From contig NZ_CP023668.1 of NCBI RefSeq assembly GCF_002441935.1, forward strand, positions 773,472-837,471: DNA of 64,000 nucleotides, written 5' to 3'. This DNA is from Mesoplasma lactucae ATCC 49193. GTDB lineage: Bacteria > Bacillota_I > Bacilli_A > Mycoplasmatales > Mycoplasmataceae. This document shows, one piece after another, positions 1 through 64,000 of this stretch. The notes below the pieces were generated by a model. The model had not been told where the DNA came from and ran no database searches. It was given only the letters and a program-made list of their open reading frames with translations. Position 1 is the stretch's first letter. The number at the start of each line of letters is the position of its first letter. The translations under genes and the position numbers were made by a program.

Positions 1-43
1 TTTTGATTTAGATTCTATTTCTGAATTCATTGAAACAAGATAA
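1..43 (+). CDS. C-terminal end of an upstream gene (partial)
   Basis: The first bases read in one frame as the tail of a protein ending ...FDLDSISEFIETR followed by TAA at 41-43. The stop lies 26 bases before the next start codon, the usual spacing in this region. Too little is present to name the product; it probably belongs to the same + strand gene set as the phosphoesterase that follows. Confidence 0.4.
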   Translation, partial: FDLDSISEFIETR

Positions 44-69
44 AAGACTAAAAAGCGGGAGAAAATATT

Positions 70-1020
70 ATGAAAGAATTGAAAAAAACTGAAATTGATA
101 AAGAACTAAATGAAATGATTGAGAAGTTTCATACTATTATCATTGCAAAACACGTAGTACCTGACTGAGATGCTCAAGGTAGTGCAATTGGTTTAGCAAA
201 TATTATTGCTGATAATTATAAAGATAAAGAGGTTATTGTTGTTGGAACAAGATTAGATAATGATAATTCTTTTTCTGATAAAAATTTAACTGATGAACAA
301 ATCAAAGAAGCATTAGTAATTGTTGTTGATACAGCAAACATTCCAAGAATTGATTTTCCAAAATGACAAGAAGCTAAATGTGTTTTTAAAATTGACCACC
401 ATTTAATTGTTGATCAATATGGTGACTATAACATGGTTGTAGAATCTGCTATAGCTTGTGCTCAAGTAGTTACCCTATGAGCTAAAAAAATGAAATTAGC
501 TATCTCAAAAGTTGCTGCTATGAACTTATACAAAGGAATTGTGACCGATAGTGGCAGATTCTTATTTGATCAAACTGATGATGAAACATTTATTGCTGCT
601 TCAACTTTAATGGATGCTGGAGTTGATTTAAATCAAATCCAAAAAGACTTATATCTAAGTGATTTAAATGTTCAAAAATGAAGAATGCATGCTTTTAGTG
701 AAATGCAATTAACACCAGATGGAGTTGGCTATATTATTGCTAAAAAAGCTGACTACGAAGCTTATAAAGTTCCTGAAACTAGAGCTGTAGCGTGTCTATC
801 AACTTTATCTGGAATTAAAGAAATTAAAATTTGATTTACAGTCATTGAGTACACAGATTTCATTGGAGTAGAACTACGAAGTAGGGACTATGCAATTAAT
901 TCTATAGCCAGAGATTTTAACGGTGGAGGACATAAACTTGCTAGTGGATGTAAACTACAATCATTTGAGGAAGTTCCAAAATTAGTTAAAGCATGTCAAG
1001 ACTTAATTAAACAAGGTTAA
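70..1020 (+). CDS. DHH/DHHA1 phosphoesterase, NrnA-like (copy 1)
   Basis: 316-aa DHH-family phosphoesterase. Family members hydrolyse short oligoribonucleotides (nanoRNA) and 3'-phosphoadenosine 5'-phosphate in the cytosol. Metal-binding motif PDWDAQGS lies at about residues 31-38, the DHH triad at 109-111, GIVTDSGRF near 155, and the DHHA1 substrate motif GGGHKLASG at 285-293. The ATG is preceded by a GGGAG Shine-Dalgarno. It is followed 21 bases later by a close paralogue, so this is a tandem duplication. The residue before PD in motif I is Val, where the second copy has the more usual Asn (HTNPD). Whether the two copies divide RNA and pAp substrates cannot be told from sequence. Several Trp codons are TGA. 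Confidence 0.85.
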
Positions 1021-1041
1021 GAATAAGGGAGATTTAAAATA

Positions 1042-1986
1042 ATGAAAAATGAACATCATTTAGACAATAAATTAAATAATTTAATTAAAAAATATAATAC
1101 TATTATTATTGCAAAGCATACCAATCCAGATTGGGATGCTCAAGGTAGCGCCATTGGTTTAGCAAACATTATTCAAGACAATTACAAAAATAAAACTGTT
1201 TATGTAGTTGGTGAACGCTTGAATGATGATGAATCATTTTCAGATGATTTACTAACTAATGAAGCTGCCAGAAAAGCATTATTAATTACCGTTGATACTG
1301 CTAATGTTGAAAGAGTTGATTATGATCAATTTTCAACTTGTAAAGAAGTATTTAAAATCGATCACCATCTTGTTGTTGATGAGTATGGTACCTATAATAT
1401 GGTCGATGAATCTGCCATTGCTTGCGCTCAAGTAGTTACACTTTGAGCCGCAAGAATGGGTTTAGAAATTTCTAAAACTGCTGCAATGAATCTCTACAAA
1501 GGAATTGTGACAGATAGCGGAAGGTTTCTATTTGATAAAACTGATGCTGACACTTTTGATGCAGCAGCAATTTTATTAGAAGCTGGTGTTGATTTAAACC
1601 AGGTTCAAAAAGAACTTTATCTTTCAGATTTAAAAATGAAAGAATGACAAGCAAAAGCTTTCAATACTGTTGAAATTACAGAATCTGGAATTGCTCACAT
1701 CGTTGCTAAGAAAAAAGATTATGAAGAATTTAATTTAGATTATCCACAAGTTAAAAGTGCTTTAGGAACAATGAGTGGAATTAAACAAATTCCCATTTGA
1801 TTTACAGTTATTGAATGAGATAACGAATGAAAAGTTTCTTTAAGAAGTCGTGAATACGATGTTAATAAAGTTGCAAAAATGTTCAATGGTGGAGGACATA
1901 AATTAGCTAGTGGAGCTAAATTAACTACATTAGATGAAATTCCTAAACTAATTGAAAGTTTAGAAAAATTATTAGGTGAAAAATAA
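1042..1986 (+). CDS. DHH/DHHA1 phosphoesterase, NrnA-like (copy 2)
   Basis: 314-aa paralogue of the preceding gene, with the same domain order: HTNPDWDAQGS at about 26-36, DHH at 107-109, GIVTDSGRF near 153, and GGGHKLASG at 283-291. All recognised metal ligands are present, so it should be an active manganese-dependent phosphoesterase of the nanoRNase/pAp-phosphatase group. The start ATG follows AAGGGAG at a normal distance. Motif I uses a TGG Trp codon where copy 1 uses TGA. The two genes probably share a transcript, and tdk follows 27 bases downstream. Confidence 0.85.
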
Positions 1987-2013
1987 AATATAAAAAATAA
2001 GGGATTAAACAAT

Positions 2014-2628
2014 ATGACAAATACAATAAAAAATACACAATCTCAACCAAAAATGGGTTGAATTGAATTAATTACTGGATGTATGTTCGCAGGTAAAACT
2101 GAAGAATTCATCAGAAGATTAAGAAAACACTATTATGGAAAAAGAAATGTTTTAGCATTTAAACCATCAATCGATGATCGTTATGATGCTGAAAACATTG
2201 CAACTCACTCAGGTGATGTTTTTCCATCATTTCCAGTAAAAGACTCTAAACAAATTAGAGAAATTTACAAAAGAGAATTAGAAAAACAAGGACACATTGA
2301 TGTTGTTGGAATTGATGAAGTTCAATTCTTAGATACTGATGTTGTTCAACTAATTAACGATTTAGCTGATGAAGGCGTAATTGTTATCGTAACTGGATTA
2401 GATAAAGACTTTAAATTAGGTCCTTTCCAAAACGTTGATAAATTATTATATCAAGCTGAATATGTTGATAAATTACATGCTGTTTGTTCAATTTGTGGTG
2501 CTAATGCTAACCGTTCACAAAGAATGGTAAATGGTCAACCAGCTAAGAAAACTGATCCAATTATTCTAGTTTCAGGTAAAGAAAGTTATGAAGCAAGATG
2601 TCGCTTTTGCTATATTCCTGCTAAGTAG
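2014..2628 (+). CDS. tdk: thymidine kinase
   Basis: 204-aa type II thymidine kinase, which phosphorylates thymidine to dTMP in the salvage pathway that Mollicutes depend on. The P-loop GCMFAGKT is at residues 22-29, the DE pair of the Walker B-like segment IDEVQF is at 101-102, and two zinc-binding Cys pairs occur at 158/161 (CSIC) and 196/199 (CRFC). The start at 2014 lies before the first in-frame ATG at 2083 and is supported by AAGGGA upstream; starting at 2083 would remove most of the P-loop. prfA follows after 46 bases, an order also known in other Mollicutes and Firmicutes. Confidence 0.93.
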
Positions 2629-2674
2629 GTAAAATATATTAGTTAATTATCAAGAAGAAGAGAAGAGGGAATAT

Positions 2675-3769
2675 ATGAACCCAAAAACATATGAAGCCTT
2701 AACAGTTATGGAAAACAGATTAAATCAAATTGATGAAGATTTAATGAAGCCAGAAACTTTAAGTAATGTTAAAAAATTAACTGATTTAAATAAAGAACGT
2801 TCAGATTTAGATTCTAAAGTTTCTAAGTTTTTAGAATACAAACAAAACGAAGAAACAATTCAGGATTCTAAAAAAATGCTAACTAGTGAAAAAGATCCTG
2901 ATATGGTTGAATTCTTAAAAGCTGAACTTGAAGAAGCTCAAAGTAAAAAACAAACTTTAGTAGATCAATTACAAGCCTTATTAATTCCAAAGGACCCAAA
3001 CGATGATAAAAATACCATCGTTGAAATCCGTGGAGCTGCTGGAGGAGATGAAGCAAATATTTTTGCTGGTGATTTATTCAGAATGTATTCACGTTATGCC
3101 GAAGATAACAATTTAAAAATTGAGATCTTAGAAGCAATGCCTGGAGATGCTGGAGGATACTCACAAATTTCTTTCATGGTTAAAGGTGATGGAGCTTATT
3201 CAAAATTAAAATATGAATCTGGGGCTCACCGTGTACAACGTGTGCCAAAAACAGAATCAAAAGGAAGAATCCAAACTTCAACAGCAACTGTTGCTGTTCT
3301 TCCTGAAATTTCAGAAGTTGAAATTGATATTAAACCAGCTGATTTAAGAATTGATACTTATCGTGCTTCTGGAGCTGGTGGACAACACGTTAATACTACT
3401 GACTCTGCTGTTCGTATTACTCATATTCCAACAGGAATTGTAGCTTCATCACAAGATGGTCGTTCACAATTCCAAAATAAAGATATCGCTATGGCTCGTT
3501 TACGTGCTGAAGTTTATGAAGCAGAACAAGAAAAACAAAATGCCGAAGTTCATGCAGCTAGAAAACTAGCCGTTGGAACTGGTGCTAGATCTGAAAAAAT
3601 CAGAACTTATAACTACCCTCAAAACCGTGTTACAGATCATAGAATTGGTTTAACTATTAATAAGTTAGACCAAATTATGGATGGACACTTTGATGAAATC
3701 GTTAATGCCTTACAACAAGAAGACGAAAGAGAAAAAGTTCAAGAACATTTAGAAAATGAAAACAATTAG
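2675..3769 (+). CDS. prfA: peptide chain release factor 1
   Basis: 364-aa RF1, which recognises UAA and UAG in the ribosomal A site and triggers peptide release. The GGQ tripeptide that enters the peptidyl-transferase centre is at residues 235-237 within [14 protein letters not shown]. An N-terminal helical domain covers roughly residues 1-100. RF1 alone suffices here because UGA is a Trp codon. The start is preceded by AGAGGGA. The last 14 bases overlap prmC, whose product methylates this GGQ glutamine, so the pair is translationally coupled. Confidence 0.96.
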
Positions 3770-4619
3770 AGATTATTTTCAATTTGTTAATCAGAACTTT
3801 GAAAACCGTTTAACTAAATCTGATGTTTATGAACTATTAGAACAAACTTTAAAAAGAAGTTATGCTGATATTGTTTTAAACATGGATGATAAATTAAAGG
3901 CTGAAGAAATTCAAAAGCTAGATGATGCAATTAGTTTATTAAAAACTGATTATCCTTTAGCTTATATTACAAAAAGACAATATTTTTATAAAAACTATTT
4001 TTATGTTAATTCAGATGTTCTAATTCCTAGAACCGAAACTGAATTAATGGTTGAAAATAGTTTTAACTTTATCCAAGAAAATTATTTAGATAAAGACCTT
4101 GTTTGTTATGACATCTGTACTGGTTCTGGAGTAGTTGGGCTATCTTTAAAAAATCTTGATAATCAAATTGATTTATATTTAAGTGATATTTCTTCAAAAG
4201 CATTATTAGTAGCAAAAGAAAATTCCGTTTTATTACATGAAGATAATGTTAAATTTATTCAAGGAGATTTTCTTAACCCATTTTTAAAAGACCAAAAAAT
4301 CCCAAGAGCCAATTTAATTACTATTAACCCACCATACATTGATATCAACGATCCTTTCGTCGAAGAAAGTGTCAGAAAATATGAACCTCATTTAGCTTTA
4401 TTTGCTGATGATAATGGTTTGATCTTCTATGAAAAAGTTGCTAAAAACTATGAAAAATTAGTTAACTTAAAAGAAAAATGAATGATTATGATGGAATTTG
4501 GTTGAAAACAAAAAGAACAAATCGAAGCTATCTTCAAACAAAACATTAAAGAAAATATTAAAATAGATTTTATAAAAGACAATTCTAATAATTGAAGATT
4601 TGTAAAAATTCATAATTAG
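3756..4619 (+). CDS. prmC: peptide chain release factor N5-glutamine methyltransferase
   Basis: 287-aa SAM-dependent methyltransferase that modifies the glutamine of the RF1 GGQ motif. It has the SAM-binding glycine motif [10 protein letters not shown] at about residues 127-136 and the catalytic NPPY at 191-194, and it begins with the helical RF-binding N-domain. The start overlaps prfA by 14 bases. The frame continues through TGA Trp codons to TAG at 4617; reading TGA as stop would truncate it at 4481. Length and motif order are normal for HemK/PrmC. Confidence 0.93.
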
Positions 4620-4632
4620 AAAGAGGTAATTA

Positions 4633-6075
4633 ATGTCAACTCGCGATAGGTTTAAACAAAGATTTAACTTTGAATTTAGAAATAAAGACAAAGAAATTCA
4701 AGCACGTAACTATAGTATTTTTTGAGCTGCAATTAAAAACATTATTATTTTGATTTTAATTATGACTCCAATCTTTGTTTATACGTACATTCTTTATCAC
4801 AATATCAATTCAATAAGATACGTTGAATACCGTTATGATGGAAAACCTATTTGAGATTACTTAACTTTACCTAATGGAAATCAATTTAAATCACTTCTTT
4901 GAAGTGGTTATGCTTTCTTCTTTATAGATATTATTGCCTTATTCTTTTTAAAATCTTTTGTAACTGGTAAAAATACCAGATTACAAAAGTTCTTCTTTAT
5001 CTATAGCGTAGCTTTAATCGGGTTTATTTCAATCTTTTTATTTGCGCTATCACAATATCAATATTCGCGTTTTCATGACTTTTATGTCTATGAAGCTTTG
5101 ACTATGAATGATTCAAAGTTCGAATTTGTTCAAGACCTAAACGAGTTCTACGCATCTAATTATCTAGATCAAAAAAGTTTCTATAACTGAGAATCAACTG
5201 TTGTTGTTTGATGAGTTATGATTGGTCAACTAATTGTAATTTTTGCTTGTGCGATTATGTTACAAAATGCAATCTTTGGAAAAACTATTGATTCAGATGT
5301 TGACTATAAAGCAAAAATTACTAATGAAGATTCACTACCAATTGGAAATAAACTAGCAAGAAGTTTTGCTAAGATTTTTAGAAACACTGATAAGAATATT
5401 GCTGCATTTGTTTTAATTGCAACTTTAATAATTATTATTCCTAACTTAGTTTACTCAATTTTATCTACAACAAGAGGGACTAATTTAACTGCTTTAATTA
5501 CTTGATCATATAAAATGCCAAGATATTTAGCTGATTTAAAAGATGGAACAAGCGTTGTTGCTATTGATGAATTAGCCTCATTGTATTATGGACATTTATT
5601 CTTAATTGCTTCATTACCATTAATCTCAATGGGATTAACCATTGCTTCATTGTTCTTCTTCTTTGCGATTCTAGTTCGTGGTGAAAGTATTTCAAATAAG
5701 ATTTTTATCTTTGAAATTAGTACTTTATTTGTTGAAGTATTATTAATGATAACTTTCATGTTAGTTTCAAAAATCTATATGTCTAGACTTGAAGATTATT
5801 GAAATTATAAGTTAGCTTCCGGAACAAGAGCGTTTGAATTCTTTGAAGACTTAAAGAAAATATTAAATAATAATGAACGAAAAGATGATGTCTTTACTAG
5901 TTTAACTAACAGTTTTAAAACTGGAAAAATGATGAATAAAGATGGATTTAATATTGAATGATTTAACCGCTATGGAATCATAGCTGAAGGAATTATTTCA
6001 TACGCCTTCTTGTTTGGAACTTATTCAATTTCTGGCTATGACATTTACAAACTTACAAGAAGCGAACAAAATTAA
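4633..6075 (+). CDS. polytopic membrane protein of unknown function
   Basis: 480-aa integral membrane protein that I do not recognise. A short basic N-terminus is followed by a first hydrophobic span near residues 30-55 and then about seven more (near 90-112, 120-142, 195-215, 255-280, 330-360, 370-390 and at the C-end near 450-470). A loop rich in Tyr and Asp follows the third span. No transporter signature was seen. It starts 13 bases after prmC behind AAGAGGT and is followed 18 bases later by the Sua5-like gene, so it likely lies in the same operon. Confidence 0.75.
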
Positions 6076-6093
6076 GATAAAGGGGTGTTGATT

Positions 6094-6618
6094 ATGACAA
6101 ATGATAAACAATTAAACGCTGAAAGAATTTGACAAGCTCAAGCTGAATTAAAAAATGATCAAATCATTATCTTACCAACTGATACTATTTATGGTTTGAG
6201 CGCTAGAGTTCATGGTGATAATGAAGAAAGAATTAACGAATTAAAAAATGCTGATATTTGAAAACCATTAATCATTCTAGTTTCTAATTTAGATATGGCT
6301 AAAAATATGGTCGAAGGTAGTGAGGATGATTTTAAAAAATTAGAATCAGCTGAACCAACAACTGTTATTTTTAAAGAAAAAAATGGTCCTGATACTTTAG
6401 CAATTCGCTTAGTTAAAAGAGATGATTTAATAAAAATCATCGATCAAATTGGACCAATCTATTCAACTTCAGTTAACACTCATGGCGAAGAACCAATTAC
6501 TGATGTTGATAAATTAGAAAATTGAAATCGTAAAGTTGAATTATTTTCTGTTGGTGAACTACCAATTAGAAAACCTTCAAAAATCTATAACTCAATTAAG
6601 AAAGAATATATCCGCTAA
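6094..6618 (+). CDS. Sua5/YciO/YrdC family protein, likely threonylcarbamoyl-AMP synthase
   Basis: 174-aa YrdC-domain protein. The family condenses threonine, bicarbonate and ATP to threonylcarbamoyl-AMP, the donor for the t6A37 modification of ANN-decoding tRNAs. The N-terminal signature LPTDTIYGLSARV is clear, followed by KPLIILV, and SIRLVKRDD-like residues line the cleft. It is short, containing only the catalytic domain (TsaC-like) without the Sua5 C-terminal extension. The start has AAGGGGTG upstream. The stop overlaps the next ATG by one base (TAATG), indicating coupling. Confidence 0.82.
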
Positions 6619-7307
6619 TGGCTAAGGCTAAGTTACACGATATAACTGATTTTATTTATTATGACTATAAGAATTTTTCTTACAAATTAATTGGTGAGTT
6701 TGAAGACTTACCTTATTATTTACAAGAATTATTACAAGGAAAAATTAAAAATGATAAAACTATCGATATGCCAAGTATCGATGTTTTATTGCAAAAGGTT
6801 TATCCCTTTATTGATTCACCTTCAAAAGAAGTTATAAATAAAATCATTGAGAGAAATCGTAGGGTGAGAGAACTTGTTAAAGCCTCAATTGATAATAAAA
6901 AGTCTGAAAAACTAGAATTCGATCAGGGTTTAGAAAAAGATCGTTTTGTAATTCAGTTAGCAAAAGAATTTGTTTTTGATTTAAATAAAGCAATTTATAA
7001 ATATGAGTTAACTGATTTTTATGCTTATAAAACTTTTATTAATGCTGATATTAATCATCCGTTCATTGGAACAATTGATGTTCTTGCAAGAAACAAAGAT
7101 AATGAATGATTCTTATTCTTATTAAAAACAAGTCGTACAAATTACACAGAAAAGTATTTTGCAGAAAGTTTTTTACAAAAAACTTTATTTGAAAATAATA
7201 CAAAATTCAAAATAAAAGAGGCGTTTATTTTAAATCCAAGACAAGACAGATATCTGCTTGAAGTTAAAGAAATTTCAACTGGAGAAAAGTTTGAATTGTT
7301 GAACTAA
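6618..7307 (+). CDS. hypothetical protein, possible degenerate PD-(D/E)XK nuclease fold
   Basis: 229-aa protein, coupled by a one-base overlap to the Sua5-like gene. The middle is helical and charged. The C-terminal half contains HPFIGTIDVLARNKDNEW followed by FLFLLKTSRTNY, which resembles the core strands of PD-(D/E)XK nucleases (G-x-x-D, then x-x-K). The acidic residue of the second motif is replaced by Leu (LLK), so activity is doubtful. I do not recognise the family. A Rho-independent terminator follows directly, so this is the last gene of the operon. Confidence 0.7.
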
Positions 7308-7319
7308 AAAAATATTTTT

Positions 7320-7348
7320 AAAAGACCTATCTTAAATGGGTCTTTTTT
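7320..7348 (+). terminator. Rho-independent terminator
   Basis: AAAAGACC and GGTCTTTT form a stem around a short loop, followed by a T run. It lies 13 bases after the last stop codon of the first operon. Confidence 0.8.
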
Positions 7349-7353
7349 CATAT

Positions 7354-7429
7354 AATAAGTGTTAACAACTTAACAAAAGTCGTTAACAAGAAATTATAAA
7401 TATTATTAGAACAAGAAATAACACTTATT
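7354..7429. repeat. 11-bp inverted repeat enclosing two GTTAAC palindromes
   Basis: AATAAGTGTTA at 7354-7364 is repeated in inverse at 7419-7429. GTTAAC palindromes lie at 7361-7366 and 7383-7388. It sits between the terminator and the promoter of the next gene, so it could be an operator or a protein-binding site. Function is unknown. Confidence 0.4.
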
Positions 7430-7466
7430 AATTTTCTAAAAATGAGACTGTTAGAAAAGAAAATAG

Positions 7467-7494
7467 TTGAGTTTTGAAATTATTAAGTTAAAAT
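7467..7494 (+). promoter_or_regulatory. putative sigma70-type promoter for the GNAT-like gene
   Basis: TTGAGT, a 16-base spacer, then TAAAAT, placed about 38 bases upstream of the GTG start at 7533. Confidence 0.45.
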
Positions 7495-7532
7495 TGTTTA
7501 AGTAAAAACTAAATAGAAGGAAGTGCCAATAG

Positions 7533-8450
7533 GTGAATTATGAATTAATCGGGGACTTTAAGAGTATTAGACATCACTACTTAGAGTTCTTAAATTTAAT
7601 CAAAAAAGGAAATGACAAAATGTCATTTGAAAAATGAATGGTACATAGCAAGTGGGATGATAACTATGTTCCTTTCGCACTGATTGATGAAGGTGGAACA
7701 ATGCAAGCTGCCATCGGTGTCCACAGAACAATCATGATTGTGGAAAAGAAAAAGTTAAACGCCGTTCAACTTGGAAAGGTCTATACAAGAGATGATTGCA
7801 GCCAAATGATGCAAGATTATTTGGAAAATGAATTACTATCTAGAATTATTTCTAAATATGAACATATTGCTGATGTAATTTATTCATTTGGAAATGATAC
7901 AGATCCTAAATTTATGAAGGATTATGGATTTGAAGAAGTTCCAGATTGCAGTTGTTCAATGAATTGAAGTCCAATTCAAAATGGTACAAACTCAGTTGTT
8001 AAGAGAGTCAACTTAGATAAACCAAGTGAATTTGCTTCATTAGTAGCAGAAATTAAACACTCATCAAGAATGTCAAACGTTATGAACACTAGCGGAGACG
8101 CCTTAGTAAAAGCATTTAATATCATGAAATATTATCCGAGAAACGTATTTCATGTTCCATTGATGGATACAACAATCGTATCAATGGTTGAGGGCAAAAC
8201 CTTTTACTTAGCAGCAGTCTTCTCTAAGAATGAATGTGACTTAAAACGTTTATTAGAGCTTGTTGTACCTAATAATGTTGATCGCATTGAGTTTGGATTT
8301 ATTCCCATGAGTTCAAACTACAAGCTAGAAAAGAAAAAAGTTTCTAAAGTAAACGGATTAGAAATTCCAACACCTCTATATGTGAAAACAATTTCAGTTG
8401 GAATGACTTTAGATAACATTAAACTATCAATGTTAGCTTCACAAAAATAA
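7533..8450 (+). CDS. GNAT-like N-acetyltransferase family protein (tentative)
   Basis: 305-aa protein starting at GTG, with AGAAGGAAG 9 bases upstream. The N-terminal half resembles a GNAT fold: a strand FALIDEGG, then AAIGVHRTIMIV, then LGKVYTRDDC where acetyl-CoA would bind, and a late YGFEEVPD strand. The C-terminal half is a second globular region without recognised motifs. The arrangement (GNAT plus extension) recalls Eis-type proteins, but the match is loose and the substrate is unknown. It is a single-gene transcription unit with its own promoter and a strong terminator. Confidence 0.6.
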
Positions 8451-8465
8451 CAATCTAATGTTTTA

Positions 8466-8500
8466 AAATACACCTTTTTTAAACTCGGTGTATTTTTTTT
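8466..8500 (+). terminator. Rho-independent terminator
   Basis: AAATACACC pairs with GGTGTATTT around a loop of about 12 bases, followed by a run of T. It begins 15 bases after the GNAT-like stop. Confidence 0.8.
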
Positions 8501-8540
8501 GTTGCAAAATGATAGAATTAAATGCAAGGAGGGGATTGTT

Positions 8541-9644
8541 GTGCTCACCCCACAAGATGTAATGTCTTACCTCCACGAAATACGTAATGATGACGAATTA
8601 AAAATCGTTACTCAAGGTTTAGAAGAACCAGCGTTTGTTATCTTTTCTGACTGATACAAACAACCATATTCTCCTAAACAAGGCCGTACTCTACAAATAT
8701 CAATTTCTTATTGACCCGATGCTTTATTGTTAGATTTATGAAACCCAGAAACTACTCATAACTCTAAAGGAATCATCGTTGGGATTGAAAGAGTTGATGC
8801 TATTTTGCATTTACAATCTTTTGAAAAGAACTTAAGAAGATATGGAATTCCATTAAAAACTTTTGTAATTGAACAAGAAGATGCTCAATTCTTTAGTAAA
8901 CAAAACAGACCAGCCAAAGAAGTTGATCCTGAACGTTTATTAGAACTTGAAGAAAAACGCAAGGCCATTGAAGAGCGAAACAAACGTTTCGATCATGAAA
9001 TTAGTGGAAACCAAGACAAATATGATTTAGTCTTTAGTTATTTAGCCTATATGGCATCACTCTTTTTACAAAAAGTGGTTTTTACTAACCCTAAACTAGA
9101 ACAAAAATTTAAGAATATTGAAGATATCAACATTCAAAAATATATTTTTGAAAACTTGATGTGAATCTTTTTAAACGATAAATCATCAATTGCTAAAACC
9201 TTGAACATTGATTTATCAAGTAACAAGGTAAAATATATTTATGATGAATACTTATTTAGTTATACGCAAAATTATTTTGAAAATAACTATAAAATAGTAT
9301 TTGATAAAAATCTACCAAACTTTAACGAACAAAGACGATTGATGTTGATGCTACATCGTTATAGCGAATATTTTGATGACGAAATTTTAAAACAAGGACT
9401 AGCTCCAGATTTAGAAGAATTCTTCACAGGAATTGATGATTATATCAAAGCTATAAATGATAGTGATGAGAAATTTAACGTCGAAAACGACGCAAAACTT
9501 GTCCCAACTGCTAAAGCAATTGAAAGAACCGCTACTAAAGATGTCGTTGCTAACTTACAATACTTTATCAAAGGATTTGCTTTCCAAGCTTCAGATATTC
9601 TTTCAGCCTATAACTTAAGCGTTAAACACAGTAAGAAAAAGTAG
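8541..9644 (+). CDS. conserved hypothetical protein
   Basis: 367-aa cytosolic-looking protein that I do not recognise. GTG at 8541 is preceded by a near-perfect AAGGAGGGG Shine-Dalgarno six bases away, which decides the start. A short N-terminal alpha/beta part (SYWPDALLLDLWNPETT) precedes a Glu/Lys-rich coiled-coil-like stretch at about residues 127-150, and the remainder is helical. There is no transmembrane span. The next gene starts 38 bases downstream, also with GTG, suggesting an operon reaching cardiolipin synthase. Confidence 0.72.
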
Positions 9645-9682
9645 ATTTTTTCTAATTTTTAATATTGGAGAATTAACGAAAA

Positions 9683-10387
9683 GTGAAAGACAAAAAACCT
9701 AAGAAACTAAAAGTAGTTTCAAAGATTAATAAGAGATTAAAAAAACAACGTGTTGAACGTCGTGTGACAGAAATTATTAAAATTGCTGATAAAAAAAATA
9801 TCTTTTTAGAAATCTTTAAAACATTATTAGATGACAAAGACTTAGATTGAAGAGAGTATCAAGAACTATTTGCAGTAATTAAATTATTACAAGTCAAAAT
9901 GTACTTAAAACTTTTTGAAATTGATGAACCAGAAGTTGTCGATTTAATTAAAACCACCCTAGATAAATATAAAAAAATAACTAAACAAATAAGCAAAAAT
10001 ACTAATTGAGAAGCTATGATAGCTGATGAACATTTTTTAAAAGGTCAAGATTTATACCTTTTTAAAAATGATGACACTTATCATATGATAGCTTCTATTT
10101 TTGCTATGCCTTTTAAAATATTTGAACATGATCAATACTACTATGATTTAGGATATTTCCTATCAATGTACATTACTTTAGAAGTCTTTGTAAATAAATA
10201 TAATATTCCAAAAAATTATGAAATTTACTTAGCTAAATTAGATGTTCAATTAAGAATGATTAGAACATTTTCAAATATCGCCCCAAAGACTTTTAACATT
10301 TCAATTAAAGCTTTAAATAAATGATTTGATAAAGTTGAAAAGAAAGAAGAAATCTTCAAAACTAAGAAAAAAGGAGAACAAAAATAA
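9683..10387 (+). CDS. hypothetical protein with basic N-terminus
   Basis: 234-aa protein starting at GTG (9683) behind TTGGAG. The first 35 residues are very Lys/Arg-rich, and the remainder is mainly helical with aromatic residues around 140-170 (HDQYYYDLGYF). The C-terminus is again basic. No family was recognised. Its stop TAA overlaps the ATG of cardiolipin synthase by one base, so the two are co-translated. Confidence 0.65.
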
Positions 10388-11925
10388 TGAAAAAGAATCT
10401 AGCTACATTCCTATCTTTAATCTTTATGTTCTCAGCAATTATTGCTGGGATTGTTTGTTTAGCAATTTTTGCTTCAACTAAATGACTTTACTTATTATTA
10501 GGATTATTCTTAGCATCATTAATAACTTCAATTATTATTAGTTTTCAAGATAGAAGATTAGATGTTAAAATTCGTTGAATTGCTTTTATTATGTTAGTTC
10601 CTGTCATTGGACTATTCTCATATATCTTTTTTGGAAGACCATATAAATACTCAGTTGATGATAAATATAAATATCTAAACTTTAAAAAATATAACAAAAA
10701 AGAACGTACTTTATTAGTCGATAGAGCAGAAGAAGAATTAGAAAAAAATGCTTCAAACATGAAAAGAGCTTTCATGATTTCAGCAAATGAACAAGGGGAT
10801 TTACCATATATTAATTCTCACGCTGATTTACAATTTAATGCTAGTGAAGCTTGAATCAACATCTTAAGAGATATTGATGCAGCACAAGAATACATCTTAA
10901 TTGATTATTATATTGTTGAAGAAAACGAAGTTTATAAAAACTTAGCAAATCTTTTAATGAAAAAAGCAAAACAAGGAGTAAAGATTTATTTCTTATTTGA
11001 CTTTATAGGTTCTTATGGAAAATTTACTTATCTTGAGCAATTAAGATTATCAAAAACTGGGATAAGATTAGCAGCTTATCAAAAACTACCTTTACCTTTA
11101 TTAAGTTGAAAAGCTAACTATAGAACTCATAGAAAAGATATTTCGATTGATGGAAAAGTTGGTTATATTGGTGGTTCAAATATTTCAGATGAATACACTA
11201 ACCGTTTTGCAAAATTCGGATTTTGACATGATGAACAAGTGCGTATTACTGGAGCTGCTGTACAAGGAATTGAAAAGATTTTCAATTCTGATTGAATCTA
11301 TACAACAGGTGATGACTTAACTTTAGAAATTCCACACCTTGGTGAAATCTACGTTTCTGATAAAGATAAAAATTCAAATGATATTATTCAACTTCCAGCC
11401 TGCGGACCTAATCATGCAAACTCATCTCATCTAGATATCTTGCTACAGATTATAGCTTCAGCTAAAAAAAGAATCTGATTATCAACACCATACTTTGTTC
11501 CGCCAACTGAACTTATAGCTACAATTGCTGCAGCTGCCCGTGCTGGAATTGATGTGAGATTGGTCTTACCTGGAATGACTGATAAACCATTCTTATTAGA
11601 TGTTTCTAAAAAGCATACCGACCTTTTATTTGATTCAGGAGTTAAAATTTATTCAACAAGTAATATTTTCAACCATACTAAAGCTTATTTAGTTGATGAT
11701 GATATTTCTTTTATCGGATCAACTAATTTAGATTACCGTGCTTTATTTTCAGATCAACAAACTATGGGATTGATTTATAGTAAAGACTTTAATCATCAAC
11801 TAGAAGAACGCTTTAAATGAGACTTTAAAGTTTCAAATCTTTATAGTAAAAAGCCTTCAAAAGAACATAATTTCCTAGTTCGTGGGTTAATTCTATTAAT
11901 TAATTGAGCAAGTCCGTTATTATAA
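10387..11925 (+). CDS. cls: cardiolipin synthase (phospholipase D family)
   Basis: 512-aa membrane enzyme that condenses phosphatidylglycerol to cardiolipin. Two N-terminal hydrophobic spans (about residues 8-30 and 35-55, with a third near 65-80) are followed by two PLD catalytic motifs: HRKDISID (H248, K250, D255) with GGSN after it, and HTKAYLVD (H430, K432, D437) with GSTN after it. Both HKD motifs are intact and length is typical. The start overlaps the previous stop by one base, and AAAGGAG lies just upstream. The longest open stretches are interrupted only by TGA Trp codons. Confidence 0.93.
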
Positions 11926-12008
11926 TAGTAAGGAAACATTTTAAAACAGTTGGGGATTGTTATAAAAGTTAATAACTGTTTTTAAAAGAAGGGAAGCTTA
12001 TAAAATAT

Positions 12009-12965
12009 ATGAAAAATGATAACCAAGTTCTAAAAGAGTTATACGCTAACGGTTGAAAACCAAAACGTAAAAACACTTTTGTCTTTGAAAAATTAATGCC
12101 AACTATCGCTCCAATGATGAGTAGTGATGAAAAAGCATTAACAGCCTTATGAGGACATGAATTAAATCATGAAGGCGAAAGAACAGCTACAATTGACTTA
12201 ATTGTTGTAACTAATAAACAAATTATTTCCTCAAAACAAAATCCAGAATGAACTGATCAAACACCAAAAACAATGGCTAAACCATTAACTGATGTTCATA
12301 AGGTTTTAATTCAAGATTCACCATCACATGATTCTAAAAAACGTGTTGATGTAATTTTAATTATGGATGATGCTACTTGAAGTGTTGATGTTGAAGATGA
12401 TTTAACAGCTCACTTTGAACAACAAGTAAACCAATTATTCTCTCAACACTTAGTTGATGATGAAACTTTTACAACTACTGCAAAACCGGAAACTATTAAC
12501 TTTAGTAAAAAGCCAAAACCAGTTAAAAAAACTGATAAGGCTAAAGAAAAAATTAAAAAATTAATGCCTAAAAAAGGATTTTTCCATAATTTAAAAGCAT
12601 TAAATATTGTGACTTTAGTTTTAGCTGTTGGGTTATTAGTAACTTCTTCAATTTACACAGGATCATTTGATCCAAGCAAAACAACTTATATTACTGATGG
12701 AGTATTCCATATTATCTTCGGGTTATTAGGAATGTGTGTCATGGTTGTTGTATGTATGAACTTATGAGATAACGACCGTTTCTCAACTGAGTTATACATT
12801 GGATTATTAAAATTATTAATATTCTTAATTTCATTTGCCTTCGGATTTGTAATTGTAACTAATGCAAATAGTGGTGGAGCAATTAGTGCAATTAACATCG
12901 TCTTAGCTACATTATTAATTTTTGATTCAGGTTATGAAATAGTAAAACAAAACTTAGATAAATAG
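12009..12965 (+). CDS. membrane protein with soluble N-terminal domain
   Basis: 318-aa protein of unknown function. Residues 1 to about 160 form a soluble domain (strands TIDLIVVTNKQIISS and VDVILIMDDATWSVDVED, reminiscent of a PH-like lipid- or membrane-associated domain, tentative). A Lys/Pro-rich linker leads to four predicted membrane spans between about residues 200 and 312. The start is supported by AGAAGGGA upstream. The gene ends at a strong hairpin terminator. Confidence 0.7.
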
Positions 12966-12990
12966 TTGGTAAAAACCAACTATTTTTTAT
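12963..12990 (+). terminator. Rho-independent terminator
   Basis: AGTTGGT and ACCAACT pair around AAAA, followed by a T-rich tract. The hairpin overlaps the stop codon of the preceding membrane protein gene. Confidence 0.85.
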
Positions 12991-13047
12991 TTCTGTAAAG
13001 AAACTTTAATTTAAAGTCTTGGTAATTCTTAAGATTAATACATTCTT

Positions 13048-13075
13048 TTGTTTTTATTTTTTATTGAAGTAAAAT
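13048..13075 (+). promoter_or_regulatory. putative promoter
   Basis: TTGTTT, a 16-base spacer, TAAAAT, about 40 bases upstream of the ATG at 13116. Confidence 0.45.
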
Positions 13076-13115
13076 AGATTAATAAAAGGAAAATAGGTTA
13101 AATCAAAGTTAAATA

Positions 13116-13832
13116 ATGGAATTAAACTACGGACAAATTTTTAGAAAAGAACTTAATCAAATCTACAAAGAAATGAAAAGAAGTAAAGATTATCCTTACA
13201 ATCTTGATGAATTGAAATTCTTGAAAACTTATGCTGATTTAACAAACTATTATGAATTAGAATTGTTTGATCAAATTCTTAATAGAGTTAATAATAGTTT
13301 AAATGCTGATTATTCAATTTATGCTAATGAAACTCATTACTTCTTTAATGATTCTTATTTGAATTATCAAGGAACATACCAAGTATTATTAAAACTTCAA
13401 CACCAGTTAAAAAGACCAGTGATTGATTATTCAGTTGAAGATCAAACAATCTTAAGTTTGTTAATTACTAAACAAGTTGATGATTCAATTGGTTATTTAA
13501 ATTACAAATATAAAGAACTCTTTTTACAATTAAAAAACTATAAATTAATCAGAATGATTCAAGATGAATTTAAAGAAGTTTTAACAGAGAAACATTCATT
13601 TGCTGAGTTAATTACTTTGATGTGTGAATTTAACATTGAAACATCAAAGTTTTATGAAGAAATAAAAACAAAAACTAATAATGATAAAAGATTAAGTAAT
13701 TTTTTATATGATTTAAAAAAGACTTTTTATCTTTTTAAACCATTTTTATCAATTTATTTTAAATTGAGTATAATAAATCATTGTGATGATGATATTATTG
13801 TGAAATATTCATCAAGTTATATTACGAAATAA
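13116..13832 (+). CDS. hypothetical protein
   Basis: 238-aa protein, rich in Tyr, Asn and Leu and predicted mostly helical, with no signal peptide or membrane span. No family was recognised. No good Shine-Dalgarno is visible in front of the ATG (an AAAGGA lies 27 bases upstream), so translation may be weak or start differently. It is followed after 10 bases by a gene with a good ribosome binding site and forms an operon with the next two genes. Confidence 0.62.
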   Translation: MELNYGQIFRKELNQIYKEMKRSKDYPYNLDELKFLKTYADLTNYYELELFDQILNRVNNSLNADYSIYANETHYFFNDSYLNYQGTYQVLLKLQHQLKRPVIDYSVEDQTILSLLITKQVDDSIGYLNYKYKELFLQLKNYKLIRMIQDEFKEVLTEKHSFAELITLMCEFNIETSKFYEEIKTKTNNDKRLSNFLYDLKKTFYLFKPFLSIYFKLSIINHCDDDIIVKYSSSYITK

Positions 13833-13842
13833 GGGAAAAATT

Positions 13843-14829
13843 ATGAAGACAACAACAAATCAAAAGAGCGACTTTACTCGTTCATGTAGTTACTGTATTA
13901 ATCTTGTTTTAAAGAAAAGACATTTACAAAACAAAAGAAAAACTAATAAAGCTTTAGAAGATAACTTAAACTGTTATAAAAACTTTATTATCCAATCTTT
14001 TAATAACTTAGATATTAAAAATATCTCTTTAAAACACTATCTTTCTTTATTACCAGATGAAGTATTAGAAAACGAAGATCGTTTAATTAATGCTTTATGA
14101 GATTTAAACGAAGGAAAATATATCTTTTTAAGAAAAGACTTATTTAGATATGTTTTAACTAATAATGATAAAAACTGAAACGAACTTCCTTGTGGAAACG
14201 TTAAAGAAGATTATTCTGAATTATTAAAACAAGATAATTCATTAAAGATTAATCGTGAAATTAATGAAATTGATGATCCTCGTGACCAATTAAGATTCGA
14301 TGAAAAAGAAGCTGAATTTGAAGAACTAAAACCAAGTCAAGCTCAAGAAATCGAACAAATGAGAATTGTGCAAAATATTATGTTAGGACTTTTTGTTAAA
14401 GCTTATCTTAAAAAAGAAAAAGATAATTTATCAAAATGTCAAAGAAAAAACCTTGAAGAAATTAGAAGTTTTAACCGTTGAGTCTTAAAACAAAAACAAA
14501 AACAATTTGAAGCCTTAGCAAAAGAAACTGATCATGAAGAAATTGTTTCTAAATATTTTGATGAAGCAATTCGTGATGATATCAAACAAGCAATTTTTGA
14601 TCCAGAACATTACAGTGCTAATATCAACTACTTTGATAAAGAATTAAATAAACGTATTGAAAAAATTGCAGCACAAACTATGGATGATGAAGCTTGAAAC
14701 AAATTGAAAAAATCTGTGTTTGAACATTATGATGGAATCTTTTCAGTCTTTAAAAAACCTTTAGACTGTAATACAAAAGTAATTATTAAAGAAGGAGCAG
14801 ATAGTGATGATTCAAGAATCATGCATTAA
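13843..14829 (+). CDS. hypothetical protein, charged and helical
   Basis: 328-aa protein with an N-terminal CSYC pair, a long acidic middle (about residues 120-170, EIDDPRDQLRFDEKEAEFEE) and helical, Lys-rich segments thereafter. No known domain was recognised. AAGGGAAA lies just upstream of the ATG. The stop codon lies 23 bases inside the following gene, indicating translational coupling. Confidence 0.65.
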
Positions 14830-15334
14830 TTGAGGACAATACGGATGTAAATACTTTAACGTTCGTGATTGAAAATGAGCTGATGGGTCAACTATCTATC
14901 TTGTAAAAGAAAAAGACAACGACGAAGCTCATACTACAAGAGAATTTACAGACGTTTATTATTATCTTTGTGAAGATGATTACAACGCGATTATTAAAGA
15001 TGCACCAGACTTCTTTTCTGATGTTGAAAAAATCGTTTATCATGATGGGATGAATTTAGATGAAAATCCTAAATTCAAATCAACTTCAGATCGTTATGTA
15101 AAATTAAGAGAAGAAAAAAAGGTTATTGATGAAAACTTAAAAACCTTAAGATTCAATGTTGATGATTTAAAAAAACAATTAGAATATCTTCAAAATATTT
15201 CTGATGAAGATTTTAACCGTATGTATCGTGAATTCAATGAAGAACCAATGCATCAAAGAACCTTAAAAGCACCAGAAATCAGTAAAAATAAAAGAATTGA
15301 ACTACTAGAAACTTTGATTGAAAAAATCAGTTAA
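14807..15334 (+). CDS. hypothetical protein
   Basis: 175-aa protein overlapping the end of the preceding gene. The ATG at 14807 lies 9 bases after GAAGGAG; an in-frame GTG at 14804 is the alternative start. The N-terminal 70 residues are rich in aromatics (WGQYGCKYFNVRDWKWADG). Residues 95-135 look like a coiled coil (REEKKVIDENLKTLRF, then LKKQLEYLQN). Not recognised. It is the last gene before the ribosomal str operon. Confidence 0.65.
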
Positions 15335-15360
15335 ATAGTTCTTTTCTTTTTTAATTTTTT

Positions 15361-15395
15361 TCGGTATAATTTTGTTTGTGTGAGTTCGATACACA
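15361..15395 (+). promoter_or_regulatory. str operon promoter and leader hairpin
   Basis: A perfect TATAAT (15365-15370) follows TTTTTTCGG with no good -35 box. It is followed by GTGTG...CACAC, a small hairpin in the short leader of rpsL. The same TTTTTCGG-plus-AT-rich hexamer arrangement precedes tuf and the first giant permease. Confidence 0.55.
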
Positions 15396-15420
15396 CGGCA
15401 ATGTGAAAGGGGGAAATACA

Positions 15421-15831
15421 ATGCCAACAATTAACCAATTAGTAAAACACAACCGTCAAAAGAAAACTTGAAAAACTAAAGCACCTGCTTTAAACAGAGG
15501 AGTTAATACTCTAAAGAAAAAAGTTACTCATGAACCATCACCACAAAAACGTGGAGTATGTACTCGTGTTGCTACTATGACACCTAAAAAACCCAACTCT
15601 GCGTTACGTAAATACGCACGTGTTAGATTAACAAACGGTATGGAAGTTAATGCTTACATTCCAGGAGAAGGACATAACCTACAAGAACACTCAGTTGTTT
15701 TAATTCGTGGGGGAAGAGTTAAAGACTTACCTGGGGTACGTTACCACGTTATTCGTGGAGCATTAGATACTCAAGCTGTAAATGGAAGAAAACAATCACG
15801 TTCTAAATATGGAGCAAAACGCCCTAAATAG
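15421..15831 (+). CDS. rpsL: 30S ribosomal protein S12
   Basis: 136-aa S12, part of the decoding centre of the small subunit. The conserved segments PTINQLV at the N-terminus, [11 protein letters not shown] (streptomycin region) and the second loop [17 protein letters not shown] are present. It is slightly longer than the enterobacterial protein, as in Firmicutes-type S12. AAGGGGGA lies 7 bases before the ATG. First gene of the rpsL-rpsG-fusA operon. Confidence 0.97.
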
Positions 15832-15951
15832 TACTAGTAGATTAGATTCTAAAATTATCAAATAAATGACTATTGTCGTGGAAAGACCACAAATAGATCT
15901 TTTAATAAATCAAATAATTATTTAAAGAAAGAAAAAAGGAGGGAAATTTAA

Positions 15952-16419
<468 letters not shown>

Positions 16420-16493
16420 TCATCAACGATTTTGTCATATCTATAAACGATTTAGTGGATATGAACTATTAAAAATAAATGGAGGATACAAAT

Positions 16494-18563
16494 ATGGCAA
16501 GAGAATACGCTTTAAAAGATTACCGTAACTTCGGAATCATGGCGCACATCGATGCTGGTAAAACTACTACAACTGAACGTATCTTATTCCACACAGGAAA
16601 AATTCATAAAATTGGAGAAACTCATGAAGGGGCTTCTCAAATGGACTGAATGGCTCAAGAACAAGAACGTGGTATTACTATTACCTCAGCTGCAACTACT
16701 GCATTCTGAAAAGGCCACCGTTTCAACATCATTGATACACCAGGTCACGTTGACTTCACAGTTGAAGTTGAACGTTCACTACGTGTTTTAGATGGTGCTG
16801 TAGCTGTTCTGGATGGACAATCAGGAGTAGAACCTCAAACAGAAACTGTTTGAAGACAAGCAACAACTTATAAAGTTCCACGTATTGTTTTTGTAAACAA
16901 AATGGACAAAACTGGAGCAGATTTTGATTACTCAGTTAAATCAATTGGAGATCGTTTAGGAGCACATGCAGTTGCTATTCAATTACCAATTGGAGCTGAA
17001 GATGATTTCTCAGGAATCATTGACTTAGTTGAAATGAAAGCTTACCACTATGATGGTGAAGCTGATGAAACAGCAGTTGAAATTGAAATCCCTGCAGACT
17101 TAAAAGACAAAGCTGAATTAATGCGTCAAGAATTAGTCGAAAACGCAGTTGAATATGATGAAGAATTAATGATGAAATTCTTAGATGGTGAAGAAATTAC
17201 TATCCCTGAATTAAAATCAGCAATCCGTAAAGGAGTTATTTCAGCAAACTTCTTCCCAGTATTAGCTGGATCAGCATTCAAAAACAAAGGTGTTAAATTA
17301 TTATTAGACGCTGTTACTGATTATTTACCATCACCTTTAGACGTTCCTGCAATTAAAGGAACATTACCAGATGGAACTGAAGCTACAAGACCTGCTAGTG
17401 ATGACGAACCATTCGCTGCGTTAGCATTCAAGGTTATGACAGACCCATTCGTTGGTAAATTAACTTTCTTCCGTGTGTATTCAGGTACATTAGAAAAAGG
17501 AAGTTACGTATTAAACGCAACTAAAGACAATAAAGAACGTGTTGGACGTATTTTACAAATGCACGCCAACCACCGTACTGAAATTGATGAAGTTTATGCT
17601 GGAGATATCGCAGCAGCTGTTGGGTTAAAAAACACAACAACTGGAGATTCATTAACTGATGAAGCAAACCCAATCATTCTTGAATCAATGGAATTCCCAG
17701 AACCAGTTATTCAATTAGCTTTAGAACCAAAAACTAAAGCTGACCAAGAAAAAATGGGATTAGCTTTATCTAAATTAGCTGAAGAAGATCCTACTTTCAG
17801 AACTTATACTGATGAAGAAACTGGACAAACAATTATCGCAGGAATGGGAGAATTACACTTAGACATCATTGTTGACCGTATGAAACGTGAATTCAAAGTT
17901 GAAACTAATGTTGGTGCTCCTCAAGTTTCATACCGTGAAACTATTAAAAACCCTGCAAAAGCTGAAGGTAAATATGTTAAACAATCTGGAGGATGTGGAT
18001 CATATGGTCACGTTGTGATTGAATTCGAACCAAACCCTGACAAAGGATTTGAATGAGTTGACAAAATTACTGGAGGACGTGTTTCTAAAGAATACATCAA
18101 CGCTGCACGTGTTGGTTTAGAAAACGCTTTACAAAACGGAATTATCGCTGGATACCCAATGATTGATGTTAAAGCAACAATCGTTGATGGATCTATGCAT
18201 GATGTCGACTCAAACGAAATGGCATATAAAATTGCTGCTTCAATGGCTTTAAAAGAAGCATGTAAAAAAATGAACCCTGTTCTATTAGAACCAATCATGA
18301 ATGTTGAAGTAACAATTCCTGATGAATACTACGGAGATGTAATGGGAAACATTTCATCTAAACGTGGATTAATCGAAGGTTCAGAACAAAGAGGAAACGC
18401 ACAAACTGTTAAAGCAAAAGTTCCTCTAACAGAAATGTTCGGGTACGCAACTGAATTACGTTCATTTACACAAGGACGTGGAAACTACACAATGTTATTC
18501 TCACATTATCAAGAAGCTCCAAAATCAGTTGCTGAAGAAATTATTAAGAAAAACACTAAATAG
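16494..18563 (+). CDS. fusA: elongation factor G
   Basis: 689-aa translocase GTPase. The G1 motif AHIDAGKT is at residues 17-24, the switch region RGITITSAA follows, DTPGHVDF near 82, and NKMD at 135-138. Domains II-V continue to the end, including the GMGELHLDI signature and the YGHVVIEF region. The start at 16494 is behind GGAGG. The full reading frame requires TGA as Trp at several sites. Normal length. Confidence 0.98.
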
Positions 18564-18583
18564 TTATCATTAAAAATAACTAG

Positions 18584-18606
18584 TTGTTTTTCGGATAATT
18601 TATAAT
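18584..18606 (+). promoter_or_regulatory. tuf promoter region
   Basis: TTGTTTTTCGG is followed by GATAAT (18594-18599) and a perfect TATAAT (18601-18606). The exact -10 is uncertain. It lies about 120 bases upstream of tuf. Confidence 0.5.
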
Positions 18607-18635
18607 AAAATAGAGATAATTATAAAAAACCTGCT

Positions 18636-18699
18636 CGCCCCAGAAGGGGCGGTAGAGACTTACAACAAGTAAGAAAGATATTAAGAGAAAATTCTCTTA
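18636..18699 (+). promoter_or_regulatory. structured leader of tuf with three consecutive hairpins
   Basis: CGCCCC-AGAA-GGGGCG (18636-18651) is an unusually GC-rich perfect stem-loop for this genome. CTTAC-AACAA-GTAAG and TAAGAG-AAAATT-CTCTTA (18682-18699) follow before the ribosome binding site AAGGAAAGG. The arrangement suggests leader control or transcript protection for EF-Tu. Confidence 0.5.
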
Positions 18700-18728
18700 G
18701 CTATCGTTTAAGGAAAGGAAATATAAAT

Positions 18729-19916
18729 ATGGCAAAAGAAGCATTCGACCGTAGTTTACCTCACGTTAACATTGGTACTATTGGACACGTTGACCACGGT
18801 AAAACTACTTTAACTGCTGCTATTACTAAAGTTTTAGCTGCAGATGGTGGTGCAGAATTTAAAGATTACGCAAACATCGATAATGCACCAGAAGAAAGAG
18901 AACGTGGAATTACAATTAATACTTCACACGTTGAATACAAAACTAAAAACAGACACTACGCACACGTTGACTGTCCAGGACACGCCGACTACGTTAAAAA
19001 CATGATTACAGGGGCTGCTCAAATGGATGGAGCTATCTTAGTTGTAGCTGCAACTGATGGACCAATGCCTCAAACTCGTGAACACATCTTATTATCACGT
19101 CAAGTTGGAGTACCTCGTATCGTTGTATTCTTAAACAAATGTGATATGGTTGACGATGATGAATTAGTTGACTTAGTTGAAATGGAAGTTCGTGACTTAT
19201 TAACAGAATACGACTTCGATGGAGATAACGCACCAGTTATCCGTGGATCAGCTTTAGGAGCTTTAAACGGAGAAGACAAATGAGTGGACGCTATCCACCA
19301 ATTAATGGACGCTGTAGATGAATACATCCCAACTCCAGAAAGAGATAACGCTAAACCATTCTTAATGCCAATTGAAGACGTTTTCACAATCACAGGTCGT
19401 GGAACTGTTGCAACTGGAAGAATTGAACGTGGACAAGTTAAAGTTAACGAAGAAGTTGAAATCGTTGGATTAACAGAAGCACCTAAAAAAACAGTTGTTA
19501 CTGGATTAGAAATGTTCAGAAAATTATTAGATTACGCTGAAGCAGGAGATAACGTTGGAGCATTACTACGTGGTGTTGACCGTACTCAAATTGAACGTGG
19601 ACAAGTTTTAGCAAAACCTGGAACTATTCACCCACATACAAAATTAAAAGCATCAGTTTATGCATTAACTCAAGAAGAAGGTGGACGTCACAAACCATTC
19701 TTTAACAAATACCGTCCTCAATTCTACTTCCGTACTACTGACGTAACTGGAGAAGTTGAACTACCACAAGGAACAGACATGGTTATGCCTGGAGACAACG
19801 TGGAAATGGAAATCGAATTAATCAAACCTGTTGCTGTTGAACAAGGAACTAAATTCTCAATCCGTGAAGGTGGAAGAACTATTGGTGCCGGAACAGTTAT
19901 TGAAGTTGAAAAATAG
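18729..19916 (+). CDS. tuf: elongation factor Tu
   Basis: 395-aa EF-Tu, which delivers aminoacyl-tRNA to the ribosome. GTPase motifs GHVDHGKT (19-26), DCPGHADY (about 81-88) and NKCD (136-139) are intact. Domains II and III follow with the usual [13 protein letters not shown] segment. One TGA Trp codon at 19281 sits between two long open stretches. Separate promoter and long structured leader; a strong terminator follows. Confidence 0.98.
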
Positions 19917-19964
19917 TATTTATTACTAATATTTGATTTTAAAGACTTAAAAACACAATATAAG

Positions 19965-19995
19965 AAAACAACTACTTTACGTAGTTGTTTTTTTT
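19965..19995 (+). terminator. tuf Rho-independent terminator
   Basis: AAAACAACTAC and GTAGTTGTTTT pair around five bases, followed by T. The T run leads directly into the promoter-like sequence of the next gene. Confidence 0.88.
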
Positions 19996-20005
19996 CGGTT
20001 AAAAT
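19996..20005 (+). promoter_or_regulatory. promoter-like sequence before first giant permease
   Basis: The terminator T run is followed by CGG and TTAAAAT, the same T-run/CGG/-10 pattern seen before rpsL and tuf. It is 42 bases before the ATG. Confidence 0.35.
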
Positions 20006-20046
20006 AGGAAGTAAGAAACTTATTAGTTTATTTATTTGGAGGTATT

Positions 20047-23000
20047 ATGCGATTTAGACTTATTTTTAAACAATCAATTCGCGATTTTAAGTCTAAAGCA
20101 TTGCTATATACCGCCTTTTTTCTTTTCACTTTTGTAATTCTTTCTTTAATTTTAGGGATGTTCTCATTTAACTTTGCCTTTCAAAGTAACGTTAATGCTT
20201 CTTTTAGTGCAAGTAAGGCTGTTAATTCCTATGAAGCTAGATTTAAATATGTTGACAAAGAAGCGCAAAATGAAGCTGATAAATATAGTCCTTCACAACG
20301 TTTCGTTGTAGATAGTGAAGGTATTTTACAAAAATACGCTGAAGACTTATTAATGAACAATGAAGGTAATGTAACTTTATTTAATGGAGATCAATACAAA
20401 CTATCTAAATTTGAACAAAGTGATATTGATAGATTAAATAATAATAAAATTTCAGCTGGAGACCCCAACTTTTATTTCAATGTAATGGGAAACACTGGTG
20501 ATGATTCATTATATATGTCAAACGTAATTGACTTAGGAACCAGAACCACTACTAATCTAAGTAACATAAGAAGTGAAAACAAAGATATTGGTTCAGGAGA
20601 AAATAAAAAGAAATCTTATGATTTAAAAGATGCTTCTGGACTTAAGGAATCTGATTTAAACCTGGCTGCTTTGATGAAACTATATTGTCTTTTAGCTTCT
20701 CCAAGTATTGAAGAAAACCACAAAGGTTATTTATATAAACAAAACTTTTTAGTTAAATACTATACTGAAAAAATCTTACCTGAAATTAATTATTCAGAAG
20801 ATGATTATGGATTTTTAAACTGAGGAATTGATGAACGAGTTTATTCTGATGCAACCAAAGAATATGCACATATGGAATTTGGTGTTATGCCTTCTCGTAC
20901 TAATTACACTAAAGAAGAAACTGATTTAAATCCAGAACAAAACAATCAGTTCTATGACAATGGAATGAATGGATTACACATTGTTAAAGAATTAGATAAA
21001 TCTGAAATCGGGAAAGAATATTTAGACAATTTAAATTATGGTTATCTTTCACCATCATTTATGGTTGCAAATAAAATTAAAATTGGAGATATTATTCCTT
21101 TAACTTTTAAAGGAGTAACTTTAGCGCCAATGAAAATTGTTGGTGCAGCAATTACACAAATGGGATTCTTTGACCGTTCTACACATTCATATCTATATGT
21201 CGATCCTTACTATTTAGTTAAGAATTTTGGATATTCTGGTTCTAATAGAATTAATTTCCATGTTCCTGGAGTTGGTTTAAATTATCAAGATGCTAACAAA
21301 TGAATGAAAGAAAATGTGTTAAAAGGAATAAATACTAGTACTCTTTTAAATGGTAAAGATATTGATGTTTTTCAACCGTTATTCAATTCTAAATACACAG
21401 AAATTGTGCCAATTAAATTAATGTACAGTATTTTAGCTTATGGAATTGGAGTTTTTGCTTTAATTCTATTATTCGTTGTTTTCTTCTTTATTGCAAATGA
21501 AGGAATTAAGCTACAAAAACAAACCCTTTGATTCTTAAAAGCAATCGGAGAAAAACCAATTGTTCTTGCTTTAATGACTACAATTAATATCATGGTTCCA
21601 TATACTCTGGCAGCTATCTTTGCTATCTTTGGATCCGTCATTGTTGGGAATATCATGAAATCAGCCATAGGTTCTACTTATGCTTTCTATATTCCTGGTT
21701 GAAACTTTGGTTGATTAACATTTGCTGCTTGAGCAATTGCTCTGGTTATTTCATTATTTGTATTCCTTGGAATTGATGCCATTATTTTAAATGGGGACGC
21801 TTTAACAATGGAAGGGCAAAGAAAAGTTGGTTGAGTTACTCAACTTTATATGAAGACAGCTCATATTTACAGCTGAATGCCTTCACAAGTTCAAATTGGA
21901 ATATCCTTTATTGTTCAGAATATCTTTAAAAATATCATTACAGCTATTCTATTATTACTATCGTTTGCAATTGTATTATTTGCAATTGAATTTAACTCTG
22001 CTTCTAAAACATCAGCTCAATCTTATGAAAAATTAAATAAACCATATAAATCGTTAATGTTAAATAAAATAAATACAAATGACACAATTACATTAAATCA
22101 AGGATTCTTTAACAATTATGGAGTTCCTATTAAAGGAAGAGAAACAGTTGTTGATGACGAAGGAGATTCTCCAAAAGACCAACCAAAACTACCAACAATT
22201 AACGAATTATTAGCAGCTGATTTTGCTATGTCTTCAAACTATGACACTATTGTTGTTAACTCAACTAAATTGAGTGAAATCTCTGATGAACTTGCAAATA
22301 GAAAAAATGGAATGAAACCTATCAAAGAAGCTACTGGAAAACCTGACAGTTTCCATGGGTTATTATTCAATCAACTTCTTGATATTGGAAAAAGATTTTA
22401 TGAACTAAGTCAAGTTTATCCAAACGTTAATGAACTTGATGGAATGACTAAAGCAGGATTCTATGATACTTTAACTAACCCAATGACAGACCATTTCATG
22501 GATTATACTTTAGTAAAAAGTATTCTAACTGAAGATACCCCTTATTCTTGATCTTCAAAAATGGTTGGTTTAAATGAAGAAGAACAAAAAACTATCGTTA
22601 ATGGAATTGAAAAAGGTAGTGATTATTTAGCAAAAATCATTGTTAAATTCCACTTTAATGATTGAAGCGAAGAAGACTGACAAAAAACTATTAACGGAAA
22701 CGCTGCTAGATGATTAAAGACTTTAAATGAAGATAACATTAAATCTTTTGCAGACATTATTACTAATGTTCGTGAAGCTGCTATCCAAGTTAAAAATAAC
22801 ATTTCATCATTTGATAACAACATTAACCTTTACTTTAATAAAGCAGTTGTTACAAATGAAGAATTAAGTTCTTCTGTTTTTGCTAACAAATGATATCGTG
22901 AAGGAACTGAAATTAATGGATTTGGATTAGATGCAGAATCTTTAGATTCATATAACCCTTTATTAAAATTAAATAAAACATTATTAACTCCTGATAAACG

Positions 23001-24342
23001 CTTTAATCAAGCAACTGATTATAAAGATATGAAGGTATCAACATCAATTAAAAACGGAGATAAAGTTAACATTAGAGATGTTGATACAAGAGTTCATTAT
23101 ATTAACGCGAATGTTTCAGGACTTTACGCTCAACGTCATAAAGTTTCAAGAGGAGATATTATTAAATTAACAAACGGAACTTTTGCTTTATCAAATTCTC
23201 GTTTACCAGTCGTCTATGTTAAAGTTAATGACATTATCGAACAATCCTCTGCTTATAATGAAGTCTTCTTTGAAAAGAATGACTTATTAAATTATCTTTC
23301 AGCTTCAATTGAAAATGGATGAAATGGCAATGGATTAGATCCTAGTTCAACACCAGTTTTAAATAACAAAACTGAAACTCCTATTTCAATAGAACAAAGA
23401 TTATTAAATATTAATACTCCAGAATATCGTTTATTAAACGGTGATATGACTTATGTTGATGAAACATCAAAAGCTAAAGTTAAAAAAGTAGTTTCAAGAA
23501 AAAGCTCTGATAAAGTTTCAAGTGCTTATAGTTGAAACTATTCTCCCATTCCTGGTGATCCAATTGATCCTAAATCATGCGAATATACTCCTGGGTTAAT
23601 TCAAAAACTAGCAGGGTATTCACCAGATGATACCAAAATTAGTGGTGATTCAATTCAACAAGAAGTTAAACCAGAAGACAATTACATTCCCGATAATAAA
23701 TACTTCTTAAATAACTCAACTTATGGTTTAAGTGAAGTTCCATTTACACTTCAAAACTTAACTTTAAATGCCAAAACTGGAGTTGGTTATTCAATGTTTG
23801 ATTATCTAGGTTTACCAACATTTAATTATGCTAATACAAGTTATTCAAATTCTAATGGAGGATTTGACACTAATTCTTATGTATCTGGTATTTATTTATA
23901 CAATGTTATTACCAACCAGTTAATGGCTGCAGTTTATCCCATTACAGTTACAATTAATCGCTTTATTGTTATCTTATTAACAATTACAGCCATGGTTGCT
24001 TTAATCTTAATTACTTTAATTATTTTAGAAAATAGAAATACAATTCTTCTATTTAAAGCAATGGGTTACAAGAAACGAGAAATTAATATTTACTTAACTG
24101 GTGGATATATTATTGCTGCCATCTTTGCTTTAATCTTTGGAGCATTAGTTTCCTATTTTATCTTAAAAGTTGCTGCAAAAATGATCTTACAACAAGTCCA
24201 ACTTTCAGTTTACTTTGTTTGATCATGACAATTTATTGTCACTGGATTATCAATGACTGCTGTCTTTATAATTCTGGTTCTATCAACAGTTACTTTATAT
24301 ACAAACCGTTTGAAACCACGTGATGCTTTCAACGCTTTATAA
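20047..24342 (+). CDS. giant FtsX-type ABC transporter permease 1
   Basis: 1431-aa membrane protein of the MacB/LolCE (FtsX) permease superfamily. One N-terminal span (about 15-42) precedes a large extracytoplasmic region. A first FtsX domain follows with three spans (about 460-590) carrying LQKQTLWFLKAIGEKP, then a span near 617-645 opening the second half, a second large external region (650-1290), and a C-terminal FtsX domain with three spans (1297-1425). The coupling-type sequence TILLFKAMGYKKREI sits in the last domain. Such permeases pair with a LolD-like ATPase and act on lipids, lipoproteins or peptides rather than importing solutes; no ATPase is nearby. It is the first of three tandem paralogues, with RBS TTGGAGGT and its own terminator. 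Confidence 0.88.
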
Positions 24343-24352
24343 AACCTAAATT

Positions 24353-24380
24353 AAAGTATCTCGATATGAGATACTTTTTC
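24353..24380 (+). terminator. Rho-independent terminator
   Basis: AAAGTATCTC and GAGATACTTT pair around GATAT, followed by TT. It lies 10 bases after the permease 1 stop. Confidence 0.85.
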
Positions 24381-24440
24381 TTATCTCACTTTTTAGGGTT
24401 TAAAAAGATATAAAATAAAATAAAAAAAGGAGTTAATGGT

Positions 24441-27400
24441 TTGAGATTTCACTTAATTTTTAAACAAGCAATTAAAGATTTTAAATCTAAAGCGATGCTA
24501 TATATTTCGTTTGCTCTTTTTACTTTTATAGTTCTCTCAATTGTTTTAGGATTATTTGCTTTTAACTATGCTTATAGTGGAAGTATTAATGCTATTTTTA
24601 AAGACATTGCTCAACCTAACTTTTTTCCAAGTCGTTTTAATTTTGTGAGAAAAGACACAAAAGAAGATAGTGGTTGAGACTATAGTAATAAGTATGTCAT
24701 TGATGAAAATAATGTCCTTTTAAACTATAGCTATAGTCTTTTAACAGATGAATATTTAAAACTACCAAAATCTGAATTACAACCAACAACAATGGTTCAA
24801 GAATTTGAATCTTTACAAAAATATGAATTACCAAAATGAAGTTCTGATGATGTTAAAAGATTAGATGATAGCTTTGAAAGAATGAATCAAAATTTTTCTT
24901 CTTCATTTAGTTCATTTTTTAATTTCCTTGGTCATGCTAGTGGGGGTGTCACAAGTGAAAATTTAGATTGAATGAATCAAATGGCTGGACATGGTCATGA
25001 TAACAATTGACTGTATACCACAAAAGATGATGTGAGAGTCATGAAATCACCATCCATTGACGGCACTAATTGAACTGATGGAGAATTAAATACTGCAGCT
25101 TTTGCAAAGGTTGCTAAAATATTAGCTTCCCCAAGTATTCATCCACAATTTGAAAGATATTTATATTACAAAAACTTTTTGTCTAAATATTGAACTGAAG
25201 AATGTCAAAAGCAGACTAATGTTTGAGGTTCAATTCCTTATGGAATCGGTGCAAAGATGCATGCGGATAATATTAATCCGAAAGCAACTTTTGATATTGG
25301 AGCTATGCCAACTCAAGAATGAATGATTCGTCCAGGCGATGAAAAGAAATTTTCAAATCAAAGTACTCCAAACGAAATGGTTAAAATTAACATTATTGAC
25401 CAACTACCAAAAGAAGAAATTGGTGAAGATGTCTTAAACAATTATAATTATGGTTATGTTGCTCCTTCGTTTTTTAAATATAATAAATTAAAACTTGGGG
25501 ATTATCTTGAAGGAACTTATAGTAATCATCATGTTAAAGTGAAAATCATTGGAACTGCGACTTCTCGTGGAGGTTATTGAAATAATAAATACAATACAAT
25601 TATTTGAACTCCAGAAGCTTATATGAGAAGTCCGGCTATCCAATGATGAGGACCTGGCTGAATTGATGTTGACTATAAGCAAGCTGGGAAAAACTTCGAT
25701 AAATCAAACGCTTTAGGTAGAGAAGATTTTTTTAAAGATATCGACACAACAAAATTATTAGGTGGTTATCCTGTTGATGTCTTCCCATATTTCAGTAAAG
25801 AAACAGATTGATCTGAAAAAGGGCAACAAAATAAAGAAATCATTTCTTTAATTTGTAACGCTTTAAGTATTATTGCTTTGATTTTATTCTTTGCTGTTTT
25901 CTTCTATATTGCTAAAGAAAGTATTGTTTTACAAAAACAAACGCTTTGATTCTTAAAAGCAATGGGAGAAAAAACTTCGACTTTAGCTTTAATGGTAACA
26001 ATTAATATTATGGTTCCATTTTTAATTGGAGCTATATTAGCAATCTTTGGTTCTGTTGGGGTTTCTAACATGATGAGAGCTCCAATTGAATATAATTATT
26101 GTTTCTACATTTCATCATTTAACTTTACTTGATGATCATTAGCAATTTTAGGAGTAGTAATTGGTCTTTCAATCTTAATCTTTATGATTATGAATATTTG
26201 TATTTTAAATAGTTCAGCTTTAACCTTACACGGTCAAAGCAAGATTGGATGATTTACAAAACTATATATTAAATCTAAATGACTATACTCATGATGAAGT
26301 TCTCCTGCAAGAATAGGTTTATCCTTTGTTGTACAAAACATTGGTAAGAACGTCATTACCTTTATTTTACTAGCCTTATCTTTTACAGCAACTCTGTTTG
26401 GAGTTGAATTTAACAACACAACTCATTATGCAGCAAGTACTTTTGAAAGAGAAAATGCTCCTTATAAAACTGTTACATATAATGAAATGAATATTAATGA
26501 TAACGTTTATTGAAATAAAGATTATTTTAAAAAGTTTCCATCACCAAATAATAAAACTGGAAATAGTGTTAATGATGCTTTAACAGATGATTTAAAAACA
26601 TCAAAACCATATGATACTTTAGTTTTAGATAATGTTAAGGATAAAAATATTAAAAAAGAATTAGCTAATCAAGGTTTAACCAAAATTACTAATGCTAATG
26701 AATTTAAAACCTTATGAAAACAACAACTTGTTGAAGTTAATAAAGTTATTGGGGATGTTTGAACTAAGAATCCAAACTTATTAAATAATGGTTTAACAAA
26801 AGAAACTTTTACTAACTTATTAAATGAAAAACTTAATATGGACAATTATTATTTAGAAGATAATTTTGTTAAACAAGTTTTAACAACTAATACTTCTGAT
26901 TATTGAGCTAATCAAATTGTTGGTTTAAATGATAGCGAACAAGAAACAATGGCTCAATTCTTAAAAGATAATTCAATGATGATTTCTAAACTACTTGCTC
27001 AATTACTAAACAAACCAAGTGCCCAAACAATAATTTATAGCTTATTAAAAGTTGGTGCTAATGGCATTGTTAAAGATTTAAATAAGCAAATGATTGATGG
27101 TTTAACTAAAACAATCAATCAAGCTAGAAATCAAACTGGTGAAATTAAAAAGAATATTAAGCAGTTTAATTACAAAATGAATATCTTCTTTAATAAAGCA
27201 ATTGTTTCTAATAGCAAAACAGAAACTAGTGTTTTTGCTGGAAACTGAAGTTATCTTGGCAAACAAATTAATGCGATTGGTTTATCTGAAAAACAAATGA
27301 ATTCTTATACTCAATTGCTAAAACAAAATGAAGATATCTTAACTAATAAAGATTTAAAATATGACAAGAATAAGAAAATTAATTTTTCAAATCAAGAACC

Positions 27401-28481
27401 AAGCGTGTCTTATTTAAATGTTAATGTTTCTCAAAAATTTGGTAAAACTTATCGTTTAAAAGAAGGAGATATGTTTGTACCACAAATCAATTCATTTGTC
27501 AGACCAAACCACATCCCATCAGAACCAGTTGAACTTTATTTAAAAATAAATAAAGTCATTGAAGATTCTGAAGTTTATAGTGAAATTTATTTTGATAAAC
27601 AAGACTTCTTACAATTTACTTCTGATAGTGTTGCTAACGGTTGAAGAAGTAATGGTTATAGATCTTCACAATATGGAACTGATGCAACTAATGAACAAAA
27701 AGAAATGAACTATAATTCACCTTTATATCGTTTATTAAATGGTGATAAGGTTTATCAAGATAATGATGGTTTAACCAGAGTTGTTAAAAGAGATTCAAAT
27801 GGTTTATTTGTTCAAGATGGAACGTATAAACCAGGATTAATTCAACAACTTGAAGATAATCCTTATGTTTTAAATAACTCTGTTTATTCTAAAAATAAGG
27901 TTCCATTTAACCTTTCAAACTTTAGTATGAATGCTAAAACCGGAATAGGTTATTCATTGTTTGATTATATTAACCTACCATTCTTTAACTATGGAAGTAC
28001 AAATCAATCAAACCGTTTTAAAAACAGTACTTATATTTATCAAAAGATAACTGAACTTGGATTACAAAGTGCAAAACAAATTACAACAACAGTTAATTAT
28101 TTAATTGTTCTATTATTACTAGTAACCTTTACAGTTTCTTTAATCTTAATTACTTTAATTATTTTAGAAAATAGAAATACAATTCTATTATTTAAAGCAA
28201 TGGGATATCGTAAATGAGAAGTTAACTTTTACTTAACTTCTGGCTATATTGTAGCTGCAATTTTTGCTTGAGTTATTGGTTCAATCCTTTCATTTTTAGT
28301 CTTGAAACTTGGAGCTAAATTATGATTAGAAGCTACTAAATTAGAAGTAACCTTTATTTGATCATGACAATTCATCGTTATTGGTTTAGGAATGTTAATT
28401 GGTTTTATTTTCCTAGTTTTATTAACAACTTCTTTATATACAAATAAATTAAAACCAAAAGATGCATTCTCTAGTTTATAA
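24441..28481 (+). CDS. giant FtsX-type ABC transporter permease 2
   Basis: 1346-aa paralogue of the preceding gene, with the same eight-span layout: one span at about 12-40, three at 470-590 with LQKQTLWFLKAMGEKT, one near 628-655, and three at 1215-1335 with TILLFKAMGYRKWEV. The start is TTG at 24441, seven bases after AAAGGAG; the ATG five bases earlier is out of frame and closes quickly. The external domains differ greatly in sequence from permease 1 and contain a Gly/His/Ser-rich stretch near residues 155-195. Function as for the family; substrate unknown. TGA Trp codons are frequent. Confidence 0.87.
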
Positions 28482-28489
28482 AAACCCTT

Positions 28490-28518
28490 AAAACTACTAA
28501 TAGCTTAGTAGTTTTTTC
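28490..28518 (+). terminator. Rho-independent terminator
   Basis: AAAACTACTAA and TTAGTAGTTTT pair around TAGC, followed by TT. Confidence 0.87.
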
Positions 28519-28629
28519 TTTATTCTAATAACCAATTGTTATAAAACGTGTGAGATAATTCATTTAAATATAATCTTTTAAAAAAATAGTTTATTAAAAC
28601 ACAACAATAATGGAGCAGGATCAGGATAA

Positions 28630-31600
28630 ATGAGTTTTAAATTACTAGTTAAACAAGCTTTTAAAAACATTTCTAATAAATTTCGACTATATATTTCCTT
28701 AGTCCTTTTTTTAATCGTTTCTTTTTCTATTGTTAATGGCTTAACAACCTTTATGGCTAAGTTTGGAGTCAATATGTTAGATATTGTTAATAAATATAAC
28801 CAAACAAATTCTCAATATTCTGCTTTTGCTTTTTTAGATAAAGACAGTGAAGATAATCCAGAATATTTATATAAATTAAGTGATTCTGGACAAGAAGAAT
28901 TTGAAAATTATCTTGCTATGGGAATTAATGAAATGAATTCTAGCTATAGTGTTGATGATGCTAAAAAATTCTTAATCGATAATAAAGTAATTCAAAAACT
29001 TGGTGAAAACCAAGGTGATGTTTCTTTATTAAATACTTTTGAACCTTACTATAAAGAATTAAATGATTGATCTAGATATTATTCACATAACCTTTTATTA
29101 CAATTCTTATCAGAAAAATATTTCCCAGAAAATATCAAAGGTTTTGAATCAGGATTTTTGGGAACTGAAATGATGACTGCAAATGACTATGATAATCCAG
29201 GGATTCAAGTTTCACTTGGTGTAAGTGAACAATTCGATGAATCTTTACCAAATCCTTTTAGAAAAGAAACTAATACTAAACGTTTTAATAACTTATATCA
29301 TTTCAAGCAAAATGATATTTCTAAAAAGAAAGATATTAATAAATCATTACCGCAATTTTATGTAACATCAAACTATTTCCGTTTGGCTAAAAAACATATT
29401 GGGGATGAAATGGAAATTAATATCAACTCTAAAATTATTAAAGGCCAAATTGCTGGAGCTGCTACTAGTAATACGTCTGCAATTATGGCAAACGGAATAG
29501 TTGATGTTTATGTTCCGCAAACCGTTTTTTCAGATATTGTTGGTAGTCAATATATTAGTGATTTAACACTTAGTGCTTGAGTTCCAATTGAAGGTTCAAC
29601 TGGAGTTTATAACAATCTTAATGAGTTAATAACTGCTTCAAATATTTTAAATAAGACTTTATTAGGGGAACAAAAATATGCGCTTGATAATGATGTTAAA
29701 CAACCTTTATTCTTAAGAACAAGTGGAAATGGTCAGAACGGATTAGCAATTCAAAATCCAATTCGTGCGATTGATCAATCTACTTTTCCTTTTGCAAAAT
29801 ATCACACTCCATTAAAGATTTATAAATCAACAACTATTTTTATTGATATTGCTTTATTAGTATTAACTTTATTAGTAGCTGTCTTTATTATTCAAGAAGC
29901 AATTTCTTCTGAAAAGAAAACTCTTTGATTCTTAAAAGCAATGGGAGAAAACAATGCAATTCTTTCATTAGTGAATGCTTTTTCAGTTTTTGTTCCATTA
30001 CTTGTAGCACTTGGTGCATCTGTAGCTGGAACGATGTTAATGATGTGGTTCTTAGAAGAAGCATTATTATCCCAATATGCTTTTACAATTAATTGATATC
30101 AATTAACGTGAGTAACTTTTGGAATTTTAATTTTATTCTTAGTTGGAACTCTATTTGTTTTCTTTTTAATTAACTTTGCGATAGTTTCTGGAAAAGGATT
30201 AAGTCTACAAAGTTCTGGAAATGAAATGTCTAAGTTCCAAATTTTCTTAGCAAAAGTTACTGACCCTTTAACAAAACATGCTTCACCACAATTTAGAATA
30301 GGGTTTGCTTTTGTTCGCCAGAACTTTGCAAAAAACGTTGTAACCTTTATTTTATTCACGATTCTATTTACCGTAACCTTGTTTGGGGTTCAATTTAACC
30401 ACTCAATTTCAATGCAAAAAGATAGTTATGCAAAATGAATGGGAAGTTATCAATCTACCTCAACTATGTATCCTAAAAACGTCTTAAACATTGATAAGAC
30501 AAGTACAAGCTATGAAACGATTGATGCTAATAAGTTTAAATCTAATCAAGATGAAGAAAAGAAACAAATTAATGATGAACATTCTAATGAATCAGTCTAT
30601 GACTATGACTTGTTCTATTACTTTGTTGACACAATTATTGGGACAAATACTATTAAAGGAAGAACTAATCTCGACAATGATGGTTTCTTAATTGACCCAG
30701 TAACACATGAAGTTGTTAGTGTTCCAAAAACAAGACAAGAAATCCTAGCTATAGCCGGTAAGGTTGCTGTTTCTTTAGCTGGAAAATGATCTGAAGAAGA
30801 TATTGTAAAATTCAATCAAGAAGTTATTGCTACAAATGGAATTATCAAACCTGTTAATTTAGACTTGATTCACAAAATCCATAATCAAAAATTAACAAGT
30901 GCTAACTTAGCACAATGATATTTCCGTGAACTTCATAATTTAAAAAACTGACAAATTTATGGAACTTATTTTTCAAGTTTATTTGAAAGAATTGATAAAT
31001 CAGGGGAAGGAAATCTTCAAGCTTTATTTGATAATGCTGAAAAATACATTAATGAATTAAAGAAAAAAGATCCAAACAATGACTTTATTACTATTGCTTC
31101 AACAATCTTTAATTTATATCAAGCTCAACACCAAACTTTTGGAATTAAATATCCATCTCTTTCACTTTACTTTGGAAACATTGTCATTAATCCAAAAGAA
31201 CAAATTAGTGCTTTACAAATTAATGGATTAGCTGATAGTGGCAAGATTTCAATGTATGGAGTTGATAAGAAATTTAATCAACAACCTTTTACTAATCCAA
31301 TTAGTAATTTAGGTGAACATTTCTATTCAGATAAAATTGATGGTTTAGAATATCAAGTTCTTGATGCTTCTGTTTCTTCTTTAGCAAAAAACCAAATGCA
31401 AATTAAGACAGGCGATGTCATTAAGATTGATTTATCAACCTTTGGATTAAAAGGAAACTTCGGATTCAAGATTAAAGAATATGTTGATGATGATAGTGTT
31501 CTTAATGAAGGATTCTTCAATAAACAAGCTTTATATGACTTATTAACAGAATCTAAAAACCAAACAAACAAACTCTTTATTGATAAGAACTTAGATAATA

Positions 31601-32172
31601 CAATTTATTCAAAAAGTGATATTCCATACTTTGTTCAAAACATTAATATTCCTCATAGAATAAATGATGGTGGATATGTTGATGATTATCTTTATAAAGC
31701 AGATTCATATAACTTTGAACAAAAAACTGTTGCTTTAGTTAGTGCTGTTTTTGCAAGAACTGTTAATGAATACAAAACCTTAGTAACAAGATTAATTTGA
31801 TTATTAATTATTCTTTGCTTAGCTTTATCATTAATTATTATTACGTTAATCTTGTTTGAAAATAAAAAGACAATTCTTTTATTTAAAGCAATGGGATATC
31901 GTAAAAGAGATATTATTTGATATCTAATTTCTGGATATCTAATTGCAGCAATTATGGCTTTCTTAATTTCAATTGGATTAAGTGCTTTATTAATTCACCA
32001 ATTAGCACCAGCAGCAGAAGAAAATATTTTCTTACAATTACATTTCTCTTCTTACTGGTTGTTCTACTTAATTGGTATTTTTGAAACCTTATTCTTTATG
32101 GCTATGGTAATTATTTCTGTTGTAACTTACACAAGATTCTTAAAACCAAAAGATGCCTTTGCTACGCTTTAA
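28630..32172 (+). CDS. giant FtsX-type ABC transporter permease 3
   Basis: 1180-aa third paralogue, the shortest because both external domains are reduced. Spans lie at about 14-36, 402-515 (three, with KKTLWFLKAMGENN between), 560-590 and 1056-1170 (three, with KTILLFKAMGYRKRDI). The C-terminus LKPKDAFATL matches the ends of the other two (LKPRDAFNAL, LKPKDAFSSL). The start ATG follows TGGAGCAGGA. It has its own terminator, so the three genes appear to be separate units despite being adjacent. Confidence 0.87.
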
Positions 32173-32220
32173 AAAAGAATGAATCAACAAGTTTGAAACT
32201 TGCTAGATTCATTCTTTTTT
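32171..32220 (+). terminator. Rho-independent terminator, long stem
   Basis: AAAAAAGAATGAATC and GATTCATTCTTTTTT form a 15-bp stem. The loop itself contains CAAGTTT and AAACTTG, giving a long composite hairpin. Confidence 0.88.
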
Positions 32221-32234
32221 CATGAGATTATTGG

Positions 32235-32243
32235 TGCTATAAT
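32235..32243 (+). promoter_or_regulatory. extended -10 promoter of aminopeptidase copy 1
   Basis: TGCTATAAT, an extended -10 element, lies 31 bases before the ATG. The identical nonamer precedes the second aminopeptidase at 38325. Confidence 0.6.
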
Positions 32244-32274
32244 CTAAAACAAAAAGAAAAGGGGAAATTTAAAA

Positions 32275-33648
32275 ATGATTAAATTAAACTCAAAAGATAA
32301 AAACGATTTTAAAGTTGTTTTTGCTTCAAACGACTTAGTTGAAACAAACAACTTTTTAAAAGATACTAAAGGAAATATTTTCTTAAGTACAAAAGACAAT
32401 ACCATTTATGTAAAATTAAATAGTAAAACTGATGATAAAAGAAGAGAATTCATTAAAGCTTTTACTAGTTTAGTAAAACAAAACATTAGTAATGTTGATA
32501 TTGAATTTGATACTTTTGTGAAAGGATATGCTGATGTTGATTTCACAGAAGAATTAATGTTCAACGCTTTAGTTGAAACATTAAGTTATGTTTCACATCA
32601 ACCATTTACTTTTAAAAAAGAAGAAGTTAAACCAACTGATTTTGAATACAACATTGTTACAAGTAATAAAAAATTAGATGATGAATTCATAAAAGAAGTT
32701 ATTAAAACTGACTTTACAAACTATGCTAGAGATCTTCAAGATACTCCACCAAACATTGCAACAAGTGAATGAATTGCAAAAACAATTGAACAAGATGCTA
32801 AAAACTTTAAAAATGTTAAATTAAAAGTTTTAGGAATTCATGAAGCAGAAAAACTAGGAATGGGATTATTCTTAGCTGTTAATGCTGGTTCTGAAATTGA
32901 ACCAAAAGTAGTTGTTGCTGAATATAATGGCGCACCTGAAAAACAAAAAACTGTTTTAGTTGGAAAAGGAATTACTTTCGATTCTGGAGGATATAACTTA
33001 AAACCTTCATCAGCAATGGTTGGAATGAAATTCGATATGAGTGGGGCTGCAATTATGCTTTCAACTGTTTTTGCTCTTGCAAAAGCAAATGCCAAAGTTA
33101 ATGTTGCTGCTGTTGGAATGTTTACTGATAACAGAATTGGTGGACATGCAACTTTAACTGAATCAGTTGTTAAATCAATGAACGGATTAACTGTGCAAAT
33201 TGATAACACTGATGCAGAAGGAAGATTAGTTTTAGCTGATGGTATGACTTATGCTGTTAGAGAATTACAAGCTGACAGAATTATTGAAGCTTCAACTTTA
33301 ACTGGAGCTATGGTTGTTGCTTTAGGACACTTAGCAACTGGTGGATTTACTAAATCAGAAGAACTTTGAAAAGAAATGGATGCTGCTCAAGCATACACTG
33401 GTGAAAGAGTTTGAAGAATGCCAATCTACAATGAACACCTAGAATTAATGCAAGCAACTCCAATTGCCGATTTAACTAATACTGGAAGTAGAGCAGCTGG
33501 TGCTGGATCATCAACTGCAGCAGCTTTCTTAAATGAATTTGCTGAAGGAAAACCATTCATGCACTTAGATATCGCTGGAACTGCTGATAATGGTGAACGT
33601 GGAACTGGTGTTATGGTTAAAACACTATTTGAAATGCTAAATAAATAA
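32275..33648 (+). CDS. leucyl aminopeptidase, M17 family (copy 1)
   Basis: 457-aa cytosolic metallo-aminopeptidase that removes N-terminal residues from peptides. The two-metal site is complete: K231 and D236 in GKGITFDSGG, K243 in NLKP, FDMSGAA, and NTDAEGR with D313, E315 and R317. The N-terminal domain (1 to about 165) is shorter and diverged compared with E. coli PepA. RBS AAAGGGGA. A paralogue with the same layout lies at 38367, and an R-M island fills the gap between them. Blocks of DNA are identical between the copies (50 bp at 32842-32891 and 38931-38980). Confidence 0.92.
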
Positions 33649-33658
33649 TAATTATTGA

Positions 33659-33688
33659 ATGAACTTGTAACTTACAAGTTCATTTTTT
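33659..33688 (+). terminator. Rho-independent terminator
   Basis: ATGAACTTGTAA and TTACAAGTTCAT form a 12-bp stem with a minimal loop, followed by a T run. Confidence 0.88.
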
Positions 33689-33788
33689 ATTTAAGTTAAA
33701 AAGTATGATACTTCAATCGCTTTCATAATTAATAACATTTAATATTGTTTATAATTTATAATTTATTTTATAAAAGGGATTGATAAAA

Positions 33789-34808
33789 ATGTTTGAAATT
33801 GAGAATAGAAGATACACTGGTAATAAACAAAAATTAATGCCAAAAATATCTGAAATTATTAAAGACAATTGTGAAGGTGAAATCTTTTGTGACATATTTG
33901 CAGGAACTGGAGCAGTATCGAACTACCTTAAAAATGATTTTAAGAAAATTATTGTTAACGATTTTTTGTTTTCTAATAATATAGTTTTTGAAGGCTTTTG
34001 AGGAAAAGGAAATTACAATTTAGAAAAACTTAAAAAATATGAAGAAAAATTTAATATTATTAATTCTAATGATTTGGAAGAAAATTATTTTTCTAAAAAT
34101 TTCGGTAATAAGTATTTTGAATATAATGATAGCAAAAAAATAGGTTATATTAGACAACTTATAGAAAACGAATACAATTCCAAAAAAATTAATTTAAGAG
34201 AGCGAAGTATATTAATTGCTTCGTTATTATATTCAGCAGATAAAGTTTCTAACACTGTTGGACATTATGAAGCATATCTTAAAAAAAATTCTAAAAAATT
34301 GAAATCTAGATTTCAATTCAATTTAATAAATGCTGAAATTAATAATAAAAAATTTGAAATTTATCAAGAAGATAGTAACGAACTAATTAGAAAAATTAAG
34401 TGTGATATTTTATTTGTTGATCCCCCTTATAACTCAAGACAATATTCTAGGTTCTATCATGTTTTAGAAACTCTTACTAAATGAGATTTTCCCGATTTGC
34501 ATGGTGTAGCCATGAAACCTGAACCAGAAAACATGAGCAATTATTCTAGAGAAGGAGCTCTCAATAGTTTTAAAGATTTAATAGACAATGCAAATACTAA
34601 TTATATAGTTGTAACTTATAACAATACTTTTGCTCCTAAAAGTAGTTCCTCAAAAAATAAAATAAGTTTTAAGGATTTAGAAAAGGTCCTAGAAACAAAA
34701 GGGGAAACAAAAGTTTTTCCATTAAAACATAAGCAATTTTCGGCTGGTAAAACTGATTTTGATAATCATTTAGAATATGTATTTGTAACAGAGGTTTATA
34801 ATGGATAA
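33789..34808 (+). CDS. D12-class N6-adenine DNA methyltransferase (first of pair)
   Basis: 339-aa DNA adenine methylase of the alpha (Dam-like) order: N-terminal RRYTGNKQKL (motif X-like), SAM motif CDIFAGTGAVS at about 33-43, a recognition region, then catalytic DPPYNSRQY at 211-219. AAAAGGGA lies 10 bases before the ATG; an in-frame TTG at 33780 is less likely. The next methylase overlaps it by 8 bases and the endonuclease follows with a 20-base overlap, a compact R-M operon. Two adenine methylases are expected when the recognition site is asymmetric (type IIS), one for each strand. Confidence 0.86.
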
Positions 34809-35736
34809 AAAAAATGTCAGAAGCCCTTTGTTTTATGTTGGCGATAAATATAAGGTAATGAATCAAATACAAAAATTTATTCCTGATGATATATCAACTT
34901 GAATTGAACCATTCTTAGGAGGTGGAAGCCCAGCATTAAATGTAAAAGCAAATTTTTATATTTTGAATGATTTAGATCCCAATATTATTGGACTTCATAA
35001 ATATCTAGCTAAAAATGCAAACAATAAAGAAAAATTTTTTAAAAGCCAAAAAAGAACAATTCAAAAATATAATTTATCATCTTCATACTGAAACATTAAT
35101 ATGCCAAGTGCAGAATTGAAATTAGAATTTAAAAAAACTTATTACTCCAAAAAGAATTGGACAGGATATAAAAAACTTAAGGATGATTTTAATAATAAGA
35201 AAAAAACAAATTTCAAAGATCTTTATTTATTATTGGTTTACGGATTTAACCATATGATAAGGTTTAATTCACATGGTGATTTTAACTTGCCGGTAGGAAA
35301 TGTTGATTTTAATAACAATGTTGTAGTGGCTTTAAATAATTATTTCGATTGAATAATTGAGAACGATATATCATTTTATAACCTTGATTACAAAGAGTTT
35401 CTTAAAGTTGCTTTGAATAAAGCTCCAATTAAAGAAAAAATGTTTGTTTTTTTAGATCCTCCATATTTAGTATCTAATAGTGAATACAATAAACTTTGAA
35501 ACAAAAAAATGGAAGAAGAACTTTATAAGATAATTGATATTTTGGATGAAAAAAATATTAATTTTGGAATTACTAATTTGGCGATTCACAAAGGTCGAGA
35601 AAATGAGATATTTAACAAGTGAAGAAAAAAATATTTGTCGTATGATTTAAATAGTAACTTTATTAGTTATCATGACAATAGTGTAAAAAAAAGTAGAGAG
35701 GTATATGTGACTAATTATGGCAAAACCAAAAAGTAA
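34801..35736 (+). CDS. D12-class N6-adenine DNA methyltransferase (second of pair)
   Basis: 311-aa Dam-like methylase. The N-terminal FYVGDKYKVM corresponds to the first SAM-contact motif, EPFLGGGSPALN (about 38-49) is motif I, and DPPYLVS (219-225) is the catalytic motif IV. It overlaps the first methylase by 8 bases and the endonuclease gene by 20 bases. A TGG Trp codon (KNWTGYKK) stands out against the mainly TGA usage of chromosomal genes. It probably modifies the opposite strand of the same asymmetric site. Confidence 0.86.
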
Positions 35737-37288
35737 ACCGCTTTCTTTTACAACAACTTTGAGAAACCCTCAAAGAATTGCTCAATTTTTAGAAATATTA
35801 AAGAAATATGAGGGACAAATTTTAACTAATGAGTTAATACAGGAAATTTGTAGAGATGTTGTTAAAAATAAAATTTATCAACCGTTATATATAAAAAGTA
35901 TTCCTGAACTTAATAAGGTATTAAATAGTGAAGAGAATTTTACCGATGAACAAGCAAAAGAAATAATAAAAAATTCACCTCAAAATCATAAAGAAGCAGG
36001 TTTTACATCAGGTTGACCATCACGTTTTGATACATGATATAAAATCACAAAAGAATTTGCTTTTACAAATTATGCAATTGGAAAACCTATTCAAATATCA
36101 CCACTGGGTGATCTTCTTATAAAGTCTGATTTAGAGCAAGATTCTATCTTATCATCTGCAGTTTTCACAATCTCAATGATGAGATATAAAACAAATAATC
36201 TTTATAGAAAAAACGCAAATGATAATCACCCATTAATTCTGCTATTGAACACAATAGTTTTTTTAAGAACAAAGCTGGAAAATAAATTTAAGGGGCTAAG
36301 TAAAAAAGAACTGGCATTGTTTTTATGTTGGCCAAATGATGACTATGAAAAATTAGGAAATCTAATAATTGATTGTAGAATAAAATTTAAAAATCATCAA
36401 ACAAAAGAAAATTATTATGAAATTTGTTTATCTTTACTTGGAACAAATGTAAAAGAATCAGGAAAGTATATAAAACAAAGCAAAATTTTTGATGAATCGG
36501 TTGATGACTATATTAGAAAAATGCGTGAAACTGGATTAATCTCTTTAAGAGGAAACGGTTTATATATAGATGAAAACACATCAAATAAAATAATAGTTGA
36601 CTACATCGTAAAAATGCCACTTATAAATAAGGACTTTTCTACCTCAGAAGAATATTTTGAAGAAAATGGAAAAGTTGACAAAAAAATCATTTCTCTATTT
36701 TTAAATAACGTGGGCGATTCTGTAATTGAAAATATTTCAGCAAAAAATGTATTTTTAGAAGATATATCAAATAGATATAGTTATGAAGAGATATCTAAGG
36801 AATTAAATAATTTAATAAAATCAAAGACCGGTACGAAAGATGAATTATTAAAAAATATTTCCGAACCTACAAGATTAGAATTTTTAACTGCGGCATTGTT
36901 TAAGAAAAAATTTCCAAATGAAACAATTATCCCGAATTATATAGCAGATGACCAAGGCGTACCATATACCCATGCTCCAGGGGGTAAACCTGACATTCTA
37001 TTTAAATCTTCAGATTTAACATTTCCAATTGAAGTTACATTGTTACGTTCTAAAGATGATTTATTTAGTAAGGAAATTATCCCTATAAAAAGGCATTTAC
37101 TAGACAATAAAGAAGAAAATGAAATGGGTGTCGTTATATTTGTTTCTCCTAGATTCCATGAAGATAATTACGATGAAATGGATTTTTTAGAAGAAAGATT
37201 TAAAATATCGTATAAACCAATCGTTATCAGCGAATTGGTTGATAAAATTACTAACTTAAATGATTATCATGAAGTAATAAACCTATAG
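35717..37288 (+). CDS. type IIS restriction endonuclease, AlwI-like
   Basis: 523-aa endonuclease candidate. The N-terminal PLSFTTTLRNPQRIAQFL and YEGQILTNELI, then WPSRFDTWYKI, resemble the AlwI family, whose members cut outside GGATC-type asymmetric sites. The C-terminal part has a PD-(D/E)XK-like core: D426 in GGKPDILF and E439 in FPIEVTLLRS. Thr occupies the usual Lys position, as in some diverged families. It overlaps the second methylase by 20 bases. The site specificity is an inference from family resemblance only. A terminator shared with a convergent gene follows. Confidence 0.8.
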
Positions 37289-37313
37289 AGGACTCGTTTT
37301 GAGTTCTTTTTTT
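37288..37313. terminator. terminator between convergent genes
   Basis: GGACTC and GAGTTC pair (one G-U) around GTTTT with a T run on the + side. It separates the endonuclease from the minus-strand gene that ends at 37312. Confidence 0.6.
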
Positions 37314-38247
37314 AATTTTCGATTTTTTTAAATTCTGCACAAAATAATAAAATAGCGCAATTAACAATGGCCAAAGTGAATTTATACATTGATATTCTAA
37401 GGAAATAGTTTGAATTTAATTGTATGTAAGTTTTCCAGAGATCTACCTCAGCAAATTTGGATACATCTCCAGGGTTTCACAGCGAATTATATACAGTGCA
37501 AGAGGCTGTTAAATCTCACTTTTCTTTTGAAATTACTTCATTTTTTAAATCCAGAGCTCTCAAATTATCATCTAAAGAAATTTTGGTAAGGTCAACTTTT
37601 TCTTTAGTATTTCATTTCTCTGTGTCTATTACTTCGCAAATTTCCACAACATCATTTTTACTTAAATAAGTAAAAATATTACTTTTATCCATCTTTTCAA
37701 ACAGATTTTCCTCTTCGATTTTTCATGCTTCATTAAATTCTGATACATCTTTAGCGATTTCTTTAGGTGTTCTCCTACTTACCTTATAGTGCGACATCAA
37801 ATTTCTCATAAATTTAATGAATTTAATTTTCTTTTTTTGATTTTCATTATTAAAAGATATTTTATAGTCATAGTTTCTTTCATTTCATTTCGCTATGTCA
37901 TATATAAGCCTTTCGATAAATTCTCAAGTTTGTTGACAAAATATTAAAAAATTATTTGTCTCTATTTCTTTCATTTCAGGAAAGAAACCTTGCGGTATAT
38001 TCGCAGATAAATTCGCTAATATACGAGTCATATTTTCAAGGTGATGATTTTTCAATATCAAATTCAATACACCTTCATAAATTTCTATTGCACAAAACAC
38101 ATCTCTATTTATCAAGTCTTCATTAATGCCATTTGTTTTTAAAAAGAAATCTGCAAAATCATAAAATCCTCGAACATTACCCATCATTTTTAATACTAAA
38201 AACATTTCTCCTTCATCATTTTCTTTTAGTCATGGTCTTTTCTTCAT
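37312..38247 (-). CDS. unknown protein with HEPN-like motif in R-M island
   Basis: 311-aa protein not recognised by family. It starts at ATG 38247 behind AGGGGAAA and stays open only with TGA as Trp. Residues 105-160 are strongly helical and contain FMRNLMSHYK, i.e. R148-N-x-x-x-H153, which matches the RxxxxH signature of HEPN RNases. A hydrophobic stretch occurs near 290-305 (TLAIVNCAILLFC). It is convergent with the AlwI-like gene and divergent from aminopeptidase copy 2. Its place in a restriction island makes an abortive-infection or toxin role plausible, but this is inference. Confidence 0.6.
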
Positions 38248-38324
38248 TTTAGTTTCCCCTTTTTAATTTTTGTATTTTAATTCTAACTCTATCAAATCTA
38301 AAAATAGGGTTCTTTTCATTAAAA

Positions 38325-38333
38325 TGCTATAAT
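38325..38333 (+). promoter_or_regulatory. extended -10 promoter of aminopeptidase copy 2
   Basis: TGCTATAAT, identical to the element before copy 1, 33 bases before the ATG at 38367. Confidence 0.6.
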
Positions 38334-38366
38334 TTCTTTAATAAAAAGAAGGGAAATAAATTAATA

Positions 38367-39734
38367 ATGATTACCTTAAATAATAAAGATAAAAATGAAT
38401 ATAAAGTTCAATATATTAATAATGATTTAGCAAATAATAATCCGTTAATTAAAGCTACAAAAACAAGTTATTTCTTAGATGATAAAGATAAAGTTATCTA
38501 TATCAAAGTTAAAGAAAACAAAGATAGAAGATTAGAACTAAAAAGAGCAATTTCAGAATTTGTGAAAGCAAATATCATGAATGTTGATATTGATTTAGAT
38601 TCTTTTATTAATGGTTATTGTGATGCTTACTATACATCAGAATTACTATTTAATGACATTGTAGAAACTATTGGTTACAACACTTATCAAGAATTAACTG
38701 ATAAAAAAGAAAATAAACCAAGTGTAGAATACAATTACAATCTTTTAACTTCATTAAACGGATTTGATGATGAATTTAAAAAAGAAATGATTAAAATTGA
38801 ATTTCAAAATTATGCAAGAACTTTACAAGATACTCCACCAAACATTGCAACCAGTGTTTGATTAGCACACCGTATTAAAGAAGATGCTAAAAAAATTCCT
38901 AACGTTAAAGTAACTGTTTTAGGAAAAAAAGAAGCAGAAAAACTAGGAATGGGATTATTCTTAGCTGTTAATGCTGGTTCAGAAATTGAACCACAAGTTG
39001 TCATTGTTGAATATAACAATGCTCCTGAAACTGATAAAACAGTTTTAGTTGGTAAAGGAATTACTTTTGATAGTGGTGGGTATAACTTAAAACCTGCTAG
39101 ATATCTAGAAGGAATGAAATTTGATATGAGTGGGGCTGCAATCATGATTTCAACTGTTTTTGCCTTAGCAAAAGCTGAGGTTAAAACTAATGTTGCTGCC
39201 ATTGGAATGTTTACTGATAACAGAATTGGTGGACATGCGATTTTAGCGGAATCAGTTGTTAAATCAATGAACGGATTAACTGTGCAAATTGATAACACTG
39301 ATGCTGAAGGAAGAATGGTTTTAGCTGACGGTATGACTTATGCAATCAGAGAATTACATGCTGATAAAATCATTGAAGCTTCAACTTTAACTGGAGCTAT
39401 TGTCGTTGCTCTTGGTCCTTGAATGAGTGCAGCATTTACTACAAGTGATGAAATGTGAGAACCATTAAAACAAGCACAAAGTTATTCAGATGAAAAAATC
39501 TGAAGAATGCCAATTATGCAAGAACATTTAGAAAAAATGCAAAAAACACCAATTGCAGATTTAACTAATGCTGAACCTGGATCTGATGCTGGTGCATCAA
39601 CTGCAGCTGCTTTCTTAAATGAATTTGCAGAAGGAAAACCATACATTCACTTAGATATCGCTGGAACTGCTGATAACACAAAACGCGGAACTGGTGTCAT
39701 GGTTAAAACCTTATTTGAATTGTTAAGTAAATAA
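38367..39734 (+). CDS. leucyl aminopeptidase, M17 family (copy 2)
   Basis: 455-aa paralogue of the gene at 32275. Catalytic and metal residues are kept: K230 and D235 in GKGITFDSGG, FDMSGAA, and D312, E314, R316 in NTDAEGR. The N-terminal 150 residues have diverged more than the C-terminal catalytic domain. Both copies share the extended -10 promoter and ribosome binding region, so this is an old tandem duplication later split by the R-M island. Both copies look functional. Confidence 0.92.
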
Positions 39735-39760
39735 TTTAACATTTATATTATTAAAATTAT

Positions 39761-39788
39761 AAAATTAAGACAATAGGTCTTAATTTTT
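39761..39788 (+). terminator. Rho-independent terminator
   Basis: AAAATTAAGAC and GTCTTAATTTT pair around AATAG, followed by T. Confidence 0.72.
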
Positions 39789-39810
39789 ATTTATACAAAA
39801 GAGGTGCTAT

Positions 39811-40482
39811 ATGCCTAAACAAACAATTTATATGTGAATTGACTTTACTTCACCATATTCATATTTAGCTTTCACTAATTTAAGAAAAGCAATTAGTGAT
39901 TTAAAAAGAAAAGATTTTAGAATTGATCCTAAAACTTTTCAAGTCTATCCAGACTTTAACCCAGAAAAACCAGAACAAACAAAAGCTTTTAAAAAGATTT
40001 CAACTGAAGAAAAGAAAGTTTTTGATTCAAGTACAGTTCATAAAATGGTTAAACAAGCTGGATTACGTTACGAATTTAAAAACATTATTCCGTTAAATAC
40101 TATTCATCCTCATAAGTTATTACAACTTGCAAAAACTTATGATGATAACTATGAAGTAGCCATTGATTTAGTAAAATTACTTTTCTTAAACTACTGAAGT
40201 AAGGGAAAAGATATTTCTAATCCAGATGAACTTTTAAAAATATCAAAAGCTGCTGGAATGACCGGAAATGATACTAGTCAAGTTTTTGAAGCAAGTAAAT
40301 ATCTAGAAATGGTTTTCTTAGATGAACAAGAAGGTTTAGATCACGATATTGAAGGAGTTCCTTTTATCATTTTCCCAAATGGAGAAATGGTTTCAGGAGT
40401 TGCTTCAATTGATCAATTTAAAAAAATAATTAAAGAAATTCCGGTTTTAGTAGAACCTGAAATTGAAATTATTGAAGAATAA
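39811..40482 (+). CDS. DsbA/FrnE-like thioredoxin-fold protein without CXXC
   Basis: 223-aa protein with the FrnE/DsbA layout: a first strand MWIDFTSPYSYLA, a helical insertion, and a late cis-Pro segment EGVPFIIFPNGEMVSG. The redox CXXC is replaced by SPYS, so it cannot do disulfide chemistry in the normal way. It may act as a 2-hydroxychromene-isomerase-like or binding protein. No signal peptide, so cytosolic. GAGGTG precedes the ATG. pepF follows after 17 bases, probably in one operon. Confidence 0.72.
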
Positions 40483-40499
40483 GAAAGAAGAGAGAAATT

Positions 40500-42314
40500 A
40501 TGAAAAGAACAGAAGCTACTAACCAATATAAATGAGATTTTTCTAATTTATATAAAAACGTTGATGAATGAAAAGCTGATTTAAATAAAATGGCTGAATT
40601 AGGGAAAAAAGAAGCCTCATTTAAAGGAAAACTAAAGAATAAGGATGATTTTAAAGCTTTCCAATTAAATGAAGAAGAAATGGCTAAAATTTCTACTAAA
40701 CTAATTGTTTATATTCATTTAGGAGATACTGACCAAACTAATACTTTATATCAAGAATTAGAAGGTTTATTAATGAATGTTTATCAACAAATTAATATTG
40801 AAACTGCTTGAGAAGCACCAGAACTTAAAGAAGTTGGTGAAGAAACAATTATGGGTTGAATTAATGAAGATAAAGACTTACAACCTTTTGCTTTAGAATA
40901 CAAAAACTTCTTTAAACAAGCAAAACACGTTCTATCAGCTCATGATGAAGAATTGCTTTCAAAAGTTGCTAGAAGTAGAGGAGCAATTTCTGGAATGTAT
41001 GATTCATTAGCTTTTGCTGATAATCAAGAACAAAAGATTGACTATAATGGTGTTGAAACTCCAGTTACTAGTTCATTCCAACTAAAAATTATGCAAGATT
41101 CAGACCCAGTAAACGATCAACAATTAAGATTACAAGTTAACCAATTAGCAAATAAAGGAATTATTGATAAGAAATATTCTTTTGCAAACGTTTATGAAGG
41201 AATTATGCAATCATCAACTGAATCAATTAACCTAAGAGGTTATGATTCAGTTTTACAAGCATCATTAGATGGAGATAATGTTCCTGTTGATGTTTATTTA
41301 AAACTTCTTGAAGTTGGTAAAAAATACATTAAACCGTTTGAAGATTTTAGTTTAATTACTAAAAAACATTTTAAATTAGATAAATATTATGCAACTGACC
41401 GTCAATTAAAATTAGTTGATGAATATACTGAAACTTATGATGTTGAAGAAGCACAAAACTTAATTAAAAAAGCTTTAAGTGTTTTAGGACCGGATTATTT
41501 GACAAAATTAGATAAAGCTTGAGGTCCAAATAGAATTGATTTCTATGAAGACACTAATAAAACATCTGGTGCTTATTCAACTGGTGGAAATGGTGTTGAA
41601 CCAATTATTTTAATGAACTGAGATGACAAATTAAACTCAGTTACAACCTTAGCTCATGAATCAGGTCACTCAGTTCATACTTTATTTGCTGATGAAGCAC
41701 AACCATACCCATTAGCAGATTATCCAATTATTCTAGCTGAAGTTGCTTCAACAGTTAATGAACACTTGCTATATGATTATTTAATTAATACAACAAGAGA
41801 TCGTGATGAAAAGATTTACTTACTACAACAAAGAATCTTTGATTTAGTATCAACCTTCTATCGTCAAATTCAATTTGCTGACTTTGAATATCGTGCTCAT
41901 AATTTAGTGCAACAAAATGTTCCTCAAACTGCAGAATCATTAGCTAAATTATTTAATGATACTCAAGCAGATTATGGTTATGGTGTTTTTGATAAACCAG
42001 AAAATACTGATGGTCAATATTCATGACCAAGAGTATCTCATTTCTTTCATTCACCATTCTATGTTTATAAATATGCAATTGATGTAACTGCAAGTTACAA
42101 ACTATATCAAGATGTTAAAAATGGACATCCTGAAATCTTAATTAATTTCTTAAAAGCAGGAGGTTCAAAAGATCCTTTAGACATTATGATGGATGCTGGA
42201 ATTGACTTTAATAAAGAAGAAACTTATATGCCATTAATTAATGCAATTAGTGACATGACTAAACAATTAGAAGAATTATTAAATGATAAAAATCCTTACC
42301 CACAAGCAAAATAA
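40500..42314 (+). CDS. pepF: oligoendopeptidase F
   Basis: 604-aa M3 family zinc metallopeptidase, cytosolic, degrading oligopeptides of about 7-17 residues. The zinc motif HESGH is at 386-390 in TLAHESGHSVHT, and the expected downstream Glu lies in ILAEVASTVNEHL. Length is normal. RBS GAAGAGAG. The last 32 bases overlap the next gene, whose ATG lies in another frame within the pepF end, so translation is coupled. Confidence 0.95.
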
Positions 42315-42960
42315 TAAAGCTCATGCTTATCTTGTTTCAAATGACGAAATCAAAGAAGCTGTTTTAATTGATGTAGCTAATGAAGAAGAAGCTATCTTAA
42401 AGTATTTAAAAGATAATGAATTAACATTAACTAATATTTTAATTACTCATGGTCATGCAACTCATATTAAAGGCTTAGATAAAGTAATTGATGCTAATCC
42501 TGATGTTAAAGTTTGAATCCATAGTGATGATCATGAATTAATTCATGATAGTAAAAAGAACTTATCAAATAAAACTGAACCATGAACAATGGAATTTAGA
42601 AAAAACATTAAGAACTTTACTAAAGAAAAATCTTTAACTATGAGTGGAATGCATGTCAAAATGAAGCCAAATCCAGGTCATAGCAGAGGTAGTTGCTTTT
42701 ATGACTTTAGTGACATTAAAGCCTTATTTACAGGTGATTATGTCTATATCAATAACAATGAAATTTGCTATGGAAATCATAAAATGCTTCAACCAGGAAC
42801 AAGTTATATAAAGTTTCGTAGAACCTTATTTAATATGGATGTTCGTTATATGGCTTATAAAATTTATCCAGGTCATTTTGATACACCAATCACAAATGAA
42901 CGCTTAGATAAACTTGATAAAGATTGATTTAAAAAGACAAAACAAAAGAGAAACCGTTAA
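42283..42960 (+). CDS. metallo-beta-lactamase fold hydrolase (glyoxalase II-like)
   Basis: 225-aa MBL-fold protein. The first metal motif reads THGHATH (H56, H58, H61), where the Asp normally preceding the last His is Thr (T60). Later ligands are present in NPGHSRGS, LFTGDYVY and YPGHFD. The loss of Asp would remove one ligand of the second zinc and may change activity from thioester hydrolysis. It starts inside the end of pepF and ends at a strong terminator. Confidence 0.82.
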
Positions 42961-42974
42961 GGTTTCTCTTTTTG
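42944..42974 (+). terminator. Rho-independent terminator between convergent genes
   Basis: AAAAGAGAAACC and GGTTTCTCTTTT pair around GTTAA. The left arm overlaps the end of the MBL gene. It can also serve the minus-strand HAD gene ending at 42982. Confidence 0.88.
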
Positions 42975-42981
42975 CATCCTA

Positions 42982-43857
42982 TTAAATTTCTTTTCCAGCT
43001 AATAATTCTTCTAGGTAGTAGCCAACTCCACCTTCGTTATTAGTTTTTCAAGTAATTCCATCAGCAACGGTTTTTAAAGCATCAGCTCCATTTAACATAG
43101 CAATTCCATAACCAACAGAAGTTAGCATGTTGTAGTCATTCATTTGATCTCCAAAAGCGATTACATCACGAATATCTTTGTTATAATATTGTGCTAAAAT
43201 TCCAGCTGCATTTCCTTTGTTTGCTAATTTATTAGTTAAAGAAATGATTGGTAACTCTTTGTTATCTCTTGTTACTCCATATAAAGTATCTGTTTGAATT
43301 TTAACAGTATCTTTATAGTCAGCTAAAGCACGAATCACATCGTTTTTAACTGAAGAATCTTTTAATTTTAAAACGATGTTATTTGCAGGTCCAACTCAAT
43401 CAGTTTTAGGATCTGCACAAACAAAGGCACCTGGTGCCATTTCGTTTAGATGGAAAAATCCTTCTAAATCTTCATCACGGTTTCTTAACATTGATTTGTC
43501 ATAGTATTCAGTCATAATGTTGACACATGATGCTTGAATAACATCATTATCAAGAATTTCTTTAATAATCTCATTTGAGATTGGGAAAAGAATTCTTTTA
43601 AATTCTCTAACTTTTGGATCATGAATATATGAACCATCGAAATTAGTAAGTAGGGTGTCTAGTCCTAATTCTTGGTATTGTTTTGCTGAGGCAATTCAAG
43701 GACGTCCTGTCACGATACATACTCTATGCCCATCTTTCATGGCTTGTTTTAAAACACTTAAGGTTTTTTCATGGATGGTTTCACCATCACTCATTAAAAT
43801 AGTTCCGTCTAAATCAACTAAGATTAAACGTTTTTTATTAACGTTGTATAGTTTAAT
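42982..43857 (-). CDS. Cof-type HAD-IIB family hydrolase
   Basis: 291-aa haloacid dehalogenase superfamily phosphatase. The nucleophile motif LVDLDGTI has D15 and D17, motif II is VTGRP, and the C-terminal GDQMNDYNML is the metal motif, with a cap of the IIB type between. No ATG, GTG or TTG fits the N-terminus. The frame is closed upstream by TAA at 43858-43860, and the best start is ATT at 43855-43857, about 8 bases after AGGGGA. Substrate, a sugar phosphate or nucleotide, is unknown. It is transcribed against the MBL gene. Confidence 0.88.
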
Positions 43858-44012
43858 TTAATAATCCCCTTTTTTCAAATACTTTATAATTTTAACTTAA
43901 AAACACTTATTGATTTAGTTTTTATGGCTATAAACACCTATAAATATCTTCTCGCTATAGAATAAGATAAAAACTATTACTTTGTCCCAAATATATTTTA
44001 AAAATATAGTAC

Positions 44013-44041
44013 TTACTTTTAGTTAGGATAAAGAATATAAT
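44013..44041 (+). promoter_or_regulatory. promoter of nitroreductase gene
   Basis: TTACTT, a 17-base spacer, TATAAT. TTACTTTT at 44013 has an inverted partner AAAAGTAA at 44062, flanking the presumed start, so a repressor site is possible. Confidence 0.5.
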
Positions 44042-44100
44042 AATTACATTACTAAAATAAAAGTAATCAAACTCAATTTATAGAATAGAGGAAAGATATT

Positions 44101-44751
44101 ATGGATGTAAAACAAGCTATCCAAACTAGAGTAACAACTAAAGAATATTTAAAAGGTAATGAAATTAGTGACAAGGATTTACAACAAATCATTGAAGCTG
44201 CTTGATTAGCCCCAACTTCAAATAACCTACAAGATAGTAGTGTAGTTATTTTAAAAAGTGAAAAAGCAAAACAAGCTTATCGTAAAGCTTTTCAAGACTT
44301 CAATAAAAAGATTGTTGATGATGCATCAGCTATCGTTTTATTTGTAGGAACTCCTTGAAAAATGCAAATCATAAATGATGGTCAAAGAATTAAAGATGTT
44401 GATCTTCATTACTATTTAAAAGATCCTGAACAACAACAATCAATGATTAACTTCTTATTTGATTATTATGGAAGAAAATCAGTTTTTGCAGACACTTTAG
44501 ATATTAGTGATACTGCCATTGCTTTTGCTTTTATGGCATTACAAGCAACAGAGTTAGGATGACAAACAACTCCAATGGGAGGATTTCATCAACCACTAAT
44601 TCATCAAATTGCTTTAGAACAAGGTGATATGATTGAAGGACAAAGAATTAATATGTCTATGGCTATTGGAAAAGCAAACCCTGATAGTGAAAGAAACAAA
44701 CATCATATTAGAATTCGTCAACCAAAAGAAAGCATGTTTAAAATTAAATAA
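44101..44751 (+). CDS. nitroreductase family protein
   Basis: 216-aa flavin-dependent NAD(P)H oxidoreductase of the NfnB/NfsB superfamily. It begins RVTTKEYLKG and has the FMN-binding AAWLAPTSNNLQ near residues 35-46, with a central segment DTAIAFAFMALQATELGWQT and a later GGFHQP. Such enzymes reduce nitroaromatics, quinones or flavins, and the natural substrate is not known. RBS AGAGGAAAG. It is preceded by a 240-base gap holding a good promoter and dyad symmetry. Confidence 0.85.
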
Positions 44752-44856
44752 TAATTTCTATAAATAAGAACTTTAAGAAGTTCTTATTTTTTCTTTTTAA
44801 GCTTATTTTGTATAATAAAGTTATTGAAAATAAAAGGAAGTCTATTAAGGTAGAAA

Positions 44857-45681
44857 ATGGAATATCAAGTTAAACCAAATCAAACTATTTACTATGAAGA
44901 ATATGGAGAAGGTAAACCTTTATTTATTCTTCATGGATTATGCGTTGATCATCATTATATGGTTGATGAATTTGAACAAGTTTTAAAAAATAGTTGCTAT
45001 AGAAGAATTTATCTTGATTTACCTGGAATGGGTAAATCATCTAGTTTTATAAGACCAACAAGTGATGAAATCTTAAATCAAGTTTTGCAAATGATTGATG
45101 ATTTATCAAATCATGAAGAATTCTATTTAGCAGGTCATAGTTATGGTGCCTATCTTGGTTTAGCAATTGCTTATCAAAGAGAAAGATTATGCAAAGGTTT
45201 ATTTGCAAATTCACCAGCAGTTTATGCTGATGAAAAGAAAAGATATCTTTCCCGCCATCATACAATTGGTGGAGATATTTCAACAATTAACTTTAATAAC
45301 AATACTAAAGCTTTTAATGAATACTTTTCAACCAACGTTTTAATCGATCAAGAAACTTGAGATAAATATGAAAAAGAAGTTTTAATTGGGACTAATAATT
45401 GTAATTTTGACTTTATTCATGATTTACAACATGATGGGTTTAAAGATTATGAATTAAGTTGTGAACGTGACTTAAGAATGAAAAAAGTTTCAACCCCATT
45501 ATTATTAGTTTCTGGAAAAGAAGATAATGTGGTTGGTTGAAAAGATCAAATGAGTTTAATGGATAATTGATTAAATGGTTCAATGATTCTATTAAGTAAA
45601 GCTGGCCACAATTTACAAATGGATCAACCAGAAGTTTATCAAGATATGATTAAAGATTTTTTCTTAAATAAATTGAATTAA
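44857..45681 (+). CDS. alpha/beta hydrolase
   Basis: 274-aa serine hydrolase. The oxyanion region LHGLCVDHH, the nucleophile elbow GHSYG (S95), an acid in VSGKEDNVVGW and the catalytic His in AGHN (H251) are in the usual order. No signal peptide. It could be a lipase, esterase or proline iminopeptidase-like enzyme; the exact class is not clear. The start ATG lies 16 bases after AAAAGGAAG, a wider gap than usual. Confidence 0.85.
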
Positions 45682-45747
45682 AATAATTAATTTTATTTAA
45701 TTGTTTTATTTTGATACAATTAAATAAATAAAAAAGGAGGTCAAATA

Positions 45748-45930
45748 ATGGCTAAAGAAAAAGAAGTTATTAAACCTTTATTACAAGATTATCGTCAAGA
45801 TAATCAACCATTAGAACAACAACCACTAGGTGATAGTGATTATGCTCAGAAAAAAGCACTAGATGGTGAACAAGTTCAATCAACAGATGATAGCAGTGAT
45901 GCACTTGGAAACGATGATGCATTAGATTAA
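45748..45930 (+). CDS. small acidic protein
   Basis: 60-aa, highly charged protein, Asp/Gln-rich towards the C-terminus (QSTDDSSDALGNDDALD). It is probably disordered. A very strong AAGGAGG stands 7 bases before the ATG and TACAAT-like promoter bases are upstream, so it is likely really expressed. No relatives recognised. Confidence 0.6.
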   Translation: MAKEKEVIKPLLQDYRQDNQPLEQQPLGDSDYAQKKALDGEQVQSTDDSSDALGNDDALD

Positions 45931-45932
45931 TA

Positions 45933-45980
45933 AAAAAAGAAAAGGAATCAATTTAAATTAGATTGTTTCCTTTTCTTTTA
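45933..45980. terminator. bidirectional terminator
   Basis: AAAAGAAAAGGAA...CAAT and ATTG.TTTCCTTTTCTTTT form a long stem with A and T runs on both sides, between convergent small genes. Confidence 0.75.
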
Positions 45981-46296
45981 GTTCGATTAATTGTTCAATT
46001 CTCTCAATTTCATTTGATTCATCCTTGAAACGTTGTAATTCTTTAATTAAAGCCATATAAGCTTTAATTGTTTTTAGTTTTTCTTTAGTGATTTCAACTC
46101 CAGAGAAATCTAATTTGTTTTCTTTAATTAGTTTAAAAATCAAAGCAACTAAGTCTTCACAATCGCGGTTTCAATAACGTTTATCTTCAAAGCCTTTTTT
46201 AGCATTATAAATTCATTGACGAATTTCTAAATACTTTGAATTATTTAACTTGTAAACGTATCTAATTTCTTTTTCTTTCATAAGTGTTTTATTCAT
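45958..46296 (-). CDS. hypothetical small helical protein
   Basis: 112-aa protein, Lys/Glu-rich and mostly helical. The start ATG (46294-46296) follows AGAAGG on the minus strand. The N-terminal 45 residues contain several aromatics (YVYKLNNSKYLEIRQWIY), and the C-terminal half looks like an amphipathic coiled coil. No family recognised. It ends at the terminator shared with the small acidic protein gene. Confidence 0.6.
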
Positions 46297-46363
46297 AACT
46301 TTTAACAACCTTCTTTTTAGGAAATTATATATAAAAATTTTTAGAAAGGTTTAAAAAAAGCAT

Positions 46364-46404
46364 AAAAAAATATGACCTAATCTCTCGGATGGGGTCATAT
46401 TTGC
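46364..46404 (-). terminator. terminator of cysteine-rich peptide gene
   Basis: On the minus strand AAATATGACC and GGTCATATTT pair around about 15 bases and are followed by a T run. It lies just beyond the stop codon at 46425. Confidence 0.7.
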
Positions 46405-46424
46405 CTTACTAATAACTAATAAAA

Positions 46425-46538
46425 TTAATTACAGCTAGGACAGTTGTCGCAAGACTTGGCACATGCGGCACATTTGCTGCATTTACCGTCTTTTTTACAT
46501 CCGTCATTTGCGGCGCATGTACAACGTTTTTCGCTCAT
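46425..46538 (-). CDS. cysteine-rich metallothionein-like peptide
   Basis: 37-aa peptide with nine Cys at positions 6, 8, 14, 20, 23, 26, 30, 33 and 36, in CxC and CxxC arrays (CSKCAACAK, CDNCPSC). There are no aromatics and many Lys and Ala. This matches the general pattern of metallothionein-type metal-binding peptides. It has a clean promoter (TTGGCA, 16-base spacer, TATACT), an AAGTGAT ribosome binding site and a terminator, so it is a genuine single-gene unit. Base composition is clearly less AT-rich than its neighbours. Exact family is not assigned. Confidence 0.7.
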   Translation of the reverse strand: MSEKRCTCAANDGCKKDGKCSKCAACAKSCDNCPSCN

Positions 46539-46571
46539 GATAATCACTTCGCTTTCTTTGTGCTTAAAAAG

Positions 46572-46599
46572 AGTATAGCACTTTAAAATTATGTGCCAA
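46572..46599 (-). promoter_or_regulatory. promoter of cysteine-rich peptide gene
   Basis: Read on the minus strand: TTGGCA, 16 bases, TATACT, about 34 bases before the ATG. It is one of the best -35/-10 matches in the window. Confidence 0.65.
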
Positions 46600-46621
46600 T
46601 AACTTTTTTAATTTCTAAAAA

Positions 46622-46684
46622 AAGAGGTTTTTTCTTAATTTGTAACTTTTCTAAATTAAGACTATTTCCGAGAAAAACCTTTAT
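46622..46684 (-). terminator. nested hairpin, probable terminator of HNH gene
   Basis: AGGTTTTT and AAAAACCT enclose a second pair TCTTAATTT and AAATTAAGA. On the minus strand the outer stem is followed by CTCTTTTTTT. It lies 22 bases after the HNH-gene stop. Confidence 0.6.
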
Positions 46685-46705
46685 TTTAAGCCTTTTTAGA
46701 AGATA

Positions 46706-47005
46706 TTATTTTTTTGCGTTAGCATCATCAATTTTTTGAGTGATGTGATCACAGAATAATAATTTTGGTTTTGTTTCGTTACATTTGTGGTGTACTGCAA
46801 CTAAGTTAGATGGAGTGTCATCTCTTTGTTTTCCATTGATGTGTTCTACATCTCAACCCATTGGGTTTTTACCATTTTGACAATATTCATAACGGTGTAA
46901 TTCTTGTCCACAAACTGGGCATTTACGAGTTTTATTAGGATCTTTTCCTTCGATTGTTGGAGCGTTATCTCAAGCTTCAGTGTAGTGTTCCATGTTCTTT
47001 GCCAT
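46706..47005 (-). CDS. small HNH nuclease-like protein
   Basis: 99-aa protein with a zinc-type HNH core: CPVC at 29-32, then WDVEHINGKQRDD with H55, N67 in TPSNL, and VAVHHKCN with H72/H73 and C75. This is the order of an HNH endonuclease of the McrA type. There is no second domain to give DNA specificity. It starts at ATG 47005 behind AGAAGGT. It might be a stand-alone nicking or restriction-associated nuclease, or a diverged non-catalytic form. Confidence 0.72.
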
Positions 47006-47158
47006 AGTAATTACCTTCTTTTCTTTGTTTCTTTTATTACTAATATTTTAATACTAACTTTTAGAAAGTGTTAGAGAATTTGAATTATTTCTGGTATTAA
47101 AAACAAATCTATTTTAAATTCCGCCATAATTAAAATAAAAATCTAGACACCAGAAAGG

Positions 47159-47220
47159 TTTCCAAAGTTTTGGAAAATATTTCCGTTTTTAGAGTAAGTT
47201 TTTGGAGAGAAACTCCAAAA
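47159..47220 (+). promoter_or_regulatory. palindromic region upstream of glp operon
   Basis: A perfect dyad TTTCCAAA-GT-TTTGGAAA (47159-47176) is followed by TTTTTGGAG-AGAAA-CTCCAAAA (47199-47220). TTGGAAAATAT occurs twice (47171 and 47224). It is a candidate operator or leader structure controlling glycerol genes. Confidence 0.5.
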
Positions 47221-47256
47221 CTATTGGAAAATATCAATGAAAAGAGGTAACAACTT

Positions 47257-48423
47257 ATGAAAAATCAAAAATACGACATTATCATCATTGGTGGAGGAGT
47301 TATCGGGGCTGCAATTGCTAGAGAACTTGGACAATATGACAAAAAAGTCCTTGTATTAGAAGCAAACCCAAGAGTAGCTGACGAAACTTCATTTGCTAAC
47401 TCAGGATTAGTTCACGGAGGATTTGACGCAACTCCAGGCAAACTAAACGCTAAATTAGGAGTTGAAGGAAAACACCGTTATGAAGATTGAATTAAAGAAA
47501 TGGAATTCCCTTATAAACGTGTTCCATCAATCGTAGCAGCTTTTGATGAAGCTGATTTAGACCAAGTACAAGTTTTATACGACAGAGGTCTTAAAAATGG
47601 TTTAAAACCAGAAGAAATGAAAATTCTTTCAAAAGAAGAAGTTAAAAAATTAGAACCACACATTTCAGATGACGTAGTTGGTGCTTTATATTGTGATTCA
47701 TCAATTGCTTTACAAACACCATCACTTACAAGAGTTTTATTTATGAACGCAATTAAAAATGGAGTTACTTTAAAAACAGGATGCAAAGTTACAAACATTA
47801 CAAAACAAGATAAAACTTTTAAAGTTGATACAAACCAAGGTCAATTTGAATCAGACTTTATTATTAACGTTGCTGGACATTATGCTGATGAAATTTCAAA
47901 AATGGCTGGACATGATGAATTCAAACTAGTAGCAAGACGTGGACAATACAGAATTTTAGAAAAAACTGCTAGTTGAATTGTTAAAAATGTAGTATTCATG
48001 GTACCAACTATCCATGGTAAAGGAGTTGTTGTGGCTCCAATGCTTGATGGAAGAGTAATGGTTGGTCCTACTGCTACTGAAAACATTGCAAAAGACAAAA
48101 CTAGAATCATTGATCCTAAAGTTTATGATGAAATTGGTGAAATTGGAACAAGAATGTTTCCTGAAATCCCAATGGATGAAACTATTACAACATATGCTGG
48201 TTCAAGACCAATTGAACCAGAAAATGATGATTTCTGAATTAAACCTACTAAAACAGATGATCACTTTATCAATGTTGCTGGAATGAAATCACCAGCAATC
48301 TCATCAGCACCAGCCATTGCTGATATGGTAATTGACTTATTACAAGATGCAAACAAAAAACCATTTGCTAAAAACAAAAACTATGACCCAATTCAAAAAA
48401 CAAATTGAGGATTAGATTTATAA
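47257..48423 (+). CDS. glpO: glycerol-3-phosphate oxidase, type 2
   Basis: 388-aa FAD-dependent oxidase of the DAO family, converting glycerol 3-phosphate to dihydroxyacetone phosphate with release of hydrogen peroxide. The FAD dinucleotide motif GGGVIGAAIAREL begins at residue 12. HGGFDATPGKLNAKLG and AGHYADEIS follow, and a C-terminal FAD segment lies in YAGSRPIEPENDDF. The length matches the short GlpO of mycoides-group mycoplasmas, where the peroxide contributes to cytotoxicity, and lacks the long insert of GlpD. RBS AAGAGGTAA. First gene of glpO-glpK-glpF. Confidence 0.9.
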
Positions 48424-48450
48424 AAAAATAGATAAAGGATATTAAAGCTT

Positions 48451-49974
48451 ATGAACGATAAATTTATAATGGCACTTGATGAAGGAACTACAAGTGCAAG
48501 AACTTTAATAATTGATAGTAAAGGTGATATTGTAGCATCTTCTCAAGAAGAGATTGCTATGAGTTATCCTGCTGCTGGTTGAGTTGAACAAGATGCTTTG
48601 GAAATCTGAAATACCCAACGTACTACCATTCAAAACGTAATGAACTATGGTGGTTTTAAAGGAGAGCAAATTGCAGGAATTGGAATCACAAACCAACGTG
48701 AAACTGTAGTTGTTTGAGATAAAGAATCTGGTCAACCAATTTATAACGCAATTGTTTGACAAGATAGAAGAACTGAAAACGACATTAAAAAAATTCCAGC
48801 AGCAATGAAAAAACAAATCATTGAAAAAACTGGATTAATTCCCGATGCTTATTTTTCAGCTACTAAATTAAAATGAATTTTAGATAACATTCCTGGTGCT
48901 AAAGAAAAAGCGAAGGCTGGAAAATTAGCCTTTGGAACTATTAATACTTGATTAATCTGACGTTTAACAAAAGGACAGGCTTTTGTAACCGATCCTACCA
49001 ATGCATCAAGAACAATGTTATATAACCTACAAACTAAAACATGAGACAAAGACTTATTAAAATACTTTGATATTCCAGAACAAATGTTGCCAGAAATTAA
49101 ATCAAATAGTGAAGTTTATGGAAAAACATTTGAAGGATTAATTTCTCACGCTGATAAAACTTCAATCCCAATTGCTTCATCAATTGGAGATCAACAAGCA
49201 GCTTTGGTTGGACAATTAGGATTAAAGAAAGGTGATACTAAAATCACTTATGGAACTGGTTGTTTTATTCTAATGAATATTGGAGAACAACCATTAATTT
49301 CAAAAAACGGATTATTAACAACTGTTGGATATCAAATTAATAATAAAACCACCTATGCTTTAGAAGGATCAGTGATGATTGCTGGAGCTGCTATTCAATG
49401 ATTAAGAGATAATTTAAGAATTGTTTATAGTTCAGCTGAAACAGAATGATATGTTGAACAAGCTAGAAAAAATCCAAATGCACCACAAGTGTACTTCGTA
49501 CCCTCATTTAGTGGATTAGGTTCTCCTTATTGAGATCCAAGTTCACGTGGAGCAATCTTTGGACTAGATAGAAGTGTTCGTCGTGAAGATATTGTTAAAG
49601 CAACTGTTGAATCATTGGCTTTCCAAGCAAATGATGTTTTAAATGCGATGAAAGAAGATTCTGGAATTATTAAGAAAATTAAAGTTGATGGTGGAGCTGC
49701 TAAAAATGACTATCTAATGCAATTTCAAGCCGATATTTCTCAATCAATGCTTGAACGACCAAAGAACGTTGAAACAACAGGTTTAGGAGCTGCTTATTTA
49801 GCAGGAATCGCTACTGGTGTTTGAAAAGATTTTGATGACATTAGAACAAAAAGAAAAATTGATAAAATCTTTAACTTTACTAGAACTGAAGATGATGTCA
49901 AACCTTTACTACACGGATGAGATATGGCTGTTGGAAGAACTAGAAACTGACTAACAGATCTTGAAAAAGACTAA
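48451..49974 (+). CDS. glpK: glycerol kinase
   Basis: 507-aa FGGY-family kinase that phosphorylates glycerol with ATP. The N-terminal phosphate loop LDEGTTSARTLI, QEEIAMSYPAAGWVEQD, TNQRET and WQDRR are classic GlpK segments. The second ATPase half carries YGTGCFILMN and the C-terminal DGGAAKNDYLMQFQADI. Normal length. It follows glpO by 27 bases behind AAAGGA. Together with glpF and glpO it forms a complete route from external glycerol to dihydroxyacetone phosphate. Confidence 0.95.
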
Positions 49975-49995
49975 AAGAAGATTGGAGTTTATAAT

Positions 49996-50829
49996 ATGTT
50001 AATGACAGGAACTTGATCTTTAGAGGGAGTCAGTGGCAATAGCTATATTGGTTGAATCTTTCTATCAGAAATGATTGGAAGCTTTCTTCTAATCTTAATT
50101 GGAAATGGTGTTGTTGCTTGTAGTAACTTAACAACAAGTAAAGGAAGAAGTGGAGGATGAACTGCTGTTATCTTTGGATGGATGATTGCAGTCTTTCTTG
50201 GAGCCTTAGCTTCACAATATTCAAATGCTCATATGAACTTTGCAGTTAGTTTAGCTGTTCTGATTCAATCAAGTGTGCAAGAAACTAATGTCTTTGCTCA
50301 AGGACATGAATGATTAATCATAATATATCTATTAGGACAATTTACTGGAATGTTTATTGCACAAATTATTGTTGATTTAGTTTATTGATTACAAATAGAA
50401 AAATCAGATCCATTAGATATTCTAGCAATGCACTGTACTTCTCCAGCACAAAGTGCTAGAACTAAGAAAACTTATTTCTTTAACTTCTTTGCTGAATTTG
50501 TAGGAACCTTTGTATTAGTGGTTGGGATAACTGCTGCTAGTTTCTACTTAAATAAAAATGGTGTTGCTGGTAAAACTCATATCGAAGTTAGTGCTTTAGC
50601 TAGCGTTGGTATTGCTGCTGTGGTTGTTGGAGCAGTTGGGTTTGGATTGGGAGGACCTACTGGATTTGCTATTAACCCGACAAGGGATTTAGCACCAAGA
50701 GTTGTTCACCAAATTATGCCTTTACCAAACAAGGGTACAAGTGATTGAGCGTATTCGTGAGTACCAATTGTTGGACCAATATTAGGAGCTTGTACAGCTG
50801 CCGCCTTGACTCTACCGTTAATTAATTAA
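49996..50829 (+). CDS. glpF: glycerol uptake facilitator (aquaglyceroporin)
   Basis: 277-aa MIP-family channel with six membrane spans and two half-helix loops. The first pore motif is AHMNFAV, with Phe in place of Pro in NPA, and the second is INPTRDLAPR, with Thr in place of Ala. Such substitutions occur in diverged mollicute channels and keep the Asn pair. It imports glycerol by facilitated diffusion for GlpK. It starts 22 bases after glpK behind TTGGAG and ends at a strong terminator. Confidence 0.9.
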
Positions 50830-50835
50830 AAAAAT

Positions 50836-50865
50836 AAATCCTAAGGTGTATTCCTTAGGATTTTT
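50836..50865 (+). terminator. glp operon terminator
   Basis: AAATCCTAAGG and CCTTAGGATTT pair around TGTATT, followed by T. It also lies at the end of the convergent recombinase gene. Confidence 0.9.
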
Positions 50866-50866
50866 G

Positions 50867-51598
50867 TTATTTTAAATACTTTTCTAATTCTTGAAAAACA
50901 TCATTAGAAGTAAAATGCATGTATCTTGCGGTTGTTTCAATTCTAGAGTGTCCCATAACAAGGCTAACTATTTTAATGTTTGCACCATTTCTAATTAAAT
51001 TAGTACAAAATGATCTTCTAAAAGTATGAGGTGTAACCCATTCTGGTCAGTATTTTTTTATCAAGCTATAAATTTTTTTCTTGCTATAAGTTTGGTATAA
51101 AGAAAAATCAATATCCTTTAGTTTTCCTACTAAAGGAATCTCTCTATACTTCATTCCTTTTCCATAGACGATAATTGAATTTTTAGACTTGTTATACTTA
51201 ATTGTTTTTAATTCAGACATTCTTATTCCGCAATAATAGAATATTTTAAACAAATCTTTATTTTCCTTAATTCTTATTTTACTGATTATCTTCTTGAATA
51301 ATTCTTCATCTATTGTTTGAAAGAATGTGTTTTGTGAAGAGGGGATTTTAATTTCTTCAACTTCTTTATATAGCTTCGAATTTGAGAATTTTAAATAACT
51401 TAATATAACATCCTTCTTAAATTGAACTGTTGAAGGCTTATATTTTTCTTGTTGCAATTTGAGATATTTAGATATTCTATAGAAGGTTAAACTTCTATCA
51501 TCTAATTGATTAAAAAGATCTTTTAATACATATCTATAACAATAAATAGTATTCTTTGAATAATTATTGTTATCTAGATATTTTAAAAATTTTTCCAT
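50867..51598 (-). CDS. XerC-like tyrosine recombinase, candidate DNA invertase
   Basis: 243-aa site-specific recombinase of the phage integrase family. A short SAM-like N-terminal core-binding domain (about 1-85) precedes a catalytic domain with the full set R126 (CGIRMSEL), a beta-hairpin Lys in GKGMKYREIP, H191-x-x-R194 (PHTFRRSF), H217 (MGHSRIETT) and nucleophile Y226. It is smaller than XerC/XerD. It sits just outside the left 15-bp inverted repeat of a 3.9-kb segment. In M. pulmonis and M. agalactiae, Xer-like recombinases of this kind invert surface-protein and hsd loci, so a role as local invertase is likely. Confidence 0.9.
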
Positions 51599-51608
51599 AT
51601 TTTAATTT

Positions 51609-51650
51609 CTTTCTATGTAAAAAATAGTTATATAACTACTTTATAGAAAG
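51609..51650. promoter_or_regulatory. dyad-symmetric region between recombinase and invertible segment
   Basis: CTTTCTAT (51609-51616) and ATAGAAAG (51643-51650) enclose a perfect 14-bp palindrome TAGTTATATAACTA (51625-51638). It lies upstream of the recombinase start and could be an operator or contain divergent promoters; a TAAAAT hexamer facing right is at 51673. Confidence 0.45.
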
Positions 51651-51661
51651 ATTTTATTGTT

Positions 51662-52825
51662 CTAAATAATGCTAAAATAATTAAAAAGAGAGGATTTATA
51701 ATACATCTTATTGTTAAAATCCACATTTTTAAAATGTTTATCCGGTTTCCCATCTTTGTTTAAGATACTAATTATTCCCGCATTAGGATTACGATCTTGC
51801 TTTGTTGTTACAGTTCTTGATAATGTAGCATCTTTCTTATTTTTTTCTTTTTTATATTCAGTAAAAAGCATTGGGCTATGTTCATACATTTTATTTCTTG
51901 ATGGGGTTCTATTTGCCAAAGCATCTTCGGCTTCGGCAAATAGTTCTTTATCATTGTAATTGACTCTTAGAACGTCCTTCAATTGTTGTTGAATATGTAG
52001 AGATTTCGAAACGTTTTCTAATCTTTCATTGCTTTCTACAACATCATCGCGACTAATGGAGTTTTTTTTCTTATTTTTTAAAGTATCTGAGAAAATTTCA
52101 TCCGTCACATTAAGAACACTTAAAGCATAAACTCTTTTTCTTCTTTGAGCAGAACCGAATTCAGAAGAATCTATGACAAAAGTTTGTGTTGAGTAGCCTA
52201 AAGAATTTAATTTGTTTAGTCATAACAAATAATCATTAAGATGTTTGCTTGAAAGCATATTGGATACGTTTTCTAAAAGTAAATACTTAGGTTTTTCATT
52301 CATTTCATCCAATTCAGTAAGAATTCTATCAATTTCTCATAGTAAACCTGATCTTGTATTAGAACCCTTCTTCGTGCCTTTGTTACCACCATGTAAAAAA
52401 CCACCGGTTGATAAATCTTGACAGGGGAAAGAATAAGTTAATAAGTCAACGTGTCCTGATTTATTAATTAATTCTTCTCCGGTAATTTCAGTAATACTTC
52501 CCAAATTGTTTGAATTAATAAAAGAATCATATAGTGAACCGATAAAATCAGGACCGTTCTTTTCTAATCTTTCAATAGAACTTGGAGTCTTAGAATTTAA
52601 TGAATGTGTAAAATTTTTAAGGTAGTTAATTTTATCTTCATATTTGATTTTATTATCCTTATTTGTTTTGTTATGAATTGCATTATAAGCAATATTTGCA
52701 TAAGAATCTCATTCGCTAGTAGCCACAATTTTATAGTCAAAATCTTTTATTTTATTTTTAAGAATCTCTAATGCTTTAGCTTGAGCTCCAATTCCTGCAA
52801 ATGTTTCAAATACCTTAATTTTCAT
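51662..52825 (-). CDS. C5-cytosine DNA methyltransferase lacking its C-terminus (OFF form)
   Basis: 387-aa product in the present orientation. Motif I ETFAGIGA (7-14), catalytic PCQ with C135 in SFPCQDLS, ENV (185-187), QRRKRVY and RTVTTKQDRNP (motif IX-like region) are all present. Motif X is absent. After NNKMYY the reading frame passes out of the 15-bp repeat at 51697-51711 and ends with about a dozen unrelated residues at TAG. The lost end, beginning MYYRFLTPRETYLLMGF and containing AGNSIVV, is encoded in frame on + at 55563-55760. Without motif X the enzyme is probably inactive. Inversion would give 437 aa. Confidence 0.88.
51697..51711 (+). repeat. left 15-bp inverted repeat of invertible segment
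   Basis: TATAATACATCTTAT on the + strand. Its inverse complement is at 55561-55575 and no other copy was seen in the window. The repeat lies inside the methyltransferase reading frame. Confidence 0.85.
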
Positions 52826-52837
52826 ATAAATATCCCA

Positions 52838-53530
52838 TTATTTTATTCTTTCTATGTAAATTTCCATACAATTTGGTTTTTTACCCAAACAAGTAATTAA
52901 TTTTTCTAAATCCAAGTAACCAGATTCTTTTTCATGAACCGAAATTTCTTCTTTTGTGTAAGAACATGGTTCGCCTTTTACTGATAAAACTTTGTTAAAA
53001 CAATCTCTATTATCTAAAAAATGACTTGCATAGCACACAAAAATAGAATATGTAATGTATCGCGCATACTTGTTTCCATTCTTGGCATTATCAAAAAGAC
53101 ATTCTTTTTTAAAATCTAACATATAGCTTCAAAATTCTTCGCTAGAATAGCTGAAAATATTTTGGTCTACTATGAAAGAATGATTATTTTCTCCAGTCTT
53201 AGTAATGAAGCCAAAAGAATTTAGAATATCCAAGTATTGCCTTTTTGTCGCCTTGTCTACACTAATTTCTTCTTTTGATAAATAAATATTAATATTAGGC
53301 ATTGTATTAATATGAAAAAGGAATTTTTCAACTTCACCATCATTTTTGCTTTCAACATTAAATAAAACTTCACCATTATTAGGAGAAGTTTTATTATAAG
53401 TTACGAGTATGTTTTTAAAAAAACGTTTTAAGACATCATCTATATGAGTTCCTATTTTTCAAAAACCATATTTTTGTTTTTCTGGAAAGCTATTTAAGCA
53501 TTCTATTGCTACTTCTAAATTATTTTTCAT
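52838..53530 (-). CDS. unknown protein inside the invertible segment
   Basis: 230-aa protein, not recognised. The ATG lies 11 bases inside the end of the DUF262 gene (overlapping ATGAAAAATAA) and its stop is 12 bases before the methyltransferase ATG, so the three genes are one coupled operon. It is mixed alpha/beta with a winged-helix-like stretch (SKEEISVDKATKRQYLDILNS, then FGFITKTG) around 85-110, and Cys-rich towards the end. It could be the sequence-reading or partner subunit of the restriction system; this is inference from position. Confidence 0.7.
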
Positions 53531-55562
53531 TTGGATAATATATCTTATCTATCAATATATCCGCTAGAGACTCGCTACGTTCTTCAATATCTTTAAAAGT
53601 TCAGTCTTTTTCAGTGTTGATTGTTTTTCCATCGCCAAATGGAAAGTCTAAAACCGTTGTTTTAACTAACTTTTTATTAAAGTATTGAGAGCGTTTAGTA
53701 GCAAAGGCGGAGTTTGAAACACTTTTATTAACTTTTTCTTCAAGTCAAATCAAATTACCCAATCTATTGATCATTTTATCTGCTTCAATTGTTATTAATT
53801 TTAAGACATTCTCATCTTTTGGATCTTTACCCTCGTCTTCTGCTTCAGCAATTGTATATGTCTTTTGGTTTCTAAATTCTTGTGGCCAAATATGCTCAAT
53901 ATTTCCTTTTTCAGTAGGCATAATTGGTGCTTTTCCAGTTATTCTCTTACTTCCGTTTAAAATAAAGAATTCAATTCTTTTGACGATAATTTCTTGATTT
54001 GAACCTTTGATTTCATTATTTTTAAGAGAATCTCTAAACAATTCTTTATTAGGCATGTATTGTCTTGTGCTTTCGGCTTGGGTATCAATTCAATCATCGA
54101 TTATTGATGGTAACTGTTCTCTTTTTTCATTGATATTCATTTCTTTTGTATGTTCATCAATGTATCTTCTAAGAGCAATTCTAGCATTGTCCAATGTTTG
54201 TCCATCGCCACCTCGTTGCACTTTACCTATAATTCATTTTTCTATGTTCAAACATGCTTCACCAAATTTTGAATCATAATTATTGTCTTCGAAAAAATGA
54301 GATCTATTTCAATTGTAATTTTCTTGCGCAAAGTCGTGTGGTTCATATTTAAAATAAACATCAATTAAATAATAAAGTATCGGTAGAAGAGAATGTTTTT
54401 CTTGGAAAACTCAAAGGTGCGGTGAATAATAGTACAAGAAATTATTCATATCCTTTTCATAATCATGAGTAAGGATACTTGCATAAATATCTAAATATTT
54501 ACTAATGTTAGCAATAAATTTTTCATATTCATCAAAAGTTAAATTGTTCTCATTTGCAAAAATTTTGTCAAAAGCAGACAATAATGCTCTTGGATTACCA
54601 CCAATATTTTCTGGTTCGGGTGATTTATAGACAAGCAAACTTCTCATAAATTCACTTTCTTTATCTTCGTTTCCCTTTAAATTTTGTGTTGTAAAACGAT
54701 TATTAAAATCGATTCTACTTCTAAAAATTAAATCGATGTCACTTTCTTTATCAATTAAAATAGAAGGCTTTATTTTTAAGAAAATGCTATTTTTAATTAA
54801 ATCTAATAAACTTAATGGTTCACCTTTTGAGTTTAAATTTTGAAAAATTTGCATTTCTTCAATCATATCCAATGAAAATTCAACAAGGGCTACTTGATAG
54901 TATGAATTAAAGTTTAAAAACAATTTTTCAATAGCATTAACTTTTTCTTTTGAAGTTTCTTCTGTAAAAAAATTGCTTAAATAATTGTTTAAATTTTCAA
55001 CAATTCTATGATAATTTTTTATAACATTTGTGTCAGCATAAGATGATTTGGTTTTTCCGTTAACATCTTTTTTATTAAGCATAGTTTCAATGTTGTCATC
55101 TTTGATGTCATCACTCAAAATAAAGCTTAGTGCCTTTTGTTCTAATTCAATCTTAGAACCGTTGATAAGCCTATCTTCTAATTTTATAGTTGGATTTATA
55201 AAAACTTTTTGTAGTGGAAGAGGAAGTTCTTTACCTTTAACTCCAAGTTCATTAGTTAAAACATCAAACACTGCTTTATATATTAATAGAATAGTAGTGA
55301 TTCTTTGTTGTCCATCAATTAGTTTTATGACTTCTTGTCCATCAATATTTTGCCTTGCTATGGCAAATGAACCAAAATACTGATATGGATTATTATCATT
55401 TGAATTTTCAATTATTTCTCCAATTAGATCGTCTATATTGTTTTCCTTTCAAGAATAATTTCTTTGATAAATAGGAATAAAAAATGGTAATTTGTTTTGA
55501 TTAATCAAATCGTTCACTGTATTAACATTAGTAACTATAGGGTTTTTTGTTTTGTTTTCCAT
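53520..55562 (-). CDS. GmrSD-like DUF262/DUF1524 restriction protein
   Basis: 680-aa fusion with the layout of GmrSD-type (type IV, modification-dependent) restriction enzymes. The N-terminal DUF262 (ParB/Srx-like NTPase) has YQRNYSWKENNIDDLIGEI and the signature DGQQR (D83-R87) in KLIDGQQRITT. The C-terminal DUF1524 carries an HNH-like nuclease motif IEHIWPQ (H557) and later asparagines (NRLGNLIWLE). The start ATG overlaps the right inverted repeat, whose TATAAT lies seven bases before it. No Shine-Dalgarno is visible, so a leaderless transcript is possible. Related fusions also occur as partners in phosphorothioate and BREX-type defence. Confidence 0.85.
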
Positions 55563-55575
55563 AAGATGTATTATA
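55561..55575 (-). repeat. right 15-bp inverted repeat of invertible segment
   Basis: ATAAGATGTATTATA on +, the inverse complement of the left repeat at 51697-51711. It spans the start codon of the DUF262 gene on the minus strand and the codons for KMYY of the orphan methyltransferase end on +. Confidence 0.85.
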
Positions 55576-55760
55576 GATTCTTAACCCCAAGAGAAACCTA
55601 TTTATTAATGGGTTTTAGCGATGAAGATTTTAATAGAGTAAATGATACAAAATTAATTAAAAAAGAAATAGCTTATAGACAGGCGGGAAATTCAATTGTT
55701 GTTAATGTGTTAGTCTCCCTATTTTATTACATATATAAAATTGAAAAAGAAAGTCACTAG
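55563..55760 (+). pseudogene. orphan C-terminal exon of the C5-cytosine methyltransferase
   Basis: Reads HKMYYRFLTPRETYLLMGF, then about 25 residues, then YRQAGNSIVVNVLVSLF and a basic end, stopping at TAG 55758-55760. This is the motif IX-X end of a C5 methyltransferase with the GNS signature. It has no credible start or ribosome binding site in place. The frame across ATAAGATGTATTATA is the same as in the truncated methyltransferase, so inversion restores a 437-aa enzyme. It should be treated as the silent half of a switchable gene, not a decayed gene. Confidence 0.85.
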
Positions 55761-55780
55761 TTTATAGTGACTTTTTGCGT
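55752..55780 (+). terminator. Rho-independent terminator after the methyltransferase end
   Basis: AGTCACTA and TAGTGACT pair around GTTTA and are followed by TTTT. It lies at the stop codon of the orphan exon, where the restored methyltransferase gene would end. Confidence 0.75.
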
Positions 55781-55870
55781 TTGAAATTAAAATTGATTTT
55801 TTTAGTGAATCCTGTAGAAATGAAACCATTTTTACAATAAAATTTTAAATAGTTAAGGAAGTAGAATAAG

Positions 55871-57343
55871 ATGCCAAATAATTCAGAAAACGAAATAAAA
55901 AAGTTAGGGAAGGTATATACACCACCTTATATAATTGCTCGTATATTAGATGATTCTGGGTACAAAGGAAACAATGTTTTACAAAAACATGTTGTTGACA
56001 ATAGTGCTGGTGATGGTGAATTTCTGCTTGAGTTCATTAGAAGATATAAAAAAGCTTTTTTTAAAGGAAAAGATAAAAACAATATTCAAATTCAAAAGGA
56101 ATTTGCACTGGAGATTGAAACATATGTTCATGGTATTGAAATTAATCCTGATTCAATTGTAATAATCAAAGACCGAATCAAAAAAATGTTTATTAATGAA
56201 TTTTATTTTGAAATAGTTCCAGAAATAGACATTAAGCAAAATGATACTTTATTTGAAAAATCATTGGATGAAAAAATGGACTATGTTTTTGGTAATCCTC
56301 CTTATGTAAGAAGAAAAAATCTTTCTGACGACGATGCTTATATTGCTAAAGAAAATAATATGTCTGGTATGGTCGACCTTTACCTTTTATTCTTCATAAA
56401 AGGTAAAAAAATGTTAAAACCCAACGGAGTATTAGGATATATTACCCCAAACTCTTATTTCTATACTCAAAGTGGAGAAAGATTAAGACAAATCATTTTA
56501 ACAGAGACAACTCTTTTAGAAATAATTGACATGGGTCATAATAACCCTTTTAAAAACGCTGATACGTATACAGCAATTACTATTTTTAAAAATACTCCTA
56601 TGGGTAAAAAAATTAAATTAAAATATTCTGACGATTTTGACAAAAAATCTGAGAAGATTTCGATTTCTCAAGAAGATATTGAAAAATTAACAAAATATTT
56701 TTATTTTTCAAATGATAATAATGACAATTTTCTAGATATTGTTACTTATGAAAACGAAGATAATTCAGAAGAAATTAAGGTAAAAAATGGTGCAGCTTCC
56801 AATGCAGACTGATTTTTTTATTTTGATGATGCCAAAGGGGTTTACACGCAAAGAGCATACAAAGCATCAACTGCTAAATTTACAAGAGCTTATTTTCCAT
56901 ATGATGACAATGGGGATGTAGTTAAACTAAATGACATTAAAGAATATAATCATGATTTTTTTGAAAAATTAAAAATAGATAGACCGAATCTTGAAAATAG
57001 ATCTCTTCAAAAAAGAAACTGATATGAGTTTGCAAGATCGCAGGGAATAAAAGACTTCGTTGATACAAAAGTATTCACATTGGCGATAAATAATTTAATA
57101 AAAGATAAAAATGATTTAAAAATGAAAATTTTACCTAAAAAAACGGTTGTTTATTCAGGTTTTTATATACAAAATAAGTCAAAAACGTTTTTAAATAATA
57201 TAATGAAATTGTTACAAACTGACGATTTTTCTGAATATGTTAAAAAATTAGGAAAACACAAAAGCGGAGGGTATTATACATATTCTTCTGTAGACGTAGC
57301 TAGATTTATAAATTACAAATTAAGAGAGGGAAAAAATGAGTAA
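55871..57343 (+). CDS. type II N6-adenine DNA methyltransferase (Eco57I/TaqI class)
   Basis: 490-aa gamma-class adenine methylase. It starts LGKVYTPPYIIARILDD (motif X-like), then NSAGDGEF at 44-51 (motif I) and the catalytic GNPPYVRR with N142-Y145. An Eco57I-type region GYITPNSYFYTQSGERLR follows, and the C-terminal half is a target-recognition domain. AAGGAAG precedes the ATG. The stop overlaps the nuclease gene by 8 bases. This pairs it with that nuclease as an R-M system, independent of the invertible segment's orientation. Confidence 0.88.
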
Positions 57344-58133
57344 GATTGATGGAGAAATGATTGTAGAAATCATTAATAGTTATGAAAGAGTTAATAATTT
57401 ATATCAAGAAGGAAAAGATGGAAGCCGTTCAGCCTCTAAAATGGATGAACTACATGCAAAAATCGCTAGTGATCTTAATGACAAAATTAATGCAAGTCCT
57501 GAACTTAAAGGTAAATATCGAACTGATTCTAAAAAGAATAATAAAAACGAAATAAAAGCTGAAGGAGCTATATATTCTAAAAAATTAGATATAGCTATTC
57601 TTGATGTAAGAACTAAGCAACAAGATATAGTTGGTGCAATTGAAGTTAAAGCTCCCACTGCTTCTTTTGCTCAAAATAAAGTAAATTATTTTGAGCAAGG
57701 AATGGGAGAATGCGTTAACTTAAAGCTTAGCAAAAAGAAATATTATGATGTGTATATTTATTTAGACAAGATACCTAATTTTAAAGGTAGTCCTAAAATG
57801 TTGAAATCTGTCGAAGACCTTGATCAAAGTACTTTTGATTGATTAAGAAAAAGAAACAACATTGGAGTCATGAGTAAGGAAGACCTACCTTACGTACCTA
57901 ATTCAACATTAATAATGTTATTAAAAAGTCCTAATTTGCCAAATGATATAACAAAAGAAGGGTATTATAGTTTTTTAACAGAAAATCTCAGCCCTAAAAA
58001 GAAGAATCCCAATTCTCTATATGCTGATGATGCTTTTGATAATCTTTTTAAGACACGAAACCTTTTCTTTAATGATTATGAGGAATTCTTAAATGAAATT
58101 ATTGAAGATTTAAAAGAAAATGAGAGAAGATAA
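57336..58133 (+). CDS. PD-(D/E)XK restriction endonuclease candidate
   Basis: 265-aa protein beginning 8 bases before the end of the methylase gene. A canonical PD-(D/E)XK core is visible: D85 in KKLDIAILDVR and E103-V-K105 in GAIEVKAPTASF, separated by about 18 residues. The N-terminal half is helical and the C-terminal half has no recognised motif. It is most simply the cognate endonuclease of the N6 methylase. The ribosome binding site GAGAGGG lies within the methylase end. One TGA Trp occurs at 57840. Confidence 0.8.
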
Positions 58134-58136
58134 AAA

Positions 58137-60130
58137 ATGGAAATTTATTTAGACAATTTATTAAATGAAGAAATCGAATTTTTAGATAAAGAACTTGATA
58201 TAAATAAAAAAAAGGACTTTTTTGATTGTTTGGAAGCGCGCAAAATGATTTTTAATAATCTTTATAGTGATGATTCCTTAATCGGATTTGAATTAAGTTC
58301 TTATATTAAAAAAACATTTACCAAGAATGGCAATTATTTAAATTACTTTGATTTAGTAACCTTAGATCGTGATAACGAAACAGCACATTTAATTATTTTT
58401 TGTAATTCAGAAGATGATTTAAACCTAAAAAATCTAGGTTGAAAGATACAAAATGCTAATGACTTGATTAATAATTCATTATCTAAAAAAGACGAGTATA
58501 CAGGAAATCAAAAAATTGCGCGTGTTGCTGAAGATAATGTAGAGTTAGCTAACATCTTACAAGAAATAAAACGATTTGAAGACATAAAAATCGATATCGT
58601 TTTATTTGATTTTGCAAAGAAAAATAATTCTAATAAAATTGAATCTTTTATTGAAAAAGAATCAAATAATTGTAGTACAGATCTTAATTTACTAACAAAT
58701 AAAAGTTACAAAGTAAAAATGAGCGATTCATTTTTAAATGAAGGAAAACAAAATAAAAAGATGACTCTTTCTTATCTTGATGATAATAAAAATGCACAAG
58801 AAGATTATGCTATTAATGGTAACTTTATTAAAAATGGTAATAACTATGTGTTTTCTATCCAAGCCTATAGCTTATATAAAGCTTACAAAGAATATGGTGA
58901 AGAATTATTTGATAGAAACGTAAGATATTTTATAAAGAGCACCACAGGAATTAGTGGTCAAGTGAATAAATCTATCTTAAATACATTAGAAAATGAGCCA
59001 CAAGATTTCTGAACTCTTAATAATGGGATTGTAATTATCGGAGATGTCGCCGAAGATGGAATTAATCAAATTAATAAAACTATTACTTTTAATAATTTAG
59101 ATATAGTTAACGGAGCTCAAACCGTCACTAATATATATGAGTTTGCTAAAAAAAAAGTGAAAAGAAAGCAAACGAACTTAAATCCGTTTATATAATCGCC
59201 AAAGTAATTGACATAAAAGATTCTACTATTGAAGAAGAAAAAAACTTAGTCGACGAAATTGTAAAAGCTGCTAATAGTCAAAAACCTATAAAAGAACGCG
59301 ATTTAGTCTCTAATAATCCTGAAATGAAAGAATTACAAGACGTTTTTGTTCAAAATAAAACTATACTTGAAATTAAAAGAGGGGAAAGAAGATCAGATAT
59401 AGAAAATCGAATAAAAAAAGTTTATCCGGATTTCAAAGGCAAACCAAAAAATGTAAAAAATGATGCTTTAGGTCAAGATATATTATCCCTATTTTATTTA
59501 AAACCTTTTGAAGCACTTCAAAAACTAGGAAAATTATTCAACAAAGATTTATATGACAAAATATTCAACAATACATATTTAATTCCACAAGATTATTTTT
59601 ATATCTGAGACTTTAATCAATGAATGAATGAAAAGATTAATGAGTTGAGAGAAGACTTAATAGTGGGTCAAGAACTTAATTTAGAAGATAATAAAAAAAC
59701 TTCTAATTCAGCACTGTTTGATCAGACTAGACGTTGAGTAATTTCTACCTTATGATTGTTACTTTGATATAACAAAGATGTAAAAGATAAATTAGATGTC
59801 AAATTCCCTTCGGTTGTTGAAATTGAAGAGTTATTAGATAATAAAAATGACCAAACTTTTTTAATGAAAGAAACAGAAATGCTTCATCCTGTAAATCTAA
59901 CATCTGATTTAAAAAAAGCTATTATAAGATTTATTGACCTTTGTCATAAAAATATTGTTACTGTTTATAATAAAGCCAAAAACAAAGACAATAAAAGTGC
60001 CGGATTGGCTGTAACTACTTTCTCATTCAGAAGAAGTGAATTCATGTCTTTCCTAAAAGAATTGCTATTTGATTCTGATCGTTTAACAGATCCTCTACAA
60101 GAAATCGTGGGCAGTTTTCTAGAAGACTAA
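58137..60130 (+). pseudogene. AIPR-family (abortive infection phage resistance) gene interrupted by a frameshift at A9
   Basis: The first frame (58137-59195, 352 aa) carries the AIPR core: FDRNVRYFIKSTTGISGQVN, DFWTLNNGIVII and NLDIVNGAQTVTNIYE. It then runs into TAA after an A9 tract at 59148-59156. The rest, KSEKKANELKSVYIIAKVID and on to 60130, is open in the -1 frame and continues the protein, with the expected AANSQKPIKERDLVSN segment. One extra A would restore a protein of about 664 aa. The tract could be a slipped-strand phase switch, a programmed -1 slip site, or a sequencing error. AIPR proteins commonly accompany type II R-M genes. Confidence 0.85.
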
Positions 60131-60324
60131 GATAACTTACAAGACTAGTTTTTTATCATTCCTTATTGTTTGTTAAAAAAATAAACCCCTGAAGAGATTC
60201 AGGGGTTTTATGCATAACGATTTAGCATTTTTATGGACAAATTAAGTATATTAGAAATTTAATGATTTTGCTAGGTTTATTATAAAATTTATGTAATAAA
60301 TAATGAAGAAATTTGGTGATCTTA
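60131..60324. other. intergenic region before fic
   Basis: Contains the defence operon terminator and an AT-rich stretch with TATAAA at 60281 that may be the fic -10. No gene seen. Confidence 0.4.
60183..60210 (+). terminator. Rho-independent terminator of the defence operon
   Basis: AAACCCCTGAA and TTCAGGGGTTT pair around GAGA, followed by T. It closes the methylase-nuclease-AIPR operon. Confidence 0.9.
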
Positions 60325-61248
60325 ATGAAGAGCAATTATAAAGAATACTATATTAATAATGTAGGGTATAACTCTAATAAAATAGAGAATAATAAACTAT
60401 CTTTTCCTCTATATAAAGAATATTATAATTATTCATTATTAGAGTTAGATAATGCTTTAAATAAAGATAAACATAAGTATATTGATAAAGAAATAACAAT
60501 GATTGAAATCTATAACTTTAAGAAGGCAGTTAATGTCCTATTTAAAGAAAATAAGATTGATGATTGAATGAATCAAATTAGTTTATACAATAAAACCTTA
60601 TTAACCAGATTAAATTGTGAACCATATATGTCTCATAGTTTTAAAGCTTTAAAAGCAAATGGCTCACAAAACATTGGTTTAATAAGAACTACTAATCTAA
60701 GTAAAGGTTTTGTGAACTTTATGTCACCAGAACTTCTAAAAAAGAACTTAGATATTATTAATAAAAGAATTACTAAAGTTTTAAGTTCTAATAAACTATC
60801 ATTAGAAGAAAAGATAAATGAAATTATTCTTTATCACTTAAATTTTGAGTTTATACATCCGTTTGTTGAAGGAAATGGAAGAACTGGAAGACTTATTATG
60901 GATCAACAACTATTTAGCCTTAATTTACCTTCTATTAACTATCAATGATTAGGTAATACTTACGTTCAATACTTAACAGTTATTTCTGATGTTTTAGACC
61001 AACACCAATACTTATATGGTGAAAATCTCTTTCAAAGTGTTCCTTCAACATTCTTACAATTTAGTTGGTGAGAACTTAAAAAAGAAAAAGAACGTTTGAA
61101 TAAAGAAGGACTTAAATTTGAAGCTCTTAATAAATTAAATATTGATAAAATTGTTACCAAAGTCTTTGAAAACAATGACTTAATTGATAAAGAATATGAA
61201 GCTAAACAAAGAACTTTAAAAGATGAAGATTTAATCAAAACTTATTAA
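60325..61248 (+). CDS. Fic-domain AMP transferase with N-terminal inhibitory motif
   Basis: 307-aa Fic protein, which transfers AMP (or another NMP) to target proteins. The active-site motif HPFVEGNGRTGR lies at 178-189 with catalytic H178. An (S/T)xxxE(G/N) inhibitory helix is present near the N-terminus (S17-N-K-I-E21-N22), placing it in the self-restrained class II. Start ATG 60325 follows GGTGAT; a TTG at 60313 is an alternative. No antitoxin gene adjoins it, in keeping with intramolecular inhibition. Confidence 0.87.
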
Positions 61249-61302
61249 TAAAATATATCTATAAAAATATGTTCCAACCCTATAAAACAGCCAGTTTCAG
61301 GG

Positions 61303-61392
61303 TATAATATTAAAGTATTAGAGAGAAAAAAAAGTGAGGCATACATACCTAAAATATTAGGTATGTATTTGCTTCACTTTTTCTCTTAATAC
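61303..61392 (+). promoter_or_regulatory. TATAAT promoter followed by a 78-base near-palindrome
   Basis: TATAAT at 61303-61308 is followed, from the predicted transcription start, by an inverted repeat: arms of about 36 bases with GTATTA...GTGAGGC.ATACATACCTAA (61315-61352) and TTAGGTATGTAT...CTTCAC...TAATAC (61357-61392). It could be a short terminated RNA or the stable 5' hairpin of the peptide mRNA downstream. Confidence 0.5.
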
Positions 61393-61478
61393 ATTAAACA
61401 AACTACGAATACATTGTGTGAACGGACTAACAATCTAAATAGTGGAAATTTAAAACCACGTAGAAAGGAATATCACAT

Positions 61479-61547
61479 ATGGATCCTCATATAATAGTTT
61501 TCATATTGAGTGTCATCACTCTATTTATGGAAATATTTGTAATTTAA
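61479..61547 (+). CDS. 22-aa hydrophobic peptide, type I toxin-like
   Basis: Small ORF starting ATGGATCCTCAT behind AGAAAGGA. The peptide begins MDPHIIVFILS and is almost wholly hydrophobic, a single membrane span with one Glu near the C-end (LFMEIFVI). Very short hydrophobic peptides with long structured leaders are the hallmark of type I toxin-antitoxin loci. The leader here has a 78-base hairpin and a GTGG...CCAC stem before the ribosome binding site. No antisense RNA can be proven from sequence. Real coding status is moderately likely. Confidence 0.5.
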   Translation: MDPHIIVFILSVITLFMEIFVI

Positions 61548-61637
61548 TATCGTAATAATGCTACAACTAAATTATAATATTAAATTATAAAAAAATCAGT
61601 TTTTGTCCGTGTATTTTTTTACAGACATAATTATTTT

Positions 61638-61668
61638 AAAAAACAAGAACTTAGTTCTTGTTTTTTTA
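61638..61668. terminator. bidirectional terminator
   Basis: AAAAAACAAGAAC and GTTCTTGTTTTTTT form a stem with A and T runs on either side, between the peptide locus and the convergent Doc-like gene ending at 61669. Confidence 0.85.
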
Positions 61669-62394
61669 TTATTTACTCAATTCTTTTAAAGAACTAATAA
61701 GTCCAGGGTTTTGATTCATTCTTTTCACTCAATTATCAACCAAAGTTAAATCATATCAATCACTTTCAGTTAATTCTTTATCAGTTAAAGTATCAATACT
61801 TAATAGTTTAATTTGATCAATTAATGATTGAGTTAAGTATTGGATTTCACTATATTCAGTTGCAAAGAAGTTTTCTTCTCTTTGTGATAAGAAGTTATCA
61901 ATAAAGGTTTTAAAATAATCTGTTTTATTGGTTATTAAATCATAACCAATAAAACTTAAAAAGAAATAAGAAGCTATTAAAGCATTAACATAGTTTTTAT
62001 TAGTAATATAAACATACATAATGTCTGCTACCATTTCTAAGTTAAAGAGTTCTTGTTTATCAACTTCTTTTCTTCATACATCAACCAACATATCAGTAAG
62101 AATACTTGGTTCTAGAACGACTTCTTTTTTATATTGATTAGCATTTAGGTTAGCTAAAGCTAATAGGTTAGTTAAATAAGCTTTAAATTCATTTGTTTTA
62201 TCTTCGTCAATAAAGATTTCAGATAAGTTTAAATAGTTTATCTTAAAGTCCTTAGATTTATCATTTACATCATAAGTAGCAATTAAGTTAGGTTCATCAA
62301 CAAAATGAACCTCATCACTGTTATTAACGATTGTATTAAAGAGTTTTTCATCATCAGGATTAAAGATTTTAAGATTGTAGTTTTTCATTGTCAT
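61669..62394 (-). CDS. degenerate Doc/Fic-like protein without catalytic motif
   Basis: 241-aa protein related along its length to the Doc-type protein at 63089-63832: a shared N-terminal ...KxFN layout, a segment of the DKTNEFKAYL / DKTEEFYLFL kind, a WRKEVD / WQYRQELD stretch, VADIMYVY / IRDIACKH, YFFLSFIGYDL / FYFLNWVGLNI, and similar C-ends (SLKELSK / SLKKLADE). Where the paralogue has HKFNDGNKR, this protein has YITNKNYVNA, so the catalytic His and the GNKR anion hole are gone. It may be a non-catalytic partner or a decaying copy. Start ATG 62394 behind AAAGGA. Confidence 0.7.
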
Positions 62395-62587
62395 ATATCT
62401 GTTTTCCTTTCTTATTTAAATTAGATTTACTAAAAACAATTAACCATATTAAAAAATATCAATTTGGTTAATTAGGTTTTACCACTTATTAAAAAGATAA
62501 GATATAAAATCCAAGGTTAAAAAAATAGTTCATTTTGAAACAATGAACTATTTGAGAGGATATAAGAAAAGAAGAAATTAGACCACA
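62395..62587. other. intergenic region between degenerate Doc gene and the repeat
   Basis: AT-rich. It holds the ribosome binding site of the minus-strand gene, the leftward terminator-like hairpin at 62524-62553, and AATTAACCATATT with an inverse GGTTAATT about 25 bases on. No ORF with a ribosome binding site seen. Confidence 0.4.
62524..62553 (-). terminator. hairpin with minus-strand T run
   Basis: AAATAGTTCATT and AATGAACTATTT pair around TTGAAAC. On the minus strand the hairpin ends in a T run, so it would terminate a leftward RNA coming from the peptide-leader region at 62.6-62.9 kb, where no minus-strand gene is seen. An antisense RNA is possible. Confidence 0.5.
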
Positions 62588-62671
62588 TCCTCTGAACTTT
62601 ATCTAATAAAGAATAAGAGAAAAATTGAAAAAAATCCCGAATTATTTTAAATTTCTTTTTTGTTTTTTCTT
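62588..62671 (+). repeat. 84-bp direct repeat, copy 1
   Basis: The segment starting TCCTCTGAACTTTATC is repeated at 63917-64000, where the window ends, so the true repeat may be longer. It contains CTTTAT-CTA-ATAAAG and a long A/T-rich end. Non-coding. Confidence 0.9.
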
Positions 62672-62702
62672 CATAAAACCGCGAGAAATAGGGGTTTTAA
62701 TA

Positions 62703-62841
62703 GTATACAATGATTAATGGTAATTCGATCCGCTATGTAGAATTATCAATAAAGAAACATGACATTCCACACGTTTTGGATTCTTTATTTTACAAAAGAG
62801 AGATGGATGTGATATCCGTTGAAAATAATTAAAGGAGTCCA
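62703..62841 (+). promoter_or_regulatory. structured leader with sequestered ribosome binding site
   Basis: TATACA at 62704 is a possible -10. TTGGATTCTTTA (62776-62787) is largely complementary to AAAGGAGTCCAA (62831-62842), which holds the Shine-Dalgarno and the first base of the start codon of the small peptide gene. Folding would hide the ribosome binding site, as in type I toxin mRNAs. TAATTC...GAATTA forms another stem upstream. Confidence 0.5.
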
Positions 62842-62904
62842 ATGAAAACACTTCAAATAGTGATGATAACAATTATTATTGTTGTCATTATCCTTGGAAG
62901 ATAG
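62842..62904 (+). CDS. 20-aa hydrophobic peptide, Ibs/type I toxin-like
   Basis: ORF behind a perfect AAAGGAG: the peptide begins MKTLQIVMITIIIVV and ends in ILGR. It is a single, almost pure Ile/Val span with charged ends, closely resembling the style (not necessarily the ancestry) of Ibs and other type I toxins. A terminator follows 13 bases after the stop, and the leader can hide the ribosome binding site. It has its own transcription unit between two Doc-like genes. Confidence 0.6.
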   Translation: MKTLQIVMITIIIVVIILGR

Positions 62905-62916
62905 TTTTCTAATTTG

Positions 62917-62948
62917 CACACATGTCATAGCGGCACATGTGTGTTTTT
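62917..62948 (+). terminator. Rho-independent terminator of small peptide gene
   Basis: CACACATGT and ACATGTGTG pair around nine bases and are followed by TTTTT. Confidence 0.85.
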
Positions 62949-63020
62949 AATATAAAAAAATGCTCTTCTTAAGAAAGAAAAAGCATTTTATTTGTATAAC
63001 TACTATAAATGTAGTTTCAC

Positions 63021-63052
63021 GACATTCCACAAGTCATTTATATTTTACAAAA
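63021..63052 (+). repeat. partial copy of peptide-gene leader
   Basis: GACATTCCACA and TATTTTACAAAA (63021-63031 and 63041-63052) repeat the same two blocks of the leader at 62761-62771 and 62786-62797, 5 bases closer together. No peptide ORF follows it. It may be a decayed duplicate or encode an RNA related to the leader. Confidence 0.6.
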
Positions 63053-63088
63053 TTTCAGAGTTAATGCAATTAGTTAAATAAAAATATT

Positions 63089-63832
63089 TTATTCATCTGC
63101 CAACTTCTTTAAAGAGGTTAAAAAAGCGTTGTTTTCATGCAATCTTTTGTTTCACTCGTTAACTTGGTTAAGGTTAAACAAATCGTTTGAATTAGAGCTA
63201 AAATCATCACTTTGAAGCATAATATTTTGTTTGATGAAGTCTTTAATAAACTTAATTTCATCATCAAGATCTTCAAAGTCATGACTGACACGTTTTGTTA
63301 AGAAAGAAACGATAAACTTATATCAGTTTTCTTCATCTTGAGAATATTTAATATTTAAACCAACTCAGTTTAAAAAATAGAAACCTGTAATTAAAGAAGT
63401 ACGTTTATTACCATCATTAAACTTATGTTTGCAAGCAATATCTCTGATTAATTCAGAACTCATACTAATCACATCTAATTCTTGACGATATTGTCAGTTA
63501 TTGATTAGAGAGCCAATAACTGACTTAATAGCACCAGCTTCTTTTTCTCCATAAACTGATTTACCTTGTTTCATAATTTGAGCTTGTTTATGAGCATTTT
63601 CTACAACGTCACATAGAAATAAGTAAAACTCTTCTGTTTTATCATAATCAGCGAAGATATTATCTAAATTTGTTGGAGCAAAGGTTACTTCACTTTCAAC
63701 ATTAGAACTAATTTCTTTAGCAATTAATTTGTTTTCATTAATTCATTTAAAAATAGAGGATTCATCAAATGCATAATGAAATATATCTAAATCTTTGTTT
63801 GAAAAGATACGTCATTGATATAGTTTATTCAT
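63089..63832 (-). CDS. Doc-type Fic protein
   Basis: 247-aa Fic/Doc superfamily protein. The motif HKFNDGNKRT (H136 to R144) is of the Doc type HxFx(D/N)GNKR, used by Doc to phosphorylate EF-Tu and by other members to transfer nucleotides. The N-terminal 90 residues are helical with an EEFYLFLCDVVENAHKQAQ stretch. Start ATG 63832 behind AAAGGAAAAG. It faces the catalytically degenerate paralogue at 61669-62394, which is on the same strand downstream. No Phd-type antitoxin gene is visible. Confidence 0.82.
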
Positions 63833-63916
63833 TGTTCTTTTCCTTTCATTTTATTGTTTTAATAATATTAATACAAAAATTATTTGTTGTTAGAAAAGAG
63901 GCTAAATTTAATCGTT

Positions 63917-64000
63917 TCCTCTGAACTTTATCTAATAAAGAATAAGAGAAAAATTGAAAAAAATCCCGAATTATTTTAAATTTCTTTTTTGTTTTTTCTT
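63917..64000 (+). repeat. 84-bp direct repeat, copy 2 (cut by window end)
   Basis: Matches 62588-62671 base for base to the last base of the window. It lies upstream of the Doc gene on its 5' side, in the same orientation as copy 1. Confidence 0.9.

Follow-up and report, generated by a model that had tools for sequence, protein, structure and literature searches.

How does a methyltransferase gene come to lie in two open pieces on opposite strands, beside an intact recombinase gene, and what would a cell gain from keeping it that way? We address this question for a C5 cytosine methyltransferase of Mesoplasma lactucae ATCC 49193 (genome G000), located in a 64,000-nucleotide stretch which we analysed as a whole and refer to as the window. 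Our reading, to which we give a probability of roughly 0.7, is that the locus is a site-specific inversion switch that would turn C5 methylation on and off; the inversion itself we infer from the sequence. In the predicted scheme, the adjacent tyrosine recombinase would act on two 15-bp arms and flip the 3.9-kb segment between them, which would rejoin the two methyltransferase pieces into an enzyme expected to methylate DNA (ON). The assembled orientation would correspond to OFF, with no functional methyltransferase. The features of the locus are as follows.

50836-50863, both strands: terminator-like hairpin after the recombinase gene, from a pattern scan; left module boundary.
50867-51598, minus: tyrosine recombinase, 243 aa, intact (Pfam PF00589, E 5e-18).
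51599-51696, plus: left flank, upstream of the GmrSD-like gene after inversion, with an SD-like AGAGAGGA and an extended -10-like TGCTAAAAT seen by eye.
51662-52825, minus: N-terminal part of the C5 cytosine methyltransferase, truncated, 387 aa (PF00145 positions 11-259 of 324).
51697-51711, plus: left recombination-site arm, TATAA-TACATC-TTAT.
52838-53530, minus: 230-aa partner protein, with no predicted function assigned by families; homologues adjoin GmrSD in relatives.
53520-55562, minus: GmrSD-like predicted nuclease (DUF262 + DUF1524; PF03235, PF07510), 680 aa, intact.
55561-55575, minus: right recombination-site arm, exact reverse complement of the left arm.
55563-55760, plus: C-terminal stub of the methyltransferase, motifs IX and X, LTPRE...GNS (PF00145 positions 274-322).
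55750-55774: terminator-like hairpin after the stub, on the minus strand by scan and on the plus strand by eye (five T after the stem); right module boundary.

The catalytic PCQ/ENV part and the motif X part of PF00145 are both present, on two separate pieces. The N-terminal part carries the target-recognition region and motifs I to VIII, with FAGIG, PCQDLS, ENV and QRRKR, while LTPRE and GNS are found in the stub; the motif numbers (I to VIII, IX and X) are those we take to apply to C5 enzymes. The cut separates motifs IX and X from the catalytic and target-recognition region and falls just before LTPRE. On the N-terminal side the frame reads KMYY at residues 373-376, after which 11 foreign residues lead to a stop (code 4). 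On the other side, the stub frame opens in the right arm and runs for 65 codons, outside the invertible segment, to a stop at 55758-55760. When the segment is reversed in silico, a single 437-aa methyltransferase frame appears in which KMYY is shared, just as an earlier note on this DNA had claimed. That note also placed the N-terminal part inside the segment on the minus strand, which is correct, and gave it 375 codons, where KMYY occupies residues 373-376.

What marks the arms out as a recombination site? The sequence TATAATACATCTTAT occurs in two exact copies only in the 837,471-bp genome, and these are the inverted arms, which bound a segment of 3,879 bp, so the 15-bp inverted repeat described earlier holds as an exact and sole pair. 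By length alone, a 15-bp repeat is not above chance: the window contains 8 exact inverted repeats of at least 15 bp with arms 200-10,000 bp apart, whereas 20 dinucleotide shuffles of the window give 6.65 on average (range 3-12). Since this DNA is rich in exact inverted repeats of 15-18 bp, we dropped repeat length as evidence. Judged from the sequences, what does stand above chance is the position of the arms and their conservation in a second species, G001, and the case rests on that comparison. A pattern search with the site motif TATAATRCATCTTAT finds it in 3 of the order's 320 genomes: G000 and G001 each have a forward and a reverse copy, and G156 has a single copy. Within this set an inverted pair is thus confined to G000 and G001, and the backwards-read control of the motif has 0 matches across the same 320 genomes. 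The arms are identical inside each genome and differ between the two (TACATC in G000, TGCATC in G001), as expected from ongoing exchange between arms.

The genus comparison comprises these two genomes of wall-less bacteria. In G001 the recombinase orthologue (63% identical) sits beside the same split methyltransferase, whose N-terminal part is 50% identical and cut at the same place, and whose stub lies on the opposite strand in an open, intact frame. Here the repeat is exact over 28 bp (locus L043, 9764-9791 and 11124-11151), and in both genomes the arms sit within the methyltransferase frame and are read in the same frame. The G001 segment measures 1,388 bp and holds the methyltransferase alone. 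The flanks differ as well, with threonyl-tRNA synthetase-like and lipoprotein-like genes (by eye) in G001 versus glycerol genes in G000. GlpF, the one further gene that we compared, shows 62% identity, which puts the module at about equal divergence. The G001 methyltransferase differs at 1 of 406 residues from P0002, a protein labelled Mesoplasma whartonense; PMC12239587 describes that species as an ant symbiont. The claim of a C5 methyltransferase split by an inverted repeat beside a recombinase gene is thereby supported, with intact ends conserved in a second species. Decayed ends around the same split, which the earlier note had named as one finding that would count against it, are not what the relatives show: the split is the same but the ends are intact.

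This comparison also bears on a competing idea, namely that the methyltransferase was broken by an inversion long ago and that what is left is a decaying relic, as might be suspected from the split form being the sole one seen. Against this, recombinase, N-terminal part and stub are intact in two species that differ at half of their methyltransferase residues, and the arms have stayed matched within each genome, not between genomes. The stubs of G000 and G001 are 61% identical with a pN/pS of 0.42 (bootstrap range 0.27-0.59), and the ratio is 0.46 for the N-terminal part and 0.35 for the recombinase, all well below 1 in a comparison of two species with synonymous sites close to saturation. Moreover, the stub has zero stops where about 4.2 would be expected in 62 random codons of like composition (P of none 0.013). 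By these sequence measures the stub is under purifying selection, and we regard decay as very improbable.

A harder question is whether the two pieces are maintained because they work as two pieces. Natural two-subunit C5 methyltransferases exist (AquI, EcoHK31I), and the split could be fixed, with the N-terminal part and a stub of 62-75 aa made separately and assembling into an active enzyme. We searched for the rejoined orientation in the assemblies and protein clusters traced and found the split form only, so the opposite orientation that had been anticipated in related genomes did not turn up there. The N-part cluster representatives P0001, P0002 (13 member sequences) and P0003 (5) all stop at the same point, the arm, and no full-length methyltransferase of these lineages is among the 120 matches listed of 4,054, a list from which the G000 N-terminal part is absent too. 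Stubs are predicted as separate proteins, P0122 on 8 contigs, P0123 on 3 (including G000) and P0127 on 2, and P0122 begins with residues encoded within the segment, as the split orientation would give; this evidence concerns cluster representatives, and several contigs may be one strain. That all traced lineages are split is unexpected if switching is frequent, and fits either a mostly OFF population or a two-piece enzyme. The intact and constrained state of both pieces is likewise compatible with separate subunits, as are an in-frame ATG within the right arm in both genomes, another inside the G001 segment, and the existence of an N-terminal-subunit model in NCBIfam. However, the N-terminal part scores 54.6 bits against that two-subunit model (NF045953), short of its cut-off of 93, and no Shine-Dalgarno sequence is seen by eye before the stub. 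Most importantly, subunits that never rejoin leave unexplained a recombinase under purifying selection with a matched, sole site pair. What weighs most against a fixed split is the intact recombinase retained in each genome, for which these very arms are the sole exact site pair, and we consider separately made subunits unlikely, if the least unlikely of the alternatives to the inversion switch.

Returning to the inversion switch, we ask what else would change when the segment flips. The GmrSD-like protein has the motifs DGQQR, which we take to be a GmrSD motif, and EHIWP; an EHxxP motif is given for DUF1524 in PMC12707154, which also reports activity of BrxU on m5C DNA in vitro. The first codon of GmrSD overlaps the inner edge of the right arm by the arm's last two bases, so that any inversion exchanges all upstream sequence beyond the 15-bp site. 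Upstream of GmrSD and its partner in the OFF orientation lie an antisense stretch and a terminator on the minus strand, and both genes would be silent, while in the ON orientation they would be downstream of the recombinase-side flank, which carries the sole SD-like sequence that we could see by eye (AGAGAGGA, some 16 nt ahead of the ATG in the post-inversion arrangement). In the same flank the extended -10-like TGCTAAAAT may serve as a promoter; a promoter scan of the region gave matches not above shuffles. The arm itself holds TATAAT seven bases upstream of the GmrSD ATG, a spacing that could suit a leaderless start whichever way the segment lies, and the silence of GmrSD in the split form is therefore uncertain. 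Could moving GmrSD and its partner under other upstream sequence be the chief effect of the inversion, with the change to the methyltransferase secondary? The start codon on the arm edge, whose upstream sequence must change, is what speaks for this, but G001 has the same anatomy with the methyltransferase alone and no GmrSD match at E 0.001, and we find this idea even less probable than decay. For the same reason the earlier proposal that a GmrSD-like gene is switched together with the methyltransferase stands in part: the gene is inside the segment in G000, but the core common to both genomes is the methyltransferase.

The orientation of the genes around the recombinase suggests a further layer to the switch. 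The recombinase start codon is 98 bp from the left arm, and the truncated methyltransferase gene is aimed at the recombinase gene 63 bp away with no predicted terminator between them, which means that OFF cells may make more recombinase. One may then imagine that a single inversion switches both the completion of the methyltransferase and the promoter of GmrSD and its partner, and that the OFF transcript, ending in the recombinase, makes the system self-limiting and mostly OFF; we offer this fuller version tentatively and hold it to be possible rather than probable. Whether a single operon would run on from the cassette into the N6-methylase, nuclease and AIPR genes is uncertain because the hairpin at 55750-55774 intervenes.

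Where might such a module have come from? Matches to a profile of the methyltransferase N-terminal part occur in 147 of the 320 genomes at E <=1e-20. From the 21 family genomes with strong matches (E below 1e-80) we took 12, selected for also having a GmrSD match. The N-terminal and C-terminal parts are adjacent on one strand in 12 of 12 of these loci, and in all 12, as loci selected for having both, GmrSD is matched in whole or in part downstream on that strand. In addition, 15 of 15 full-length relatives, picked from the matches, are matched at complementary ends by the two pieces of G000 and likewise by those of G001. Ahead of the methyltransferase, 9 of the 12 loci have a frame of 931-1,016 aa (by eye), and the two of these frames that were tested are both PLD-ResIII helicases. 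The partner protein has no Pfam or NCBIfam match and a weak winged-helix-like model; tblastn matches it in 5 of the 12 loci, with further candidates by position and alignment. In two genomes (G057 and G058) a partner-like W.IGT start appears by eye to be fused to GmrSD. In relatives, methyltransferase, GmrSD and partner form an unswitched cluster that often has a gene of helicase size next to it. The probable origin of the module is therefore a restriction-modification-like system that an hsdS-type inversion recombinase captured. If GmrSD, like BrxU, acted on m5C DNA, it would harm a cell in which the C5 methyltransferase is active. The two genes are nonetheless neighbours in relatives, and GmrSD is therefore more likely to act with its methyltransferase than against it.

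The recombinase points to the other half of this origin. It contains GIR.SEL, HTFRR and GHS..TT.RY, presumably the catalytic motifs, and has relatives at E <=1e-10 in 63 of the 320 genomes. We compared the surroundings of the 20 best-scoring loci of 80 listed matches, excluding the two switch loci. In 11 of these 20 an hsdS-like gene adjoins the recombinase, with Pfam Methylase_S confirmed in 10 of the 11 (the exception is L090, where the one fragment tested gave no match). Inverted repeats holding ATAA-N6-TTAT are present in 9 of the 11 hsdS-linked loci (L074, L075, L077, L081, L085, L086, L090, L092 and L093); L087 has a variant of the repeat and L091 none, and the repeat in L090 does not span the recombinase. 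None of the other 9 loci has such inverted repeats, and the pattern occurs in 0.7% of random 29-bp stretches drawn from these loci. The methyltransferase arms follow the same rule with a different 6-bp spacer. In a midpoint-rooted tree of 26 rows, the two methyltransferase-linked recombinases form one clade (100/100), nested with moderate support (90/85) in a wider group with hsdS-linked ones. One member of the hsdS comparison set, G198, has a damaged methyltransferase match 6 kb from its recombinase.

Recombinase plus C5 methyltransferase as a wider switched class was considered and rejected. Comparing the listed methyltransferase matches with the 80 recombinase matches by hand gave 8 loci with a recombinase within 10 kb of a C5 methyltransferase (two in G130 and one each in G126, G127, G075, G096, G175 and G078), and wherever both methyltransferase parts were matched, they are neighbours on the same strand. 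In 5 of the 8 (L124, L125, L128, L129 and L130) an arm of an exact inverted repeat of 15-17 bp falls within the methyltransferase, and L123 has a 35-bp inverted repeat around methyltransferase and recombinase. In these 8 loci no repeat holds ATAA-N6-TTAT and no methyltransferase is split, and we read the repeats as chance or other repeats. Recombinases near unsplit C5 methyltransferases without such a site mean that adjacency alone proves nothing. Two of these loci (G096 and G175) are prophage-like in gene content, by eye.

The predicted switch can be placed among systems that share some of its parts. Its methyltransferase belongs with the mollicute PF00145 enzymes, where a sequence match covers nearly the entire unsplit relative P0005, but differs in being cut just before LTPRE; the closest solved chains are 4dkj and 8c56, which we take to be the CpG-specific M.MpeI. 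With the GmrSD family, including BrxU, its predicted nuclease shares both Pfam domains and the EHxxP motif, whereas here the gene is clustered with a C5 methyltransferase and a partner and has its start codon at a recombination arm. If GmrSD is co-switched, a single recombination event would answer an old problem, how to switch a nuclease in step with the methylase that protects against it. In lactobacillus BREX, pglX is invertible, and recombinase-driven inversion is reported to switch a defence methyltransferase; there the enzyme is an adenine methyltransferase in a BREX cluster, while here it is a C5 enzyme. No protein of the locus is assigned to BREX above the NCBIfam cut-off, and the adjacent N6 methylase gives a weak match to PglX. 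With the invertible hsdS loci our locus shares an Xer-like tyrosine recombinase beside a restriction-modification gene and short inverted repeats in coding sequence and, with those of mollicutes, related recombinases and the ATAA-N6-TTAT geometry. PsrA of the pneumococcal cod locus inverts hsdS DNA in vitro, with repeats that include a 15-bp pair (PMC7096588), and the hsd locus of Mycoplasma pulmonis is an invertible Type I hsdS locus (cited in PMC11062135). The ATAA-N6-TTAT site rule offers a means of finding further such switches in mollicutes. Recombinase switching of restriction-modification is thus already known for hsdS, where specificity changes. In contrast, the target here is a C5 methyltransferase (PF00145) rather than Methylase_S, with no alternative specificity cassette, and the predicted outcome is on or off by cutting the catalytic fold; if our reading is right, some of the smallest bacterial genomes would carry an all-or-none methylation switch, cut between the target-recognition region and motif IX.

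The AIPR/AbiU-like gene of the window (58137-60130) changes frame at a run of nine A (59148-59156), the sole homopolymer of at least nine A or T in the whole window, and this frame change reflects either switching by slippage or an error in the sequencing. The 265-aa protein encoded at 57336-58133, downstream of the Eco57I-like methylase, gave no match above threshold in a family search; it is possibly an endonuclease. The window ends with a 97-nt direct repeat near Fic-like genes; its two copies (62575-62671 and 63904-64000) are 94% identical.

Among mollicutes we find a recurring cluster of a PLD-ResIII helicase, a C5 methyltransferase, GmrSD (a DUF262 plus DUF1524 nuclease) and a small protein with the pattern W..(K/G)T, as in one relative's locus (L131:6840-14380); this cluster is perhaps an unnamed defence system. 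The genome matching Mesoplasma whartonense (G001) carries a helicase of this kind apart from the proposed switch locus with its split C5 methyltransferase, and 1.7 kb beyond this helicase are two divergent C5 methyltransferase-like frames (L268:3245-10270 for the whole stretch).

In a further genome of the order (G130, L123:3411-7999), the two arms of a 35-bp inverted repeat enclose a recombinase together with a C5 methyltransferase that is not split. G001 has a second recombinase, flanked by two hsdS (Type I specificity) genes with a 29-bp inverted repeat (L074:6063-8962), an arrangement that resembles an invertible Type I locus.
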